64,000 nucleotides of DNA, from contig BRXU01000004.1 of NCBI GenBank assembly GCA_030267565.1, positions 6,197,001 through 6,261,000 on the forward strand. The letters run 5' to 3'. Below are positions 1-64,000 of the stretch, one piece after another; positions within the stretch are counted from its first letter, which is position 1, and each line of letters starts with the position of its first letter. The translations under genes were made by a program, and so were the position numbers. Source of the stretch: Pleodorina starrii. Lineage: Eukaryota; Chlorophyta; Chlorophyceae; Chlamydomonadales; Volvocaceae. A model generated the notes under the pieces. The model made no database searches. It had not been told where the DNA came from and worked only from the letters and a program-made list of their open reading frames with translations.

Positions 1-245
1 CAGGCCTGGCTCACATAGGAATGTCCCGCCAAATGCCTTCGACCCCCGTCACCACCTCTGCCAGCGCTGCGCTCCCTCTCCGCGGTTTCATGTTCCCCCA
101 CCTCCGCGAACCTCCGCTGCGGTATCGTTTTTGTCACCCTCAATAAACCATCCAGGTGACAGCTGGCCCGACCGCCTGCGTCTCCCTGTCCGCTCTGCCT
201 CCCTCCGCCCATCCCTCCTTCCCTCTCTCCCTCCCTCCCTTGCAG
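1..245 (+). other. Intron or 5' flank of gene A
   Basis: This stretch holds no convincing coding sequence. It ends in a long pyrimidine tract and a TTGCAG acceptor at 240-245 that opens the first visible Tudor-like exon of gene A. The true start of gene A therefore probably lies before the window, although an ATG-type start near 156 in the same frame cannot be excluded. Confidence 0.5.
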
Positions 246-3200
246 CTGGCTGGACCGAATGGTCGCAAGCCCCTCCGCGGCACCATCACACAGTACGACA
301 CGCAGCGCACCAAGTGCAGGTGGTTCCTCAAGTTCGACCACGCGACGGCGGCTGCGTACGGCACCGGCCCACGGGACCGCACCGGCGAGTGGGGCATGTT
401 GGAGGAGGGCCGCAGCGTCTGGGTGACCTACCGATACGGGCGCCCGGTGATGCAGCTGCACCCTGCCGCGGGCCAGGGTCCGCCGCCGATCAGCTGCGGC
501 GGCGCCAGCGCCAGCGGCGCCGCCGCCGCCGCCGCAAACGGCGCTCGCGACCCAGCGGCCTCGCCAGACGCCGCTGCCGTCGCCGGACCGGATGAGGCCG
601 CGGCAGTTCAGCCGCCGTCGTCCACAGTAGCTTCCCTGGAGCTGGCTTTAGTCATCGCGGAGCCGCCGCTGGACGAGTTTGCCGCCGCGGTGGCTGCAGC
701 AGGGCCCGGCGGCGACGGTGTCGGTGGCGGACCTTCGCAGCAGCAGGGCGGCAACGGCCGCGACGGCGGCAGCGGCGGCGGCTGCGATGTGGCAGGGCGA
801 GATGGTGACGGCGGCGGGGGCAGTCAACAGGGCGGCGGCAGGAAGCGGCTGCGGGCGGCGCCTCCGGTGGAAGGGCCAGCTGCGGAGGGTCCTGGCGGCA
901 ACGAGGGACAGGATGAGGCGGATGAGGCGGAGGGTAACGTGGAGCGGGAGCTGACTGCGAAGCGGGCTCGTTTGAAGGAGCCGCAACAGGAGGAGGCGGC
1001 GAAGGGGCAGGAGCAGAAGGAGGAGGAGAAGCAGGAGGGGGAGGAGGAGGAGGAGGAGGAGGAGGAGGAGGGCGGCTCACCGGCGGGTGACGATGGCGAG
1101 GCACTGGTCGGGACGCGAGCGATGGTGGGTCTTCAGAACGGCATCAGCCCAGGCTGTCTTCGCTGTCATTAGGCTGCCGCTGAGTGCTGGCTGCCGCGCG
1201 TGCGTCCGATCCAGCGCGTCGACGTCGGTGCGCTCCCCTCTCCGTGCCTCCCACTCGCATGGTTTGATTCACACTTTGTTCCTTAGCCCATGTGATCCGC
1301 ACGACCCGCACAACCCGCTGCCGTGTATCAGGTTTCGTGGGGCCGGGAGGGCACCTTCCGGGGCACCATCACCCGATTCAACCCGCGCAAGTCCCGACTC
1401 AAGTGGCTCATGACCTACGAGGACGGCGACGAGGAGTGGGGCGCCGTCACGGAGGACCGCAGCGGCTGGCGAGTGCACGGCGGGCTGCGGCCAGTGGCGT
1501 GGCTCGGCCAGCCGCCGCCGGCGGCGCCGGTCGGCGCGTGCGTGGCGGCGAAAGCCGCGACGACGGCGGCGGCGGGGGCGCGAGCGGCGGCGACGACGGC
1601 GGCGGCGGGGGCGCGAGCGGCGGCGACGGCGGCGGCGGCGGAAGCTGCGGCGGTGACGGCGGTGGAGAGCCCGGCTGGCGGTGGCGGCGGGTCTCAGCCG
1701 CAGGCGGAGTCGGCGATGTTGGAGCTCGTGGGAATGCATCTTGAGGTGAGAGCATGAGCGCGATGGTGCCGCGACCATTCATGGGAGCGATGATGATGAC
1801 GATGCCGTGATTACCCTGTGACGGCTGGCATATCTTACATTGCGCACTGGCGGTACGGCACTGCGCAACACAATTTGTGCACATTTGGGCGCGATGCCGC
1901 TCGCTCGGTAAGGTTACAGGTATGTTCGGTAAGTATTACTGGGTTCTGGGTCCGTTCGCTAACGCCGTCTCCGTCTCCGCTGCGGTATCATTTTTTACCC
2001 TCGCTCCTCCCCTCAGCCATCCGCGCTCAACCCTGAACCCCCAACCCCATGTCCCACCCCGCCGCAATTCCATTTCTTGCCGCAGATGGCGACGCTTCGC
2101 GGCGACAAGGGCCTGTCCGGCACTGTACGACAGTGCGACCCCAATCGTCCCAAGTACAAGTGCTTCCTGCAGTACGACGACAAGACCGCGGTCCGGCTGC
2201 CGGCTTCCGGCGAGTGGGGCTTCCTGTCCTCTGACCGCACCACCTGGCTCACCCACGGCTACAAGCGCCGAGTGGTGGCGATGACCCGTCGCGATGGTGA
2301 TAGCGACGCAGACGGCGGCGGCGACGGCGGTGGGACCTCCGGCTCCGGCGCCGCCCCCGGCGCTGGGGCGGCTGCAGTAGCTGCTGTTGCTGCCGGGACC
2401 AGGGCCGGCACCGTCGCCGGCGGCAGTGGATGCGCGCTCGTCGGTGGCAGCCAGGGCACCGCGTCGCCGTCGAGGGCCAGCGGCAGTGTCGACGTCCCAC
2501 GGGTCGGCTCGGGGCCTGGTGCTGGAGACGGCGGCGGCAGCGTGCCGCCGGCTGAGCGTGGCAGCGACGCGAAGGGTGGCGGCGGCGACGACGGCGGAGG
2601 CGGGGTCGGCGGCGACGGCGGCGGTGGGAGCGGCGGTGATGGCGGTGGGTCCTCTGCGGGGCCCCTCCCGGCGACTCGCTCCGGTGGGTCTGGCAGCGCG
2701 GGCACCAGCTACCGCTACATCGTACGGAGGAACAACTTTTGCCGGGCGCAGATCACGCTGCCGAGCGGCAGCCTCTTCAGGTGGGAGGCGCCGGAAGCCA
2801 TCGTGCCGCGCCGTTGTTTGTGTTGTGGCTGTGCTGTGGATGCCCCATATGTCACGTCGCGGCGCGGCGCGTCGCATCGTGTTGGGCCTTGTCGCCTTTA
2901 TTTCACTCCTCGTTATGCGATATCTGCAGTGGAGCTGAAGCGCCGCAAGTGCTGTGCGAGGTTTCTTCCCCCAGCCGCCCAAACAGCCGCGCAGAGGATC
3001 GGGCGAGTACCCAACCGTCTCTTGCAGGCCGGCATCGTTGCGACGCGCTCTCTTAACCTATTACTCTACTCCCTTAGTTACGGTTTGAAGGAACACAGTA
3101 CTCGTTCTCTTTCCTACCGTGGGGAACGCCCCGTAGTCAAGTGCTGCCCGTCGTTTCTTCCGTACCGCAGCCCGTACTACGACACCGCGGAGGCCGCCGC

Positions 3201-3381
3201 CGCCGCGGCCGACTACTACAACTACAAGCTCCGCGGTACGGCAGCGCACCTGAACCTGGGCCTTACGGCCGAGCAGCGTGCCGTACTCGACGCGCTCACC
3301 CTGGAGCAGCTCCAGGCCTACATCAAGGGCCGGGGGGACATCCACGACCTCCAAAAGGCGCTGCTGCAGTACGCGGGCTAG
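246..3381 (+). CDS. Gene A: Tudor/Agenet-like repeat protein with AP2-like domain (5' partial)
   Basis: Proposed exons are 246-1124, 1332-1745, 2086-2780 and 3171-3381 (TAG at 3379-3381), about 732 visible residues; all junctions are GT-AG and keep frame. Each of the first three exons opens with a Tudor/Agenet-like strand set (RGTITQYD, FRGTITRFNP, SGTVRQCDPNRP) followed by a W-L-x-Y-D-D/G core, GEWG and an HGYKR-type tail. The introns fall at one conserved point, just after an LVGxx motif. The last two exons form an AP2/ERF-like domain: YRYIVRRNNFCRAQI, then YYDTAEAAAAA and KLRG-AHLNL. Acidic and Ala/Gly linkers separate the modules. Inferred role: nuclear chromatin-reading and DNA-binding factor. 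It lacks the Gln-rich tail of its paralog gene B, because the shared last exon ends abruptly in a stop. Tudor rather than PWWP or MBT is a judgement by pattern. Confidence 0.7.
3154..3377 (+). repeat. 224-bp identical block, copy 1 (second AP2 exon of gene A)
   Basis: Every base matches 13550-13773, including the last 17 intron bases and all synonymous sites. Identity stops at once on both sides: the upstream intron differs, and downstream gene A meets TAG within four bases while gene B continues into a Gln-rich region. This suggests very recent gene conversion or segmental copying, or an assembly artefact. Confidence 0.95.
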
Positions 3382-6300
3382 GGGCCCTCACACCCCGATT
3401 CGCAGCTGCATGAATGTGGCAATGCCAATCAATACCAATCCAGGGCCACCCGACCGGCGTGAGAGCCGCGGAGCGGTGCGGTGAACCCTAGGGCATCCCC
3501 ATCGCCCGTGTCCGTGTGCCCTGTTGGGACGGGCCAGACCGCCCGCGCTATTCTGAGGGGAGATGGGGAGTATCCACGTGTAGGCCGGAGCCCGTAAACG
3601 GTAACGTATCAGAAGAATCCAGAAGAATACAGGGGGGGAGGGTATCCAGAGGCTCACAGTGTACATGTATCTTATCGCGGATGGCAAGAGCGCGCACGGT
3701 GGCTGGGCCCGGGGTGTGTGTGGCTGTGAGGTCGGGAGGCGCGCTGGTGGCACCAACCACTGGTACCGCCCCGGGAGGGGGGAGGGGGCTGGGCAGTGAT
3801 GTGCTGCGGGAGCTGTGGGCGGTTGTGGGTGTGAATGGGGTCTGCGGGAAGGCTGTGACCACTGCCGCAGCCGTCGAAACGGCTGCGGAGGGCCAGCGGG
3901 GTTTGGGGCCGGCGCTGGTCTGCGAGGCTTCTGGGTGAGGATGGATGAGGGCCCTAGCCTGTGGCCTGTTGTGGCGGCGTGGAGATGGACGGCCGACGGG
4001 GGGCGGACGAGGACTGGAGGACGTGGGCAGGGGCTCGCACGTTGCGTGCGCGCGCGCGGTGTAGTGAACAGTGCCGTTGGGACTTGGGAGGGGGGCACTC
4101 GAACGACTCAGCGGAAGGCACGGCGTGGCTTGAAGCTTGTGGGTTTGGTGTGCACGCGCGCGCGTGGCGGGTTCCGTGGGTACGGACTGGCCGGAAACGA
4201 ATGAATCTACCCACTCCTTTTATGTTGTGTTGGTCGATCGTGCGCACGATCGACAACGGATGGATCTTCTGCGGGCCCAGTGCTGCACTTTAAACGTAGA
4301 GCCTGGGTGCGTGTGCAGAAAGGTCCCCGTTTTAGTGTGGGAATCGTGTGTAAGGTACGAGGGCTGCAAACCCAGACGCCCGCGACACCATGCGATATCT
4401 ACTCCCTTGGGGTATTTGCACGGGTAACAGGCAGGCTGTCCTCGACTCGCAGCATAATTGTTTTATGTCAAATGCATACGAAGGGGCACGGCGACGCCGA
4501 TGTACGGCCCTTCATGGTGGGTAGAAGCAGAGCGCTTGGAGGACAGTGTCGCACGCGTGGAAACAGTGACTGGATTGCGCGATGCGGTTCCGATGTCCGC
4601 GCTTTCTGCGTCGCCGTCAAAGGCGAGGGAACTTGTAGCGTCGGGGTGGCTCAACAGTCCCCAGGGGGAGAGGGGACAAGCGAGGGGGGATGTGTCTCGT
4701 CAGGCTGGACAGAAACCATGACGAAGCCTCATGGACGGGAATCGGGTGCTTCTCATTATGGACCACTGTCCGCCGATACCTGACGCCGGCACCAGGGACT
4801 GAACTGTGTGCTCATCCGGGGTGGCCACGGGGTAATGCGCTCGCGCTGGAGCATCATGCAAGAGCATCGCGCAGGCGAACATCGTAAAGGCTACAGAGCA
4901 TCCAACCCAACGACGTTTAGGGAGGTGACGCAAACCCAGGTTCACCCTCCCGTCAAGGATAAACTCCAATCTGGGGCCTAGTGGGAAACACATCTTCGGG
5001 GCTGCTAAATTCTGTACAGCACAATGAGAAATGCAGAGGCCGAGCAGCCCAAAGGGAAAGCGGCGACGAGTGCGAAGTTCTTCATCAGAGCGAGACCCGT
5101 GGACAACCGTTGCTTGCCACAAGAAGCCGGTCCAAGACCAGAACGCGTGACACCCGGTGGTCACTTTGCTGTCAGACGCTAGCACCTGTTCATTGTTGTT
5201 GGCAGCAATTGTGTGGCCCTCAAAAATAGGTCTGCGCCGGGGCGACGGGTTCTGCAGGTATGGTCAGGTAAACAATAAGTATACGCTGTGGAGCATAGTA
5301 CAATTAATTGTCCCAGGATAAGACCCTCTTGGGCGGCGCTCCATTGCCAAACCCAAGCACGCCCCATCCCGCAATCGTCCCCGCGCGACGCACTCGCACA
5401 TGAACTTCGGCCTCGCAGCAATAGATTGTTCTCCTCCATACTAATAGCTGAGTTTTAGGCCCCTCGCTTGAGTTTATGTTTCGCAACCGGGCAATGCTCG
5501 CAGAACACCACCGACTAACTCTGATCACATCCCAAGCCGGGCGCTCTCTCTTCTCACAATAAATAGAGCGGTTTATATTTCTGGGCTGGCCACGCGCGCG
5601 GCGGAGCTCGGCGATCTCGGCGACCACCCGTTGGGACCCCGAGCGGGTCTTGCAGGTATGCCTTCCCCCGCAGCGCTCCGGGGCCCCGCGGCCGCAGGGG
5701 TTGCAAGCTGTAACAACCTGAGGACCCATGGAGGCGGTATCTGGGCCACGCATGGGGCCGCAGCCGCCTGCAACATATCGGTGTGGTCGGTGCGGGGAAG
5801 GCCGCAGTTTAGGTGGTGGCGAGGAGCAGCAGCAGAAACCCTGGCCGGGAACGAATACAACATAGCATTGAAGCTTGTTTCCTGCCTTCTCCTCCACGGG
5901 GCGCTGCGCCCGGATAACCCGCCCGGCCAGCGACATAGTGCCACGTCGCCTCGCGGTTGCCTCGAGCACTTCCCCCGCACCCCGATCCGGCGGATTTGCG
6001 CTCTGCAACGCAATAGCCAGAAAACGCTGTGGCGAGAGCGGGTGTTTGCTGGGGGAGGGACGTCTCCGGTGTCGGAGGGTCCGAAGCGGGAAGGCCTGCA
6101 GCCCCGGCCCGCTCCCCTGCAGCCCGTCCATCACGCGCCCCTTCCCTCCACCGTTTCTCTCCGCCCATCGACAGGCCTCGCGGCGCGATGCGGCTGTGAG
6201 GGGAGCGCTTCGGGCGGCCTAGCGCGTCGGCAGACGAACTAAGCACCACACCCCAGCGCAGCGAGAGCGCGACCGGGACAGGAGCAGGCGCCGAGCGGAG

Positions 6301-7029
6301 CAGGGCCCTGGTGCCAAGCGGCGGGCACTCCCTGCGAACCTTCCACAAGGTAAGGGCCTCCTCTCACGGGGGGAACGGGCTCGTTAGGGCTCAAAAGCTC
6401 CTCAGCGTATTGCCATTGCGGCCGGCGTTGTTGTTGTGCTTGTTGTTGCTGTCATCCGGGCGCGCTTGGAAGCTCTCAGGAGGGTGTTTCCGCCGTGCAA
6501 CGGCGCAAGCGCGGCACGGCCGGGCTACCGGAAGCGTTGGGTGTGGGTTGGCTTTGCAGGGAGTGCGGAGTGCGGCTCTCCGCGCGGGGGCTGCTTGCGG
6601 ATGGCTTTTGGCGCCGTGGCCGTCAGGCGCCTGCTTGTCCGCGGAGCAGCAGAGCTGCGGGGACACCGGCCCGCCTGTTTGGCCAGGACGTGCCACAGGG
6701 CAAGAGGCGCTGCAGCTCCTCTTTCAAGACGCTGTCCTCCGTGGCCCTGCTTGTCAGGCCCACGGAGCAGCTGGCAGCTGCTGTTTCGCGCGCCCAGCCC
6801 GGGTGCCTGGCGCCGCGCTGTGTCTGTGTCTTCGCGACCGCTGTTCGTGCCCATCGCGCGCGCTCACGTCCGCGCCCGCATCCTGCCCCTCGCCACACAT
6901 ACATCCGCCCCCTCGCGGCTCATCCGCCCGTCCGCGACCCGTTCCCCGCGCCATTCCCCTTCTGGCCGCAGCAGCAGCGGCGGCCCCTGTCTCGTGTGGG
7001 GGCTGTGCGGCCAGCTCTCGGGCGCTGTC
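3382..7029. other. Intergenic region between gene A and gene B, with gene B leader
   Basis: No convincing gene was found; the open frames here are short and match no motif I know. A TGTAA polyadenylation-type motif at 4349-4353 could end the gene A transcript. A perfect 22-bp palindrome lies at 4233-4254. An AT-rich patch near 5557-5580 is the only TATA-like island upstream of gene B. A strong donor-like CACAAG/GTAAGG near 6346-6356 may open a 5' UTR intron of gene B. All of this is inference. Confidence 0.35.
4233..4254. repeat. Perfect 22-bp palindrome
   Basis: The half-site GTCGATCGTGC is followed directly by its exact reverse complement. It lies in the gene A-gene B spacer, about 850 bp after the gene A stop codon. 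It could bind a dimeric protein or be chance; nothing nearby decides this. Confidence 0.9.
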
Positions 7030-10000
7030 ATGGAGGCCAACCGGCCCGAGAGCCCTCAAGATGCGGAAGCGGGCACACGCGCAGCCGCGTTCGGGCCGCA
7101 CCGCGACGCGGTCACGGACAAGACCACATGCGGCGCGGCGCTAGCGGCCGCCGGCGAGCCGACGACGACGCCCCTTGGCTGCATTGGCGGCGAGGACCGC
7201 TCCCTCGCCCCGTGCCTGGCGCCGCCGAGTGAGCTTCACGAGCTGACCGTGCTGCCGCCGGCGACGGCGGCGGGCGGGCTGGCGCCCGCCGGCGCCGCCG
7301 CCTCCCAACGCGCCTGGCAGGCGATGGTCGGCTTCGAAGGCACTGAAGAAGAGCACGGCGGCGCGGCGCCGCTGTCCGGCGGCGACGACAGCGGCGCGGG
7401 CGCGGCCGGGTTCGGGCCTGTCGGCGGTGGCGGCGGCGCCGCCGCCGCCGCTGCCTCGCCGCAAGCCTCGCCGGCGGTGGCCCATGGGTCGGAGTGTCAG
7501 CAGGTGGCGTCTCCCATGAGCCTGGATGGAGCGGAGCCGGCGGCGGAAATGGCGGCGGCGGCGCCGCCAGCTGTTCTGTCGGTCAGCCCGAGCGAGGCGG
7601 CAGCGGCGGCGCAGGGGCCGGCGAAGGCGTCGACAGGGTCGGGCAAGAAGAAGGGCAAGGGGAAGGGCAAAGGGAAGAAGAAGGGCCTCGATATGGACAT
7701 CGATTTGCCGGATCTGGATTCGGAGCCGGATCTGGATTCAGAACCGGATCTGTCAGAGCACGAGCCTGAGGCAGATGACGATGGCGGCGATGAGGAGGAT
7801 GAAGAGGACGAGGAGGGCCCCCGGGAGTCCGTGGCGCCCGCCGTCGCGCCAGGCGCAGCGCCCGCGGCGACGCCGCCGCTGCCTGCGGGGCTGCTCGCCC
7901 GCTCGCTATCCCTGACCGAGGGCGCGGCGAGTGGCGGCGGCGCTGCCGCCGCCGGCGGCAGCAGCCATCCGATCGGCGGCGGCGGCGCGGGCGCCGGTGT
8001 TGGTTCGGGACTTGTCAGCAGCCGCAACGGCAGCACCATGTACGGCAATGGCAGCGAAGCCGGCGGTGGCTCTGACGACGCCGCCGCTGCCGGTGACGGC
8101 GGCGGCAGCACCAGCAGCAGCGACGACGACGGCGGCGGAGGCGGCGAAGGCGTCGAGGGCCAGCGGCGGCTGATCCCACTGCCGCGGCGGCGCAGGCGCA
8201 AGAGCGGCGGCGCCGCAGGCGCCGCAGGCGCCGGCGCTGCGGCGGCAGCCGCAGGCGCCCCCGCCGGAGGCGGCGTCGACGGCGGAGCCGCCGGCGCCAC
8301 GGAGCGGAGCCTCGCTGAGCTTGACGCTCCTGGCAACTGGACCGACGGCGAGGACTACGTCTACAAGGATGTGGATCCCAACGATTTGGACATCGGAATC
8401 GAGTTTCCTCAGATGGAGTTGAAGCCGGAGGATTTGGAGCTGCCGCCGGACGAGTTTGCGGGCGAGCTGGAGGGCGGCGAGGGCGAGATGGTGATTGGGG
8501 AGGATGGCATGCCGGTGCGCCGAGTGCGACTGAGCGCTGCTGCGCTGGCGGAGGGCGAGGCTTTCATCGGGCTGGAGGGGCTGGTGAGTGCGTGGGTGCG
8601 GCAAGGACCCGCGGGTCGGTGTCATTCGGGCGGGTCGGCAGCATCTCTGCTGATGCGGTTTGCTGGGTGGCACGGGAGGCACCGAGATGCTGGGGAGGAC
8701 CGCGTCAGACCGCGGACCCATTGGCCCTCGTTTTTTTCCCTTCCGTGAGATGTCGCACAACGCAGGGGGCGCGAATCGAACGCGCGCCCGTTGTTACCCC
8801 CTTCCCTTTCCCTAGAGAGAGCGCGGCCTAGAGAGAGCGCAACCGAACGGACCGTCCGTTGCCCTGTGCTCTGCCCGGCCACCTCCCCTCCACCATGACC
8901 AGCTGCGGGATCGTTTTGTTTGTTCCCCTCGCCGCTCCCCTCCCCGCAACCCAACCCTTGTATGGTGACACGGTCCGCACAACCCGCCGCCGTGTATCAG
9001 GTGTCGTGGGGCCGCGACGGCACCTTCCGGGGCACCATCACGCGCTTCGACCCCAACCGCACCCGCCTGATGTGGCTCATGACCTACGAGGACGGCGACG
9101 AGGAGTGGGGCGCCGTCACGGAGGACCGCAGCGGCTGGCGAGTGCACGGGGGGCTGCGGCCCGTGTCGTGGCTCAGCCAGCCGCCGGCGCCGACCGACCC
9201 GCTGAACATCGCGGCGGCGGCGGCGGACGCCATTCCGTCGCCCGTGCCGCCGCCGGCGCAGCGGCAGGCCGCGGCGGTGGCGGTGGCGGCGGCGCCGGCC
9301 TACATCCCCAATCTGATGGGCGCCGAAATAGAGGTGCGATTGCGCTTCACACTCATTAATGCGTCTGGGGCCGGTGCCGCTTGGATGCATTCATAGAGCG
9401 GACCGGAACGGGGCCGTCTGGGTACCTTTCACCCACGGCCGCGGCCGCCGCCTGCGCCGCTGCGTCTGGTGCCTGACACGGTGGAACCGAACCTCGGAGC
9501 CCAAACCCTGAAGATCCCATCCCCTCATCTCACCCCGCAACCCCGCCCCCGCAACCCCGCCGCGCAGGTGGCGGTGGGTCGTGACGGTCAGACCCGCTAC
9601 GGCTCCGTCAGTGACTTTGACCCCAACCGCCCGCGCTATAAGTGGTTCCTGCGGTACATCGGCTACGCCGAGCCCGCGTACGGCGGTACGGGAGAGTGGG
9701 GCTGTTTGGACGAGGAGAAGACCACCTGGCACACGCACGGCTACAAGCGACCAGTGCTGTCGGTCACCGGCGGAGTCGGCGGGGTGCTGCCCGTGGCGCC
9801 GCCAAAGCCCGCCGCCGCCGCGGCGGCGGCGGCGGCCGCCGCCGCCGCCACCGCCTTCACGCCTCGCAAGGGTCCCTTTGGCCGCACCGGCCTGGGCCTG
9901 TTGTACCTTCTGTCAGCTTCTGAGCCGGCACCCGATGGAAAGTTTCGGCTGCCGGTGATGGCGCTGGGGACGGTTCGCGGCGCGTACGGCTCCGCTGCTG

Positions 10001-13000
10001 GCGCGGCGGCGGCGGGCGGCGGCGGTGGTGGCGGAAGCGGCGGCGGCGGCGGGAAGGCGGCGGCGGGGTACGGATACACGCCCGTGAAGCCGGAGCGCGT
10101 GAGCAGCCAGGCGATGGCGGGCGTGCCGGACGAGTACGGCGCGACGTTGGTGGGCGCCAAGATTACGGTGGGTCGGTCTGAAGGGGGCCCCGATCCGTGG
10201 GTCGGTTGGGGTTCGTGTCGGGCGGCGGGCGGCTTTCCGGCGGGAGCTCTTCGATGAGGCGGCCGGAGGTCGACAACCGAGGCCTTGCTCTTGTTCTTGA
10301 GGTGGTTTGCCCTTCGCAACCAATGGTGGCACATACATACACACTAGCGGCTTCTAGGGTTTCCGCCGACGGCTTACTGCTCGTGACACCAAACGCCTGC
10401 CACACCTCACCTCACCTCACCTCACCTCACCTCACCTCACCTCACCTCACCTCACCTCACCTCACCTCACCTCACCTCACCTCACCTCACCTCACCTCAA
10501 CCCCCCTGTTGCCCTCTCTTCAGATCACGGTGGGACGCGGCCAGGGCCACAAGCGCAGCGGCACCATCACGGAGTACGACGCCAACCGCCCCAAGTACCG
10601 CTGGCGCCTCACCTTCGACACCGTCGGCGAGCCCGCGCACGGAGGCGCCGCCGAGTGGGGCATGTTGAGCGAAGACCAGTCCCTGTGGCTCGCCCACGGA
10701 TACAAGCGCAACATCACGGCGCTCTCCGGGGTTCCGGAGCGGAAGCCGAAACCGGCGGAGCCGCCGCCGCCGCCGCCGCCGCCGGCGGTGACACCGCTGC
10801 CGTGGCCGGCGCTGTCGCCGGCGGCGGTGGCGGCGGCGACGGCGGCGCCGCCGGCCGGTGACGATGCGATGGACGTTGACGGCGGCGGCGGCACCGTCAT
10901 CGCCACAGCGGCGTCGCCGGATGGTACGGAAGGTACGGAGCTGCGGCAGCGCTCGCCGACGGAGGGGCCGGAGGGCTCGCCGGCGGAGGGCGCGGCGAAG
11001 GCCGAGGGCGGCGGCGGCGGCGCCGCCGCCGGCGCCGACGGGATCGACTCGGCCATGGACGCGGCGCTGGCGGCCGCCGCCGAGGCGGCGGTGGCGATCA
11101 TGTACGACGGCAATCTGGAGGTGGCGGCCAAGTTGGGGATCGATACGTCGGATCTGGATCTGGGCGTGTGTGAGGTGGAGGAGCTGGGGACCAATCTCGT
11201 CGGCGCGCGGCTGCTGGTGGGTGGTCGTGGGTAGTCGTGGGTACCGGGGGAGGGGGGATATCCTGGATGGATGTACCGGGGAGCTGGGGCGCAGGGGTGC
11301 TGGGGCCGGGCAGGATCCTTTGCTGGGCCCTTTACTGTCCACAAAAGCACAATGGCACAAAGGCGATGTTTGTGTGCTCCGGGTTAGCGGAGGATCCGCG
11401 CCGCTCGACTGCTGGCACCCCTGCCTGTGCACTTTACGCGATCGCGATGGCGGTGGCGATGGCGGTGGCGGTGGCGGCCATTTTTTGCCACGGTATGTCG
11501 CAGGTGTCAGTGGGCCGCGGCGGCCAGCGTCGTAGCGGCACAATCACCGACTACGAGCCCAATCGCCCCCGCTACAAGTGGCGGCTGGTGTACGACGCGG
11601 AGGTCCTCCCCGTCGGCGTCACGCCCGCCGCCGCCGAAGGCGCCGCCACCCCAGCCGCCGCCACCCCTGCACCCGCCGACGCGTCGGCGGCGGCGGCGAC
11701 CGACGCGGCAACTGCTGGCGGCTCGGACGGCGCGGCAGCGGCGGCGGCGACGGGCACGGCGGACGCCACGACCGCGGATGCAAGCGCGGCGGCGCCAGCG
11801 GCGGCGGCGGGCAGCGCCGCCCCGGCAGCGCCCGTGGAGGCAGGGGCCGGCGCCGGCACCAGCGGTGCCGCTGCGTCTGCCGCCGCGGACGCAACGGCCG
11901 CCCTCATCGCCGCCGGACAAGGCGCGGTTGTGGAGGGTGAGTGGGGCACGCTGAGCGACGACCGTACGGCATGGCTGTGCCACGGCTACAGGCGGGCGAT
12001 TCTGGCGTCGGAGGGCGTGCCGGCGCTTCCGCCGTCGTACATTACCGCCGCCGCCGCGGCGGCGGCGGCGATGGTGGCGCTGTCGCCGGCGCGGAAGCGC
12101 CGCCCCGGATTCATCGACGAGCAATCGGTCGCCGCGGCGCTCTTGACGCTCGGCAAACGGGCGAGGCGGGAGGCGAAGGCGGCGGCCGCGGCGGCGCGGG
12201 AGGCGCGGCAGACGGACATCGCCGCCGCCGGCGGCCACGTCATCCTGGTTCACCAGCCCTCGGCGCCGGGTGTGGACGCCAACGGCGGCGACGGCAGTAC
12301 GGCAGGCGGCGACGCCGCGGCCGCCAACGGTGGCGGCGGTGACGCTGGCGCGGCGGCCGAGGACGATCCGAATCGCGCGAAGCGCGTCAAGCTTGAGCCG
12401 GGGGTCGCGGGCGAGGTCGGCGTGATGTATGTACGGCACTCATCCGCGGGGCTCGGCCAACCGTACGGCATTGCTGGAGAGGGCGCCGGTGCTGGCGGGG
12501 ACGGTGGCGGCGGCGACGACGACGCCAACGTCGGGCCGGTGTCGCCTGTCGCCAACCCCGAGGGCGTCGTGGGCTTGGAGGTTGAGGTGGATCGGGGGGA
12601 TGGTCGGCATCGCGGCCGGGTGCTGTCGTACGACGCCAAGAAGCCGCGCCTCCGCTGGCTGGTTCGATACCACGACGGCAACCAGGAGTGGGGTACCTTT
12701 GCTGACGACCTCTCGACGCTGCGCGTGTACGGCTTTGTACGGCAGATTACGTGGACCTCACGGCCGCCCGCCGTACTGCCCAAGGGCGGCAAGGGCGGCG
12801 GCAGCCGCAACCGGTCATCGTCAGCGGCAGCAATGGGAGCGGCGGCGGCGCGCGCGTCGCCGGCGGCGCCCGGCCTCGCCGGTGCGGGCGCCTCCGCCGG
12901 CGGCGGCGGCGGCGTGCAGTCGCCGTCGGGGGGCGGCGCGCCTCCGCCTGTTCGTACCTCGGCGCGGCGCATCTCCGAAAACGGCGACAGCGACTGGGTC

Positions 13001-14731
13001 GGCGGCGGGGGCAGCGGGTACGGCAGCGGTGCTACGGACTACCGGTACATCTTCCGGCGGAACGGCATGTGCCGCGCGCAGATCACACACCAGGGCTGCG
13101 CCATCATCAGGTGGGTGGCTTGTGGAGGGGGTGGTGCTGGTGGTGCTGGTGGTGGCGCTGGTGGTGGTGCTGGTGGTGGTGGCGGTGGTGGTGCTGGTGG
13201 TGCTGGGGCCACCACGAGTTTCATGTGTGTTGTGTCTTCGTCGATTTGTCGGACATTGTTCCTGTGAGCCGTTGCGCCACTGCGGCCCGTGCCATGAGAT
13301 AGAGAATATCTTTCTGACTTTCTGAGAGGATCCCGCGCTTCCATCACGGTACGGTACTCTCATCGTGCAAGGAAAGTGACTAAGGGAAACGTCTCCTCTC
13401 CTTATCGGGCCTCCGCCGTCCCTGTTGCCCTCCCTGGATCGTACCCCGACTTCACCCCATCCCGGCAATGAACCGTACCTCCCCCTGCCCTCGCCCTGCA
13501 CACCCGCCTCCCCCCGCCCCGCCCCGCCCCGCCTCCTCGTCCTGTGTGTTTTCTTCCGTACCGCAGCCCGTACTACGACACCGCGGAGGCCGCCGCCGCC
13601 GCGGCCGACTACTACAACTACAAGCTCCGCGGTACGGCAGCGCACCTGAACCTGGGCCTTACGGCCGAGCAGCGTGCCGTACTCGACGCGCTCACCCTGG
13701 AGCAGCTCCAGGCCTACATCAAGGGCCGGGGGGACATCCACGACCTCCAAAAGGCGCTGCTGCAGTACGCGGGGGAGGCGGGCAAGCGGCTGTACGCGCA
13801 GCTGCAGCAACACGCGCTCATGATGCAGGAGCTGCAGCGGCAGCAGCAGCTGCTGCAACAGCAGCAACAGCCGGGGCAGCAGGGGCAGCAGCAGCAGCAA
13901 ACGCAACAAGTGCAGCTGGCGCAACTGGCGTTGCAGCTGCAGCTGCGGCAGCAGCAGGCGCTGCAGCTTCAAAAGCAGCAGCAACAGCAGCAGCAGCAGC
14001 AACGGCCTCAACAACAACAGCAGCAGTTGGGCGGGGAGGAGGCTGAGGCGGCTGCGGCGGCCGCGAAGGCCATGGCGGGGACGGCGGCGGCCGCGCACTC
14101 GCGCGCCGCATCGGCCGATCCACAGGACATGTCGCCGCCACCGGCGCCGCTGCCGGCGCCACAACCCCAGCCACAACCCCAGCCGCAACCCCAGCCGCAA
14201 CCGCATTCGCAACCGCCGCAACCGCCGCCTGTGTCGCAGCCCGAGCCAGTGCCGCTGCCACCTCCTCAGCCACAGCCGTCGTCGCCGGTGATACCGCACC
14301 TGCAGCCCCAGCATCAGCAGCAGCAGCAGCCGTTGCCTGCGCCGCAGCCGCAGGCGCCGCAGGTGCCCCTGCTGCCACCGCAGACGCAATCGCAACTGCA
14401 GCTGCAACCGGAGCAGCTGCAGCCACCACAGCAGCCACCACCACAGCAGCCACCACCGCAGCAGCCACCACCGCAGCAGCCACCACCTCAGCAGCCACCG
14501 CAGCAGCCACCACCTCAGCAGCCACCACCTCAGCAGCCACCAGTGCCGGGGGAGGTGGTGGCAGCGGCGGTGGCACCCGCCGTTGAGCCGTTGGCGGGCG
14601 AGATCCAGATTCAGGTGGAGGTCCGGGTGGATGACGACGACGACGACGAAGTACGGCGTGCGGATCCGGATCCGGGCACGGTGGGCGCCGTACCGTGGGA
14701 CGAGGTCATGGCGGACATTGGACCGCTGTGA
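7030..14731 (+). CDS. Gene B: five Tudor/Agenet-like modules plus AP2-like domain and Gln-rich tail
   Basis: Exons 7030-8583, 9001-9333, 9568-10167, 10524-11216, 11504-13110 and 13567-14731 join in frame (5952 nt, 1983 aa) with GT-AG junctions. ATG 7030 is chosen because it opens a plausible acidic/Ala-rich N-terminus. That region contains a Lys/Gly basic run, two DLDSEP repeats and a D/E stretch. Tudor-like cores start at 9001, 9568, 10524, 11504 and about 12560; typical signs are RSGTITEYDANRP, KWRL-YD, GEWG and HGYKR. The fourth is split by an insert of about 100 Ala-rich residues, and the fifth has no internal intron. An AP2/ERF-like domain follows (YRYIFRRNGMCRAQI, then YYDTAEAAAAAADYYNYKLRG) across the 13111-13566 intron. 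The tail has poly-Gln and PPQQ repeats and an acidic end, like an activation domain. Inferred nuclear regulator; paralog of gene A. Confidence 0.75.
10403..10498 (+). repeat. (CTCAC)n microsatellite in gene B intron
   Basis: About 19 nearly perfect CTCAC units end some 25 bases before the acceptor of the exon at 10524. The tract occupies the polypyrimidine region of the intron, so length variation could affect splicing. Confidence 0.95.
13111..13566 (+). other. Intron splitting the AP2-like domain of gene B
   Basis: The donor is CAG/GTGGGT at 13111 and the acceptor CCGCAG ends at 13566, phase 2, so the split Ser codon joins the two halves of the domain. The 5' part is a GGT/GCT-rich simple repeat (13130-13205). 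Gene A has the equivalent intron at 2781-3170 in the same phase, showing that the exon structure predates the duplication. Confidence 0.75.
13550..13773 (+). repeat. 224-bp identical block, copy 2 (second AP2 exon of gene B)
   Basis: Identical to 3154-3377. In this copy the frame runs on into a Gln-rich region coded by CAG/CAA mixtures, so this is probably the source copy. Confidence 0.95.
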
Positions 14732-16920
14732 GCCACTCAGCGTCACACTGCTGGTGCCACTCTTCTCCGCCCCTCTCCTCTCCTCTCCTCTCTCTCTCTC
14801 TCTTTCTCGCCGTCTCTCTGTCTCTTCTTCGCCGCCCCGCTCTCTTGTATCTCCCCGCCCTGCTGTGTCGGGCGGCGGCGTGGGTTCTGGGCTCTGAATT
14901 TGTCCGCTGTGGCATAAGGTGATTGGCCGCCTGACGCTTGGCGACATAGCTGACCGGCAGTGACCAGCAGTCGGGGAGTGACGGACTGGCCTGGCCTGGC
15001 CTGGGCTGCGAGGCCGCGGGGCGCACGGGCTGGGGAGCCCCGCGGTGCGCGTGGACCCCATCGGGCGGGGCAGTCAGGCGGGCCAGTCCGCGAGGGGCAA
15101 GGAAGCAAGCATTGGTGTTTGCGATGCGAGTCGCGCCGCTCCTGGCGCTGCAAGCCGAATTACGGTACATAGGGTTTACGCCACGGTGTATGGGCGGATG
15201 GGCGGGTGGGCGGGCGAGTGGTTGCCTTGACGCGGTGGGGGCTGCGGGTCCCGTCGTGTGGTCGCGTCGCGAGGTTGAGCCTCCGCTGCTCGGTCGGCCG
15301 CGGGAGGCGCTGGCGCTGGCGCTGGCGCCTGCCACGCCCCCGGGGTTCCGAGCGCGCGTGAGCCGCCGGGCCATCGGCTGGGCCATCCATCCATCCGCCA
15401 GTCGGGTCGGTTTGGCGGGGATGGGTGGATCGGGGCGCGCGAGGCGTTGCGTCGATGCGGAGGGCGGGCAGGGCAGGGCAGGGCAGGGCGGGTGGCGGCC
15501 CGTTGGAGGACTGCGGTGGGGCGTGTTTGCGGTGGTCCCGGTGGGTGATGGTGGGTGGTGGTGATTGGGGTGGTCGAAGGGCAGATGCAGGATGGGGCCT
15601 CCCCGGGGGGGGGCGGCGAGGCGCGGGAAGGGGCCGGCCATGTCCGCCGCCGCCTTGCACGGCCCCGGGAGGAGGAGGAGGAATAGGAGGGGCGGGTGCT
15701 AACTGACGGAAGGGTATCGAGGTTGGTTGGCGAGATAAGTGCTCGCGACCACCGGCCAGTGTCGTGTCGTGTGTGTACACAACACGGATGTGCGGACACG
15801 CTAGACACGGGTACCGGTGTACGGAAGCCGTCGTACATCAGCAGCAGCAGCAGGAAACAGCAGGTGGGCGTTATATACGGTAGCATCATCTTTATGTTCC
15901 TTCCCTTCCCCGGCTCCGGCAATGGCTCGATTGGGTACCGTCGATACGGTCGATGAATTTCTGTGAGACATGCGCTGCTGGGATTGGGAACAGAACACCT
16001 GGGGCCCAAACGCAACGCCGAAAGCTCAAGGGGCGAAGCATCGGGGGCCCTTATTCTGCCATTGGGGGAAGTGCGCCCTGGGGTTTCTGTGTGCGCTTGT
16101 GTGTGTGTGTGTGGGTGTGTGTATGTGTCGTCGTCCTCAGATGGACTCCCTCAAATGCAGCGTGTGGGGCTCGAACGCGGAAACGGCGGAATGATGGAGG
16201 ATCCACAAATCGCGTATCGGCTTTGCGTGTTTGTCTGCGGGCTGACAGCATGAGTGCGCGCGGGGAGCCTGCCCTGGGCTTGGATGTGGACGGACCGGTG
16301 CGGCCCCTATTGGGCGGTGACGTTGCTGCGAGGCGCGGGGGCAATGGAGGGAAGGCTGGGTCCCGGGGGCACGACGTGGAGGGGTTTTTTGGGGGGAGGG
16401 GTAAAATGCAGGGATAGGCCGGTGCCTGGGGGGCCGAAAGGCCGCGCATGCTCAACAGTGGGCTAGTAATCAGGCGGTGCAGTCAGGGCGCAAGCGACGA
16501 CAGGACAGGGCAAGGAGCGTGGGTGATGGGTGGGTGGATGGATAGGTGCACGAAGGGGCGAAGGGGAAGGGGAAGGGGCGAGGTGCTCGGGGGTGTGCAT
16601 TTTGGCGTTTGGGGGAGGCGGCGGCGGCGGTGGCGGCCCTGTCGTGGACCTCGATGTGGCATGTGCGTTAATTTGCGTTGTTGCGATGAATTGGAATCTC
16701 CACGGAGCCGAGCCGCTGTGGAAGTGAGAGGAGGCCGGAGGAGACACGACGTGGGTACCAGTCGGGGGGGGGATACGGGTACCAGTGCCGGCAGGGGAAG
16801 CTCGCTGCTCCAGCCGGCCGGGTCGCCGTCTGCCGGGCTCGCAGGGGCAAGGGAGCCGGCAGACGAGGCCCAGGGCTGTCGCTTCTGTCGGAGGGCTGCG
16901 GAATGGAGTGGAGTCGGGAC

Positions 16921-16921
<1 letters not shown>
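14732..16921. other. Gene-free region downstream of gene B
   Basis: A CT-rich tract (14755-14830) follows the stop codon of gene B and may lie in its 3' UTR. The remainder holds G-rich sequence and a short GT microsatellite near 16096-16130. I see no gene here; the open frames lack recognisable motifs. Confidence 0.5.

Positions 16922-16979
<58 letters not shown>
16922..16979 (+). repeat. (GT)n microsatellite
   Basis: An uninterrupted run of about 28 GT units that directly abuts dispersed repeat R1. A second GT run lies close to the other end of the same repeat. Confidence 0.98.
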
Positions 16980-17290
16980 TCGTTACAGTATCTGACCGGG
17001 CCCTGACGCTGGCCAGGGGCTGCTAACCCAGCCCCGACGGAAAGACCGCCTAAGCACTCTCCCCCTTGCGGTGGGAGAAGGGCGTGAGGGGCCGCTACCC
17101 CCTCCTGCTCGACGCAGAGCTGGCTGCGTCGTATACCCCATATACGGGTGTACGGCGCAGCGGCTCCCCAAAAGCTTGAGCTCACAGCCTGCCTTATACG
17201 GCAGCTGGGCCCTTCGTCCGCACAAACAGCAGTCGCGCCGGCGCACTACGCGGCGCCCGCGCTGTCCTGCCCGCCCTGAAGTCCTTGCAG
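16980..17290 (+). repeat. Dispersed repeat R1, copy 1
   Basis: About 310 bp that recurs in inverted orientation at 39169-39479 with only scattered differences. Both copies begin beside a GT/CA microsatellite at the CGTTACAGTATCTGAC end. A short-period duplication of TCCTGAAGTCCTTGCAG follows at 17273-17333. It may be the 3' end of a retroelement primed at GT tracts, or a SINE-like unit. I recognise no coding motif. Confidence 0.9.
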
Positions 17291-17328
17291 TCCTGAAGTC
17301 CTTGCAGTCCTGCCCGTCCTGAAGTCCT

Positions 17329-17332
<4 letters not shown>

Positions 17333-17374
<42 letters not shown>
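17333..17374 (+). repeat. (GT)n microsatellite
   Basis: About 21 GT units follow the short-period duplication downstream of repeat R1 and precede the telomere-like tract. Confidence 0.98.
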
Positions 17375-17375
<1 letters not shown>

Positions 17376-17400
17376 GTAACCCACGCGTGCAAGTCGCCGT

Positions 17401-17520
17401 CCCCTTAACCTCCCCTAAAAACCCAAAACCCAAAACCTTCCCTAAAAACCCAAAACCCAAAACCTCCCCTAAAGGGTCTCCTAAACCTCCCCTAAAGGGT
17501 CTCCTAAACCTCCCCTCGCG
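17401..17520 (-). repeat. Degenerate interstitial telomere-like tract
   Basis: Contains CCCTAAAA at 17413-17420 and 17440-17447, plus many CCCAAAAC and CCCCTAAAGGG variants. CCCTAAAA is the complement of TTTTAGGG, the telomere unit known from Chlamydomonas and relatives. The units are too diverged and too few for a functional chromosome end. Confidence 0.6.
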
Positions 17521-18998
17521 GGCCGTTTAAATTACCTCTCGCGCCCAACCCTGCGCCGGACCCAAATATCGCCCTCAGCCCTCAGCCCACTGTTTGCCTG
17601 CTTCGGTGCTCGTTGCAGCTGCCACCCGCAGTCCAACCATAGTCGCCCGGTTCCCGTTTTTTGGTTCCTTTCCTTAAGACCCCTTCGACCAAAAGAGGGT
17701 TATGCCTGGGGAACGTGTGGGAGCCAGTACATGGGACCCAATACAGCTGTAAAGGCACTACTGTACCCGCGTGGGTGTGTGTCACACCTCACACAGCAAT
17801 ACCGGTACCGTAATGGAAGCCGCCCGCAGCATGCCTCGCTGGTCGCTCGGCCAAGGCCCTCCGCAAGGGTCGGTGTCTGCCCCGGGGCTGTGTCTGCCCC
17901 GGGGCTGTGTCTGCCCTGCCCGTTTCAGGGAAATCGCGACGGCTTCGGCGTGTTCTCATCTGTGCGTGGGCGTGGGGTTCGGGGGTTTCCATGGGGCGTG
18001 GTGCTGGTCGGCGGTGTCCAACTGTGGGTTGCGCACTTGCGTTTGCGAACGCACCAATCCTCACCGATGCGCGCCAGCCAGTTGCTTTGTGGCGTCTCCG
18101 TTTTGGCGCCGCGTTCTTGCGTTGGGCGGCCCAGGGTCGCCGGTCCCAGCTGCACGCCTTAAGGCGCGGACTTCGTTGCTTGCCTCTGCGCGCGGTCTGC
18201 ACGCTTTGCTCGCTCACTTGTCGCGGGTGGTTTCGTTGTGCTCTCTGCAATGTACACAGTCCGTGCCGTGCTTTGTGTTTGTCGCGAGCGGGTGTTGGAT
18301 GGCCCCTGATGGCGCCCGCGTGTTGTCGCACGGAGGTGGCATCCTAATGTGTTGGGCCTTGCATCCGTGTTACCGTGAGGACTTGCGTTTGGAGCCTTGC
18401 CCTGACCGCACAAGAACCTGCTGGATGAAGGGCAACTGACTACCCATAACTTACGGCAAGTTACGTATTGATCCAGCCGCTAAGTCCAGTAGAACCCTGC
18501 TGCCAAATTGAGGGAGTTTCTGTTGCGGTGCGAGTGTGGCCGCTGCGGAAATGCTTCGGGCTGGGGTCGGAAACACCTACGCGCCGCATGGAGGGTTTGG
18601 CTTGGCTAGGCTTGGCGACCAACCGCTTTTACCGGTCAACACACAACACAGCCTTTCGTCAATTAATATCCCAACTGAACGTACATCACGCCACTGTGCT
18701 GCCTGGCCCGCCACACACTGCCTGCTTTACATACCATGCACCCAAAGTGGGGCTGCTTAAGGCCCTTATATATACAGTGGGCTCCAGAACCACCGTGTTG
18801 TATAAAGTGTAATTAGGGTGCTGTATGAGCAGTACGTACGGTTCCTTCGGAGCGTACGACTCGCGGCGCGGACAGCCGAGAGCCGACGACGACTCTGAAC
18901 TGTGCGTTCGTCCAACCGATAAAGATTCAGCGTTTTCGCGCGGACAGATAACCTCCTGCAAGGGTTACTCCGATTTCCGCAGGCCCAAAACAAGGAAA
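17521..18998. other. Gene-free region with dispersed repeat fragments
   Basis: 17691-17770 carries an AAAAGAGG-TTATG motif block that recurs at 52713-52790 and partly at 47827-47850. 18361-18450 resembles 55623-55710, and 18710-18785 resembles 55765-55815. These look like old members of interspersed families. No gene was recognised. Confidence 0.5.
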
Positions 18999-19777
18999 TA
19001 CTCTCATGAGGCATGAGGCATTACATGTGTACGAGCCAAAATGGCTGGTAACATGCGTCCCCCCACAACGGTTATCCGTCAAGGGGCGCACTTTAAGACA
19101 ATATAAGCCGTATGGTTAGCTACCAAGCAGCTCGGTACGCGCTTTCTGAATCTGGGATAAAAGACTGCCCAGTTTCGCCGAGTCAAAGGTCCCCATCACA
19201 TCCAACATGCTGCTGCCCATGGGGAAGCCTATTGCCTCTCGTAATGGCGCATAACCCAGACATTCCATCAACACGTGCAACTCGTCTTCTACCGCCCCGC
19301 CGTGGCACACCCGACATGTCCTCTCCGCGCGCGGTTTCCGACCCGGTCCCCGTGCAAACCTTGACACATCCAAATCCCAACGTCCCAGCCGAAAACGCAT
19401 CAGGGCCGTGTGGTGCTTTCTCGGCATACACACCTTCAAGTGATCCAATGTTCGCTTGTGGTCCGAGTACGAATACGCCACACCCATCCATTTCAGGTAC
19501 CGACACGCGGTAACCCCGGGTGCTCCCCGTCCCACACCTCCCTCCTCATACTCTGGAAAACTCCGCGGGTCCCTATCGAGGCTACCCGAGCTCCAATCCA
19601 ACAAAAGGCGACGTCTGAACTCAGCCAATAAATTGTCAAACGGGATCTCCAGGCCCAAGATCGCCTTTGCCTTCTCTTCACTGCTAAGCCCCGCGGGTAC
19701 ATGTTGCCTTTGATCAAATCCGAGAGTCTCGAACATCCGAAGCACCTTACCCGCCCAAAAATAATCATGCGTGGCTG
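18999..19777 (-). mobile_element. LINE-B copy 1, 3' part (C-terminus of RT protein and 3' UTR)
   Basis: The - frame ending at 19116 codes about 210 residues closely matching the end of LINE-B copy 2 (25803 onwards), including WMGVAYSYSDHKRTLDHL and the zinc-knuckle-like CRVCHGG...EDELHVLMEC. The 3' UTR runs to 18999 with CATGCCTCATGAGAG at its end, as in copy 2. The piece stops at GCGTGGCTG (19769-19777), where LINE-A was inserted; the missing upstream part resumes at 25421-25685. Non-functional fragment. Confidence 0.85.
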
Positions 19778-19963
19778 GATGGATGGATGGATGTTACAAG
19801 CTTCAGTGAGCTCGTACGGCTCAAACGAACCCGGAGGCTCATGAACCGCTTCAGTCGCGCAGAAAAAGATAAAGAAAAACAAAATGACAGCACAAACGAT
19901 TCATAACGAAAGTGGTGCAATGGAATGACGTAAACTGCGTGAGTTCGCACAAAAACAAACTTC

Positions 19964-20277
19964 TCAGGATGAAATGCGTTCTTGCCGCAGACTGAACATC
20001 TCAAAGATAGCTTTCGCAAGGCCGCGCTGATCGTCGACTTGCATGACATCGTGAACACTCGCAGTATTGGGTACGCCTAAGTCCCAAAGCATCTGCCGTG
20101 CTGACACAAGGGCAGAACACTCCAACAGAAAATGCTTCTCATCCTCGACCACACCGTCAGAGCGACACGCTTTGCAAACACGGAGCTCCCTAGACCGGCT
20201 ACTCTCGCTGTTAATCGCCAGAACAGAAACACACAAACGACAAGGGGTTGGTGTCGGCTTCCTTGAAGCCGGAAAAA
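19964..20277 (-). pseudogene. LINE-A C-terminal zinc-knuckle region (separated 3' end of ORF2)
   Basis: The - frame ending at 19964 carries CKACRSDG followed by EDEKHFLLEC, the CCHC-like pattern typical of the end of L1-type RT proteins, and finishes DDQRGLAKAIFEMF-ERISS. Its start was separated from the RT core by the element at 20278-21293. Removing that element with one AAA of its flanking A run brings LLRF beside RL, matching the LMRFRL of LINE-B. One more frame change lies between this joint and the CKAC motif. The 3' UTR up to 19797 is shared with 48060-48250 on +. Confidence 0.75.
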
Positions 20278-21293
20278 GGGCGGGGCCCCGTTCAATCCGT
20301 ACGGGTGGAGTTGAAGGGCTAGGGCGGCGGGGTGCCCCTGGGGTAGGATGAGCAGTCTGTCTAGCCTGTACGGCTAGCGACCGGTGTGACAACCGGTCCC
20401 CCTTGTATTCACCGAATCCTAGGGCGGCGAGGGCGTGAAGTGTGAGAGTATCAACATTCCTGCTGATAGACAGCCAGAGCTTTCAGCAATCCGCCCCATG
20501 TTTAGCATCGCGCGCCGTCTCGGCACTGTGCAACTCTTCCGGCCAGCGCATTGGCTGAAGTTACTTGACAGTAGACATGCAGTGTATCATTTACACATCA
20601 CGCAGGCTGACTTGCCAATAGAAGGACAGCGGAACTGTTTGAGAGGGTCGCGATGATGACGTGCAGTTGCCGACGAGAGTGCACAGGCTTCGCTACCGAG
20701 GTATTCGTCGTAGAGGAGGCTTGACAACTTTAACATTAGGACAGGGAATGTAGAAGTCCCCTAGGTTGCCGACTGGACTTGTTGGGCGGCCCGCAGATGA
20801 ATCGTGCGTGCATTGGCGGCTTGGCGTCCAACAACCAGCGGTTTGCTCCTTGCAACCTTTGTAATAGCAATATGCGTCAAGACGATCGGACCGGCTAGCA
20901 GAGCTGCTGTGGTGTGGTCGCGGGAAGAATGTTCGCACGCTATGCAAACATAGTTGGTTGCTTGCCGAAACGAAGATTCATTTCACGCCGTCATGTCAGA
21001 ATTCTACCGTAAGGAACGATGACTCTTCTGGAATTAATTATAGGCCGAGAGGTGATGGTTTGACCTCGGCCTCGGTCCATGGAGACTGCCAAACTGGTTT
21101 GTACTCATGCGATGTTGGGTTCCAATAATAAATTTACCGTGCAATAAAGAATGTAATCTTTTACTTATGCAGACTTTCCGTTGACCGAAAGTCTACACTT
21201 GTCCAATTACTTCCCAGAACCCAGAACCCAGATCCCAGATCCCAATCCTACAGGGCGGGGCCCCCCTGGGCGCTTCGCGCTGGGGCCCCGCCC
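20278..21293. mobile_element. 1.0-kb non-autonomous element with 12-bp terminal inverted repeats
   Basis: GGGCGGGGCCCC at 20278-20289 and its exact reverse complement at 21282-21293 bound a segment without a recognisable gene; AAAAA flanks both sides as a possible 3-5 bp target duplication. It interrupts the ORF2 frame of LINE-A, and the stop codon now ending the RT frame (21193) lies inside it. A tandem GGGTTCTGGGATCTGG-like stretch sits near its right end. Length and ends suggest a MITE-type DNA transposon; superfamily unknown. Confidence 0.7.
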
Positions 21294-23361
21294 AAAAACG
21301 AAGTAAAGAACGATGGTGCGCCAGGGGGATGTAACCCTCAAAACGCTTCGGCAGCCCCATCCAATGTTTGTGGCGACACATCTTAACACCGGGCTTTCTA
21401 CCGTCCGTAACGAAAGCGCTCGGGTCCACAGCCAACCTGTCACTGCTCCAGTCGTCATCAACACGACCCCTGAGGGTGTCCATCAGCGCCTCAACATCAA
21501 GCTTGCTGGCCGCGTACCGCCTAACCCTAGTATCAATGCTACCCGCTGCTGCGTCCTCGCCCCAGACATGCCCTAAGAGGTTTAGAGCCCTGATGACCTT
21601 GGAACCCCAACCGTCACCCTGCAGATTGGTTTCTAACGCCAACCGAATCTCGTGACGAAAAGCACTGTGATACACGGTGCTAGTGACCTCCACCAGACTA
21701 TTCCAGAAGCGAAAAACCGACTCGGCCCAGTGCAACTGCAAAGGCATCTGACCAAGTTCCCTAAACAACAACTGAAGAGGCGGAACGGCGGCTCCAACCA
21801 GTTGCTTCATAAATGAAATCTGGAGCTTGACCATCCGGTCTCGAATAGCCGCCTCAAAATAACAAGAGCGTGGAGCTTCATTGGCCGGGAAACCCCTCTC
21901 TAGCATGGCTAGGACCAAGTCAGCACCCCACAGCTGCGATCCGTACGACAGCACGGAACGGACTTGCGCGTTAAAACATTTCATACCGACGGAAGGCAAC
22001 AAAAGCCCCTGCCGCCGCAGTTTACTGAGCAGGGCAAACATGGCCCGCCGGCCCGCAGCATAAAGCTCATCCGTACAGGAGGCGAAGGTACTGCTAGGAC
22101 CGAAATGCAGCCCGAGATAGCGTGCGCGAGATTTCCAAGTGATAGGCCGGTCCACCGGCAGCCCCTCCTCCATTACGCGCATGGTGACCAAATCGCTGAT
22201 CGCATAGAAGTGACTCCTAACCTGGTCGTTAGGGTAAAAGAACAACAGCTCGCACTTCTTCGCATTGACGGTGAGACCGAACGTTTCCGACCACTCTCGC
22301 AACGCTCTAAGTAGGCTCATTAAACGACGTTTTGTCCCCGCGAAAAGACTGAGGTCGTCCGCATAAAGAGCCAAAGGCACGCGCCGACCTTCCACACTTG
22401 GGCATTCGGTGGCCGCCATGGCAGCCGGGAGCGCGACATCCAGGGCGTCCACATAATCCGCAAAACCCTCCACAAAGAATCCAAACAGCGTGGGGCTCAT
22501 CGGGCAACCCTGCTTCACCCCCTGAGAGGAGGAAAAGGCCTCTCCAGTAGTGCCGTTCACTTTGACCCGCAGTTCCACCCGCTCATAGCAACGCTTCAGG
22601 GCATCCAAGGCAGCGCCATTTACTCCTCTTTCCTCAAGGCGAGCCCACAACAAATCCCTATTCACCCGGTCAAAAGCCTTCTCGAAATCGATCTGACAAA
22701 CAAATAACCCCTGCCCGAGTGCGTTGGGGGGAGCCGTGCGACAGCGATCCGTGAGATGCCGTAGCAAAAACAAATTATGGATGGTGCCGCGCTTCGACCG
22801 GAAGCCTCCCTGGTAAGGACTGCGCGCTCCGCAACCCTCTCCCCACGCCTTCAACCGCCGCTCCAACAAAAATGCGTAAAGCTTAGAGAGGGCCCCGCCG
22901 ACAGCCAATCCGCGGTAGTTGCTCGGGTCGAGCACGTCGCCCTTTTTGTGGAGTGGGGTGACGACCGAAACCTCGAACTGCTTGGGGTAGTCCCCGGTAG
23001 AACGAATATGTTCCAAAAGACGCAACAGGTACGGCGCCAGAACAAGCTCCTCTCTGCCCTCTACCCTACGAGTCGCGTACTTGTAGCATTCCGCGGGGGC
23101 CTGCTCGAGGCCTGGCGACTTATGGTTGCGAAGCGACTTCAGCGCCGCGATGACCTCGGCCAGAGTAAAAGGAGCACTCAGGGACGCCGCCGCAACAACC
23201 CGCTGGTTTCGCGCTACGCTCTCGGTACCTGCCCAGTTGCGGGGCGCTTCGAGGGGGCGCCCGTTGATGAGGTTCAGAATATAGTCCGCCCTGACCTCAC
23301 TAAACGGATTCACCTCATTTATTGTACAACGCATCAAAATACTCGCGCCAACTGTTAACAT
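21193..23361 (-). pseudogene. LINE-A reverse transcriptase, truncated by insertion
   Basis: This 722-codon frame codes a reverse transcriptase of L1-type non-LTR elements. Visible blocks are SLRNHKSPGLEQAPAECY, QIDFEKAFDRVN, QGVKQGCPMSPTLFGFF and the catalytic ALYADDLSLFA. The thumb and C-terminal region up to HHRSLLRF are genuine LINE sequence. The last 34 or so residues are read from the inserted element at 20278-21293, so the CCHC knuckle is absent from this frame. The first residues overlap the endonuclease frame by 47 nt in another phase; true LINE sequence resumes around NEVNPFSEV. Confidence 0.9.
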
Positions 23362-24760
23362 CGCGGATCGGGCAGTCGGGTTTCAAACCCTGGTTAAGCT
23401 GGCGCCACAGCGCACGGGGGTCGCCCTTGCATTCCTCCAAGAAAGACGTAAAATGAGCGACGCGATGCGAAGCGCAAGCATCCTTCCTGAGCCTCTGGTA
23501 GCGAGAGCGTAGCATGGTGAAGACTTGCCGCGCAGGTTCGTCCGCAAGGAGCCCGTGTGCCCTCATGTGTGCCTTGTGCTGAAGCATCGCACTACGGGCG
23601 GCGGCGCACTCGTCGGTCCACCACGGTGCGTCCTTATCTTCTCTGACCCGCGGGGCCCTATTGCGACGACGCCCCCCGAACGCCTTCTCCACCGCTGCCG
23701 AGCACGCCTTCGTAATAACATCAACGACCGCTGTACTATCCAAATCAGTGCCAAGTTTGTCGACAGCATCCGCAATGCGACAGATGGAGGGCGCGTCATC
23801 AGCGGCAAAAAGGCTCTCGTATCTGGCTTTGCGCTGTACGTCGAAACGAGCTCTAGGGGTGCGTTTACCCACCGCAAGGGGGCCTTGCCGCAAAACCCGT
23901 AGCTCAAGCGACACCGGACAATGATCGCTCATGAGACTGCCCACCTTGTTCCCGGTTTGCGCGACGGGGATGTTCATAACGCGAAGACGATCCGCTCGAA
24001 AGAAAAGGGCCGGGGACGCCACAAACAGATCAATCATGCTACTTCCCTGCCCCGCAGGACTCCAAAACGTACACGCCCCTTGCAAATCACCTTGCACACG
24101 ACCGTTCAAGACGACGAGCTCCAGCTCCTGGCACAGGCCCACCAAAGCCCGCCCAAAAGCATTATCCGCGCTGTCTTCGGATCGGCGCGGTGGGATAGCG
24201 CGCAGAAGGTTGGAGTGGCCCAGTTCCGCTTGCGTGAAATCCGCTAGCTCTGCATCGCCGTCTGCGTCTGGGAGCTCGCACACTCCAGCGACTCTGGAAT
24301 TGAGGTCACCTAACAGCAGGACCTCGTCGCCCGGCTGTTGGAAACGCCGCACCAGAGTGCGCACCCTATCCATGATGCGCCTTGTAATGCTGTCCTGCGA
24401 ACTGCGCCCGCCCGACGTATAGACCCGAGACCCAAGAGGGGCAGCATACCCGGCGCCAATGATCAGCCCGTTGCCACCCAGATCGAGCGCGTCCCCCTGG
24501 AGTCTCAGCCACACGCTGTTCATGCCCCTGGGAGCGTCAGACGAGGTACAGTGCGTGACTGACTGCGCAATGCGCTGATGCACCCAAACACAAACACCTC
24601 CCCTCTCCCTAGATCTACCCGTACAAAAGCATCGAGACCCGTCTGGTATCAAACGTGACAGCTCGCTCATAGCAGACCCATGTGTTTCTGTAAGCACAAC
24701 AATGTCATACCGCAGCGCAAGCTGGAGCAATTCACGTTGCTCTAGCTTCCAATCTGCCAC
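23315..24760 (-). pseudogene. LINE-A APE-type endonuclease (5' half of ORF2)
   Basis: 481 codons with the exonuclease-endonuclease-phosphatase signature: VVLTETHG near residue 25, a central LLLGDLNSRV, and SDHCPVSLEL near residue 285. This enzyme nicks target DNA to prime reverse transcription. The C-terminal part contains DAPWWTDEC and leads into the RT. The frame closes at DALYNK, while the RT continues in another frame, consistent with a one-base change in what was a single ORF2. Confidence 0.9.
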
Positions 24761-24814
24761 TCCGTGCAGATTCCATTGAATAACACGAAGCGGCTCATAC
24801 CTCCGGTCAGCCCC

Positions 24815-25420
24815 CTAGGTCTCGCCCATGGCCGCGTCGCCGCCACGGCCGCCGCCGCCGCCGCGGCCGCCGTTGCCGCGGCCACCGTCGCGGCCGCCGT
24901 CGCGGCCGCCGCCGCTGCGGCCGCCATCGCGGCCGCCGCCGCTGCGGCCGCCATCGCGGCCGCCACCACGCCCGGCACCGCCACCGCTGCCCCAGCCGTT
25001 CCCGCCGGCTCCGCCGATTTCGGCGGCGTTGGCGCCGGTCGCGGCGCCGTGTCCACCCTGCGGCCCAGCGGGCTGCCACGGACCGGTGTAAGGCTGCCAG
25101 CCCCTCTCGGTCCGAACCGAGATGTCCACACCGTTCGTCCAGCGGACGACGCGCCCCTCGTCGTTCTTCAGCCTCAAAAACGTGGCCGTGCGCTGCATCT
25201 TCAACTCAAGGCCCCGCTTAGTCAGGGAGTCTTGGATGACGAAAGTGCCCGCGCCAGTCCCGAGCTGGCGACGGAGGTGTAGGAGAGCCTGCAGGACGAT
25301 GCCGCGGCTCTCGGCGTTGAAGTTCACGTCCACTATAGCCAAGTCCTTGAAGCGACCCGTCTCTGTTAGCTTCAGCGTCGGCTCGTCCGCACGGGCGTCC
25401 AGCCGCGGAATGACATCAGC
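24815..25420 (-). pseudogene. LINE-A ORF1-like protein, 5'-truncated
   Basis: About 200 codons upstream of the endonuclease on the same strand. The first part has an RRM-like alternation (LAIVDVNFN, TFVIQDSLTKRGLELKM, ATFLRLKNDEGRVVRW) and the end is a Gly/Arg/Asp-rich repeat (GGRDGGRSGG units), as in RNA-binding ORF1 proteins. The nominal frame runs on to 25468, but the part beyond 25420 belongs to LINE-B, so the true start was lost when the copy was truncated at insertion. Confidence 0.6.
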
Positions 25421-25685
25421 GCGTGGCTGACTGATCTGTTCCCAACCACGATTTGATATCTTCCTCAAGCACTGCCCGTGCCAAGGACGTGGATTGCCGC
25501 GCTACACGCTTCCAAAAGCCAAATACCTGCCGTGCCCAAAAGTAGTGCAATGGTAACTGCGACGTTTCCGCGAACAATTGCCGGTTAGGCGGCAGGCTAG
25601 CGCCTACCACCTTCCGTAAAAAGATCCTTTGGACCTCGACCATCGGGTCCGCCATACACCTCTCAAAGACGCCTGCCGCGCGCCC
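25421..25685 (-). mobile_element. LINE-B copy 1, 5' part
   Basis: On - this codes VGRAAGVFERCMADPMVEVQ and FWARQVFGFWKRVARQS, nearly identical to LINE-B copy 2 at 26470-26730. It is the upstream continuation of 18999-19777, from which the LINE-A insertion separates it. It starts abruptly at 25685, next to the 3' terminus of LINE-B copy 2, so copy 1 is a 5'-truncated insertion lying head-to-tail after copy 2. Confidence 0.8.
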
Positions 25686-27593
25686 TACTCTCATGAGGCA
25701 TGAGGCATTACATGTGTACGAGCCAAAATGGCTGGTAACATGCGTCCCCCCACAACGGTTATCCGTCAAGGGGCGCACTTTAAGACAACATAAGCCGTAT
25801 GGTTAGCTACCAAGCAGCTCGGTACGCGCTTTCTGAATCTGGGATAAGAGACTGCCCAGTTTCGCCGGGTCAAAGGTCCCCATCACATCCACCATGCTGC
25901 TACCCATAGGGAAGCCTATTGCCTCTCGTAATGGCGTATAGCCCGGACATTCCATCAATACGTGCAACTCGTCTTCTACCGACCCGCCGTGGCACACCCG
26001 ACATATCCTCTCCGCGCGCGGTTTCCGACCCGGTCCCCGTGCAAACCTTGACACATCCAAGTCCCAACGTCCCAGCCGAAAACGCATCAGGGCCGTGTGG
26101 TGCTTTCTCGGCATACACACCCTCAAGTGATCCAATGTTCGCTTGTGGTCCGAGTACGAATACGCCACACCCATCCATTTCAGGTACCGACACGCGGTAA
26201 CCCCGGGTGCTCCCCGTCCCACACCCCCTTCCTCATACTCTGGAAAATTCCGCGGGTCCCTATCGAGGCTACCCGAGCTCCAATCCAACAAAAGGCGACG
26301 TCTGAACTCGGCCAGTAAATTGTCAAACGGGATCTCCAGGCCCAAGATCGCCTTTGCCTTCTCTTCATTGTTAAGACCCACGGGTACATGTTGCCTGTAG
26401 TCAAATCCGAGAGTCTCGAAAATCCGGAGCACCTTACCCGCCCAAAAATATTCGTGCGTGGCTGAATGATCTGTTTCCAACCACGACTTGATATCTTCCT
26501 CAAGCACTGCCCGTGCCAACGACGTGGATTGCCGCGCTACACGTTTCCAGAAGCCAAATACCTGGCGCGCCCAAAAGTAGTGCAATGGTAGCTGCGACGT
26601 TTCCGCGAACAATTGTCGGTTAGGCGGCAGGCTAGCGCCTACCACCTTCCGCAAAAAGATCCTTTGGACCTCGACCATCGGGTCCGCCATACACCTCTCA
26701 AAGACGCCTGCCGCGCGCCCTACACTCTTCACCCATTTCCCCCACTTCTTTAGCAATACCCCATTCTCCCCAGCTGGCGCTGAGCCAGGGCTCTGTCCCC
26801 AACGGTGCCACTCTTTAATTCTTTGACGCCCCATGGTCCCCAGCGCCTCACGGATAGCGTCAGGGCCCCACACTTCAGCCCCGTACGACAGTAACGACCT
26901 GATTTGCACGTCAAAGCATCGCAACATAAGATCGGGGACCCATATTCGATTCCTATCCAGTTTCTGCATCAACGCAAACACCGCTCTTCGCCCCACATCG
27001 CACAGCTCCATACGGCACGAATCAAACGAAAAACTGGGTCCGTATCGCAAGCCGAGGTACTTCGCACGTTCCTTCACTGGGACAGGTTGCCCAGCGAATT
27101 TCAGTTGGCTCGCACCTTCCATCAACGTCGCTAGAGTATCTTGCCTGCCGGCGAAAACTAATAGCTCGCACTTGTTGACGTTCAGACTCATCCCGAAGCC
27201 CTCGCAGTATTCCACCAGTCTGTCCAACAGGAATTGCATGCGTGCGGGGTTCGTTGCGAATAACGTTAAGTCATCCGCATACAGGAGCTCCGGAACCCTT
27301 TTCCCCCCGACGATCGGGGACCCCCCCTGTGGCCACCGCCGATCGCGTTCGTCGACGTAGTTCGCAAACGTCTCGATGAACATTCCGAATAAGACCGGAC
27401 TTAGGGGGCACCCTTGCTTCACCCCTTGATCCGACTTAAAAGGTGTGCCCCTCTGACCGTTCACCTTCACCCGAAGCTCCACGTTGTCGTACGCTCGCCT
27501 CAGAGCGTCCATCATTTGACCCCCCACGCCACGTTCTGTTAGCCGCGCCCAAAGCGTCTTCCTATCCACCCGATCGAACGCCTTCTCAAAATA
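25686..27593 (-). mobile_element. LINE-B copy 2, RT half
   Basis: The - frame 27722-25803 carries FEKAFDRVDRKTLWARL, QGVKQGCPLSPVLFGMF, ELLYADDLTLFA and a C-terminal zinc knuckle (CRVCHGG, EDELHVLMEC), then a 3' UTR ending at 25686. The first 43 codons of that frame are not LINE-B but the 3' tail of the adjoining Dualen-like element. The endonuclease half of this copy lies beyond that insertion at 36575-37816. Compared with LINE-A, about 0.93 kb between endonuclease end and RT block FEKAF is missing. Confidence 0.85.
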
Positions 27594-30500
27594 ATAATAA
27601 TAATAATGATACGCCCGGCCGGTAGCCGAGGCGTGGGTTATGGGAGCAGAGGGGGTGGGGTGACGGGTTTCCCCGGTCCCAGCCCCCCCCCACCACCGCA
27701 AGGAACTTAAGACTTGTCCCACGTTGGTTACGTGCCGGCCGGTGTCGGTTCCGCATGGGGGTTGCGTTCCATTTGTCTGCGGGTTATAACGATAGTGTTG
27801 AGTGTCCTAACTGCATGGTCGTGGAGGTCGTTGCAGCATGCTCGGGCTTCCTTGCTGCCCGTGCCTAGGGTGTGGAGTAGAGGGCGTAGGTCCTTCCTGA
27901 TAGTACCCGCAAAGCCGAGGCTGATGGCTTCCTGTGTTGTGTAGCGGACCTTCCATCCGGCTTCCGTGAGGAGTTTGGCCAGTTCTGCGTGTTGTACGGC
28001 CTTGTCGTGCTGTTTCTGTGTGTGGTTGGTGTCGGCGGTGTAGCCGACCTCAACAATGTGTACGGTGTGCTGGCTAGGGTCCTGAGGTCCCTTGTACCCT
28101 TGCGCTTGCGTTTCATGGAGGGGGATGTCGGGTATAAGGAGTATATCGGGCCTGAGTTTGAGGCGTTTCTCATCCTCAATACTCGGGAGCAGCCATTTGG
28201 GCAGGCGTGTGCCGGCCACGTAGTCTGGTCGGGTGTCCGCGGGGCCGGCGTCCATTACAATGTAACAGCCTCCATTGGACCCACGGGCTAGCGTACTGGT
28301 AATGTTTTGGACCGCCTTGTTGTGCCGCTGTATGTATAGGGCTCGCATGCGGGGGTGAAGGCAGCCTCCGAGGATGTGCGCCCCTGAGTCGAGTTGGTTG
28401 CATAGGGGGCAACGTCCCGACGAGGCAGGGCGGCCAGGTGCCACTGGTTTTTTAAATCGCCTCGCAAGCTTGGCGCTCCATAGCTGGCCGTATAGGTAGT
28501 CGAAGCACCGTTTAACGTGCTTGTGTCGGCCCGCCTTGCGCTGTAGAGTCCGAGTGCTGGTGCTTATGTCGAGGTCGGGCAGAGTGTTGGCGACGTATTT
28601 CATGTAATCTGTTTCGTTCGTGTATCCCGAGTGCGTTTCCGGGCTGACCAAGGACTCGATACCGCGGTTAAGGTCGTTTGCATAGTGCCCAGCGTTCTTC
28701 TCAGGCCCAGCCATTTTCCGCAGCCACCAGTGTTGACTTCGAGGATTATTGTCTGAGGTCTCGGTTGCGCTCAGCGCGTCGGGGTCTAGCTTGGAGAGTC
28801 CTCGCGCGGCTCGTACGGCTGCTTTGTCCGCTTTCTCGTTGTAAGTTACCCCAGTGTGGGCTTTCACTTTAAGCAAAGATGTCTTCAGGTTACAAGCCGC
28901 TCGTCGTTTAAGGATTAATACGATTTCCTCAAGCAGCGCCTTGTGCTTACTAAGCTGAAGCTTATGTGGGTTGTTTATCATCTTTTTAATGAGATGTAGC
29001 GACGCGGCAGAGTCCGTCCATATAGTTAGGTGAGCTTCGTCGTGCAGCGTGCCTCTGCGCATCTGGAGTCCTTGATGGATGGCACTCAGTTCGCACCGTG
29101 TAATAGTTTGGCAGCCCTGGTGGCCTGCGTTCACATTGATGTGGAGCGTTGTGTTGGTAAGTGCGTCGACGGCCGCGGCCCCCAGGAGATGTCTTTCCTC
29201 GTCGCCATCTTTGATTTTTTGCACTGACCCGTCTGTGTATATGGCGTCTTGGGCGTTGTATCGCAGAGCATATTTGGCAGGAAATGCCAGGAACGCGGCG
29301 CTTCCCTCTTCCGTGGAGAGGTTGTCGCACGTGCGGGAGGGAGCTGCCGCGGCGGGTGGCTTCTCGGTCATACTACGCAGCCGCTTGCGCACCCATTGGG
29401 GTGGCTTCCAAGAGAGGGCGGGGCCAGTGGCGACGTGGCGGGCTGCCGTCATAGCAAGCGCTCTGCGGAGGCTGGTACCGTACGCGCGGCCGGATTCATT
29501 GCTAACCAGGAGTAGGGTGAGTCCGTTTGGGTAGGGTTTTGGAGCGTCTACGCTCACTTCGCTGTAAAGGTCCCCCGTTCCTGAAAATGCGTCTATTGTA
29601 CCGATCATGGTGACCAGCGGGTGGGTGAGGTAGCGGGTGTAGGGCGCCGTTTGGGACGTGGGCAGCAGGAGTAGGGTAGCGGTGGGGTTATCTGTGCTCC
29701 GTGTCGCGTCGGCCCAGCCTAGCGCCCATCGCAGTGCATGATGCCCCTCGTCCGGCTTAGGTTCAGGGTGCGCGACGGATACGCCCGTGCACGGTTGCGA
29801 ATACGCGTCGTAGTTGGCTCCGAAGAGCTGATCTTCTGGGTACCGCGAGTAGTAGATGGCGGTGCTGTCTGCTACGTTGAGGGGGGATGCAAAGCGCTCT
29901 GTTGCGGCGCCCAGCGCGGTCATGAGGCGTTTCATCAGCCGTTCAGATATCCTCCGCTCATGGGCCTCTCGAATGGGGTGTGCTTTGGTGCCCCCTCCGT
30001 CCCGATACCGCAGGAGGAGGCGTGCGACATCCTCCGCGAAGCCACCCGCGGCCGCGATCTGTGCGTGCTCTTCCGGGCGTTTCTGTTGGGCGTCGCTGTA
30101 CCGGAGCCACAGGCTGCGGAGGCGGCTTGCCGACACCTGGCCGACGCAGCGCCCTTGGGGATCGTACACGAATGCCATCCCAATGGCTTGCAGTCCATCG
30201 GGTATGTCCCCGCTGCCGTCCCATGGTACATGCCTGTGTGTGCCGTTACGATTGCCAATTTGGACCGTATACCGCCCCGGCGGGTGGATGTCCCGGTCCG
30301 GGTTACCCGGGTGTACGTTGATTTCGACAAACTGCCGTAGGAGACGTTGGCCTCGGGTCACGTTGAGGCATTCAGTCTCCCATCTACCTTGCTGTTGCCA
30401 TTCCGTCAGGTGGTGGTCGCGTGCATTTTCCATCCGACCGGGGTCCTGTTCGGCCTCAACGGCGCGCCGATGCCGGAATGCATTCAGCAGCTCTGTCCAG

Positions 30501-33500
30501 TTGTCTTGCGAGGCCAGTCGCGGCTCCTCATCTTCGGTGGGGGCCCATTCTACCTCGACTATCATTTCGGGGTGAGTGGGGGCGGTGGGGGTTTCGTACC
30601 GGTGCACTGCCTTCGGGTGGTAGCCATTCTCGGTGTACAGTGCTATTGCCCCTTTAGTGATGACAGTACGTTCCCATTCAACCTGGTAGTACGTTCGGTG
30701 TGTGTGTTGGGTAGCCGAGTCGGTTGTGCGTTGTCGCTTGGGGTTCGGAGCGCTGACGGCGACCCGTTTCCGGATTTCCGCCTTGATACATGCTACCCTC
30801 TCTTGGTCCCCGAAGAGAAGCTGTGTGATGCTAAGGCCATGCTGGGTTGGTGTCCCCGCAGGCCACGCCGTCTCCCCATGGAGCATGTGGAGTAGCCGTT
30901 CGGCGGAGCCTACTTGGGACGTGAGGCCCCGGTGGAGCGGGTGGCGCAGGATTCGTTCGCAGTGCTGAAGGGTAAGTGGGGTTTGCCGGGGGTCCCACCC
31001 AATGGCCTCGGCATCTGTGATACCGTCGACTGGTTTCAGGTTCTGCCGAAGGAGGTATGCTTTGAGCAGCTCACTATCGGTCTTTCGCTGCGGCTGGTGG
31101 CGCCTGGCGGCTGGCCGGGCGGCCGGGCGTCGTGCCTCGAGGGTTGTTGCGGTGCCGGACGACGCTGCCGCGGTTTGGGTTGCCGTCGCCACACGAGGGG
31201 TTGTTGGGCCTGGGCGAGGGGGTGGGTTTTCAGCTGGGGCGGCCGGAACGGTGTCGGCCGGGTCGCGGGGTTTGGCCAGTACGTACTTCCTTAGGGTTCC
31301 GTGGGGGATGGGGGTGGGTCTTGTCGCTTCCATCGCAAGATCGGTTAGATGTGGGCCGTCCGGGAGGAGTCGTAGTTCGGGGGGTAAGGGTGCTACACCT
31401 CTGTGGCGCGGCGCCCGGGCGCGAACACTGGGGTCAGCATTCAGGGCGAGGCTGAGCTGGTTTAGGGCTATCTGATGGCGTGGGCCCACCTTCCTGCCAC
31501 CGATGCGTTGCAGCTGGTCGGTGGTGATGAGATGCGCTCCCGTGTTTTTGTCTTTCAGGGCCCTGAGGTCCAGGCCAAGTTCCAGCAGGGGCTGTATGCA
31601 TCGGAAGAGGAGCGCGAGATCCTTGGGCTCGGCCGTCGGGTTGTGCGCCCCGATCAGGTGAATGAGGCTGCCTGCTGCCGGCTCATAGGTGCTGCCTTTG
31701 TCCGTGAGTTCGATACCGGCTTCATGCACGAGAGCAAGTTGTTTGAGTGTGGTATAGTGCCGGCATTCGCGTTTGAATGTGTGCACTGGTATGGTGCCCA
31801 TGTATCGGCTCTGCAGGTGCAGGAGGGCTCGGGTTACTGCCCCAAGGCGTCCCTTGTCGTTGAGGGACAGGACAAGCGTCTTCGCCGCTCTGACCGCATA
31901 AAGGGTACGTAGGGTGCCCACCCCCAGACCTAGTCGCGATATGGGACCGAGGATGGCGCGGGTTGGGAAGCCCATTTTTAGTCCGTAGCTGCGTTTGGCT
32001 ATGCCGGCGATTTGGGCGTCGAGGCTGGCGATGTCGTGCGGGGTGTACGCCATAGTGGGCAGGCTGTACGCCACAAAGGGGTGAATGAGGGTTTTGATCA
32101 TGTTTATGCGTTGATCTGGGGTCGCGAGAGAGTTTTGTATGCTTTGCCCCCGTCGGTCGATTTCGGCGCGAGTGTAGGCCACCTGTGTCGTCCAATCCAG
32201 AGTAGGGGTGATGTGTACGCCGAGGTATTTATACGATCCTGTTGGGGGTTCGTACGGGATGGGTACGCCATCGATCCGAATTTGGTTTTTCAGGAGACGT
32301 TCTACGACGGCCCTGTATTTTTGCGTACCGGGGCCCCTACTCAGATCAGTATCGGAACGCGCGCGGCCGTGCAGAATGCCCTGCAGTTGGCACTTGCCTA
32401 CGTTGACCTTGAGTGCTCCCCAGCGGGCGTAGCGCTCTATTTTTGTGCTCTGTGTGCGCATGTCAGACACGGTGTTCGTGAGGATCACTAGGTCGTCCGC
32501 AAAGGCCCCCGAGCTAAAGTGGTGTCGGTCATTTTCGTCCGCTTGGAGGCAGCCGTAGCGGTATCCTCGGCCTCCGCTGTGTAGCCATCTTAGGAGTGGC
32601 TCCATGTAAATGATGAACAGTACGGGTGATAGTGTATCGCCCTGAATTGTGCCGCGTTCGATTGCAATCTCCGCGGTGCAGCCATGTTCGGTGCGTATGC
32701 GTGTGGTGGCGCGCGAGTACAGGTTCGCGACCACCGCGATGAGGTCCTCCGGATATCCTAGGTCGTACATGATCATAAGTAATTTGTCGTGATCGATGGT
32801 GTTAAATGCCGATGTGAAATCGATATATAGTAAGTAGAGGTCACGGCTGGTTAGGCCGGCGTCCTCGATGGCGTGTAGTACGTTTTGGATCTGCCGCTCC
32901 GTGTTACGCTGTCGGAGGTACCCTTCCTGGGCTTCCGTGAAGATGTGCGCTTGTTCACTAAAGGTGACGATATTAAACGTAATGTGGCTGGTGTATAGTT
33001 TGTAGAGTGTGTTTGCCAGGGCGATGGGGCGTTTGTTCTTGATGAGGAGTGGGTCGCCCTTTTTGGGAATGAGTACCGTGTCTGATTGCGTCCAGTGCGG
33101 GGGGATTTCGGCCTTGACCCACATGACTGTGATCAGGTGGTGGATTGCGGTTTGGAGGTCGGTGGGGAGTGTCTGTAGCAGCTCGTTGGGTATGCCGTCT
33201 GGCCCGGGGGCTTTGTTGCGGGCGAGATGGTCTAAGCATGCGCGGAAGTTACATGGGTCTAATATGCCAGGGAGGAGGGACGGGGGTGCGCTTTCCCATT
33301 GGGCTAAACCACGTCGTAGAGGGTCCGGCGCTCCCGGCGTCTCCCAGGGGTAGTTCCGCGGGGCTTCGCTCGGGAGGTATTTGCCAGTGCGGGGTCCGGA
33401 GATGGGCCGGGCTAGGAGCACGAAGTGCGTGTGGAGTGCGTCGAGGATGCCGTCCGAAGTTGTGCACAAATGCCCATCGGCGGGGTGGCGAATGGCCGTT

Positions 33501-36500
33501 ATGCCGCGTGGCTGATCGTCGGGCTCGAGAATTTGTTTGTGTGCGTGTTTCGGTTTCTTGGCTAGGAGGCTCTGAAATTGTTTCCTGGCTTTGCTCGCAT
33601 GTAATTTACGGGTTTCCGTAGTCAACTTCTTAATTTCCCCTCCCTTTGCTCTTATTGCGGCACGCAGGGCGCGGGTCTCTGGTGTTTCTTGGAGCTCCGG
33701 GTTTTCGCGCGCGTGGGCTGTCGTACCCTCAGGTGGGTTGGGGTTTGCAGGGGTGGTCAGCGGGGTGGGTCGGGTGGGGGGTTGTAGGGTCTCTGCGTCG
33801 GTGTTTTCCGCGTGCGGGGCGCCGGGTGCCGGGTGGGATGGGGTGTCCGGCCGTGGCGCGCGTAGTATGCGGGTGAGTTCGCATTTCAGCGCCTTGTGTT
33901 CGCCGTACAGACGGGTGATTCGCTTGCCGGTGCCTCTTCGTGCGTGCAGGCGCCCCGTGCGGGGGGGCTTGTGCTGGCAGTGGCTTTCAAGGATCCTGAG
34001 GCACCGCAGCAGAAGTGATCCGAGCTCGTGGCTGAGAGTGTCGACGTTCGTTGTTTGGACGGCTTCGTGATCGCGCAGGTGGGTCAGGATCTGCCTTGCG
34101 TCCTCTTTGCTCGCCGCACGCTCCAGTCGCGCGGATGCTGCCGATATGGTTTCGTGTGCGGGTCTGAGTGCGGCTAACAGGTGAGTGACGGCCTCTGTGA
34201 GCGTCGCCTCCATCTCCATGCGTGCTTTGGTTTTGCTCTCTTTTTGTACGGGTAGTTGGATCCGGCTCCAGGAGCTTGGGGTAAGGTCTGGGGGGGGTTG
34301 GGCAGCGGGGGCGGGCAGGAGCCTGATGCCTGCTAGGGGTAGGAGGGTGCAGAGCGGTTTGTGGTCGAAGTTCCCGCCACACTCATAAACTTGTTCGTAC
34401 GCTTTCCCTTCCATTGCCACAGCGTCGCTGGTCTGAGCGGCGAGGAGGACATCGTCGATGCGGCTGTGGTGGGTATCGTGTCCCTGCTGTGTTTGTGTGT
34501 ATGTGTACTCACGTCGCGCCGTGTCTACCGGTTTTAGGCCTGTTTCTTCTGAGAAGCGTCGGTGCGCACGGTCTGTCGCATTGCAGGTGCCCGTAGACCG
34601 GTCGCTCAGTTTGAGTGTTGCATTCCAGTCGCCCGCCATCACAAGGTGTTCGCCCTTAGCATTGGCTTGCAGCGCGGCCGCCCGTCCGTAATCGTATATT
34701 TTCTGCCTGGCGGCGGGGTCGGCCGGGCAGTATACCCCTATGACATGTAGAGTCGTACTGCCCGGGGGGGCGATGCGCACATGTCCTATGTACCCACTGA
34801 GCTCCGGGGGCACAGGTTCTGCCGTTGCGCTGCCTTGGCGATTGAAGCGGTCTGCCACGCCGATCATCACTCCTGCCTGCCGTATAGTGGGGTTACTGTC
34901 GTGCGGGTGGTTACTCATGTATGTCTGGTAGGGTTTCAGGGTGTGCTTCACCCCGGCGATGGCTCGCCGGTGATGGGCGCTCAGTTTGGTTTCCGTTAGC
35001 ACCATTACGTCTGGTTTGTGTTCGTCTAACAGGTGTTTTATTCCCTCGCGGTGCCCCTGCAGGCCGCGGGTATTCATCGTGAGGATCTTGAGGTGGCCGG
35101 GCCGTGGGTCTCCTGGCGCGGGGACGGGTGGCACTGGCACGGTCCTCTGGGGAGTTTCAGCAGGTGCGGCAGGGGCCTCCGTCCTGGGTTTCTTGGGTAG
35201 CACGTATTTTGTCATGTGCTGTTGCTGGGGTCCTGATTTCGGTTTGGGGCGGGGTTGCGGCATGGGGGGGTTGTCTGCGTGGCGCTTGCGCTGTTTTGTA
35301 CGTGGGGCGGTTGGTTCGGCGGGCGTGTGCGTGGTGTGTGTTGGCTCGGGGGCCGGGTTGGGAGGGGTATGTGCGGGTCCCCGAGCTGCCTCTGCTGCAT
35401 CCGGCGTTTCGTCCGCCCGTTGGTTCCGTCCCGGTCGGATGGGGAGTCCCAGCATACGACGGAGGTGGTATGTGATGGTATGGGTTGCTGGCGTCGTTCC
35501 CGTCTGACCTCTGGTCCGTTTCCTGCTTCTACTTGCAGGTGCCGCTGCTTGTGGCCCGGGGTTGCGGTTTGCGGCTCCGTCCGCGTTGGAGCGGCGCGCC
35601 GATGTGGTGCCCGCGTCTGCTGGGCGGGCCCCCTGGAGGTCTGGCTGCGTTTCACGCGGGTGGAGCTTGACGTTGTGAGCGTCCGGCAATGGCTGCGCTG
35701 CGCCCGTCCCGGGTTCCGCAGGATCTATTTCCATGGGACTTTCAGCGGCTGTGGTTGCAGGGTTATCACCGGGGTTCTCATGCTGGGCAGCGCTTAGCTC
35801 GGCGGCGTTCAGATCCTCATGCGCAGGGGTCGGGGGTAGGGGGTGTTCGAGTTGTGATGGGGGGGTTTGCGTACGTCCTTCGGTTCCCGTGAGGTCTGTC
35901 TCGTCGATCTCCATCGGTGTGGGGTGGATGTCGGCTGCATCGTACCTGGTTGCCGCGCATGCTGCGTTTTGCCGGTGGTCCGACTCATCCAGTGCCATCG
36001 GTGTGGGGCTGGGGTCAGTGAGATCGAGGATGGTGGGGGCTGTGGGTAGCTGAGCGGTCTGCGTGCGACCTTCCATTGTGTGCCACTCTTCCAGCCCCGG
36101 GATGTGGCGGAAATCCAGCATCATCTGATTGATGGTCAAAATGTCTACCGACGCCAGGTAATGGACGTGGCCTGTTAGCCGTGCCCACTGGCTGTTGTCC
36201 ATGGGCGTTTGACTTCGCCCAACCGCCTCAGCTGAGTCAATGCGGAACCAGTTGTCCCCGGCGCGCTTAACCGCTATGGCGTGGGCTGGCCCTTGCAGTA
36301 CGAATCCAAGTGAGAGGGCCGTACTGCCGTTGGGTGTGTGTGCCGCAATTCCGGCTAGAATGGTTTCACGACTGCTTCCGGGTGGGATGGTGTAGCCGCA
36401 GGAGACGGATGCGAGGTAGGGGCATGTTCCGCCCTGTAGATTGACGCAGTGGCGTAGGTAGTGGTTCACCAGCATGACGCTGAAGTTTCCGGTATGTCGG

Positions 36501-36574
36501 TTAAACGCATGGCTCCAGAGTTTGGCAGTGCCAGTTTCTCGTGGGCTGTGTCTGGCTAGTTCGTTTAGCCGGAG
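27594..36574 (-). mobile_element. Dualen-like non-LTR retrotransposon inserted in LINE-B copy 2
   Basis: A roughly 9-kb element on - ending in an (ATT)n tail (27594-27612) directly against LINE-B sequence. In order it codes a cysteine-protease-like domain, an APE endonuclease, RT, RNase H, a CCHC knuckle and a restriction-like endonuclease. Two endonucleases of different type in one element is the hallmark of Dualen, described from Chlamydomonas reinhardtii. The coding frame is uninterrupted over about 8.8 kb, suggesting a young insertion. The 5' end at 36574 joins host endonuclease codons in frame, so the element is probably 5'-truncated. Confidence 0.85.
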
Positions 36575-37816
36575 CCACGGTGCGTGCCCTGAGCGGGGCT
36601 GCGGCCCTGGCTGCCCTACTCCGAACGTCCTTTTCATGGCCCCGTACAGAACATTTCCGATGCGGTCAACCGCTTGCGTGCTGTTCACTGAGCCCTCAGC
36701 GAGCCCTTTTACCACCCCATCGAGGGCGGCTAGAGTAGGGCTGTCATCGGGTGTGAACAGCGCCGCGTATTCCCGCCATCGCTTCACATCAAACCTCATG
36801 CGTTTACCCTTATTCCGTTGCGTTAGCATCCCCCCATCCGGACGTCGCAACTGCAGACCAACCTCTAGGCCAACCGGCCGGTGATCACTGAACGTTCGCG
36901 TCCCAGCCCCTTGCGTGCGCAGCCTGTTATGCAGGTTGTCGTAGACTATCAGGCTCCGACACTTCTGAAACAGGTTCGTGCTAGCCACAAACAGGTCAAC
37001 TGTGCTCCCTCTTTCCGCCCCTGCTATCCCCGAATTAGCACTCAGAAACGTAAGAGCCCCTTCCTCATCTCCCCTTACCCTCCCATTTAGCACACATAGC
37101 CCCTCCGAACGACACACATTTCCCAACTCCTCACCAGCATGATTAGTATCAGCGTCCTTGCAGTTCCGCACTCGCGGTACACCATACGCGTCCTCGTCAT
37201 ACCCAAAAGGTAACCGTAGCTGCTCAACCAACTCGTTGATGGTCACATCCGGTAGGTCTGATATCCCGTGTGCCCCTCCGCTAAGCCGCGCATTAAAGTC
37301 ACCCGCGAGCAGTACCAGATCTTCGTCGCGCCTCAGAGTACCCAGTCTTTCCTGTAGGGCGGAGAAGACTTCAAGGGCTACTTCGGCGGTTGAGGCCCCT
37401 GGGCGCCCCTCCCGATGATAGGAGGAGGTTTCGGGCGCGAAGTAGCACGCCCCCACCAGCAGGCTATGACCCCCTGCGTCAACCCAGTCGGATCGCAGCC
37501 GTAGCCACACAGATTCGCAGCCTCGAGGCACCGCTGTACACAGCAGTGGCTCGCAGCCGTCGGCGATTCTGTCGTGGACGTACACTGCCACCCCCCCGTC
37601 TCCTCTACCTCCCACCCCAGGTCTGTCCATGCAGTGCACCCTGTAACCCGGCACATGCGCATTCTTGGTGGGTCGAGACGTTGTGCCATGCGTCTCCACA
37701 CATACAATAATGTCATGCTTGGACAGAAGATGCCATATCATAGGCTCCTCCTGCAGCTTGCCGTCATCTAGATGTCGCACATTCCAAAGCGCGATGCGCA
37801 GACTATTCTCAGGCAT
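27728..37816 (-). CDS. Chimeric 3362-codon ORF: LINE-B endonuclease fused to Dualen-like polyprotein
   Basis: Residues 1-414 are the LINE-B APE endonuclease (ALWNVRHL, VCVETHG, LLAGDFNARL, FSDHRPVGLEV). From about 415 the protein is Dualen-like: cysteine-protease-like domain (Cys465 in GGTCPY, His512 in HAIAVKR, Asp527 in WFRIDS); APE endonuclease about 908-1155 (LTMNTRGLQG, VLTETKL, MAGDWNATL); RT about 1535-1800 (NKAPGPDGIPNELL, GAFADDLVIL near 1775); RNase H about 2855-3000 (YTDGS, CELSAIH, WTDSAAS, HTGVTYNEKAD); CCHC knuckle CPLCNQ-H-GGC about 3136-3152; restriction-like endonuclease (RPDILLIPD, HIVEVGY) about 3224-3262. All catalytic signatures I could check are present. The fusion looks fortuitous, though it could be translated. 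Normal Dualen N-terminal sequence is missing. Confidence 0.85.
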   Translation of the reverse strand: MPENSLRIALWNVRHLDDGKLQEEPMIWHLLSKHDIIVCVETHGTTSRPTKNAHVPGYRVHCMDRPGVGGRGDGGVAVYVHDRIADGCEPLLCTAVPRGCESVWLRLRSDWVDAGGHSLLVGACYFAPETSSYHREGRPGASTAEVALEVFSALQERLGTLRRDEDLVLLAGDFNARLSGGAHGISDLPDVTINELVEQLRLPFGYDEDAYGVPRVRNCKDADTNHAGEELGNVCRSEGLCVLNGRVRGDEEGALTFLSANSGIAGAERGSTVDLFVASTNLFQKCRSLIVYDNLHNRLRTQGAGTRTFSDHRPVGLEVGLQLRRPDGGMLTQRNKGKRMRFDVKRWREYAALFTPDDSPTLAALDGVVKGLAEGSVNSTQAVDRIGNVLYGAMKRTFGVGQPGPQPRSGHAPWLRLNELARHSPRETGTAKLWSHAFNRHTGNFSVMLVNHYLRHCVNLQGGTCPYLASVSCGYTIPPGSSRETILAGIAAHTPNGSTALSLGFVLQGPAHAIAVKRAGDNWFRIDSAEAVGRSQTPMDNSQWARLTGHVHYLASVDILTINQMMLDFRHIPGLEEWHTMEGRTQTAQLPTAPTILDLTDPSPTPMALDESDHRQNAACAATRYDAADIHPTPMEIDETDLTGTEGRTQTPPSQLEHPLPPTPAHEDLNAAELSAAQHENPGDNPATTAAESPMEIDPAEPGTGAAQPLPDAHNVKLHPRETQPDLQGARPADAGTTSARRSNADGAANRNPGPQAAAPASRSRKRTRGQTGTTPATHTITYHLRRMLGLPIRPGRNQRADETPDAAEAARGPAHTPPNPAPEPTHTTHTPAEPTAPRTKQRKRHADNPPMPQPRPKPKSGPQQQHMTKYVLPKKPRTEAPAAPAETPQRTVPVPPVPAPGDPRPGHLKILTMNTRGLQGHREGIKHLLDEHKPDVMVLTETKLSAHHRRAIAGVKHTLKPYQTYMSNHPHDSNPTIRQAGVMIGVADRFNRQGSATAEPVPPELSGYIGHVRIAPPGSTTLHVIGVYCPADPAARQKIYDYGRAAALQANAKGEHLVMAGDWNATLKLSDRSTGTCNATDRAHRRFSEETGLKPVDTARREYTYTQTQQGHDTHHSRIDDVLLAAQTSDAVAMEGKAYEQVYECGGNFDHKPLCTLLPLAGIRLLPAPAAQPPPDLTPSSWSRIQLPVQKESKTKARMEMEATLTEAVTHLLAALRPAHETISAASARLERAASKEDARQILTHLRDHEAVQTTNVDTLSHELGSLLLRCLRILESHCQHKPPRTGRLHARRGTGKRITRLYGEHKALKCELTRILRAPRPDTPSHPAPGAPHAENTDAETLQPPTRPTPLTTPANPNPPEGTTAHARENPELQETPETRALRAAIRAKGGEIKKLTTETRKLHASKARKQFQSLLAKKPKHAHKQILEPDDQPRGITAIRHPADGHLCTTSDGILDALHTHFVLLARPISGPRTGKYLPSEAPRNYPWETPGAPDPLRRGLAQWESAPPSLLPGILDPCNFRACLDHLARNKAPGPDGIPNELLQTLPTDLQTAIHHLITVMWVKAEIPPHWTQSDTVLIPKKGDPLLIKNKRPIALANTLYKLYTSHITFNIVTFSEQAHIFTEAQEGYLRQRNTERQIQNVLHAIEDAGLTSRDLYLLYIDFTSAFNTIDHDKLLMIMYDLGYPEDLIAVVANLYSRATTRIRTEHGCTAEIAIERGTIQGDTLSPVLFIIYMEPLLRWLHSGGRGYRYGCLQADENDRHHFSSGAFADDLVILTNTVSDMRTQSTKIERYARWGALKVNVGKCQLQGILHGRARSDTDLSRGPGTQKYRAVVERLLKNQIRIDGVPIPYEPPTGSYKYLGVHITPTLDWTTQVAYTRAEIDRRGQSIQNSLATPDQRINMIKTLIHPFVAYSLPTMAYTPHDIASLDAQIAGIAKRSYGLKMGFPTRAILGPISRLGLGVGTLRTLYAVRAAKTLVLSLNDKGRLGAVTRALLHLQSRYMGTIPVHTFKRECRHYTTLKQLALVHEAGIELTDKGSTYEPAAGSLIHLIGAHNPTAEPKDLALLFRCIQPLLELGLDLRALKDKNTGAHLITTDQLQRIGGRKVGPRHQIALNQLSLALNADPSVRARAPRHRGVAPLPPELRLLPDGPHLTDLAMEATRPTPIPHGTLRKYVLAKPRDPADTVPAAPAENPPPRPGPTTPRVATATQTAAASSGTATTLEARRPAARPAARRHQPQRKTDSELLKAYLLRQNLKPVDGITDAEAIGWDPRQTPLTLQHCERILRHPLHRGLTSQVGSAERLLHMLHGETAWPAGTPTQHGLSITQLLFGDQERVACIKAEIRKRVAVSAPNPKRQRTTDSATQHTHRTYYQVEWERTVITKGAIALYTENGYHPKAVHRYETPTAPTHPEMIVEVEWAPTEDEEPRLASQDNWTELLNAFRHRRAVEAEQDPGRMENARDHHLTEWQQQGRWETECLNVTRGQRLLRQFVEINVHPGNPDRDIHPPGRYTVQIGNRNGTHRHVPWDGSGDIPDGLQAIGMAFVYDPQGRCVGQVSASRLRSLWLRYSDAQQKRPEEHAQIAAAGGFAEDVARLLLRYRDGGGTKAHPIREAHERRISERLMKRLMTALGAATERFASPLNVADSTAIYYSRYPEDQLFGANYDAYSQPCTGVSVAHPEPKPDEGHHALRWALGWADATRSTDNPTATLLLLPTSQTAPYTRYLTHPLVTMIGTIDAFSGTGDLYSEVSVDAPKPYPNGLTLLLVSNESGRAYGTSLRRALAMTAARHVATGPALSWKPPQWVRKRLRSMTEKPPAAAAPSRTCDNLSTEEGSAAFLAFPAKYALRYNAQDAIYTDGSVQKIKDGDEERHLLGAAAVDALTNTTLHINVNAGHQGCQTITRCELSAIHQGLQMRRGTLHDEAHLTIWTDSAASLHLIKKMINNPHKLQLSKHKALLEEIVLILKRRAACNLKTSLLKVKAHTGVTYNEKADKAAVRAARGLSKLDPDALSATETSDNNPRSQHWWLRKMAGPEKNAGHYANDLNRGIESLVSPETHSGYTNETDYMKYVANTLPDLDISTSTRTLQRKAGRHKHVKRCFDYLYGQLWSAKLARRFKKPVAPGRPASSGRCPLCNQLDSGAHILGGCLHPRMRALYIQRHNKAVQNITSTLARGSNGGCYIVMDAGPADTRPDYVAGTRLPKWLLPSIEDEKRLKLRPDILLIPDIPLHETQAQGYKGPQDPSQHTVHIVEVGYTADTNHTQKQHDKAVQHAELAKLLTEAGWKVRYTTQEAISLGFAGTIRKDLRPLLHTLGTGSKEARACCNDLHDHAVRTLNTIVITRRQMERNPHAEPTPAGT
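36575..37816 (-). mobile_element. LINE-B copy 2, endonuclease half
   Basis: Codes the first 414 residues of the chimeric frame, ending at GHAPW; LINE-A has DAPWW at the equivalent site. A - frame at 37824-38132 just upstream, ending eight bases before the endonuclease ATG, may be the end of LINE-B ORF1, but shows no motif I recognise. Confidence 0.8.
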
Positions 37817-38132
37817 TTACTGGTCAGGGTTCACGTTGCGCGCACCCTCCTGCTCCCCCGCGCACCGCCGTACGTCCTCCGCCGTGCAGAGCCTCGGCAC
37901 CCGCTCCCCCGGCGGCATCACGGATATCTGAGCTCCGTTGCGCCACCGGGGGCGCATGCCGCCGGCCTCCAGGGTTACTACTCTCTAAGCCGTCAGGCCG
38001 TACGCACGCCACGTCGTATCCGTGGCACGGCAAAATCAAATCCTTGATTTTGTACCACGACCTATCAGTAACTCTATTGATGCTTGCTTGGTGCCATATT
38101 TGAGCCAGATGAGAAAAATGGACCGCAAACAT

Positions 38133-39168
38133 TCATTTGAGCGAATTTTTAAGATGTCATTCGCGGCGAGTTTACATCGTCATCATACGTACTATCCGCC
38201 GTATAAATGCGGCAGCGTTGGGCTTAAGCTTTCGCGACAAATGAGAGCGCCAAAAATTTGGGCTGAAAACGGGGGGTTCCCTGACTTGGGCCACCGCAGA
38301 AAAAGTGGTCCAACAGCGCCTACATCGCCTGTATCCCTCAGACGTCCGCCATTCCATCACTGCGTCACAAAAGAATTTATGTCTAAACGTATTGGCAAGC
38401 CTCTTGTAGCCGGTTTACCGTCTCCGACTGCGCGACGGAAACCATCGGCCATGCCCAGTCTGCTGCCGAAGGAACCGACGACCCAAACCGCTGAGCACGA
38501 GACCGCTTCTCGCCGGGCAGCATGCCTGAGATGTCATAAGAGGTCCGAGACACTATTGGTATCACCTAGTGCATGTTTTTAATGAGATGCGTAGCAAAAC
38601 AGGCAACTGGCCCAAAGTTGATAGGTTACCCACGCAGCCGTGGTTGTCTGACCAGGACAACCTCCATGGTACACCCAGGATACAACACTCGACGACCGTC
38701 AGTGAATATCATTTTCCGCTCTACACGGGCACGAAATGGTGGGCCAAGGAATGACGGCGAAAGAACGACCCTGAACGAACGATGCGCAACCCAAAAGCTC
38801 ACAGGTGACGTCATGTCATGCATGCAGTACCGACAGTGCCGTCTTTACCCCGCGATGAAACAAATTCCCGCCCAACGCGACGACGTCGCCCTCGCTCGAG
38901 GTACGAAAGCCCCGCACACACTCCCGTCCTCCTGCCGCGTCGAGGCCAAGCGGCGCTCTGGAGCTCGACCTCTAGGGGCCACCCCCCGGCCGCTCCGGGG
39001 CCGTCGTAGTAGGAGTAGTAGCAGGGGTAGGACGCGCGCTGTCTTGGGTTCTCCTTTGGTGCTGACCGCCCACGAGCCGCACCAAGCTCGGGGCAGTTTC
39101 CCAGCGCTTTGTTTTCGCGCCTAGAGGAGCACCGCCAGCCGGTAGCAGACCGGCCGGGCGCCCCGGCG
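38133..39168. other. Gene-free region
   Basis: Lower GC than the surroundings, with no coding motif or clear repeat. It may include 5' sequence of LINE-B, but nothing in it matches the other copies in this window. Confidence 0.4.
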
Positions 39169-39479
39169 CTGCAAGGACTTCAGGGCGGGCAGGACAGCGC
39201 GGGCGCCGCGTAGTGCGCCGGCGCGACTGCTGTTTGTGCGGACGAAGGGCCCAGCTGCCGTATAATGCAGGCTGTGAGCTCAAGCCTTTGGGGAGCCGCT
39301 GCGCCGTACACCCGTATATGGGGTGTACGACGCAGCCAGCTTTGCGTCGAGCAGGAGGGGGTAGCGGCCCCTCACGCCCTTCTCCCACCGCAATGGGGAG
39401 AGTGCTTTCGGCGGTCTTTCCGTCGGCGCTGGGTTAGCAGCCCCTGGCCAGCGTCAGGGCCCCGTCAGATACTGTAACG
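39169..39479 (-). repeat. Dispersed repeat R1, copy 2 (inverted)
   Basis: Reverse complement of 16980-17290 with few differences, followed at 39480-39493 by a short CA run that mirrors the GT run beside copy 1. Its end lies 18 bases before the reading frame at 39497. Confidence 0.9.
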
Positions 39480-39496
39480 ACACACACACACGCTTC

Positions 39497-41350
39497 ATGG
39501 CGCAGGCTATGCCGACGGCAGGAGATGGGGAAGGGGGTGTGGGAGCTGAGGCGGCCGCGGAGGCAGGCGGGGATGGCGGGGGGGCAGTGGCAGCCGGCAG
39601 TGAGGCCAGGGTCCTACACCCTTGGATCCGCACACTGTCCGCCTACCTGGAGCTCGTCCACCCCGCTTTCCAGCCGTGGGCCCTGACAACCGCCCGGGCC
39701 ACGGGGCCCTGGCTCGGCGGCAGCGACCTGCCCGCCGACATCAGCCGGATCGTGGGGGCCCTGGGGCACCTGCCACCGCCGGAGGACATTGGCAGATCTC
39801 CGCTGGTGCCCGGCGACTGGTGCTGGGGGGCCGCGCTGTGAGGCAACCCGCTGCTGCCCAACGCCGCCAACGACGCAAACGTCGTGGCCGTCAGCCGTCG
39901 ACCGGGCCTGGAAGCATACCATGCGGGGCTAACGTCATGCAGGAAACTGCGCACGGTAGGAGACCTGGTTCGGGTATGGGTGACACTGGACGGCAGCCAA
40001 GCCACCACCCTCCAAGGAGCGGCCTGGCATGAGTGGGCCCGGGAGCACCTCGACCCAGCCGCGACCCCAGCCCAGCTGCAGGACAAGGAAACGGCCCGTG
40101 CAGCTCTGGGGGCCTTGCATAACGATATCAGCCCGGCCTGGCTGGAGGCAGCGGGTGTGGTGGAGACCAGGCTACAGCAGCAGCGGCAGCAGGCAGAGGC
40201 GGAAGGACTCCAGCAGCAACAGCAACCGCCGGCACCGCCACCGCCAGTTTGCGCGCAGGTGATGGCCATGATCGTCGGGCGACTGGGGTGGCGCCTTCCC
40301 GGGGGAACGGACGCAGTGCCGCTCCGCCGCCTGACGGTCAGCCAGGCGACACAGCTACAGGACGGGCCGGCCAGCGAGCGGCGAGTGGCTTTGGTCACCG
40401 AGTTTGTGCGGGAGGCCCTGAGCACGCCGGAGAACCAGGCGCCTCCCCACCTCGCCGCCGAGCTCAGCCGTTTCCGGGCAACCCAGGCACGCCTGTGGTC
40501 CGGAGTGCGCTGGGAGAACGACAACAAGGAGACTATGTGGCGCCTAGCGGTGGACGGCGTACCCCTGCCTGGCAACACACACCTGGCCCGGGTGCCCATT
40601 GAGGCGTGCGGGTGCGGGGCCTATGGGGAGGCCGATGCCGGCCGACCCTGCTCCCCGCGACTGCACCACTTCTGGGAATGCCCGGTCGCGAGGGCCGTTC
40701 GGGAACAGATCGACCGGCACCTGCCACCCCCCCAAGCAGCAGCGGGGGCCACCACCACCCGGCAGCAACTCTGGCTCGCCCAAGCGCCACCTGGGTGTGA
40801 GCAGGCCCCCTGGGACGTGATCGCCCTAGCGGCGCTGTCCGCCATGGAAGTCGGAAGGTGCTGCCTTCGAGCAGCAACCCGAAGGCAGGGGCGGGATGGG
40901 GCCGCAGCAGCGACGGGGCAGCAGCAGCAACAGCAGCAGCAACAGGTGCAGCCCCAGCCAGAGCAGCCCCAGCGACAGGGACCGCGCCAGCGGGCCATCA
41001 CCGACTTCTTCGCCCGGGAGGGAGGGGCAACACAGCAGGAGGGACCCGCGCTGAACGCCCCCGCGGGTGAATCACCGACGCAGGAAGCAGGGGCCGGAGA
41101 GGTGGCGGCGGGGGAAGCGGCGGCGGCAGCAGTAGGGGCAGCAGCGGCAGCAGCGCGGGGTGCAGCCGAAGCCTCGCCGCTGGACCGGGCGCGCGCCCGC
41201 GCGGTGACGGACTTCTGGGCGCGCTTGCGCTCGTTCGCGGCGCTGGAGACCCCCCGGCACGGCTGGGACAGAGTGGGGCCGCAGCACCCCATCCTAGCGG
41301 TCGTTGAGGAGCGAATGCGGTGCGCAGCCTCGGTGGAGATCACGGCCTAA
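39497..41350 (+). pseudogene. C-terminal part of an L1-type ORF2 with nonsense codon and PIP-box-like motif
   Basis: One frame of 617 codons interrupted only by TGA at 39839-39841; the context AL-stop-GNPLL suggests a former Trp codon. The downstream part (39884-41350) has the RT-associated zinc region: WRLAVDGVPL, then CGCG...RLHHFWECPVA (about residues 230-280). A poly-Gln linker follows, then QRAITDFF at 40988-41011, a match to the PCNA-interacting-peptide consensus, a long Ala-rich stretch, a second AVTDFW segment and a conserved end (FAALETPRHGWDRVGPQHP). No RT core precedes it, so this is a 5'-truncated retrotransposon copy. A decayed relative lies at 54884-55390. A domesticated host gene is possible but the stop codon argues against it. 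Confidence 0.65.
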
Positions 41351-42722
41351 GCAGCTGTGCTAGTGACGGGGCAGGGGCGTTGGTTGGAGGGGAGGAGGGA
41401 GCGGGCGGTGGGGGGGAGGAGGGTGGGGGGGATTGGAGGGCTGGGGGGGGAGCCTGGAGAGGGCGAGTGGAGCGAGGAGAGCAGGAAGGGCGGTGGGCAA
41501 GGGGAGGGCTGGGCGTGCGGGCAAGGGTTTCCTGGCCGAGGGTCTCGTGGGCTAGCAGGGAGGGGAAGGAGCAGGCCTGTGTGCTTTGTCTGGTGTGAGT
41601 GTGGATGTGTACCCTCTTCCCGGGAGACGGGGCCCGTCGAGGAGTAAGGGGCGGTTTTGTGCTGTCTGGCGGCTAAGGAGTGCGGCGCGGGAGGCCTGCA
41701 GTTTTGGCGCTTTAGGGAGAGGGAGAGGTGGAGAGGGAGGGGTTGCAGAGGGAGGGTAGGTGGTGCTGGGCTCCGCAGGCGGCCAGGGACGGAGAGGCAG
41801 GTTTTCTCTGCGTGGTAGGCGAGGGCAGGCAGCGCCTATGAGCCGTGCCCCGTAGTGGGTTTTCCAGGGGGGCGCCGCGCCGGCTTGTCATCCCCCCCGC
41901 GGCCGTGGGTGTTTGTTTTGCCCCGCGCTGGGCAGTGTCGGGGAACCTGTAGCCCCCAGGAGGAGGCCGCCTGGCGGGCCAACGTGCGGTTGGGTGCTTT
42001 AGTGAGCGGTTCCTGCAGCAGCACCTTGGTTGTCGCGTTCGTTGTGGCAGTTGGGCTCCTTGCTGTGCTGGCTTTCGTGGGAGCCCTTGGTGAGGGGACT
42101 CAGCCCCTCGTTCTCGTGAGGGACCTTGTCTGGGGGCCTAGGTGGGCTTTCCCTTGCCTCGTTTTTTCTGGGCTGCGGTGGTGCCGCCCCGTTGTCGTGG
42201 GCCCCTGCCCCAGGGGTAGAGGGCGTTCAGAGGCACTCTTTGCGTAGAGCTCTAGAGCCCCGTGAGCGCGCGAGGAGGCTGGCCAGGTGGGGGGTGGTAG
42301 CTAGTCTTGGTAGGCGTTTTTGGTTGAGGTGTGTGACGCCTCTCGCGTGGCTCCCGCTAAGCGCGGCCCGCAGTCGTCTGCGCCGCTGAGTTGGTTGGCC
42401 AGGGGCCGTGGTGGGTGCCCCTGGCTGACGCGAGTGAGGGAGTGAGGCGCGCGCGGCGGAACAGACGGACGTAGCCGCGCGCCCGCCCCTGCGCTGTGTC
42501 TCGGCCCGGTCAGGGCCCCCGGTGCTCGTCCTGTCTCAGGGCGAGTCGCCCACAGTGTAACACCCGTTAACACACACACACACACACACACGCACTCACA
42601 CACACACACACACACACACGCACACACACACACACCTCGGCACCGAAGCACGATCGACAAGAGTTCGCTGCACTGAGGGCAGCTCTGGCCTGCGGAGGCA
42701 CCTTCCTGAAGCGCTGGACAGC
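41351..42722. other. G-rich gene-free region with (CA)n tract
   Basis: 41380-41560 is extremely G-rich on + with many GGG runs and could form G-quadruplexes. A CA microsatellite with a few interruptions occupies about 42570-42635. The segment may contain the 3' UTR of the L1-like copy upstream and the 3' flank of the pherophorin gene on -. Confidence 0.5.
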
Positions 42723-45257
42723 TTAGGAGTACGGCACCTGGCTCACGGGGCAGCACGTGAAGCCCGGGTCGAACAGTGAATACACACAGGTGTCACCGTA
42801 GCACAGCTCCGCCGGGGTGGCGCAGCTGCCGCTGCTCGTGTCGAGCGTCAGGCACAGGCGCAGGCCGCCGGCGGGGGTCACGGGGAAGTCCTCGGTGAGC
42901 TGGCTGAACGACAGCATGCCGTACTCGGTGTCCTTCCAGGTCTTGCGGCCGTACGTGGGGAAAACGGCCACGCCGTTGATGGTGGCGGCGCGAATGGGCC
43001 GGGGGAAGCGCTCCACGCAGGCACGCTCTGTGGGGGGGAGCCGAGCAGCCGGACGTTGTTGTAAAGCGGGTGGGGCACCGTAACACAAGAAGCAACCTGA
43101 GCGTTCCAGCATCGCATCAGGGATTCGGTATCGGCATCAGCAAGGCAGGAGAGTAGCAGCAACAGCAGCAGCAGGCGGCGAGGTGTAGCTCGTTCGTATG
43201 CGACATGACACGGCGGCATCGGCACGCGATGTGAATGGGATATATTCCAAAACACCAACACCTCGCACCTCCCCCGTGTCACGGCGTCCGCGCAACATTC
43301 CACACGTTCCGTACACTTCGTGTCGTACTTACCGACGATGAACTCGAGCTTGTAGATGGTCATGGTCGCGCAGCGGCTGCCACCGGCCACTGCGCCGTCG
43401 GCTCGGACCTGCCAGCAGTACGTCTCGTCCGATGACGTGGCATTGATCGGTCCCACAGGCGGCGTCATCCAGTACGGCGACACGTCAGCCTTGCGGGCAC
43501 CGCAATTCGAGAAGGGAAACTTCCGTACCAGCACATCGTTCTCATGTTGTACGGGCGGCTGTGGAGGGCTGGGATGCGTGGGCGGCCTGGAGGGCTTTGG
43601 TGGGCGAGGTGACGGCGGACTAGGGGGAGCGGGTGGGAAAGACGGTGGAGGGGGTCTGGGCGGCGGGGGGGAAGGCGGCTTTGGCGGGGGCGAGCTGGGA
43701 GGGCTGGGGGGTGAGGGTGAGGGGGGGCGAGGGTTGGGGGGTGAGGGAGAGGGCGGGCGAGGGTTGGGGGGTGAGGAGGAGGGCGGGAGAGGGTTGGGGG
43801 TTGAGGAGGAGGGCGGGAGACGGCTGGGGGGGGAGGGGGAGGGCGGAGGCGAGGGCGGGAGAGGGGACGGCGGCGGGGAGGGTGCCGGGGGAGATGGGGA
43901 TGGAGGGGGGGACGGAGGAGGAGGAGGTGGCGGAAAGGAAGGGGGTGGCGGGGCGGGAGACGGAGGTGGCGGGAATGGTTTGCTCGGCGGGTGAGTAGGT
44001 GGCGGTGAGGGAGATACTCCTGATCGGCCAGGGGGAGGAGGTGGGGGCGGTGGGGGAAGCGGTGGCGGCGGGCTGGGTGGAGAGGGTGGCCAAGGCGAAG
44101 GCGGCGAAGGTGGCGGGGGGGAAGGCGGCAAAGGTGGCGGGGGGGAAGGAGGCGAAGGGGGCGGGGGGGAAGGGGGCGAAGGTGGCGGGGGGGAAGGGGG
44201 CGAAGGTGGTGGGGGGGAAGGTGGGGAAGGTGGCGGGGGAGAAGGGGGCGAAGGGGGAAGAGGCGAAGGCGGCGAAGGTGGCAGGGGGGAAGGGGGCGAA
44301 GGTGGCGGGGGGGAAGGGGGCAGGGGGGAAGGGGGCGAAGGTGGCGGGGGGGAAGGGGGTGAAGGGGGCGGAGGGGAAGGGGGCGAAGGTGGCGGGGGGG
44401 AAGGGGGCGAAGGGGGCGGGGGGGAAGGGGGCCAAGGTGGCGGGGGGGAAGGGGGCGAGGGTGGCGGGGCAGAAGGTGGCGAAGGTGGCGGGGGGGAAGG
44501 GGGCGAGGGTGGCGGGGGGGAAGGGGGCGAAGAATGGGGGGGGGAAGGGGGCGAAGGAGGCGGGGCGGAAGGTGGCGAAGGATGCGGGGGGGAAGGGGGC
44601 GAAGGAGGCGGGGCGGAAGGTGGCGAAGGTGGCGGGGAGCAAGATTGCGAGGGCGTCAGGGGGCAAATGTCATATGGCAGCTGGCTCCCTGCTGAGGTGC
44701 CGCAGTCGCAGGTTGACCCGGCAACGCATTTCGCATTTTCTGGCCAGTCGCAATCCTTGGTTACGTCATCCCACTCCTCACCAGGGGGGCAAGCCCTCTC
44801 TTTTAGCCCATCAACCTGTTAGGGAGGGAGGCACCAGAAGGCGTGTTGGCGCATACGGCAGTGGGAAACACGCACGACCATAATACGGTGCCAGTATTGC
44901 ACTGCAGCTGTATAGTCGTGTCGATAAACCCTACAGCACAAGACATACTCGATAACAGCATGGCCGGAAAACATGTCGTGCCGCTGTGTGACGAGGCAGG
45001 AACGGTTACACAAGACAGATGTCGAAAATATATATGGTTCGCCGCATTAATAACGGAGACACGCTTACAGGATCGCAGATAGTAAATTTGGTGCAATCGC
45101 ACGGGTCGCCTTGAGGTCCAGTGTATGCGCCCGGGAGGTCGCATTGCCTTAAAGCGGGACACACCGGCAAACATCCGACATGCACGATGCCGGGTGATAT
45201 AATGGCCAAAAATACTGTTACTACAGTAGGCAGGAGGGCAAGTGGACCGCTCCCCAT
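42723..45257 (-). CDS. Secreted chitin-binding (CBM14) pherophorin
   Basis: Exons 45257-45069, 44815-43333 and 43027-42723 (TAA at 42725-42723) join in frame, 658 aa, with GTAAGC and GTAAGT donors and TAACAG and CCACAG acceptors. Residues 1-26 form a signal peptide (LALLPTVVTVFLAII). Residues 39-93, completed only by the first splice, form a six-Cys peritrophin-A/CBM14 module: CDCTKFTIC, then CPPGEEWDD and CDWPENAKC. A Ser-Pro rod of roughly 300 residues (SPPSPPPP units) follows, as in hydroxyproline-rich matrix proteins. The end is a pherophorin domain: FPFSNC, SPYWM, YCWQV, IYKLEFIV, LRLCLTL, CATPAELC, YSLFD and CCP. Expected in the cell wall or extracellular matrix. Known pherophorins usually have a pherophorin domain on each side of the rod; here a chitin-binding module replaces the first. 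Confidence 0.85.
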
Positions 45258-45826
45258 TTTCGAGGAGTCGAGGCTAAAGTGCCACTGTCCGTCGCCCCTT
45301 TGGAGACGCTACCGTATCGAAGCGACGGAATCGGGAGTAACGGCTGGGCTCTGCAAGCAGGTGGCCTTAGGTAAAGCGGCTTGCGTGAGTCGAACAGATT
45401 AAGCGGAATCAGAATAGGGCGCGAGGCGGACTGCGTGCCAGAAACACAGCTGCCTGTCCTGACAAGATAGGCAAACGACACACATCAGCACTGTTGATTT
45501 TCGGCCAGACTTCCTAAGACCTGCGCCCACCCTGTCGTATTGTGGGCCTGAGTAGGCCTAAGCGGGTAGCCCGTCGCGTTCGTAGAGTCAGACATGTGGC
45601 TTGCAGCTACCTGGCAGGTGTGTTGCGCCCACCTCGATACGGCTTCTTACCTAGTATCTATATATGGGCTGAGGTCTCTGAACTCAAACAGCTGATAGTA
45701 ACAACCGTGGCTTGCTTGAGACTTTCGGGCTTGTCTCTTAAGGCTTAGGCCCGGCTCAGCTCATGGAGCCAGTCTGACACGCAGCTGGTCCTTCTAACAT
45801 TAAGCACTCTACTTCATCATGTGTAT
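45258..45826. other. 5' flank of the pherophorin-type gene
   Basis: Contains the presumed promoter of the - strand gene. No TATA-like or other element stands out, and no further gene was found. Confidence 0.4.
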
Positions 45827-47305
45827 TAGGGGTGTTTCTATAGGCCCGAAACCACAATCTACGGAAGCTAACTGTTTCTATGGACATGCTCGTCCCACCG
45901 TAGCGTAGGAAAATAATTCTACTGAGCTACGGCGAGTTTGGCCCATAGCTCAGTAGAAAGTCGTAGAATGGAGCTAGTGGAGCTAGTGGAGCTAGTGGAG
46001 CGAGCTTGCTAGTGCAACTTTCGCGCGTCCTGGGCCATCGACGCACTCGGAAAAAATGCTTGGCTTTTTCAGAGCGGAGCACAGCGAAGCGTTGAAAAAG
46101 ACAGGTTCTTGGGTCGAAGTAGTTATATTAGTTATTTGTCGTACTTTGCCCTTCGGGCTGTTCTCGGTGGAACAGGTTCCACCTTCTTTATCTGCCTATT
46201 GTAGCTAGATATAACGAGTATTGCTGCCCTTCTGCCAGGGCAGTTTACGGTGATATTCCCACCCTGCCCACCCTGCCGAGGGTTGCGCGGCCGGTCGGCG
46301 GCGCTGCCCGCCCGCGCGGTGTGTGTTAACCGTGTTCGGGTGGCCCGCGCCTTGGCTTGGCGCTCGGCCGGGGCGGTCTCCGCGGAGGCCTGGTTCCGCG
46401 CCCGGTTTCCGGCGCGTTTTTTCTTCGCCGTTCCGTGTGTTCGGTGCGGCGTCACGCACTGGGGGGTGCCGCTGGCGCCCGGGTTGCGGGCGCCGTGCGG
46501 CCGGCGGCGCTCGTGTGGTCGCGGCCCTGGTGGCCGGTTTCGGGTCTCTGTTGCGTTCGTTGTGAGTCCTGGTTGCGACTCCTGGTTGTGTGAGTCCGGT
46601 TGCGACTCCTGGTTGCTCGTTTATCTGCTGCATGTGGCCACTGGTCCAACGTGAAAAACGACTGACTGGGGCTGATTGCAGGTGGTTGAGGCTGGGACTA
46701 CGAGGCGGAGCTTTGCGGCTAGCAGTTAAAATGGTTTGCCTGACGTTCTCTGTAACGGTTATTACGAATGAGAACCCAAGAAGCGGGCTTTTCCCTGGGC
46801 AAAATGTTCGCAAGGAGCGCCGTCTCAGCATGGAAATGTGCAACCCTCAAAGGCATTCACAGATGTCTTGCTTTTTGATTGAACTTATCAATTCAAAGCA
46901 TATTAGCCTCTTATGCGAGGGTCCGTTTGCAAGCCATCACTCGACCATGGATGATGGGGGTTCCGTGTCGTTGAACGCGCCGCATCATAAAGACTTCTGG
47001 GACAGGTTGATATGTCAGTTATGTTTCAGGCGTGTATTGTTGCAAGCCCATAAGCATGGCGATGGCCTGCTGCTGGTTTGTGGGAGCCACATCGATAGCG
47101 ACTTTGCTTCGGAGTGCAGATAGTGCTGACGGACTGTTCTTATTTTGTTGCATAATTATAGATAGTTGTTTTAAGCAGTTGCTGCAAAATTATGTTGGTT
47201 CCGGTCAGGTTTCTGGGCGTTCATAGAAACAGCACTTGTACGGGCTCTACGCGCTTTCAATGTACGAGGTAGATACGCCCGGAACCAAAAGCCATAGAAA
47301 CAGGG
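45827..47305. mobile_element. Non-autonomous DNA-type element with GGGTGTTTCTATRG ends
   Basis: The left end AGGGGTGTTTCTATAGG at 45827 is mirrored by CCATAGAAACAGGGCT ending at 47305. Both are flanked by ATT, a possible short target duplication. The interior has a 13-bp perfect hairpin, a GGAGCTAGT tandem run near 45970-46005 and a GC-rich centre. No transposase was recognised. The right 540 bp recur inverted at 48286-48835. Confidence 0.55.
45917..45958. repeat. 13-bp perfect inverted repeat with 16-base loop
   Basis: TTCTACTGAGCTA at 45917-45929 is the reverse complement of 45946-45958. It lies inside the 45827-47305 element and may be a subterminal structure of it. Confidence 0.9.
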
Positions 47306-47310
47306 CTATT
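46765..47310 (+). repeat. Large inverted repeat, left arm
   Basis: Reads as a diverged reverse complement of 48286-48835. Matching blocks include CAGCATGGAAATG, AGCATATTAGCCTCT, TTTGCAAGCCATCACT, TTTGTGGGAGCC, ACGGACTGT and GGTAGATACGCCCGGAACC. The two arms enclose about 1 kb. They are probably two copies of one element in opposite orientation rather than a single hairpin gene. Confidence 0.75.
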
Positions 47311-47327
47311 ACCGTATTTTTTGTTAT

Positions 47328-47806
47328 CGAAAGGGGTGAGACCCCCTGAGACCCCTTCGCGGTCTCAGCCACCACTAGTCAGTCTATTGCTGTGTGTTCT
47401 ATGCAAAATATTGTACTGATTAGTGGCGGGCGAGACACGTACACGTGCGAAGATGCGGTGGATCCATTTTCCCATGACCATGGAGGCTCAAAGCGGCCTT
47501 ACAATGAGTACGAAGGATACAACCAAGTATACAACTTATTATTATCCAAAGTGCGGAGACCGTTCTTCCGTTCATCGCGGATTTGATGACCTGCTGACGG
47601 CCCTCAAACTAACGCATATTTGATCAGGCAGTCAAAGCACTAAAAATGCTGTTAAGTTCATTCCTCTGAGACTCGCGCATTGAAGACTTTTGAAGGGCGC
47701 GCTACGGTATCAGGGCCTGAGACCCCCGGGGAGCCCGATGGCCGTCCACTCGGAGTCTCACGAGACCCGTACAGCGGGGTGTCCAGGGGTCTCACCCCTT
47801 TACGTA
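47328..47806. mobile_element. MITE-like element with GGGGTGAGACCCC ends
   Basis: AAAGGGGTGAGACCCC at 47330-47345 and its inverted counterpart GGGGTCTCACCCCTTT at about 47787-47802 bound a segment of roughly 470 bp. No gene was found inside. Confidence 0.5.
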
Positions 47807-47921
47807 TTATACTGACTCTCTGGACCGAAAAGAGGTTTATGTCCCCGGGAACGAATTAATCACTCACAGAGGAGCTGGATAACAGCTACATACATAGTGC
47901 AATCGCACGACATCTAGACCA

Positions 47922-48250
47922 GCGCGGCAGAAGCTTTGGGACCTGGGTGTACCGGAGGGAGCGAGTGTTTGCGACGTCATGCAAATAGACGATCAGCGCG
48001 GTCTTGCAAAGGTTGTTTATGACATGTTTTGCTTTCGGCGCGAGCGCATCGCCGTGTAGAGTCGATGGAGACTCCTTCTCAGGTCATGTTGTGCTTTTGT
48101 GACGTATCTGTCTTATGTTGTCTTTATGCCCTTTCTGCTACGGTTGATTTTTCCTTACTTTTTGTTCCTTTTGCTTGTCTGAGGCGGTTCATGAGCCTTC
48201 GGGTTCGTTTGAACCGTACGAGCTCACTGAAGCTTGTAACAACATCATAG
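47922..48250 (+). mobile_element. LINE-A 3' end, second copy
   Basis: 47922-48059 codes the last 45 residues of a LINE-A-type ORF2 (LWDLGVPEGASV, DDQRGLAKVVYDMF, then stop), close to 19964-20100 on the other strand. The 3' UTR shares the GGTTCATGAGCCTTCGGGTT and AAGCTTGTAAC segments with 19797-19860. The rest of the element is absent, as expected for a severely 5'-truncated insertion. Confidence 0.75.
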
Positions 48251-48285
48251 ACCAGGCCACTAACCAAATCTCCGGCGAAATCGCT

Positions 48286-48835
48286 TCTTAGGGGTGTTTC
48301 TATGGCTTTTGGTTCCGGGCGTATCTACCTCGTACATAGAATGCGCGCAGAATCCGTACAGGGGCCGTTTCCATGGACCTGGATGGACCTCCTGAAACCA
48401 TAGTGGAACCTACACAATTATGCACCTATTGCTGGAAGCAATCTTATGTTATTGTATCATAAATTTAGGACAGTCCGTTAGAGCTATCGGCACCTCGAAC
48501 CCACGCCGATACAAGGATGGCTCCCACAGGCTCCCACAAACGAGCAGGTCATTTCCTGCTAATGGTCATGCACCAATATAGATTCCAAATTTTCGCATTG
48601 TTCATTTATTTCATAGCCGGGTACGTCGTCCTTGTCCAGATGGCGGAACCCCAGTTGTTCATGGTCTAGTGATGGCTTGCAAACGCGCCCTCGCGTTAGA
48701 GGCTAATATGCTATGACTTGATAACTTCTAGTATAAAACAAGATGTCTATGAATGCCTCTGAGGATCGCTCATTTCCATGCTGAAAAGCCGCTCCTTATA
48801 CCCGGAAATTCCCGAAGAAAGCGTAAAGAAAGCAC
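48286..48835 (-). repeat. Large inverted repeat, right arm
   Basis: Counterpart of 46765-47310. Its inner end AGGGGTGTTTCTATGG at 48290 is a terminus of the same element family that ends at 47305 and 45827. Confidence 0.75.
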
Positions 48836-48898
48836 GCCAGAGAACCCGTTAGGGGCTTCTCTGGCTGCTTTCTGCTTTCTCGGGCATGCGAGGGAGGG

Positions 48899-48931
48899 GC
48901 GTTTGTTTGTTTGTTTGTTTGTTTGTTTGTT
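48899..48931 (+). repeat. (GTTT)n microsatellite
   Basis: Seven to eight GTTT units with no interruption, inside a repeat-rich region. Confidence 0.95.
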
Positions 48932-49059
48932 CGGAGGTACAGCTGGAAAGAGCGGGTTGGCAGAGAATAAAAATGCGATATACGTGCGCTATACGGGTGC
49001 GTACGGGACAGCGTTGACGATAGCGGTTCACCGAGCCGACGTCGCGTGATCGAGCCCTA

Positions 49060-49108
49060 CGGGGTGCAATCCGCGCGGGGTGCAATCCGCGCGGGGTGCA
49101 GTCCGCGC
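49060..49108 (+). repeat. 16-bp unit in three tandem copies
   Basis: GGGGTGCAATCCGCGC is repeated three times with one substitution in the last unit. Confidence 0.9.
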
Positions 49109-49299
49109 GAGTGGGCTACTTGTGAAATCGGTAGGACACCTTCGGCCCAGTCAGTGTAGGCTGCAAGCATTGTGGAGAGCGATGCATGACAGAAACTGCA
49201 GACAAGGCACAAGTCAGGTTCGCTGAGCAAGTCGAATCTCAAAACAGCAGTGGGGCCCGTAGAGCCGTAGTGTGTGTAGGATGTAGAGAATGAACAATT

Positions 49300-50350
49300 G
49301 AACAAAAGAGAACCCAATAGGGGCTTCTGCTTCTGCATCCTCACCCGCAGAAAGCTTAAGGAAAGCACGACAGGGAAATCGAGGACGGCACACGTGGGGC
49401 CGTACACCCGTAACGTAATGTGAGGCCGTGCAAGGGATTTCCGTCCGCCTGTTGCGCTGAGGAGCGCCTCGTTAATTCCAGGTTCAATTAGTGTACACCA
49501 GAGTGGGTACTCCGAAGGATGTTGAAAGGCTGGTGGCACTGTTGGGTGAAGGAGGACGGCACATGTGGGGCCGTATCGCCGTAAAGGGGCAGTGCAAGGA
49601 AGTTCCGTCGGCCTGCGGGAGTCAGGAGCGCTTTATTAATAGAATGCTGCAGCACAACGCCGGCACCACGCACGGACAGAAAGAGTAAGAGCCGGCTCGC
49701 GACGGTGACAACAACACCGGCCGAAATGACCCATGGGTCACTTGGAGCCGCGCGTCCATTCTGCCTCGGTCGCCGTACATTGCGAGCTTCGTTTGGTATC
49801 GGTAAGCATGAAGCAAATACAATAGTGCGTTGGCGGAGAATAAAAAGTGTGATATACGAGCGTGTACGTGGGGATGTCGGTCATCGCACAGCCGAGGTGC
49901 CCGTTCCTTGGACGCCAATCGAAAGTGCTCGACTGGCGGACACAGACGGTTGGCCGCTGGCTAGCGACTGGTGGGGCGGTCGCTGCTGTTCTGGCTACTA
50001 GCTTCATGACGTGCTTCCCATGGTTACGCCGTTATTGAAGTGCGACTGTTGTTGGAGAGGGTGCGGTGGCACTCCGTGCTTTTAACCTCGTTCTGCGTCC
50101 GTTGAAGGATCGTTTGAGTTACGTCTGACTAGTTGTAAACACCGCGACGCGCGTGGTCAGCGGCCGCGTGCGGATGCAGCACCGATAACAGGAGCCGGCT
50201 CGCGACGGTCGCGACGTCGCCCACATGACCCATGGGTCACTTGGAGCCAACGATTGCGAGCTTGATTTGGTATGTCGGTACGTATGAAGCAAAATCCCGA
50301 AGAAAGCGTAAGGAAAGCATGCCAGAGTACCCGTTAGGGGCTTCTCAAAC
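49300..50350. repeat. Mosaic of duplicated repeat fragments
   Basis: 50285-50350 (CCGAAGAAAGCGTAAGGAAAGC and following) recurs at 48808-48870 and, diverged, at 49305-49375. 49688-49810, around GACCCATGGGTCACTTGGAGCC, recurs at 50190-50290. These look like pieces of one interspersed family rearranged locally. No gene was recognised. Confidence 0.6.
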
Positions 50351-50394
50351 GCGAAGAACTGTACCAGCAAGCAGGAAGTTAGGGATTTAGCTGC

Positions 50395-50955
50395 TGGATG
50401 GGTGGGTGGCTGGATGGGTGGCTGGCTGGGTGTGTGTGTGTGTGGGTGGCTGGGTGGGTGGCTGGGTGGGTGAGTGGCTGGGTGGCTGGGTGGCTGGGTG
50501 GCTGGGTGGGTGGCTGGGTGGGTGGCTGGGTGGGTGGCTGGGTGGCTGAGTGGGTGGGTGGCCGGGTGGGTGGCTGGCTGGGTGGCTGGGTTGGTGGGTG
50601 GCTGGGTGGCTGGGTGGCTGGGTGGCTGGGTGGCTGGGTGGCTGGGTGGCTGGGTGGCGGCTGGATGGTTGGGTGGCCGGGTGGGTGCGTGGCTGGGTGG
50701 CTGGGTGGCTGGGTGGCTGGGTGGGTGGGTGGGGTGCTGGGTGGTTGGCTGAGTGGGTGGGTGGGTGGCTGGGTGGCTGGGTGGCTGGCTGGCTGGCTGG
50801 CTGGGTGGGTGAGTGGCTGGGTGGCTGGGTGGCTGAGTGGGGGTTGGTGGGTGGCTGGGTGGCTGGGTTGGTGGCTGGGTGGGGTGGCTGGCTGGGTGGC
50901 TGGCTGGCTGGGTGTGTGGGTAGGTGGCTGGGTGGCTGGGTGGCTGGCTGGGTAG
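50395..50955 (+). repeat. GGGTGGCT minisatellite
   Basis: About 560 bp of GGGTGGCT and GGGTGGGTGGCT units. All frames are open on both strands (repeats such as HPATQPPS on -), which creates long artefactual ORFs. The G-rich strand could adopt quadruplexes. Confidence 0.95.
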
Positions 50956-51726
50956 GAGCGAGCAGGCAAGCAAGCAAAGCAGGACACACATAAAGCCACG
51001 AACGAGCTGGGGTGGCGACGCGGCGCAAAAGACGGCAGGAAGGGGCGGCGGGGCAGAGAAGAAAGGGATACGGATGGGCAAAACGTACGACGGCAGGGAG
51101 GCGAAAGGCAGAGAGGAAAGGGCAAAGGACAAGAGAATGGCAAGGAGAACGGCAAAGGGAAAGAGAACAGCAGAAGGAAGACGAGTGCGGGAGGGACGGA
51201 ACACGGAAGGCGGGGCAGGGGAGAAAGGGCGAAGGGGCACGAGGGCAAGGGCAAGGGCGAGGAGAAGGGAAGAACGACGGCAGGACGAGCGGAAAGGGCA
51301 GAGGCAGCGGGGCGCGGGAAGATGCGATGCGCAGGAGGGGCCGGGTGGCGGAGCGTAAGGAGTCGGCTCCCCACCACACGGGCCGAGCACGCAGGCCACC
51401 ACGCATGCATGACAGCATGAGGGGCCTGGGGCGAGGTGAATGCGGCCAAGGGTGGACAGGACAGAAGCAGGACAGGGACAGGGCGGGGCAGAGGCGGGGC
51501 AGGGGAAAGGCATGGGGGGGGAGCGGGGGGGGATGGGGCAGGGCACGAGGGCCAAGGAAAAACCCAGCGCGGTGGGCATAGCGCACGAGCAGACAAGGAG
51601 GCGGGGGACCAAGGGGGGCATGCGCGGGCGGGGGGGGCGTGTGTGGGTGTGGGTGTGGGGCGGGGCGGGACGGGTGTGGGTGTGGGGGGGGGGGGGGGCG
51701 GGGTGTGTGTGTGTGTGTGTGTGTGT
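50956..51726 (+). other. Purine-rich spacer between two minisatellite blocks
   Basis: Dominated by AGG, AAG and GGCA words, ending in GTGTGGG-rich and GT simple sequence. The open frames on - are Pro/Cys/Leu-rich with no domain pattern. I see no gene. Confidence 0.6.
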
Positions 51727-51812
51727 CTGGGTTGCTGGCTGGGTGAGTGGCTGGGTGGGTGGCTGGGTGGCTGGGTGGGTGGCTGGGTGGCTGGGTGGGT
51801 GACTGGGTGGGT
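51727..51812 (+). repeat. GGGTGGCT minisatellite, second block
   Basis: Same unit as 50395-50955, separated from it by purine-rich sequence. Confidence 0.9.
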
Positions 51813-54515
51813 AGGTCCTTCTGCTGATGTCGTGCATCCATCCTGTTAACGCATCAGGTTGACGCACTGATCGGACATTTACGGACAACCCCCGCAGCCC
51901 GCACGTGTTTGTGCAACTTATAGCTTGCAACTTTCGGGAGTGGCGTCAAATGAGACGTGCAGCTCAGCACAGACATGAGTGATGATGATGGATGCTGTCA
52001 ACATCATTGGCAGCACCGCAATGCCCGCTGAGGACCGTTGCTTAACCGTTTCTTGCAAAGAAACGGACGGGCAAGTGTTATGTGTTGCTTTCGAGACTTA
52101 ACGTGGCATAGCGGCTCTGGTTAGATTGTTATTTTACGGCATGTGTACACAGGGTCGTACAGGTGCCGGATGGTTCTGGGATGGTCCCGGCGGCCCACAC
52201 CTTCCTGGCCAACCAGGCGGGCCGGTTGTCGGTTCTCCGGACACTGCCTCCCCTCCCGGATGCCCCTGACGGTCTATGTGCTGGCCTGAGTTCGCTTTTG
52301 TGAGTGCATGTCGCGTGTACACTTGACTCAGCTGCTACAGAGGGCTTCAGGTTGGGCCGACATACGTATCGGGACCGTGTTTGCTTATGTTGTTGCCCTC
52401 TGGCGGTGCTTATGGCCCTTGTTTCATTTGATATGGCTCGTTCTTTCTCCCACGAGCTGTTATTGGATGGGACCTGCGCGACGCGTGTGGGGACCTGCAT
52501 GACGGAGCCTAGGCCTTCCTAATTCACGTTCGATTGAAGGGTGCTTATAATGCAACAGCACGTTGGAGACCATTTCTGATGACTACCACACGCGGAACTG
52601 AACCTTGACGAGTGATCACCTTCCCTCGTGCCTCCACTCCCTCTCGCTTTCTTCGGGCAACAGATCCGTAGGATCCCTAACTTATTGGTTACCGATTTTG
52701 GTTCTAAGAACCAAAAGAGGTTTATGTCCCCAGGAGGGGGCGTGGGACCCGTACGTGGGACCCGTATAGCGGTAAAAAGCAGTACCAGGAAGGTACGCGC
52801 AACGCGAAAAAGCTGCGGGCGTGTTCACTGCACAGAGCCGACCGTACATGAGGAGCCGGAACAGGACGAGGAATGGAAGGCACAAAGAAGGCCGGCTCGG
52901 GCCGGGCTGGGCGCCATAATCGCCCGCGTGACGACCAGAAATGAAACGTCCACTAACGACCACCAGAACGCGAACCCGTCTCAGAAAAGATCACACAGAA
53001 GTAGTGGACACGTTGCCATGCGTAGGCATGTCGACTAGAGCAGACAATGGACAAGGGCAAGGAAAGTTGGAACGAGCGGGACAGCGAAACGTTCATTTCT
53101 TTAATGTAACGTGTATGCATACTGTAAAGTTATCAGAGGGCATAAAAACGGCCTGGCAGGGTAGGGCTGGGCGACATCTTGGCCCTCGTGACTACCAAAA
53201 CGGCAACGGTCGCCAACGACCATCATAACAGCACAGCACTTGCCAGGGCGAGACACCCCGCTCCAGTATCGCAACGCCGAAACACGAGTAATAAATAAAT
53301 GAGGAACCACGGAGGGCAACCGTAAATCAGCGCGACTGCGCGAGAGTAACGGCTTCACAGCGACGCACGGCCTGGAGGATAGGAGCGTTAGGACACGCAA
53401 CACACCTGTGCTTCCGATGGAGCGAACATGGCTGCGCTCGCGCTAGGCGGCAACTAGCTGCGGTCGCTGCAAGAAGGCGTGATGCATAGCTAGTTTCACG
53501 CACAGCCTGGCCGCAGCAAGCCTGGCAGTTCCATGTGACGAAGTGACGAAGACCAGGTGACGAAGACCTGCTGCGGGTTGCAGTTCAGAACGTGCGAGCA
53601 TGCTCTCTCGCACGATTGCCGGAAGGCCGCGGACGTGAGGATGCGTTGTCGGACAACATCCTACAACAAGTGCGACAACGCGCGCAGGTCCTCCTAGCAA
53701 GCCAACAGGCCCTGAGGGGATGAGGTATTTCAAAGCTCCCATCTAAAGGGGCACGGGCCATGTGGCGCATCCTCACCCGGCCGCGGCATGCATGGCCCTT
53801 TGCCCCCTATAACGGCCCCGTGTGCGGACGGCTGACCCTGGTCCGCGAGCACAGCCGTCCTTACCCCTTCCCCCAACCCTCCACCCCAACCTCAACAAAC
53901 CCGGAAGTGCAGCCTTCGCACGCACAACTGAGTACAGCTGACGAAAAGCCCCACCAGCTAGGTGATTATTGCCCAAGCATGCTTGGCGGTATGAGAGTCC
54001 CGTACACGGGCCTGTGCCGCCCGGAAGCCAGATTCATAACAGTCCCTGCTTATAGTAGTAGCAACTTTCGCGGATGAAGGGTTCCCCCAATTTGAGTATA
54101 TGGAGGAAGCGATGTAATAGGATCCCCCTCGTTTGGCGACGATGCTTGGGCGCATCTGAGTCCACCGCAACTCAATTGTCCCCTCGGGCCGCTAGTGTCC
54201 CTTTGGGCCCTCGGCTCGTATGGGCTGTTTGTTCATGAGAGGAACACGCACCCCCAACCATGTAACAAACACACACAAAATAACAGTCGAGTCCCAGCTC
54301 CATCAGTAGATAGAGCACCAGCTCCACAAGCCATGGCCCTGTGTCAGCACGAAATGTGCCACATCGTTGGGGGCCATGACGATGACCGAACTCAGATTAG
54401 GCATTTAGCGGGCTGGGTGCACGGTTGGTAATGTACCGTCCTCGACGGTGTAGGTCGTGAAGACGGAGCGGAAAGGCTGTAGCACCTCTTGTGGTGGTCG
54501 GCCGGCGTGCAGTAA
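51813..54515. other. Repeat-rich region without recognised genes
   Basis: 52713-52790 matches the repeat at 17691-17770. A local duplication is visible: about 52885-52985 resembles 53150-53240 (GGGCTGGGCG followed by CGTGACGACCA-type sequence). The remaining frames are short and without motifs. Confidence 0.45.
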
Positions 54516-54519
54516 TCAG

Positions 54520-54880
54520 CCCCCCCGGGGCCCCCCAAAACCCCCCGGGGCCCCCCAAGCCCCCCGGGGCCCCCCCAAGCCCCCCCGGTGCCCCCCAAGC
54601 CCCCCCCAGCCCCCCCGAGGCCCCCCCCAAGGCCCCCGGGGCCCCCACAAGCCCCCCCGGGGCCCCATGTAAGCCCCCCGGGACCCCCCCAAGCCCCCCC
54701 GGGGGCCCCCCAAGGCCCCCTGGGCACCCCAAGCCCCCCCGGGGCCCCCCAAGCCCCCCTAAGCCCCCCTGGGCACCCCAAGCCCCCCCGGGGCACCCCA
54801 AGCCCCCCTAAGCCCCCCCAAGCCCCCCCGAGGCCCCCCCAAGGCCCCCGGGGCCCCCCCAAGCCCCCCTGGGCCCCCCG
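54520..54880 (+). repeat. CCCCCCAAG/GGGGCC minisatellite
   Basis: Units of the type CCCCCCGGGGCCCCCCAAG are repeated about 18 times with length variation. It directly precedes the decayed L1-type fragment at 54884. Long Pro/Gly frames on both strands are by-products. Confidence 0.95.
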
Positions 54881-54883
54881 TGA

Positions 54884-55390
54884 AGTGGGAGTGGGAGAAC
54901 GAGAACAACGAACCGTATTGGCGTTTGGCGATGGACGGCTTCGCGGGCTTCCCCATGCACCGTGCGCAATTCGGAGGCCTAACGTGGCGAGGTGCCCGTG
55001 CGGGGACACCATGTCGCAGGGCGGCCGCATGCATCACTTTTGGGACTGCAGAGTAGCGCAACATTTGAGGTCGAAACTAGAGGGTGCGACCGGCGGTCAC
55101 ATCTCCCGTTGTGAACTATGGCTAGCTGAGCCACCGGTAGGCATCGTAGGCAAGGTTTGAGATATTGTTGTGCTGGCGGCAATTGTAGCGCTGGAACGAG
55201 GGCGGCAGTTGCTTTACAAGTCCCGGGCAGCCGCGCCCTATCAAGGTTTTTGCGATCGAGTAGGGCTTAGTATCGATGCAGCTTTTTGGGAGCGCCTACG
55301 CTGTTTTGCGCTCGTTAGAGACGCCCGCGCGAACTGGGATGACGTCCCAAGCAAGCACCCACTCTTTCCTCCACACGGACGCGAACGTAA
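54884..55390 (+). pseudogene. Decayed L1-type ORF2 C-terminus
   Basis: Parallels the protein at 39884-41350: WEWENENNEPYWRLAMDG, then after a frame change CPCGDTMSQGGRMHHFWDC, CELWLAEPP, a TGA at 55158-55160, then ALERGRQLLYKSRAA and FWERLRCFALVRDARANWDD. The Gln-rich linker and the ITDFF motif of the 39884 copy are absent. At least one frameshift and one stop show it is dead. Confidence 0.75.
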
Positions 55391-55429
55391 GCCTTTACTG
55401 CTTACAATTGGTATCGAGACCTATGCCGT

Positions 55430-55480
55430 ACGACCACGTGCTCGGGAGGTCGCCGGTTCGATCCCTGGTCAAAGCGCATG
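55430..55480 (+). repeat. tRNA-derived SINE head, fragment
   Basis: GGTTCGATCCC at 55455-55465 is an RNA polymerase III B-box. Its upstream CGGGAGGTC resembles the GAGAGGTCACC of the longer copy at 58310-58366. No A-box is seen and no tRNA cloverleaf forms. Confidence 0.5.
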
Positions 55481-56580
55481 GCTATCGGGTCAAACCCTTG
55501 TGAGGGTGGGGAGGCCCCATGCATGGACGCCGAGGACGGCTCACTCTAAGGGGGGGAGTGTAAGCCTGGCTCCTGATGAGCATCCGCGGGATAAGCCTTT
55601 ACTGCTTACACCTTGCAAGCTTGCATCCGTGTTGAAGACGTGTTTTTGGAGCCATACCCTGACCGCGCGCACATGTACCTCCTGAATACAGGGCAACTGA
55701 TATGACTACCTACTTCTCCCTATTCCCGATGCCTCGGCTAGCTAGTTCGTTGGTTACGCTGGTCCGCTACACACGGCCTGCTTACACCAAAAGCGGGACT
55801 GCCGGAGGCCCTTACTTGTCTCAGACCAATTGAAGGGTTAAGCACCAGAGGAGTTGTGATCTCAATATGTGGGCCAGCAGTACACATGTGGGCGGTAACG
55901 GGGCAGTACCGTCGCATCGTCAGCGGCACCGAAGCACGCTGAGAACAGGAGAAATTGCAGAGAATGGCAAGGGCGGCAGTATGTGAGTCGGAAGCAAGGA
56001 TCGGCGAAACGAAATGGAGTCAAACAAGGGAAAGCGCCATGAGGACGCCAGTGCCGGTTACGCGAACGGTTGACGCAATACGCGGAGACCTCTGCGTGGA
56101 CCGTCACCGCGATCAGAAAAACAAATACAGCAGGAATGGCGCTTGGATGCAAAGCGACGGTTACGCATGGCGCAGGACGTAGGAGGCCGAAACCGGAGCA
56201 TACATACATACGCTGCGCAGGTTCTCACGCGTCCGAAGGCTCTTTGCAGGGCAACGAAAACGACGCAGGAGGGTGACAATACAGGCGGGTGATGAACAGG
56301 TAAAGCGAGCAAGCGCAGGTATCCGAAAAAGTGCTGTCCGTCCCAAACCTCAGGCAGGAAAAAAAGTGTCGCCGGTATGAGCGGTGCGGCGATGGCGGCT
56401 TACTTGCCGAACGCTATACGTGCTTGTGACTGTCATTATAGGTGTTCTCCTTTCGCCGTCACAGCCTAGAGACGCGTTTTGGGGACGCACCTGGCGGACG
56501 GCCATCAGCTGCACGGCCGTCTAGGAGCGCCATCGACACGTAACTGCGGCAAATCGCGCTGCTTCAGGAGAGCGGCGGTG
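55481..56580. other. Gene-free region
   Basis: 55623-55710 and 55765-55815 match the interspersed repeat near 18361-18450 and 18710-18785. Nothing else was recognised. Confidence 0.45.
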
Positions 56581-56582
56581 TC

Positions 56583-57000
56583 GTGTCGATCAATGGGTCG
56601 CGGCCCGGGCAGGAATGGCTTATGGGGCAGGGTGGCCCCACCTGGGCGAGCTCGTTGAGAAGTGAGAACGCGCGGCAAGCCCAGAAAAGCCACTATGTGC
56701 TCGAGCGAGCTATGCACGAGGCCCGGGACCGGGCAGCAGTCCGCTTGTTGGTTGCCGGGACAGCCCAGCAGAGCCAACATGTTCTGGAGCGGGCTGTGCT
56801 GGATGCTCAGGAGTGAGTCGCAGCCCGGTTGTTGGAGGCAAGGAGTGTGTGGGAGGGGCCGGCCGGCCTGGCACGAACAGCTGAACGCCCGGAAGAAGCA
56901 GCTGTGACAGCGACCGGCGCAACAACATCAGCAGCGGCTGCGACAGGTGCGTGGGTGCGGGGAATGGGCCTGGGGCGGAAGCCTTGCATGGATGGTAGGA
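56583..57000 (+). pseudogene. Possible coiled-coil gag or ORF1 remnant
   Basis: In one frame, interrupted by TGA at 56814-56816, an imperfect repeat of the type VLERAxxxAxxRxAxRLL occurs about twice and leads into a Thr/Ala-rich stretch. The heptad-like Leu/Ala pattern suggests a coiled coil, as in retroelement structural proteins. The assignment is a guess. Confidence 0.25.
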
Positions 57001-58309
57001 AGGATGGCATCATGCTGACAGCAAAGGCAGCCTCGTTGTGCGGACCGAAAACCAAGGCTCACTCTTTGTTCACAGGTACCAAGAGGGAGCATGGCTAGAA
57101 AGGGTAGGGTAATTTGGTACGGTTCGTGACGAAGACAACACCTTGGGCGTGCAGGTCGTCCGCTTCGCCGCGCCGGCGGTACTGTGAAACTGCCGTGTGG
57201 ACCGACAGCCCCCCGGAACTGGGTTGTGCACGCGGTGCCGCATTACCGTCCGGACTGGTCTTCACCTAGGCATTCACAGGTTCTCGTGAGCGGTCCAGCC
57301 AGTTGGTTGACCACGTGCACCGAAAGTGATTCCGGTGTTAGCTGTAGTATGATGATTGTGTTCATAATCATAGCGTGGGATAGAGGTTCGTCATATCTGG
57401 ACCCCGTGCGAGACGAAACCTGTAATCCACACTTCCAAGCCGACCTGTTACCGCTGCGTACCGCTGGCCGCGGCACACTGACTGTCGTCCGTCTTCCTAT
57501 CAACCCACGCGTTCCACAACTCTACGGCGCGACCAAATTCCGGGACCGCCGCAGGCCCTTCTTGTTGGGAAATGAATGTCTTCGACTACGTGTGCCAATT
57601 CCGATTCCCGACCGGGGCAATTTTTTGATATATATGTAGTGCCAAAACCGCGAAAAAACGGAAATAGTAAGCGCGCGAAGCGCGCTTACCACAAAACCCT
57701 CTACTAACGGCATGTTGTTGCCACAAGGCAGGTGTCCAAACGGCGACAAGACAGAATGCTCACCGAATTCCATGTTCCACTGAAAATGCACCGACAAAGA
57801 GACACGCAGAGCCACACCCAATCATCCAAACGCATTAATTAAACAATAACATGTCTTGTAAGAGTCACTGTTATGCCTCGTGGCGTTTGTGCCGAAGCAC
57901 CTTCCTTGCCCGACGCACGGGGCACCACCGCGCGCGCCGCCGCGATTATCACGGCAGCTCCGAGTAGAAGAAAGTTTACACTGGACCGTAAGCCCGAGCG
58001 TGGGTTAAGGGAACAGACTGATGCCTCTTCGGCGGGTACTTTCAGCCCATTACCGCGGTGACCGCCTTTTTGACTAAGATGGGTTGCTTCTCCCACCCAC
58101 TCCGTGTCTGGGCTCCGTCTCACTCGGATCACATCTGGGTACCCGCACGCACTTTTCCCAGATATGCCAGACACATCATTGTTGAACATTCAACCGTGAT
58201 GAGTTCTACCAGTGCAGGGGACAGGGACATGGCTAAAGAGCCATGCGATCACCTGCTGTTCGTTCCCACACCAGGGCCCCCATCGGTCACCCAGCCCTCT
58301 GCGAAGGCC
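57001..58309. other. Gene-free region with one strong hairpin
   Basis: Contains the hairpin at 57667-57689 and otherwise unremarkable sequence; no gene was recognised. Confidence 0.4.
57667..57689. repeat. 10-bp perfect hairpin with GAA loop
   Basis: GTAAGCGCGC, GAA, then the exact reverse complement. It would fold very stably as RNA or single-stranded DNA. It may be the end of a small element; function unknown. Confidence 0.85.
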
Positions 58310-58366
58310 GGGATCGAACTGGTGACCTCTCGGTCACCAATTTAGTGCCCTAACTCTCAGGCACTC
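58310..58366 (-). repeat. tRNA-Leu/Ser-derived SINE head
   Basis: On - an A-box-like TGCCTGAGAGTTAGGGC (58363-58347) is followed by GGTGACCGAGAGGTCACC and the B-box AGTTCGATCCC (58320-58310). The D-arm resembles tRNA-Leu or tRNA-Ser. The acceptor stem cannot pair, so this is not a working tRNA but the promoter head of a SINE. Confidence 0.6.
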
Positions 58367-58369
58367 CTA

Positions 58370-59303
58370 GGGGATGCAGCTCCGAGTACGTAGCTCTTGG
58401 CCTGGAACCCCGCAGGCCGTGCACACGGCGGTGTCGTGCACCGTTGGTGTCGGTACGTTTCCGGGACAAATGCCCGGTGAGGGCGCGGAGAGACGCTAGG
58501 AAGGACCCTCGAGCGTATCTGGACGTATCTCCATCTTATGGGAGATATTACGGTCGTACTGCTCGTCCAAACGAGCTCCTACCTAGGCGCGAGCGCTTCC
58601 TGCTGGAAGCGCTTCGCTTGGTCATTACGATGCCGAAGGATATATGATATTGTAACACACAATCAGATCCCCAGCAGCGACTCTCGCTGTGGCGTTAGCC
58701 CAAGCCGCCACAATGGTGTCTCACATGCACTAGCGCGGCGCCGGCCGGGCCTGATCAACCTGGCTGGCTGCCTTATCGCTTGTGCATTATAGTAGTTAGC
58801 TCAGCAGCACTGTCGCTCGCGCGCGCGTAGGCGCCGAGCTCGGACCTCACGCTAGGAAGAAGGAGCGCGGCCTCGCCCCAGCGGTCAGGCCTCGGGGCCA
58901 GTACTGGATGCAGTGAGCCCGGCTGCAGTCCAGCTGCTGTCGCGCACGCCCCGCGCGAGCCCACACCAAGCGAAGCTTTTATTGGTGTGTATTCCGGAAA
59001 AGGCGCACTCGAGTGTGGGGATTGTCTGATCCGCCAGTATATGTAGTCGTAGACAGCTGCTGCTACCGAGCTCTGGAGCGTCTGGGCGTAGAGAGTGCCG
59101 TAGACCCGCCATATCGCGTTGACGGCGTCGTTATTTGAATTCACTGCTGGCCCCACCCCCCCCGCCGGAAACCGCGAGATGGTTTTTCGGGGGAGAACAC
59201 CGCTCCGGACGAGATATCACCACGGTGAGTTCCAAGGGGCTTTCGCGATGAGTATGACGACGGGCTGCTACAGCCGGCAGACTTCACGCCGGAGGGGAAG
59301 CGC
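58370..59303. other. 5' flank of the gypsy pol frame
   Basis: A retroviral-type gag, protease or primer-binding site would be expected here but none was found. 59223-59247 duplicates 25 bases of the integrase coding region (63386-63410), marking a rearrangement just upstream of the preserved pol frame. A TGA in the pol frame lies within that stretch (59227-59229), and the frame is open from there on. Confidence 0.5.
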
Positions 59304-62300
59304 ATGCTCCCACCCGAGGCGAAATACGAGGTCACGCCAGGCAAGTGGCTGCTGTGCCAGCGCAGCGAGATGACTCCGGAGCTGAAGCGGCGGTTCCTGG
59401 ACCTGGTGGGTCGCAACGACGACATCTTCGCGCGCAGCATGCGCGATCTGGGCGAGTACCACGGCGACGTAGGGCCTGCCCGCATCGAGCTGGCGCATCA
59501 GCGGCCGATCTATCAGCGCCCGCGCTCCCACAGCGCGGAGGAGTACGCCGCCATGGACGCAGCCTGCCAGGAGCTGCTGGAAGCCGGGATCATCGAGGAG
59601 AGCCGCTCAAGCTCCTTCGCCATGAACTCCACCCTGCCGCCCAAGCGTGCGGCGGACGGCACCTGGACGCAGCGGCGGTTTTGCCAGGACGCGCGCGAGC
59701 TCAACGCCGCCACGCTGCCTGACCTGCACCTATCGCCGCTGCCAGAGCAGCTTTTCCAGCAAGTGGGCGATGCTACGTGGCTGACCAAGATGGACTGCCG
59801 GGCCGCCTTCCTACAGATCCCGCTGGCGCCCGAGCACCGGGAGCGCACTAGCTTCTGGTGGCGCCGGCGGCTGATGCAGTACAAGCGCCTGGTGTACGGC
59901 CTGCGGAATGCCACCGCCCACTTCCAGCGCGTCATGGACCACGCCATCCGCAAGCACGGCCTGCAGGAGTTCGTCGTCTGCTATGTGGACGACTTGCTTA
60001 TCTACAGCCAAACGGCGGAGCAGCACCTTGAGCACCTGGCTCGGGTGTTCGCCATGCTGCGGGAGATTGGCATCCGGCTCCATCCGGAGAAGACGCTGGT
60101 GGGCGGGGACGCGGTCGAGTTCCTGGGCTTCATGGTGTCGGCGCAGGGCCTGTCGCCGACGCGCGCCAAGGTGGAGGCGCTGCTGGCGCTGGAGCCGCCG
60201 AACTCGTCGGCGGCTGTACGGCGGCTGCTGGGCATGTTCTCGTATTACCGGGGGCTTGTTCCGCACTTCGCTGACATCACCGCGCCACTCAACCCGTTGA
60301 CGAGCACCAAGTACGTGTGGCAGCCCAGCTCGTGGGGGCCGGAGCAACAGGCAGCGCTGGACGAACTCAAGCGGATCTACACCCAGATGGACGGGCCGGT
60401 GTTGCGGCGGGTCCAGCCGGACCGGCCGCTTATCCTGCATACGGACTTCTCGGGCGTGGGCATCAGCGGCATCCTCGGGCAGTTGGACGACAGTGGGCAG
60501 GAGTACCTGTGCGCGGCAGTCTCAAGATCGCTCAACGTGCACGAACGTAGGTACGACAGCTACAAGGGCGAGCTGCTGGCGGTGGTGTGGGCGTGCAAGA
60601 TGTTCTACCCTTACCTAGCGGCCCGCCACTTCACCGTCGTCACGGACCACGCGCCGCTGTTGTGGCTCATGTCGCAGCAAGACGGCCTGCCGGCGCAGTA
60701 TGCCCGGTGGGCCTTGCAACTGCAGGCGTTTGCTTTCGACGTGGCGCACCGGCCCGGCAAGCTGCACCAAAACGCCGACGCCCTCAGCCGCCACCCGCTC
60801 ACGTCTGCACACGACGGCACAGGCGCACGCGTCGACGAGGAGGGCGACCCGCTGCGCCCGCCACCCGTGCTAGTTCAGTACCCGGGCGCGAGCTGGCCGC
60901 TGTACGCATACTCGCGTGCGCCGGAAGGCGCGCAGGCGCCGGCAGCGGTCGTCACGCACTTGGCAGCCGTAGCCAGGTGCTCAGCGGCCCTAGCCCGGCG
61001 TTTCTCAGTGCAGCATGACCTGGAGGATCCGGCCACCAGCCTGGCCGCCGCCCCCGAGGCAGTCGGGCCGCTCGCTGGTCTGACACACCTCGCTGGCCCA
61101 GTGCCCGCTGCACGCGCCGCATATCTTTGCGTGCACGCGGTGTGTGCTGTGGTCAGTGTGGGGCTGCCGGTCATGGCGGCATCGGAGCTGGAGATCGACG
61201 ACGAGCTGGAGGCCTTGGCGGCGGGACAGCCCGCCGCCGGGGATACGGAGGCCTTGGCGGCGGGGCAACCTGCCGCTGGGGAGCTGGAGGCCTTGGCGGC
61301 GGGGCAACCTGCCGCCGGGGTGTCGGCGCCTGGCAGCCCCTCGGGGCCGCCGGTCGCCGGCGATACTACATTGCACATTGCCGTTGCGCTCGTTCGCGAC
61401 GAAGCCGCTGCACTACGGCGGCTGCGCGCGGTTTCGGCGCTTGCGCTGCGCCTCCGCGCTGGAACGGGGGAGATTCTCGGAGTCAACACAGCACTTGTTC
61501 AACACGTCCTCTTTCCGGCAGCAGTAGGGGGCACTGGGGTTACGATTCTGGAGCTGCCGGGCGGCCTCGCTTCTGGCCTGCTCGCGTGCCTGGGTTTGGG
61601 TTTTCAGATACAGTGCTACGTGCACCTCTCATGCGACGCCCGCGAGCGGCGCGCGGTGGCACAACTTGTGCCTGTTTGGGGGATGCATTACGATGGGCAG
61701 CTTTCAGCAGGGGCTTGGGATTCGGGGCTAGTACCGGAGTTTAGCACACCCACGGAGCTTCTTCACTGGGGAGCGTCAGCAGCAGCCGTTGAGGCAATGG
61801 GCTTGGGGGACATGTCTGTGTGTTTAGTAGTAGGCAGCTGGGGGGGATCCACGTCCTGGGACACGCAGCACGTAGTTCGTTTCTTGGGGGGATTGCAGCA
61901 CTATCGCAGAGAGCGGCGTCTACCGCCGCCGGCCTTCCTCCTTGAGGGCCCTCACATCAGCATCGACGCGGCGCCGGAGGCGGGTTGGCCCCTGGGCTTG
62001 CCATCGCCTCTCGACGCCGCCGTCACTGGCGCGGCAGTTCACCGCTTGAGCTGCCTTTACACTAACCTCGCCAACGCGGTGCACTTGCAGCACTGCCTCG
62101 CTCAGCTGCGGCCACCAGAGGGCCGCAGCCTGGCCGCGCTGCTGCCGCCTGGGCATAGCCCGGCGGCGGCTTGCACGGTCATGGCCCCGCCTTACGCGGC
62201 GCTCGACATTCCGGGCCGGCCATGGGTGGCGTTACCGCCGCCCTCGGTCTCGGACGCGCCGCTACGGGCGGGGCCCAACCGCACTCCCAGCCGGGTCACT

Positions 62301-64000
62301 GCGGCCGCCTACTCGGCGGCGGCTGGCTTTTGGCTGCGGACGTCGCGGCACACAAAGCTGGAGCTGGAGCTGGAGCTGCTGGAGACGTCATCCCCGCCGC
62401 CGGTCTTCCAGTTCGCTCTCTCCTTCTGCATGGCGCTGCACCGCGCGTTCGTCACGCCGCACGACATGCAGTATCCTGCGGCACGGCACCTTGTGGCCTC
62501 ACCGCAGGGGGGGGGAAGTGAGCTGGCGCCGCCGATTTCTTCTGGGGCCGCGGCAGCGGTCTCGGGGTCGGTGGCAGGACTGGCGGGAGGGGCAGCGCCG
62601 CCGCTACCGGCCTTAGCGGTTTCCGCTGTGGCGGTCCGCTGGTCGGCGGCGGCGGCCTGGGATGAGGAGCTGACGCCGCTGGCCTGCGCCTTGCTGACAC
62701 AGCGGGCGCCTGGGCTGGCGGTGGTCATGGCCACGGCTGGGCTTGCCTCGGCTGTGGATGCGCAGGAGAGCGCATTGGCGGAAGGGACCGACCCTGACGT
62801 GTGGCTTGACGCGTCAACGCTGGCGCACCTCCAGGGCGCGCCGGCGGGGGTCGGGACCGACGGGCGGCCGGAACGGCGCGTGCTCCGACGGGCCGCGCTG
62901 TACCGGTGGACGGGGGATCAATTGCTGAGGGCCTGCAGTGACGGCTCGACGCGGGTCTGCCCACCGCCCGACGCTCGGGAGGCCATCGTGCGGCAAGTGC
63001 ACGCGGTGGCCCACCTGGGCATACGGCGAACCTTGTCGCTGGTGCAGCTGGGTCACTGGTGGCACGGGATGCGAAAAACCGTCCAGCGGGTCGTGCGCAG
63101 CTGCAAGCTGTGCGACATGACCAACAGCGGCGGCGTCGCGCGCCCGATCCAGCTGCAGCCGTTGGCCATACGGGGCATGTTCTACCGCTGGGGCGTGGAC
63201 CTGGCGGGACCTCTGCCCCCGACTGCGCCATTCGGCTATACTTACGTCATGGTGTGCATTGAACATTTCACCAAGCATGCGGAGTTTGTGGCCCTGCGGA
63301 GCAAGCAGCCTGACGAGACGTCCCGCGGCCTGCTGGAGCTGGTGGCCCGGTTCTCGGCCCCAGCCGAAGTGGTGACCGACCGCGGCGGTGAGTTCCAAGG
63401 GGCTTTCGCGGCGCTGCTGCGGCAATGCTTCGTCGACCATCGGCTGACCTCGGCGGGTCATCCCCAAGCAGACGGGGCCGCCGAGCGGCTGGTTCAGGTC
63501 GTCAAGGCGGCGCTGCGCAAGCACTGCAAGGACACGGGAAGGACGGACGATTGGGATCTGCAACTGCCTTGGCTGGCACTCGCCTACCGCTGCTCGCCTC
63601 AGGCGTCGACCCGGTACTCGCCATACGAACTCATGTTCGGCGTGCCGCCGGTCGTACCGCCTGCTGTGCGGGAGCGCATGGCGGAGCCGCTGGGGCTGGA
63701 CGGCCCGGTGGGAGCTTACGCGGCGGCGCTCCAAGAGCGCGCCGCACTTCTGCAGCGGCATGCTCCCATCGCTGCGGCAAATCTGCTCATCGCCCAGCAC
63801 CGAGACACGCGCCGGTACGCGCACGTGCGCTCAGGCAAGTACCGGCCGCAGGCTGTGGAGTTCGCCCCAGGCGACTACGTGTATGTGCGCCGGTCAGCGG
63901 TGCACAACACTCTGCAGATGCCGGTGTACGACGAGGTGCTGCGCGTAGAGCGGGTCGGAGCCATGGGGGTAGCAGTGTTGTTAGGGCGTGATGGGGGGCG
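59304..64000 (+). CDS. pol: Ty3/gypsy pol with DNMT3-like domain between RNase H and integrase (3' partial)
   Basis: The frame stays open to the window end (over 1560 codons). RT: MDCRAAFLQIPLAP, LVYGLRNATAHFQ and catalytic YVDDLL at residue 227. RNase H: LHTDFSGVGI near 380, ELLAVVW, TDHAPLLWL and HRPGKLHQNADALSR near 482-497. Three EALAAGQPAAG repeats follow, then at about 690-975 a domain patterned like the catalytic domain of DNMT3 cytosine methyltransferases (ILELPGGLASGLL near 748; HWG; LVVGSWGGS near 843, where active enzymes have Pro-Cys; FLLEGPH; AAVHRLSCLYTNLAN). Integrase: HHCC zinc finger (His1233, His1237, Cys1267, Cys1270) and D1299, D1359, E1394 (GVDLAG, TDRGGEF, GAAERLV). Gag and protease are not seen upstream. 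ATG 59304 is the first good start after a TGA at 59227-59229. The element copies through RNA and integrates as DNA. Confidence 0.9.
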   Translation, partial: MLPPEAKYEVTPGKWLLCQRSEMTPELKRRFLDLVGRNDDIFARSMRDLGEYHGDVGPARIELAHQRPIYQRPRSHSAEEYAAMDAACQELLEAGIIEESRSSSFAMNSTLPPKRAADGTWTQRRFCQDARELNAATLPDLHLSPLPEQLFQQVGDATWLTKMDCRAAFLQIPLAPEHRERTSFWWRRRLMQYKRLVYGLRNATAHFQRVMDHAIRKHGLQEFVVCYVDDLLIYSQTAEQHLEHLARVFAMLREIGIRLHPEKTLVGGDAVEFLGFMVSAQGLSPTRAKVEALLALEPPNSSAAVRRLLGMFSYYRGLVPHFADITAPLNPLTSTKYVWQPSSWGPEQQAALDELKRIYTQMDGPVLRRVQPDRPLILHTDFSGVGISGILGQLDDSGQEYLCAAVSRSLNVHERRYDSYKGELLAVVWACKMFYPYLAARHFTVVTDHAPLLWLMSQQDGLPAQYARWALQLQAFAFDVAHRPGKLHQNADALSRHPLTSAHDGTGARVDEEGDPLRPPPVLVQYPGASWPLYAYSRAPEGAQAPAAVVTHLAAVARCSAALARRFSVQHDLEDPATSLAAAPEAVGPLAGLTHLAGPVPAARAAYLCVHAVCAVVSVGLPVMAASELEIDDELEALAAGQPAAGDTEALAAGQPAAGELEALAAGQPAAGVSAPGSPSGPPVAGDTTLHIAVALVRDEAAALRRLRAVSALALRLRAGTGEILGVNTALVQHVLFPAAVGGTGVTILELPGGLASGLLACLGLGFQIQCYVHLSCDARERRAVAQLVPVWGMHYDGQLSAGAWDSGLVPEFSTPTELLHWGASAAAVEAMGLGDMSVCLVVGSWGGSTSWDTQHVVRFLGGLQHYRRERRLPPPAFLLEGPHISIDAAPEAGWPLGLPSPLDAAVTGAAVHRLSCLYTNLANAVHLQHCLAQLRPPEGRSLAALLPPGHSPAAACTVMAPPYAALDIPGRPWVALPPPSVSDAPLRAGPNRTPSRVTAAAYSAAAGFWLRTSRHTKLELELELLETSSPPPVFQFALSFCMALHRAFVTPHDMQYPAARHLVASPQGGGSELAPPISSGAAAAVSGSVAGLAGGAAPPLPALAVSAVAVRWSAAAAWDEELTPLACALLTQRAPGLAVVMATAGLASAVDAQESALAEGTDPDVWLDASTLAHLQGAPAGVGTDGRPERRVLRRAALYRWTGDQLLRACSDGSTRVCPPPDAREAIVRQVHAVAHLGIRRTLSLVQLGHWWHGMRKTVQRVVRSCKLCDMTNSGGVARPIQLQPLAIRGMFYRWGVDLAGPLPPTAPFGYTYVMVCIEHFTKHAEFVALRSKQPDETSRGLLELVARFSAPAEVVTDRGGEFQGAFAALLRQCFVDHRLTSAGHPQADGAAERLVQVVKAALRKHCKDTGRTDDWDLQLPWLALAYRCSPQASTRYSPYELMFGVPPVVPPAVRERMAEPLGLDGPVGAYAAALQERAALLQRHAPIAAANLLIAQHRDTRRYAHVRSGKYRPQAVEFAPGDYVYVRRSAVHNTLQMPVYDEVLRVERVGAMGVAVLLGRDGG
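61224..61322 (+). repeat. Triplicated EALAAGQPAAG coding repeat in gypsy pol
   Basis: Three nearly identical units of about 42-45 nt code a flexible linker that joins the RNase H side to the methyltransferase-like domain. Confidence 0.9.
61366..62230 (+). other. DNMT3-like methyltransferase domain (probably inactive) within pol
   Basis: Order and spacing follow the DNMT3 catalytic core. A Rossmann entry ILELPGGLASGLL stands in place of motif I, followed by LGFQIQCYVHLSCDARE (SAM-binding second strand). ELLHWG precedes LVVGSWGGS, where motif IV normally reads G-S-P-C. FLLEGPHIS stands in place of the ENV motif; it keeps the Glu, but Asn-Val is replaced. AAVHRLSCLYTNL stands for the AAHRARYFWGNL-type motif VIII. 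Loss of the catalytic Cys predicts no methyl transfer; SAM binding or a structural role remains possible. Confidence 0.55.

Follow-up and report, generated by a model that had tools for sequence, protein, structure and literature searches.

The question raised by this locus of Pleodorina starrii was what the long stretch between the RNase H and integrase of a Ty3/Gypsy polyprotein represents, as an original prediction had read it by eye as a DNMT3-like methyltransferase without its active site, kept for a non-catalytic job. The window analysed was a stretch of 64,000 nucleotides (bases 6197001-6261000 of contig C4), and the genome searched comprised 136 Mb in 95 contigs. A 5′ LTR of 534 bp was found at 58432-58965 (forward strand, as for the other features of the element), while its 3′ partner, 533/534 identical, was located beyond the window at contig positions 6262500-6263033 (window-equivalent 65500-66033), giving the paired LTRs with TG...CA ends of a Ty3/Gypsy element. 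A short leader (58966-59228) was followed by the Pol frame, which is open from 59229 to 63998, up to the window end, with its first in-frame ATG at 59304 and its stop at 64533. Within it, Pfam identified a reverse transcriptase (PF00078, 59685-60134, 1e-24), an RNase H (PF17917, 60417-60731, 3.4e-29), an integrase zinc-binding H2C2 domain (PF17921, 62961-63128, 1.8e-14) and an integrase core rve (PF00665, 63183-63464, 1.1e-7, at 32.4 bits for a cut-off of 32.6), which is the order RT-RNase H-integrase of Ty3/Gypsy LTR retrotransposons. Moreover, a linker of three 39-bp repeats (ELEALAAGQPAAG and variants) was present at 61203-61320, where some copies differed in length by 39 or 78 bp, and a PHD finger appeared 3′ of the integrase, beyond the window (window-equivalent 64098-64232, residues 67-111 of L053).

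The window copy spanned 7.6 kb (contig C4 6255432-6263033) versus about 12.3 kb for others, such as those on C42, C10 and C15, a size taken from the spacing between LTR matches. The C42 copy harboured an upstream frame of 1568 codons overlapping Pol in a different frame, with a gag-asp_proteas match under the cut-off (3.5e-5). As this gag/protease stretch is absent from the window copy, where only the short leader stands, and no target-site duplication was seen at its printed flanks, we take it for an element that was probably internally deleted or recombined. The leader up to 59215 was common, whole or in part, to 13 further LTR-bearing places. These places carry the LTR with about 215-250 bp of leader; those on C5, C8 and C75 lay upstream of Pol copies, and others may be small non-autonomous relatives.

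The insert itself is real, since Pfam hits only flanked it and gave no annotation between the RNase H and integrase of this frame. It had been placed at 61366-62230; the domain is longer, at about 61527-62444 from the limits of the structural match, and position 61366 is out of frame. When the window domain was searched directly, no match was found in Pfam or NCBIfam, only aquaporins were retrieved from the PDB (E 0.4 and worse), and the PF00145 profile run against the genome matched none of the elements. Direct profiles of the five families described below (A-E) were likewise weak against a DNMT3A fragment (0.1-28.5%). Because these direct searches failed or were weak, the finding rests on intermediate sequences. 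The profile of family A, the family of the window's element, matched six related elements that keep the catalytic Cys at 99.6% over 245 columns (reversed control, 0.1%), and the DNMT3A/3B catalytic domain was the top solved-structure match both for the intermediate sequence and for the model, with DNMT3A-DNMT3L structures also appearing among the structural matches of the latter. Both the DNMT3 fold and the sequence kinship were reached in this way, the fold predicted from family A alone, used as a control, being poor. Chance resemblance to DNMT3 was ruled out by four reversed-profile controls, which gave 0.1-0.5%. The homology first aligned by eye was thus borne out by methyltransferase matches and a fold obtained solely via intermediates, although it lies near the limit when family A is aligned directly with DNMT3A by hhalign (23% over 31 columns). 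Overall, the domain is almost certainly derived from DNMT3.

The insert is not a one-off, as 25 of the 35 genomic DNA matches, the window's own counted, were at least 94% identical over at least 542 bases. At least five families (A-E) were found in this one genome, and the copies read from each retain some 300 residues, with their core columns in common. Furthermore, the search in other volvocines that had been proposed found the same domain, at the same place in Gypsy Pol, in Volvox africanus (P0001 and P0002) and Astrephomene gubernaculifera (P0004), whose records are labelled just hypothetical protein or reverse transcriptase. Another protein, P0005, comes from Pleodorina starrii and shares 99% identity with one element in the genome searched. 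The domain lay between RNase H and integrase in all nine proteins holding both. A PHD finger 3′ of the integrase was also observed in 10 of 14 related proteins, and P0007 showed a weak Tudor-like match (PF21743, 0.014); this PHD or Tudor-like tail is perhaps a chromatin-reading end of the integrase.

For the active site, the usual motif names and roles of C5 methyltransferases are used. Motif I (LELPGGLASG, 61548-61577) retained its glycines and had lost the Phe of FxGxG, while motif IV (VVGSWGGSTSW, 61827-61859) showed Gly-Gly for Pro-Cys from 61845 and was followed by a deletion of the catalytic loop, about 14 residues that were also missing in families A, C and D and in P0010 and P0013. The motif VI position (FLLEGPHIS, 61935-61961) read EGP where ENV was expected. 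In the motif VIII region (DAAVTGAAVHRLS, 62016-62054) the RxR of the window read HRLS. The motif II acid was lost in the window's family, the motif III Asp was a Glu in the window, and a stretch at 62388-62408 (SSPPPVF) resembled motif X by eye. The dyad had initially been read as Trp-Gly; its loss stands, but that reading was one residue off, the Trp being ancestral (GWPC to SWGG). The second dyad position fell in a gap in some alignments and not in others, and in none of them did the window show a Cys there.

Variable dyads were observed among the relatives. Pro-Cys, whose survival in other copies had been left to be checked, was retained in P0008 and P0009, while SC appeared in P0006 and EC in P0007, P0011 and P0012. 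The Volvox africanus and Astrephomene proteins had Ala-Gly, unlike the window's Gly-Gly, as did L028. Families B, C, D and E showed CW, ES, EP and RC (five, three, three and two copies read, respectively), P0013 showed SA, P0010 showed KD, and P0014 lacked this part. Nine degenerate rows were then compared with six Cys-keeping rows, omitting the partial P0001 and P0014 and the near-duplicates P0003, L042 and L044. A total of 75 columns were invariant in the Cys-keeping rows, of which 24 were kept in at least seven of the nine degenerate rows, 24 were kept in two or fewer, and 31 were retained in the window. The lost set included the motif I Phe (missing in 9/9), the motif III Asp, the Cys (kept in 1/9, family E), the loop, the ENV Asn (0/9) and the second Arg of HRLR in motif VIII (0/9), whereas the kept set included nine Gly and five Leu, along with two residues of the motif VIII region, Asp and His (9/9). 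Judged from these columns, the pattern is that of an enzyme that would have lost its chemistry and kept its fold, and the domain of the window's family is very probably catalytically dead. The EC and SC elements, with Cys and loop, may be active.

Concerning the number of losses, one branch of a domain tree built without motif IV separated the degenerate rows from the rest (91/96). In the RT+integrase tree of 17 rows, P0007, which keeps Cys and loop, stood beside A and C, an arrangement that would need two changes, and a single degenerate clade was marginally rejected with all rows (AU p 0.045); this result depends on P0007, which has a long branch and under half its columns filled. Once P0007 was left out, the RT+integrase tree likewise set the degenerate rows apart from the others (91/94). 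Family E was absent from the RT+integrase trees. As the domain tree and the RT+integrase tree without P0007 agree and the p-value is marginal, a single old loss, preceding the split of families A-D and of the three volvocine genera, most likely took place. Repeated losses, or an exchange of domains, are possible, the tree of integrase alone counting three changes (one-clade p 0.07). The central proposal, a DNMT3-derived and catalytically dead domain in a volvocine Gypsy polyprotein, is backed by profile, fold and phylogeny.

Selection on the domain was assessed in the window and 23 near copies, treating variants as independent. Variants present in at least two copies were 9 nonsynonymous to 20 synonymous in the domain (pN/pS 0.17), 2:19 in RT-RNase H (0.03) and 4:34 in the integrase (0.04), while single-copy variants of the domain were 55:40 (0.51). 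The shared domain variants did not follow the site-count expectation (p 3e-6), nor did they match the domain's own single-copy variants (p 0.019), a baseline that is not clean because the single-copy variants themselves depart from that expectation (p 0.0012). Moreover, the domain was less constrained than RT+IN (p 0.03; p 0.09 versus RT alone). Between the window and L028, values of 0.33 for the domain and 0.16 for RT-RNase H were obtained, the integrase comparison being unusable because the L028 frame has seven stops and its later region is out of frame. Within families, where pairs overlap, domain dN/dS ranged from 0.04 to 0.51 over six pairs in family B (0.04-0.24 in five of them) and from 0.15 to 0.36 over three pairs in family D, and was 0.26 in the single pair of family E; in family C it was 0.17, 0.34 and 0.79, the latter two involving L045, whose limits are poorly set. 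Six older sub-family copies gave 0.32-0.42 against the window.

Damage was also frequent. Indels relative to the window occurred in the compared region of 12 of the 23 copies and in none of the other 11, two of which are partial. A 7-bp insertion at motif IV (window-equivalent 61838-61844) was common to six copies (L025-L027 and L029-L031), with a partial form of six of the seven bases in L052; a 1-bp deletion at 62507, just beyond the domain, was common to three; and L033 was missing 435 bp of the domain, in frame. Since several copies have indels in common, damaged copies were evidently multiplied, by trans help or duplication, and the sub-lineage with the frame-breaking 7-bp insertion has, on the same evidence, itself multiplied. 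The expectation of selection across copies was thus supported, but this selection is weaker than that on RT and integrase and broken copies have spread. Taken together, the domain has probably been kept by purifying selection.

A parallel is offered by animal DNMT3L, which stimulates DNMT3A and likewise presents a DNMT3 fold without a working active site; DNMT3L is, however, a host protein and has an ADD domain, whereas the window's domain is part of a retrotransposon Pol. The reading favoured here, to which a probability of about 0.5 is given as a whole, is that a Ty3/Gypsy lineage now in volvocine algae would have taken up a cytosine methyltransferase of DNMT3 type into its Pol, in the stretch that separates RNase H from integrase. 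The line from which the volvocine families descend would then have lost Pro-Cys and the catalytic loop, along with Asn in motif VI and the second motif VIII Arg, while keeping the structural core. Unable to attack cytosine covalently, the domain of the window's family would no longer serve the element to methylate DNA, and we infer that it works like DNMT3L, as a non-catalytic, DNMT3-shaped surface binding a partner. This partner might be nucleic acid, chromatin, a further subunit of Pol, or an active methyltransferase supplied by the host or a sister element, and the domain, along with the C-terminal PHD finger, could assist in building the pre-integration complex or in positioning it. A role in binding or scaffolding, taken generally, has about an even chance. 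Binding to the methylation machinery and a decoy role, two putative jobs suggested at the outset, are each compatible with the data. A partner that is specifically an active DNMT is unlikely, its odds being lowered because a review reports, in its available text, no DNMT3/DRM homologue for the group of the host alga (PMC9861306). A fuller version, in which the captured DNMT3 became a dead, selected, DNMT3L-like Pol subunit before the families and genera diverged and, by engaging chromatin or an active methyltransferase, directs integration or weakens the silencing of new copies, is rather improbable, though it would mean a retrotransposon with its own regulatory pseudo-methyltransferase. What can be said most safely is that Gypsy Pol contains here a pseudo-methyltransferase module derived from DNMT3.

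A special case of the scaffold role would confine the function to the element, the domain being a nucleic-acid chaperone or an RT/integrase spacer that binds nucleic acid or dimerises Pol. Its invariable position between RNase H and integrase and the fold of an enzyme that binds DNA and oligomerises would suit this role, for which the loss of the motif VIII Arg and the catalytic loop, both of which contact DNA in DNMTs, is unfavourable; it is a tentative possibility. Ranking next after the binding or scaffold role, and somewhat doubtful, is a decaying relic, a useless enzyme persisting as a tolerated spacer whose constraint would reflect an open, foldable Pol frame alone. The weaker constraint relative to RT and IN, the long branches of the A and C domains and the multiplied damaged copies, one with part of the domain lost in frame, are consistent with such decay; however, the core columns persist over about 300 residues in families A-E, five of six family B pairs show dN/dS of 0.04-0.24, and the need for an open frame alone gives no preference for synonymous change. 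A SAM sensor, still binding SAM and reporting the methylation state of the cell, was the least likely of the three suggested jobs in the window's family and is very unlikely, since that family no longer has the Phe of motif I or the acid of motif II, and the window carries Glu in place of the motif III Asp. In family D the glycines of motif I, the acid of motif II and the Asp of motif III are still present, and P0001 of Volvox africanus has Asp at the motif III column, but the Phe is gone in all nine degenerate rows and motif I is altered in C and E. Finally, continued methyltransferase activity through a displaced or retained Cys would draw on the Cys adjoining the nucleophile column in family B (Cys-Trp) or sitting on it in family E (Arg-Cys), and on the possibly active EC and SC elements; it is scarcely credible, as family A has neither a Cys at the dyad nor the loop, and none of the nine degenerate rows retains the ENV Asn or the motif VIII Arg.

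Capture of DNMTs by retrotransposons, mentioned in the original prediction for dinoflagellates and charophytes, was already known from Klebsormidium and Symbiodinium. KnitGypsy-Dnmt3 of Klebsormidium nitens is, in the text available, an LTR Gypsy with a Dnmt3-type domain in the Pol frame, for which Ka/Ks < 0.2 is given, together with repeats in a DIRS-like arrangement and conservation of the key functional residues (de Mendoza et al. 2018, PMC5890265). The window's element resembles it in the Dnmt3-type domain inside Gypsy Pol and in purifying selection, and differs in the loss of the dyad and loop, in its paired LTRs and in its chlorophyte rather than charophyte host. The Symbiodinium elements SymbioDIRS-Dnmt3 and SymbioLINE-Dnmt likewise carry a captured DNMT, with key residues conserved and in retrotransposon classes other than Gypsy; SymbioDIRS-Dnmt3 methylates CG, and captured DNMTs were suggested to methylate the element's own cDNA (PMC5890265, available text). 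The DNMT3A/3B catalytic domain, although the nearest structure, has catalytic residues that are missing in the window's family. Volvox, Chlamydomonas and chlorophytes are nowhere mentioned in the available text of PMC5890265, and, in line with what had been supposed, no volvocine DNMT-carrying retrotransposon was found in the openly accessible literature on such captures, including the available parts of PMC5890265, PMC9861306 and PMC10538959, subscription journals and preprints being outside this scope. Within the literature searched, the range of chlorophyte hosts appears to be new, and so does a dead state that five families have retained. The chlorophyte case adds at least five families in one genome, and relatives occur in Volvox africanus and in Astrephomene. 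That a clade kept the domain after losing catalysis suggests that methylation is not the whole reason for retention, and the PC, EC/SC and dead elements, which belong to one lineage, provide natural comparisons for the purpose of the captured domain.

Other observations were made along the way. The C-terminal ~200 residues of P0005, P0007, P0010, P0013 and P0014 looked Rossmann-like by eye; a second methyltransferase-like domain there was not supported, with a match to D12 adenine methylases under the cut-off in P0007 (E 0.023), none in P0013 and no PDB match for the P0007 tail. Hydrophobic, membrane-like segments were seen by eye at the N-termini of P0006 and P0013 and upstream of the domain of L044. 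Within the window, a dense array of GTGG/GGCT-type short tandem repeats was found at 50320-50800 and a second array, with units of about 10 bp, at 54501-54912. Lastly, two adjacent PF00145 matches under the cut-off (E 0.009 and 0.12), in consecutive profile order, were found at C1:5825818-5826221 and may represent exons of a DNA methyltransferase gene of the host.
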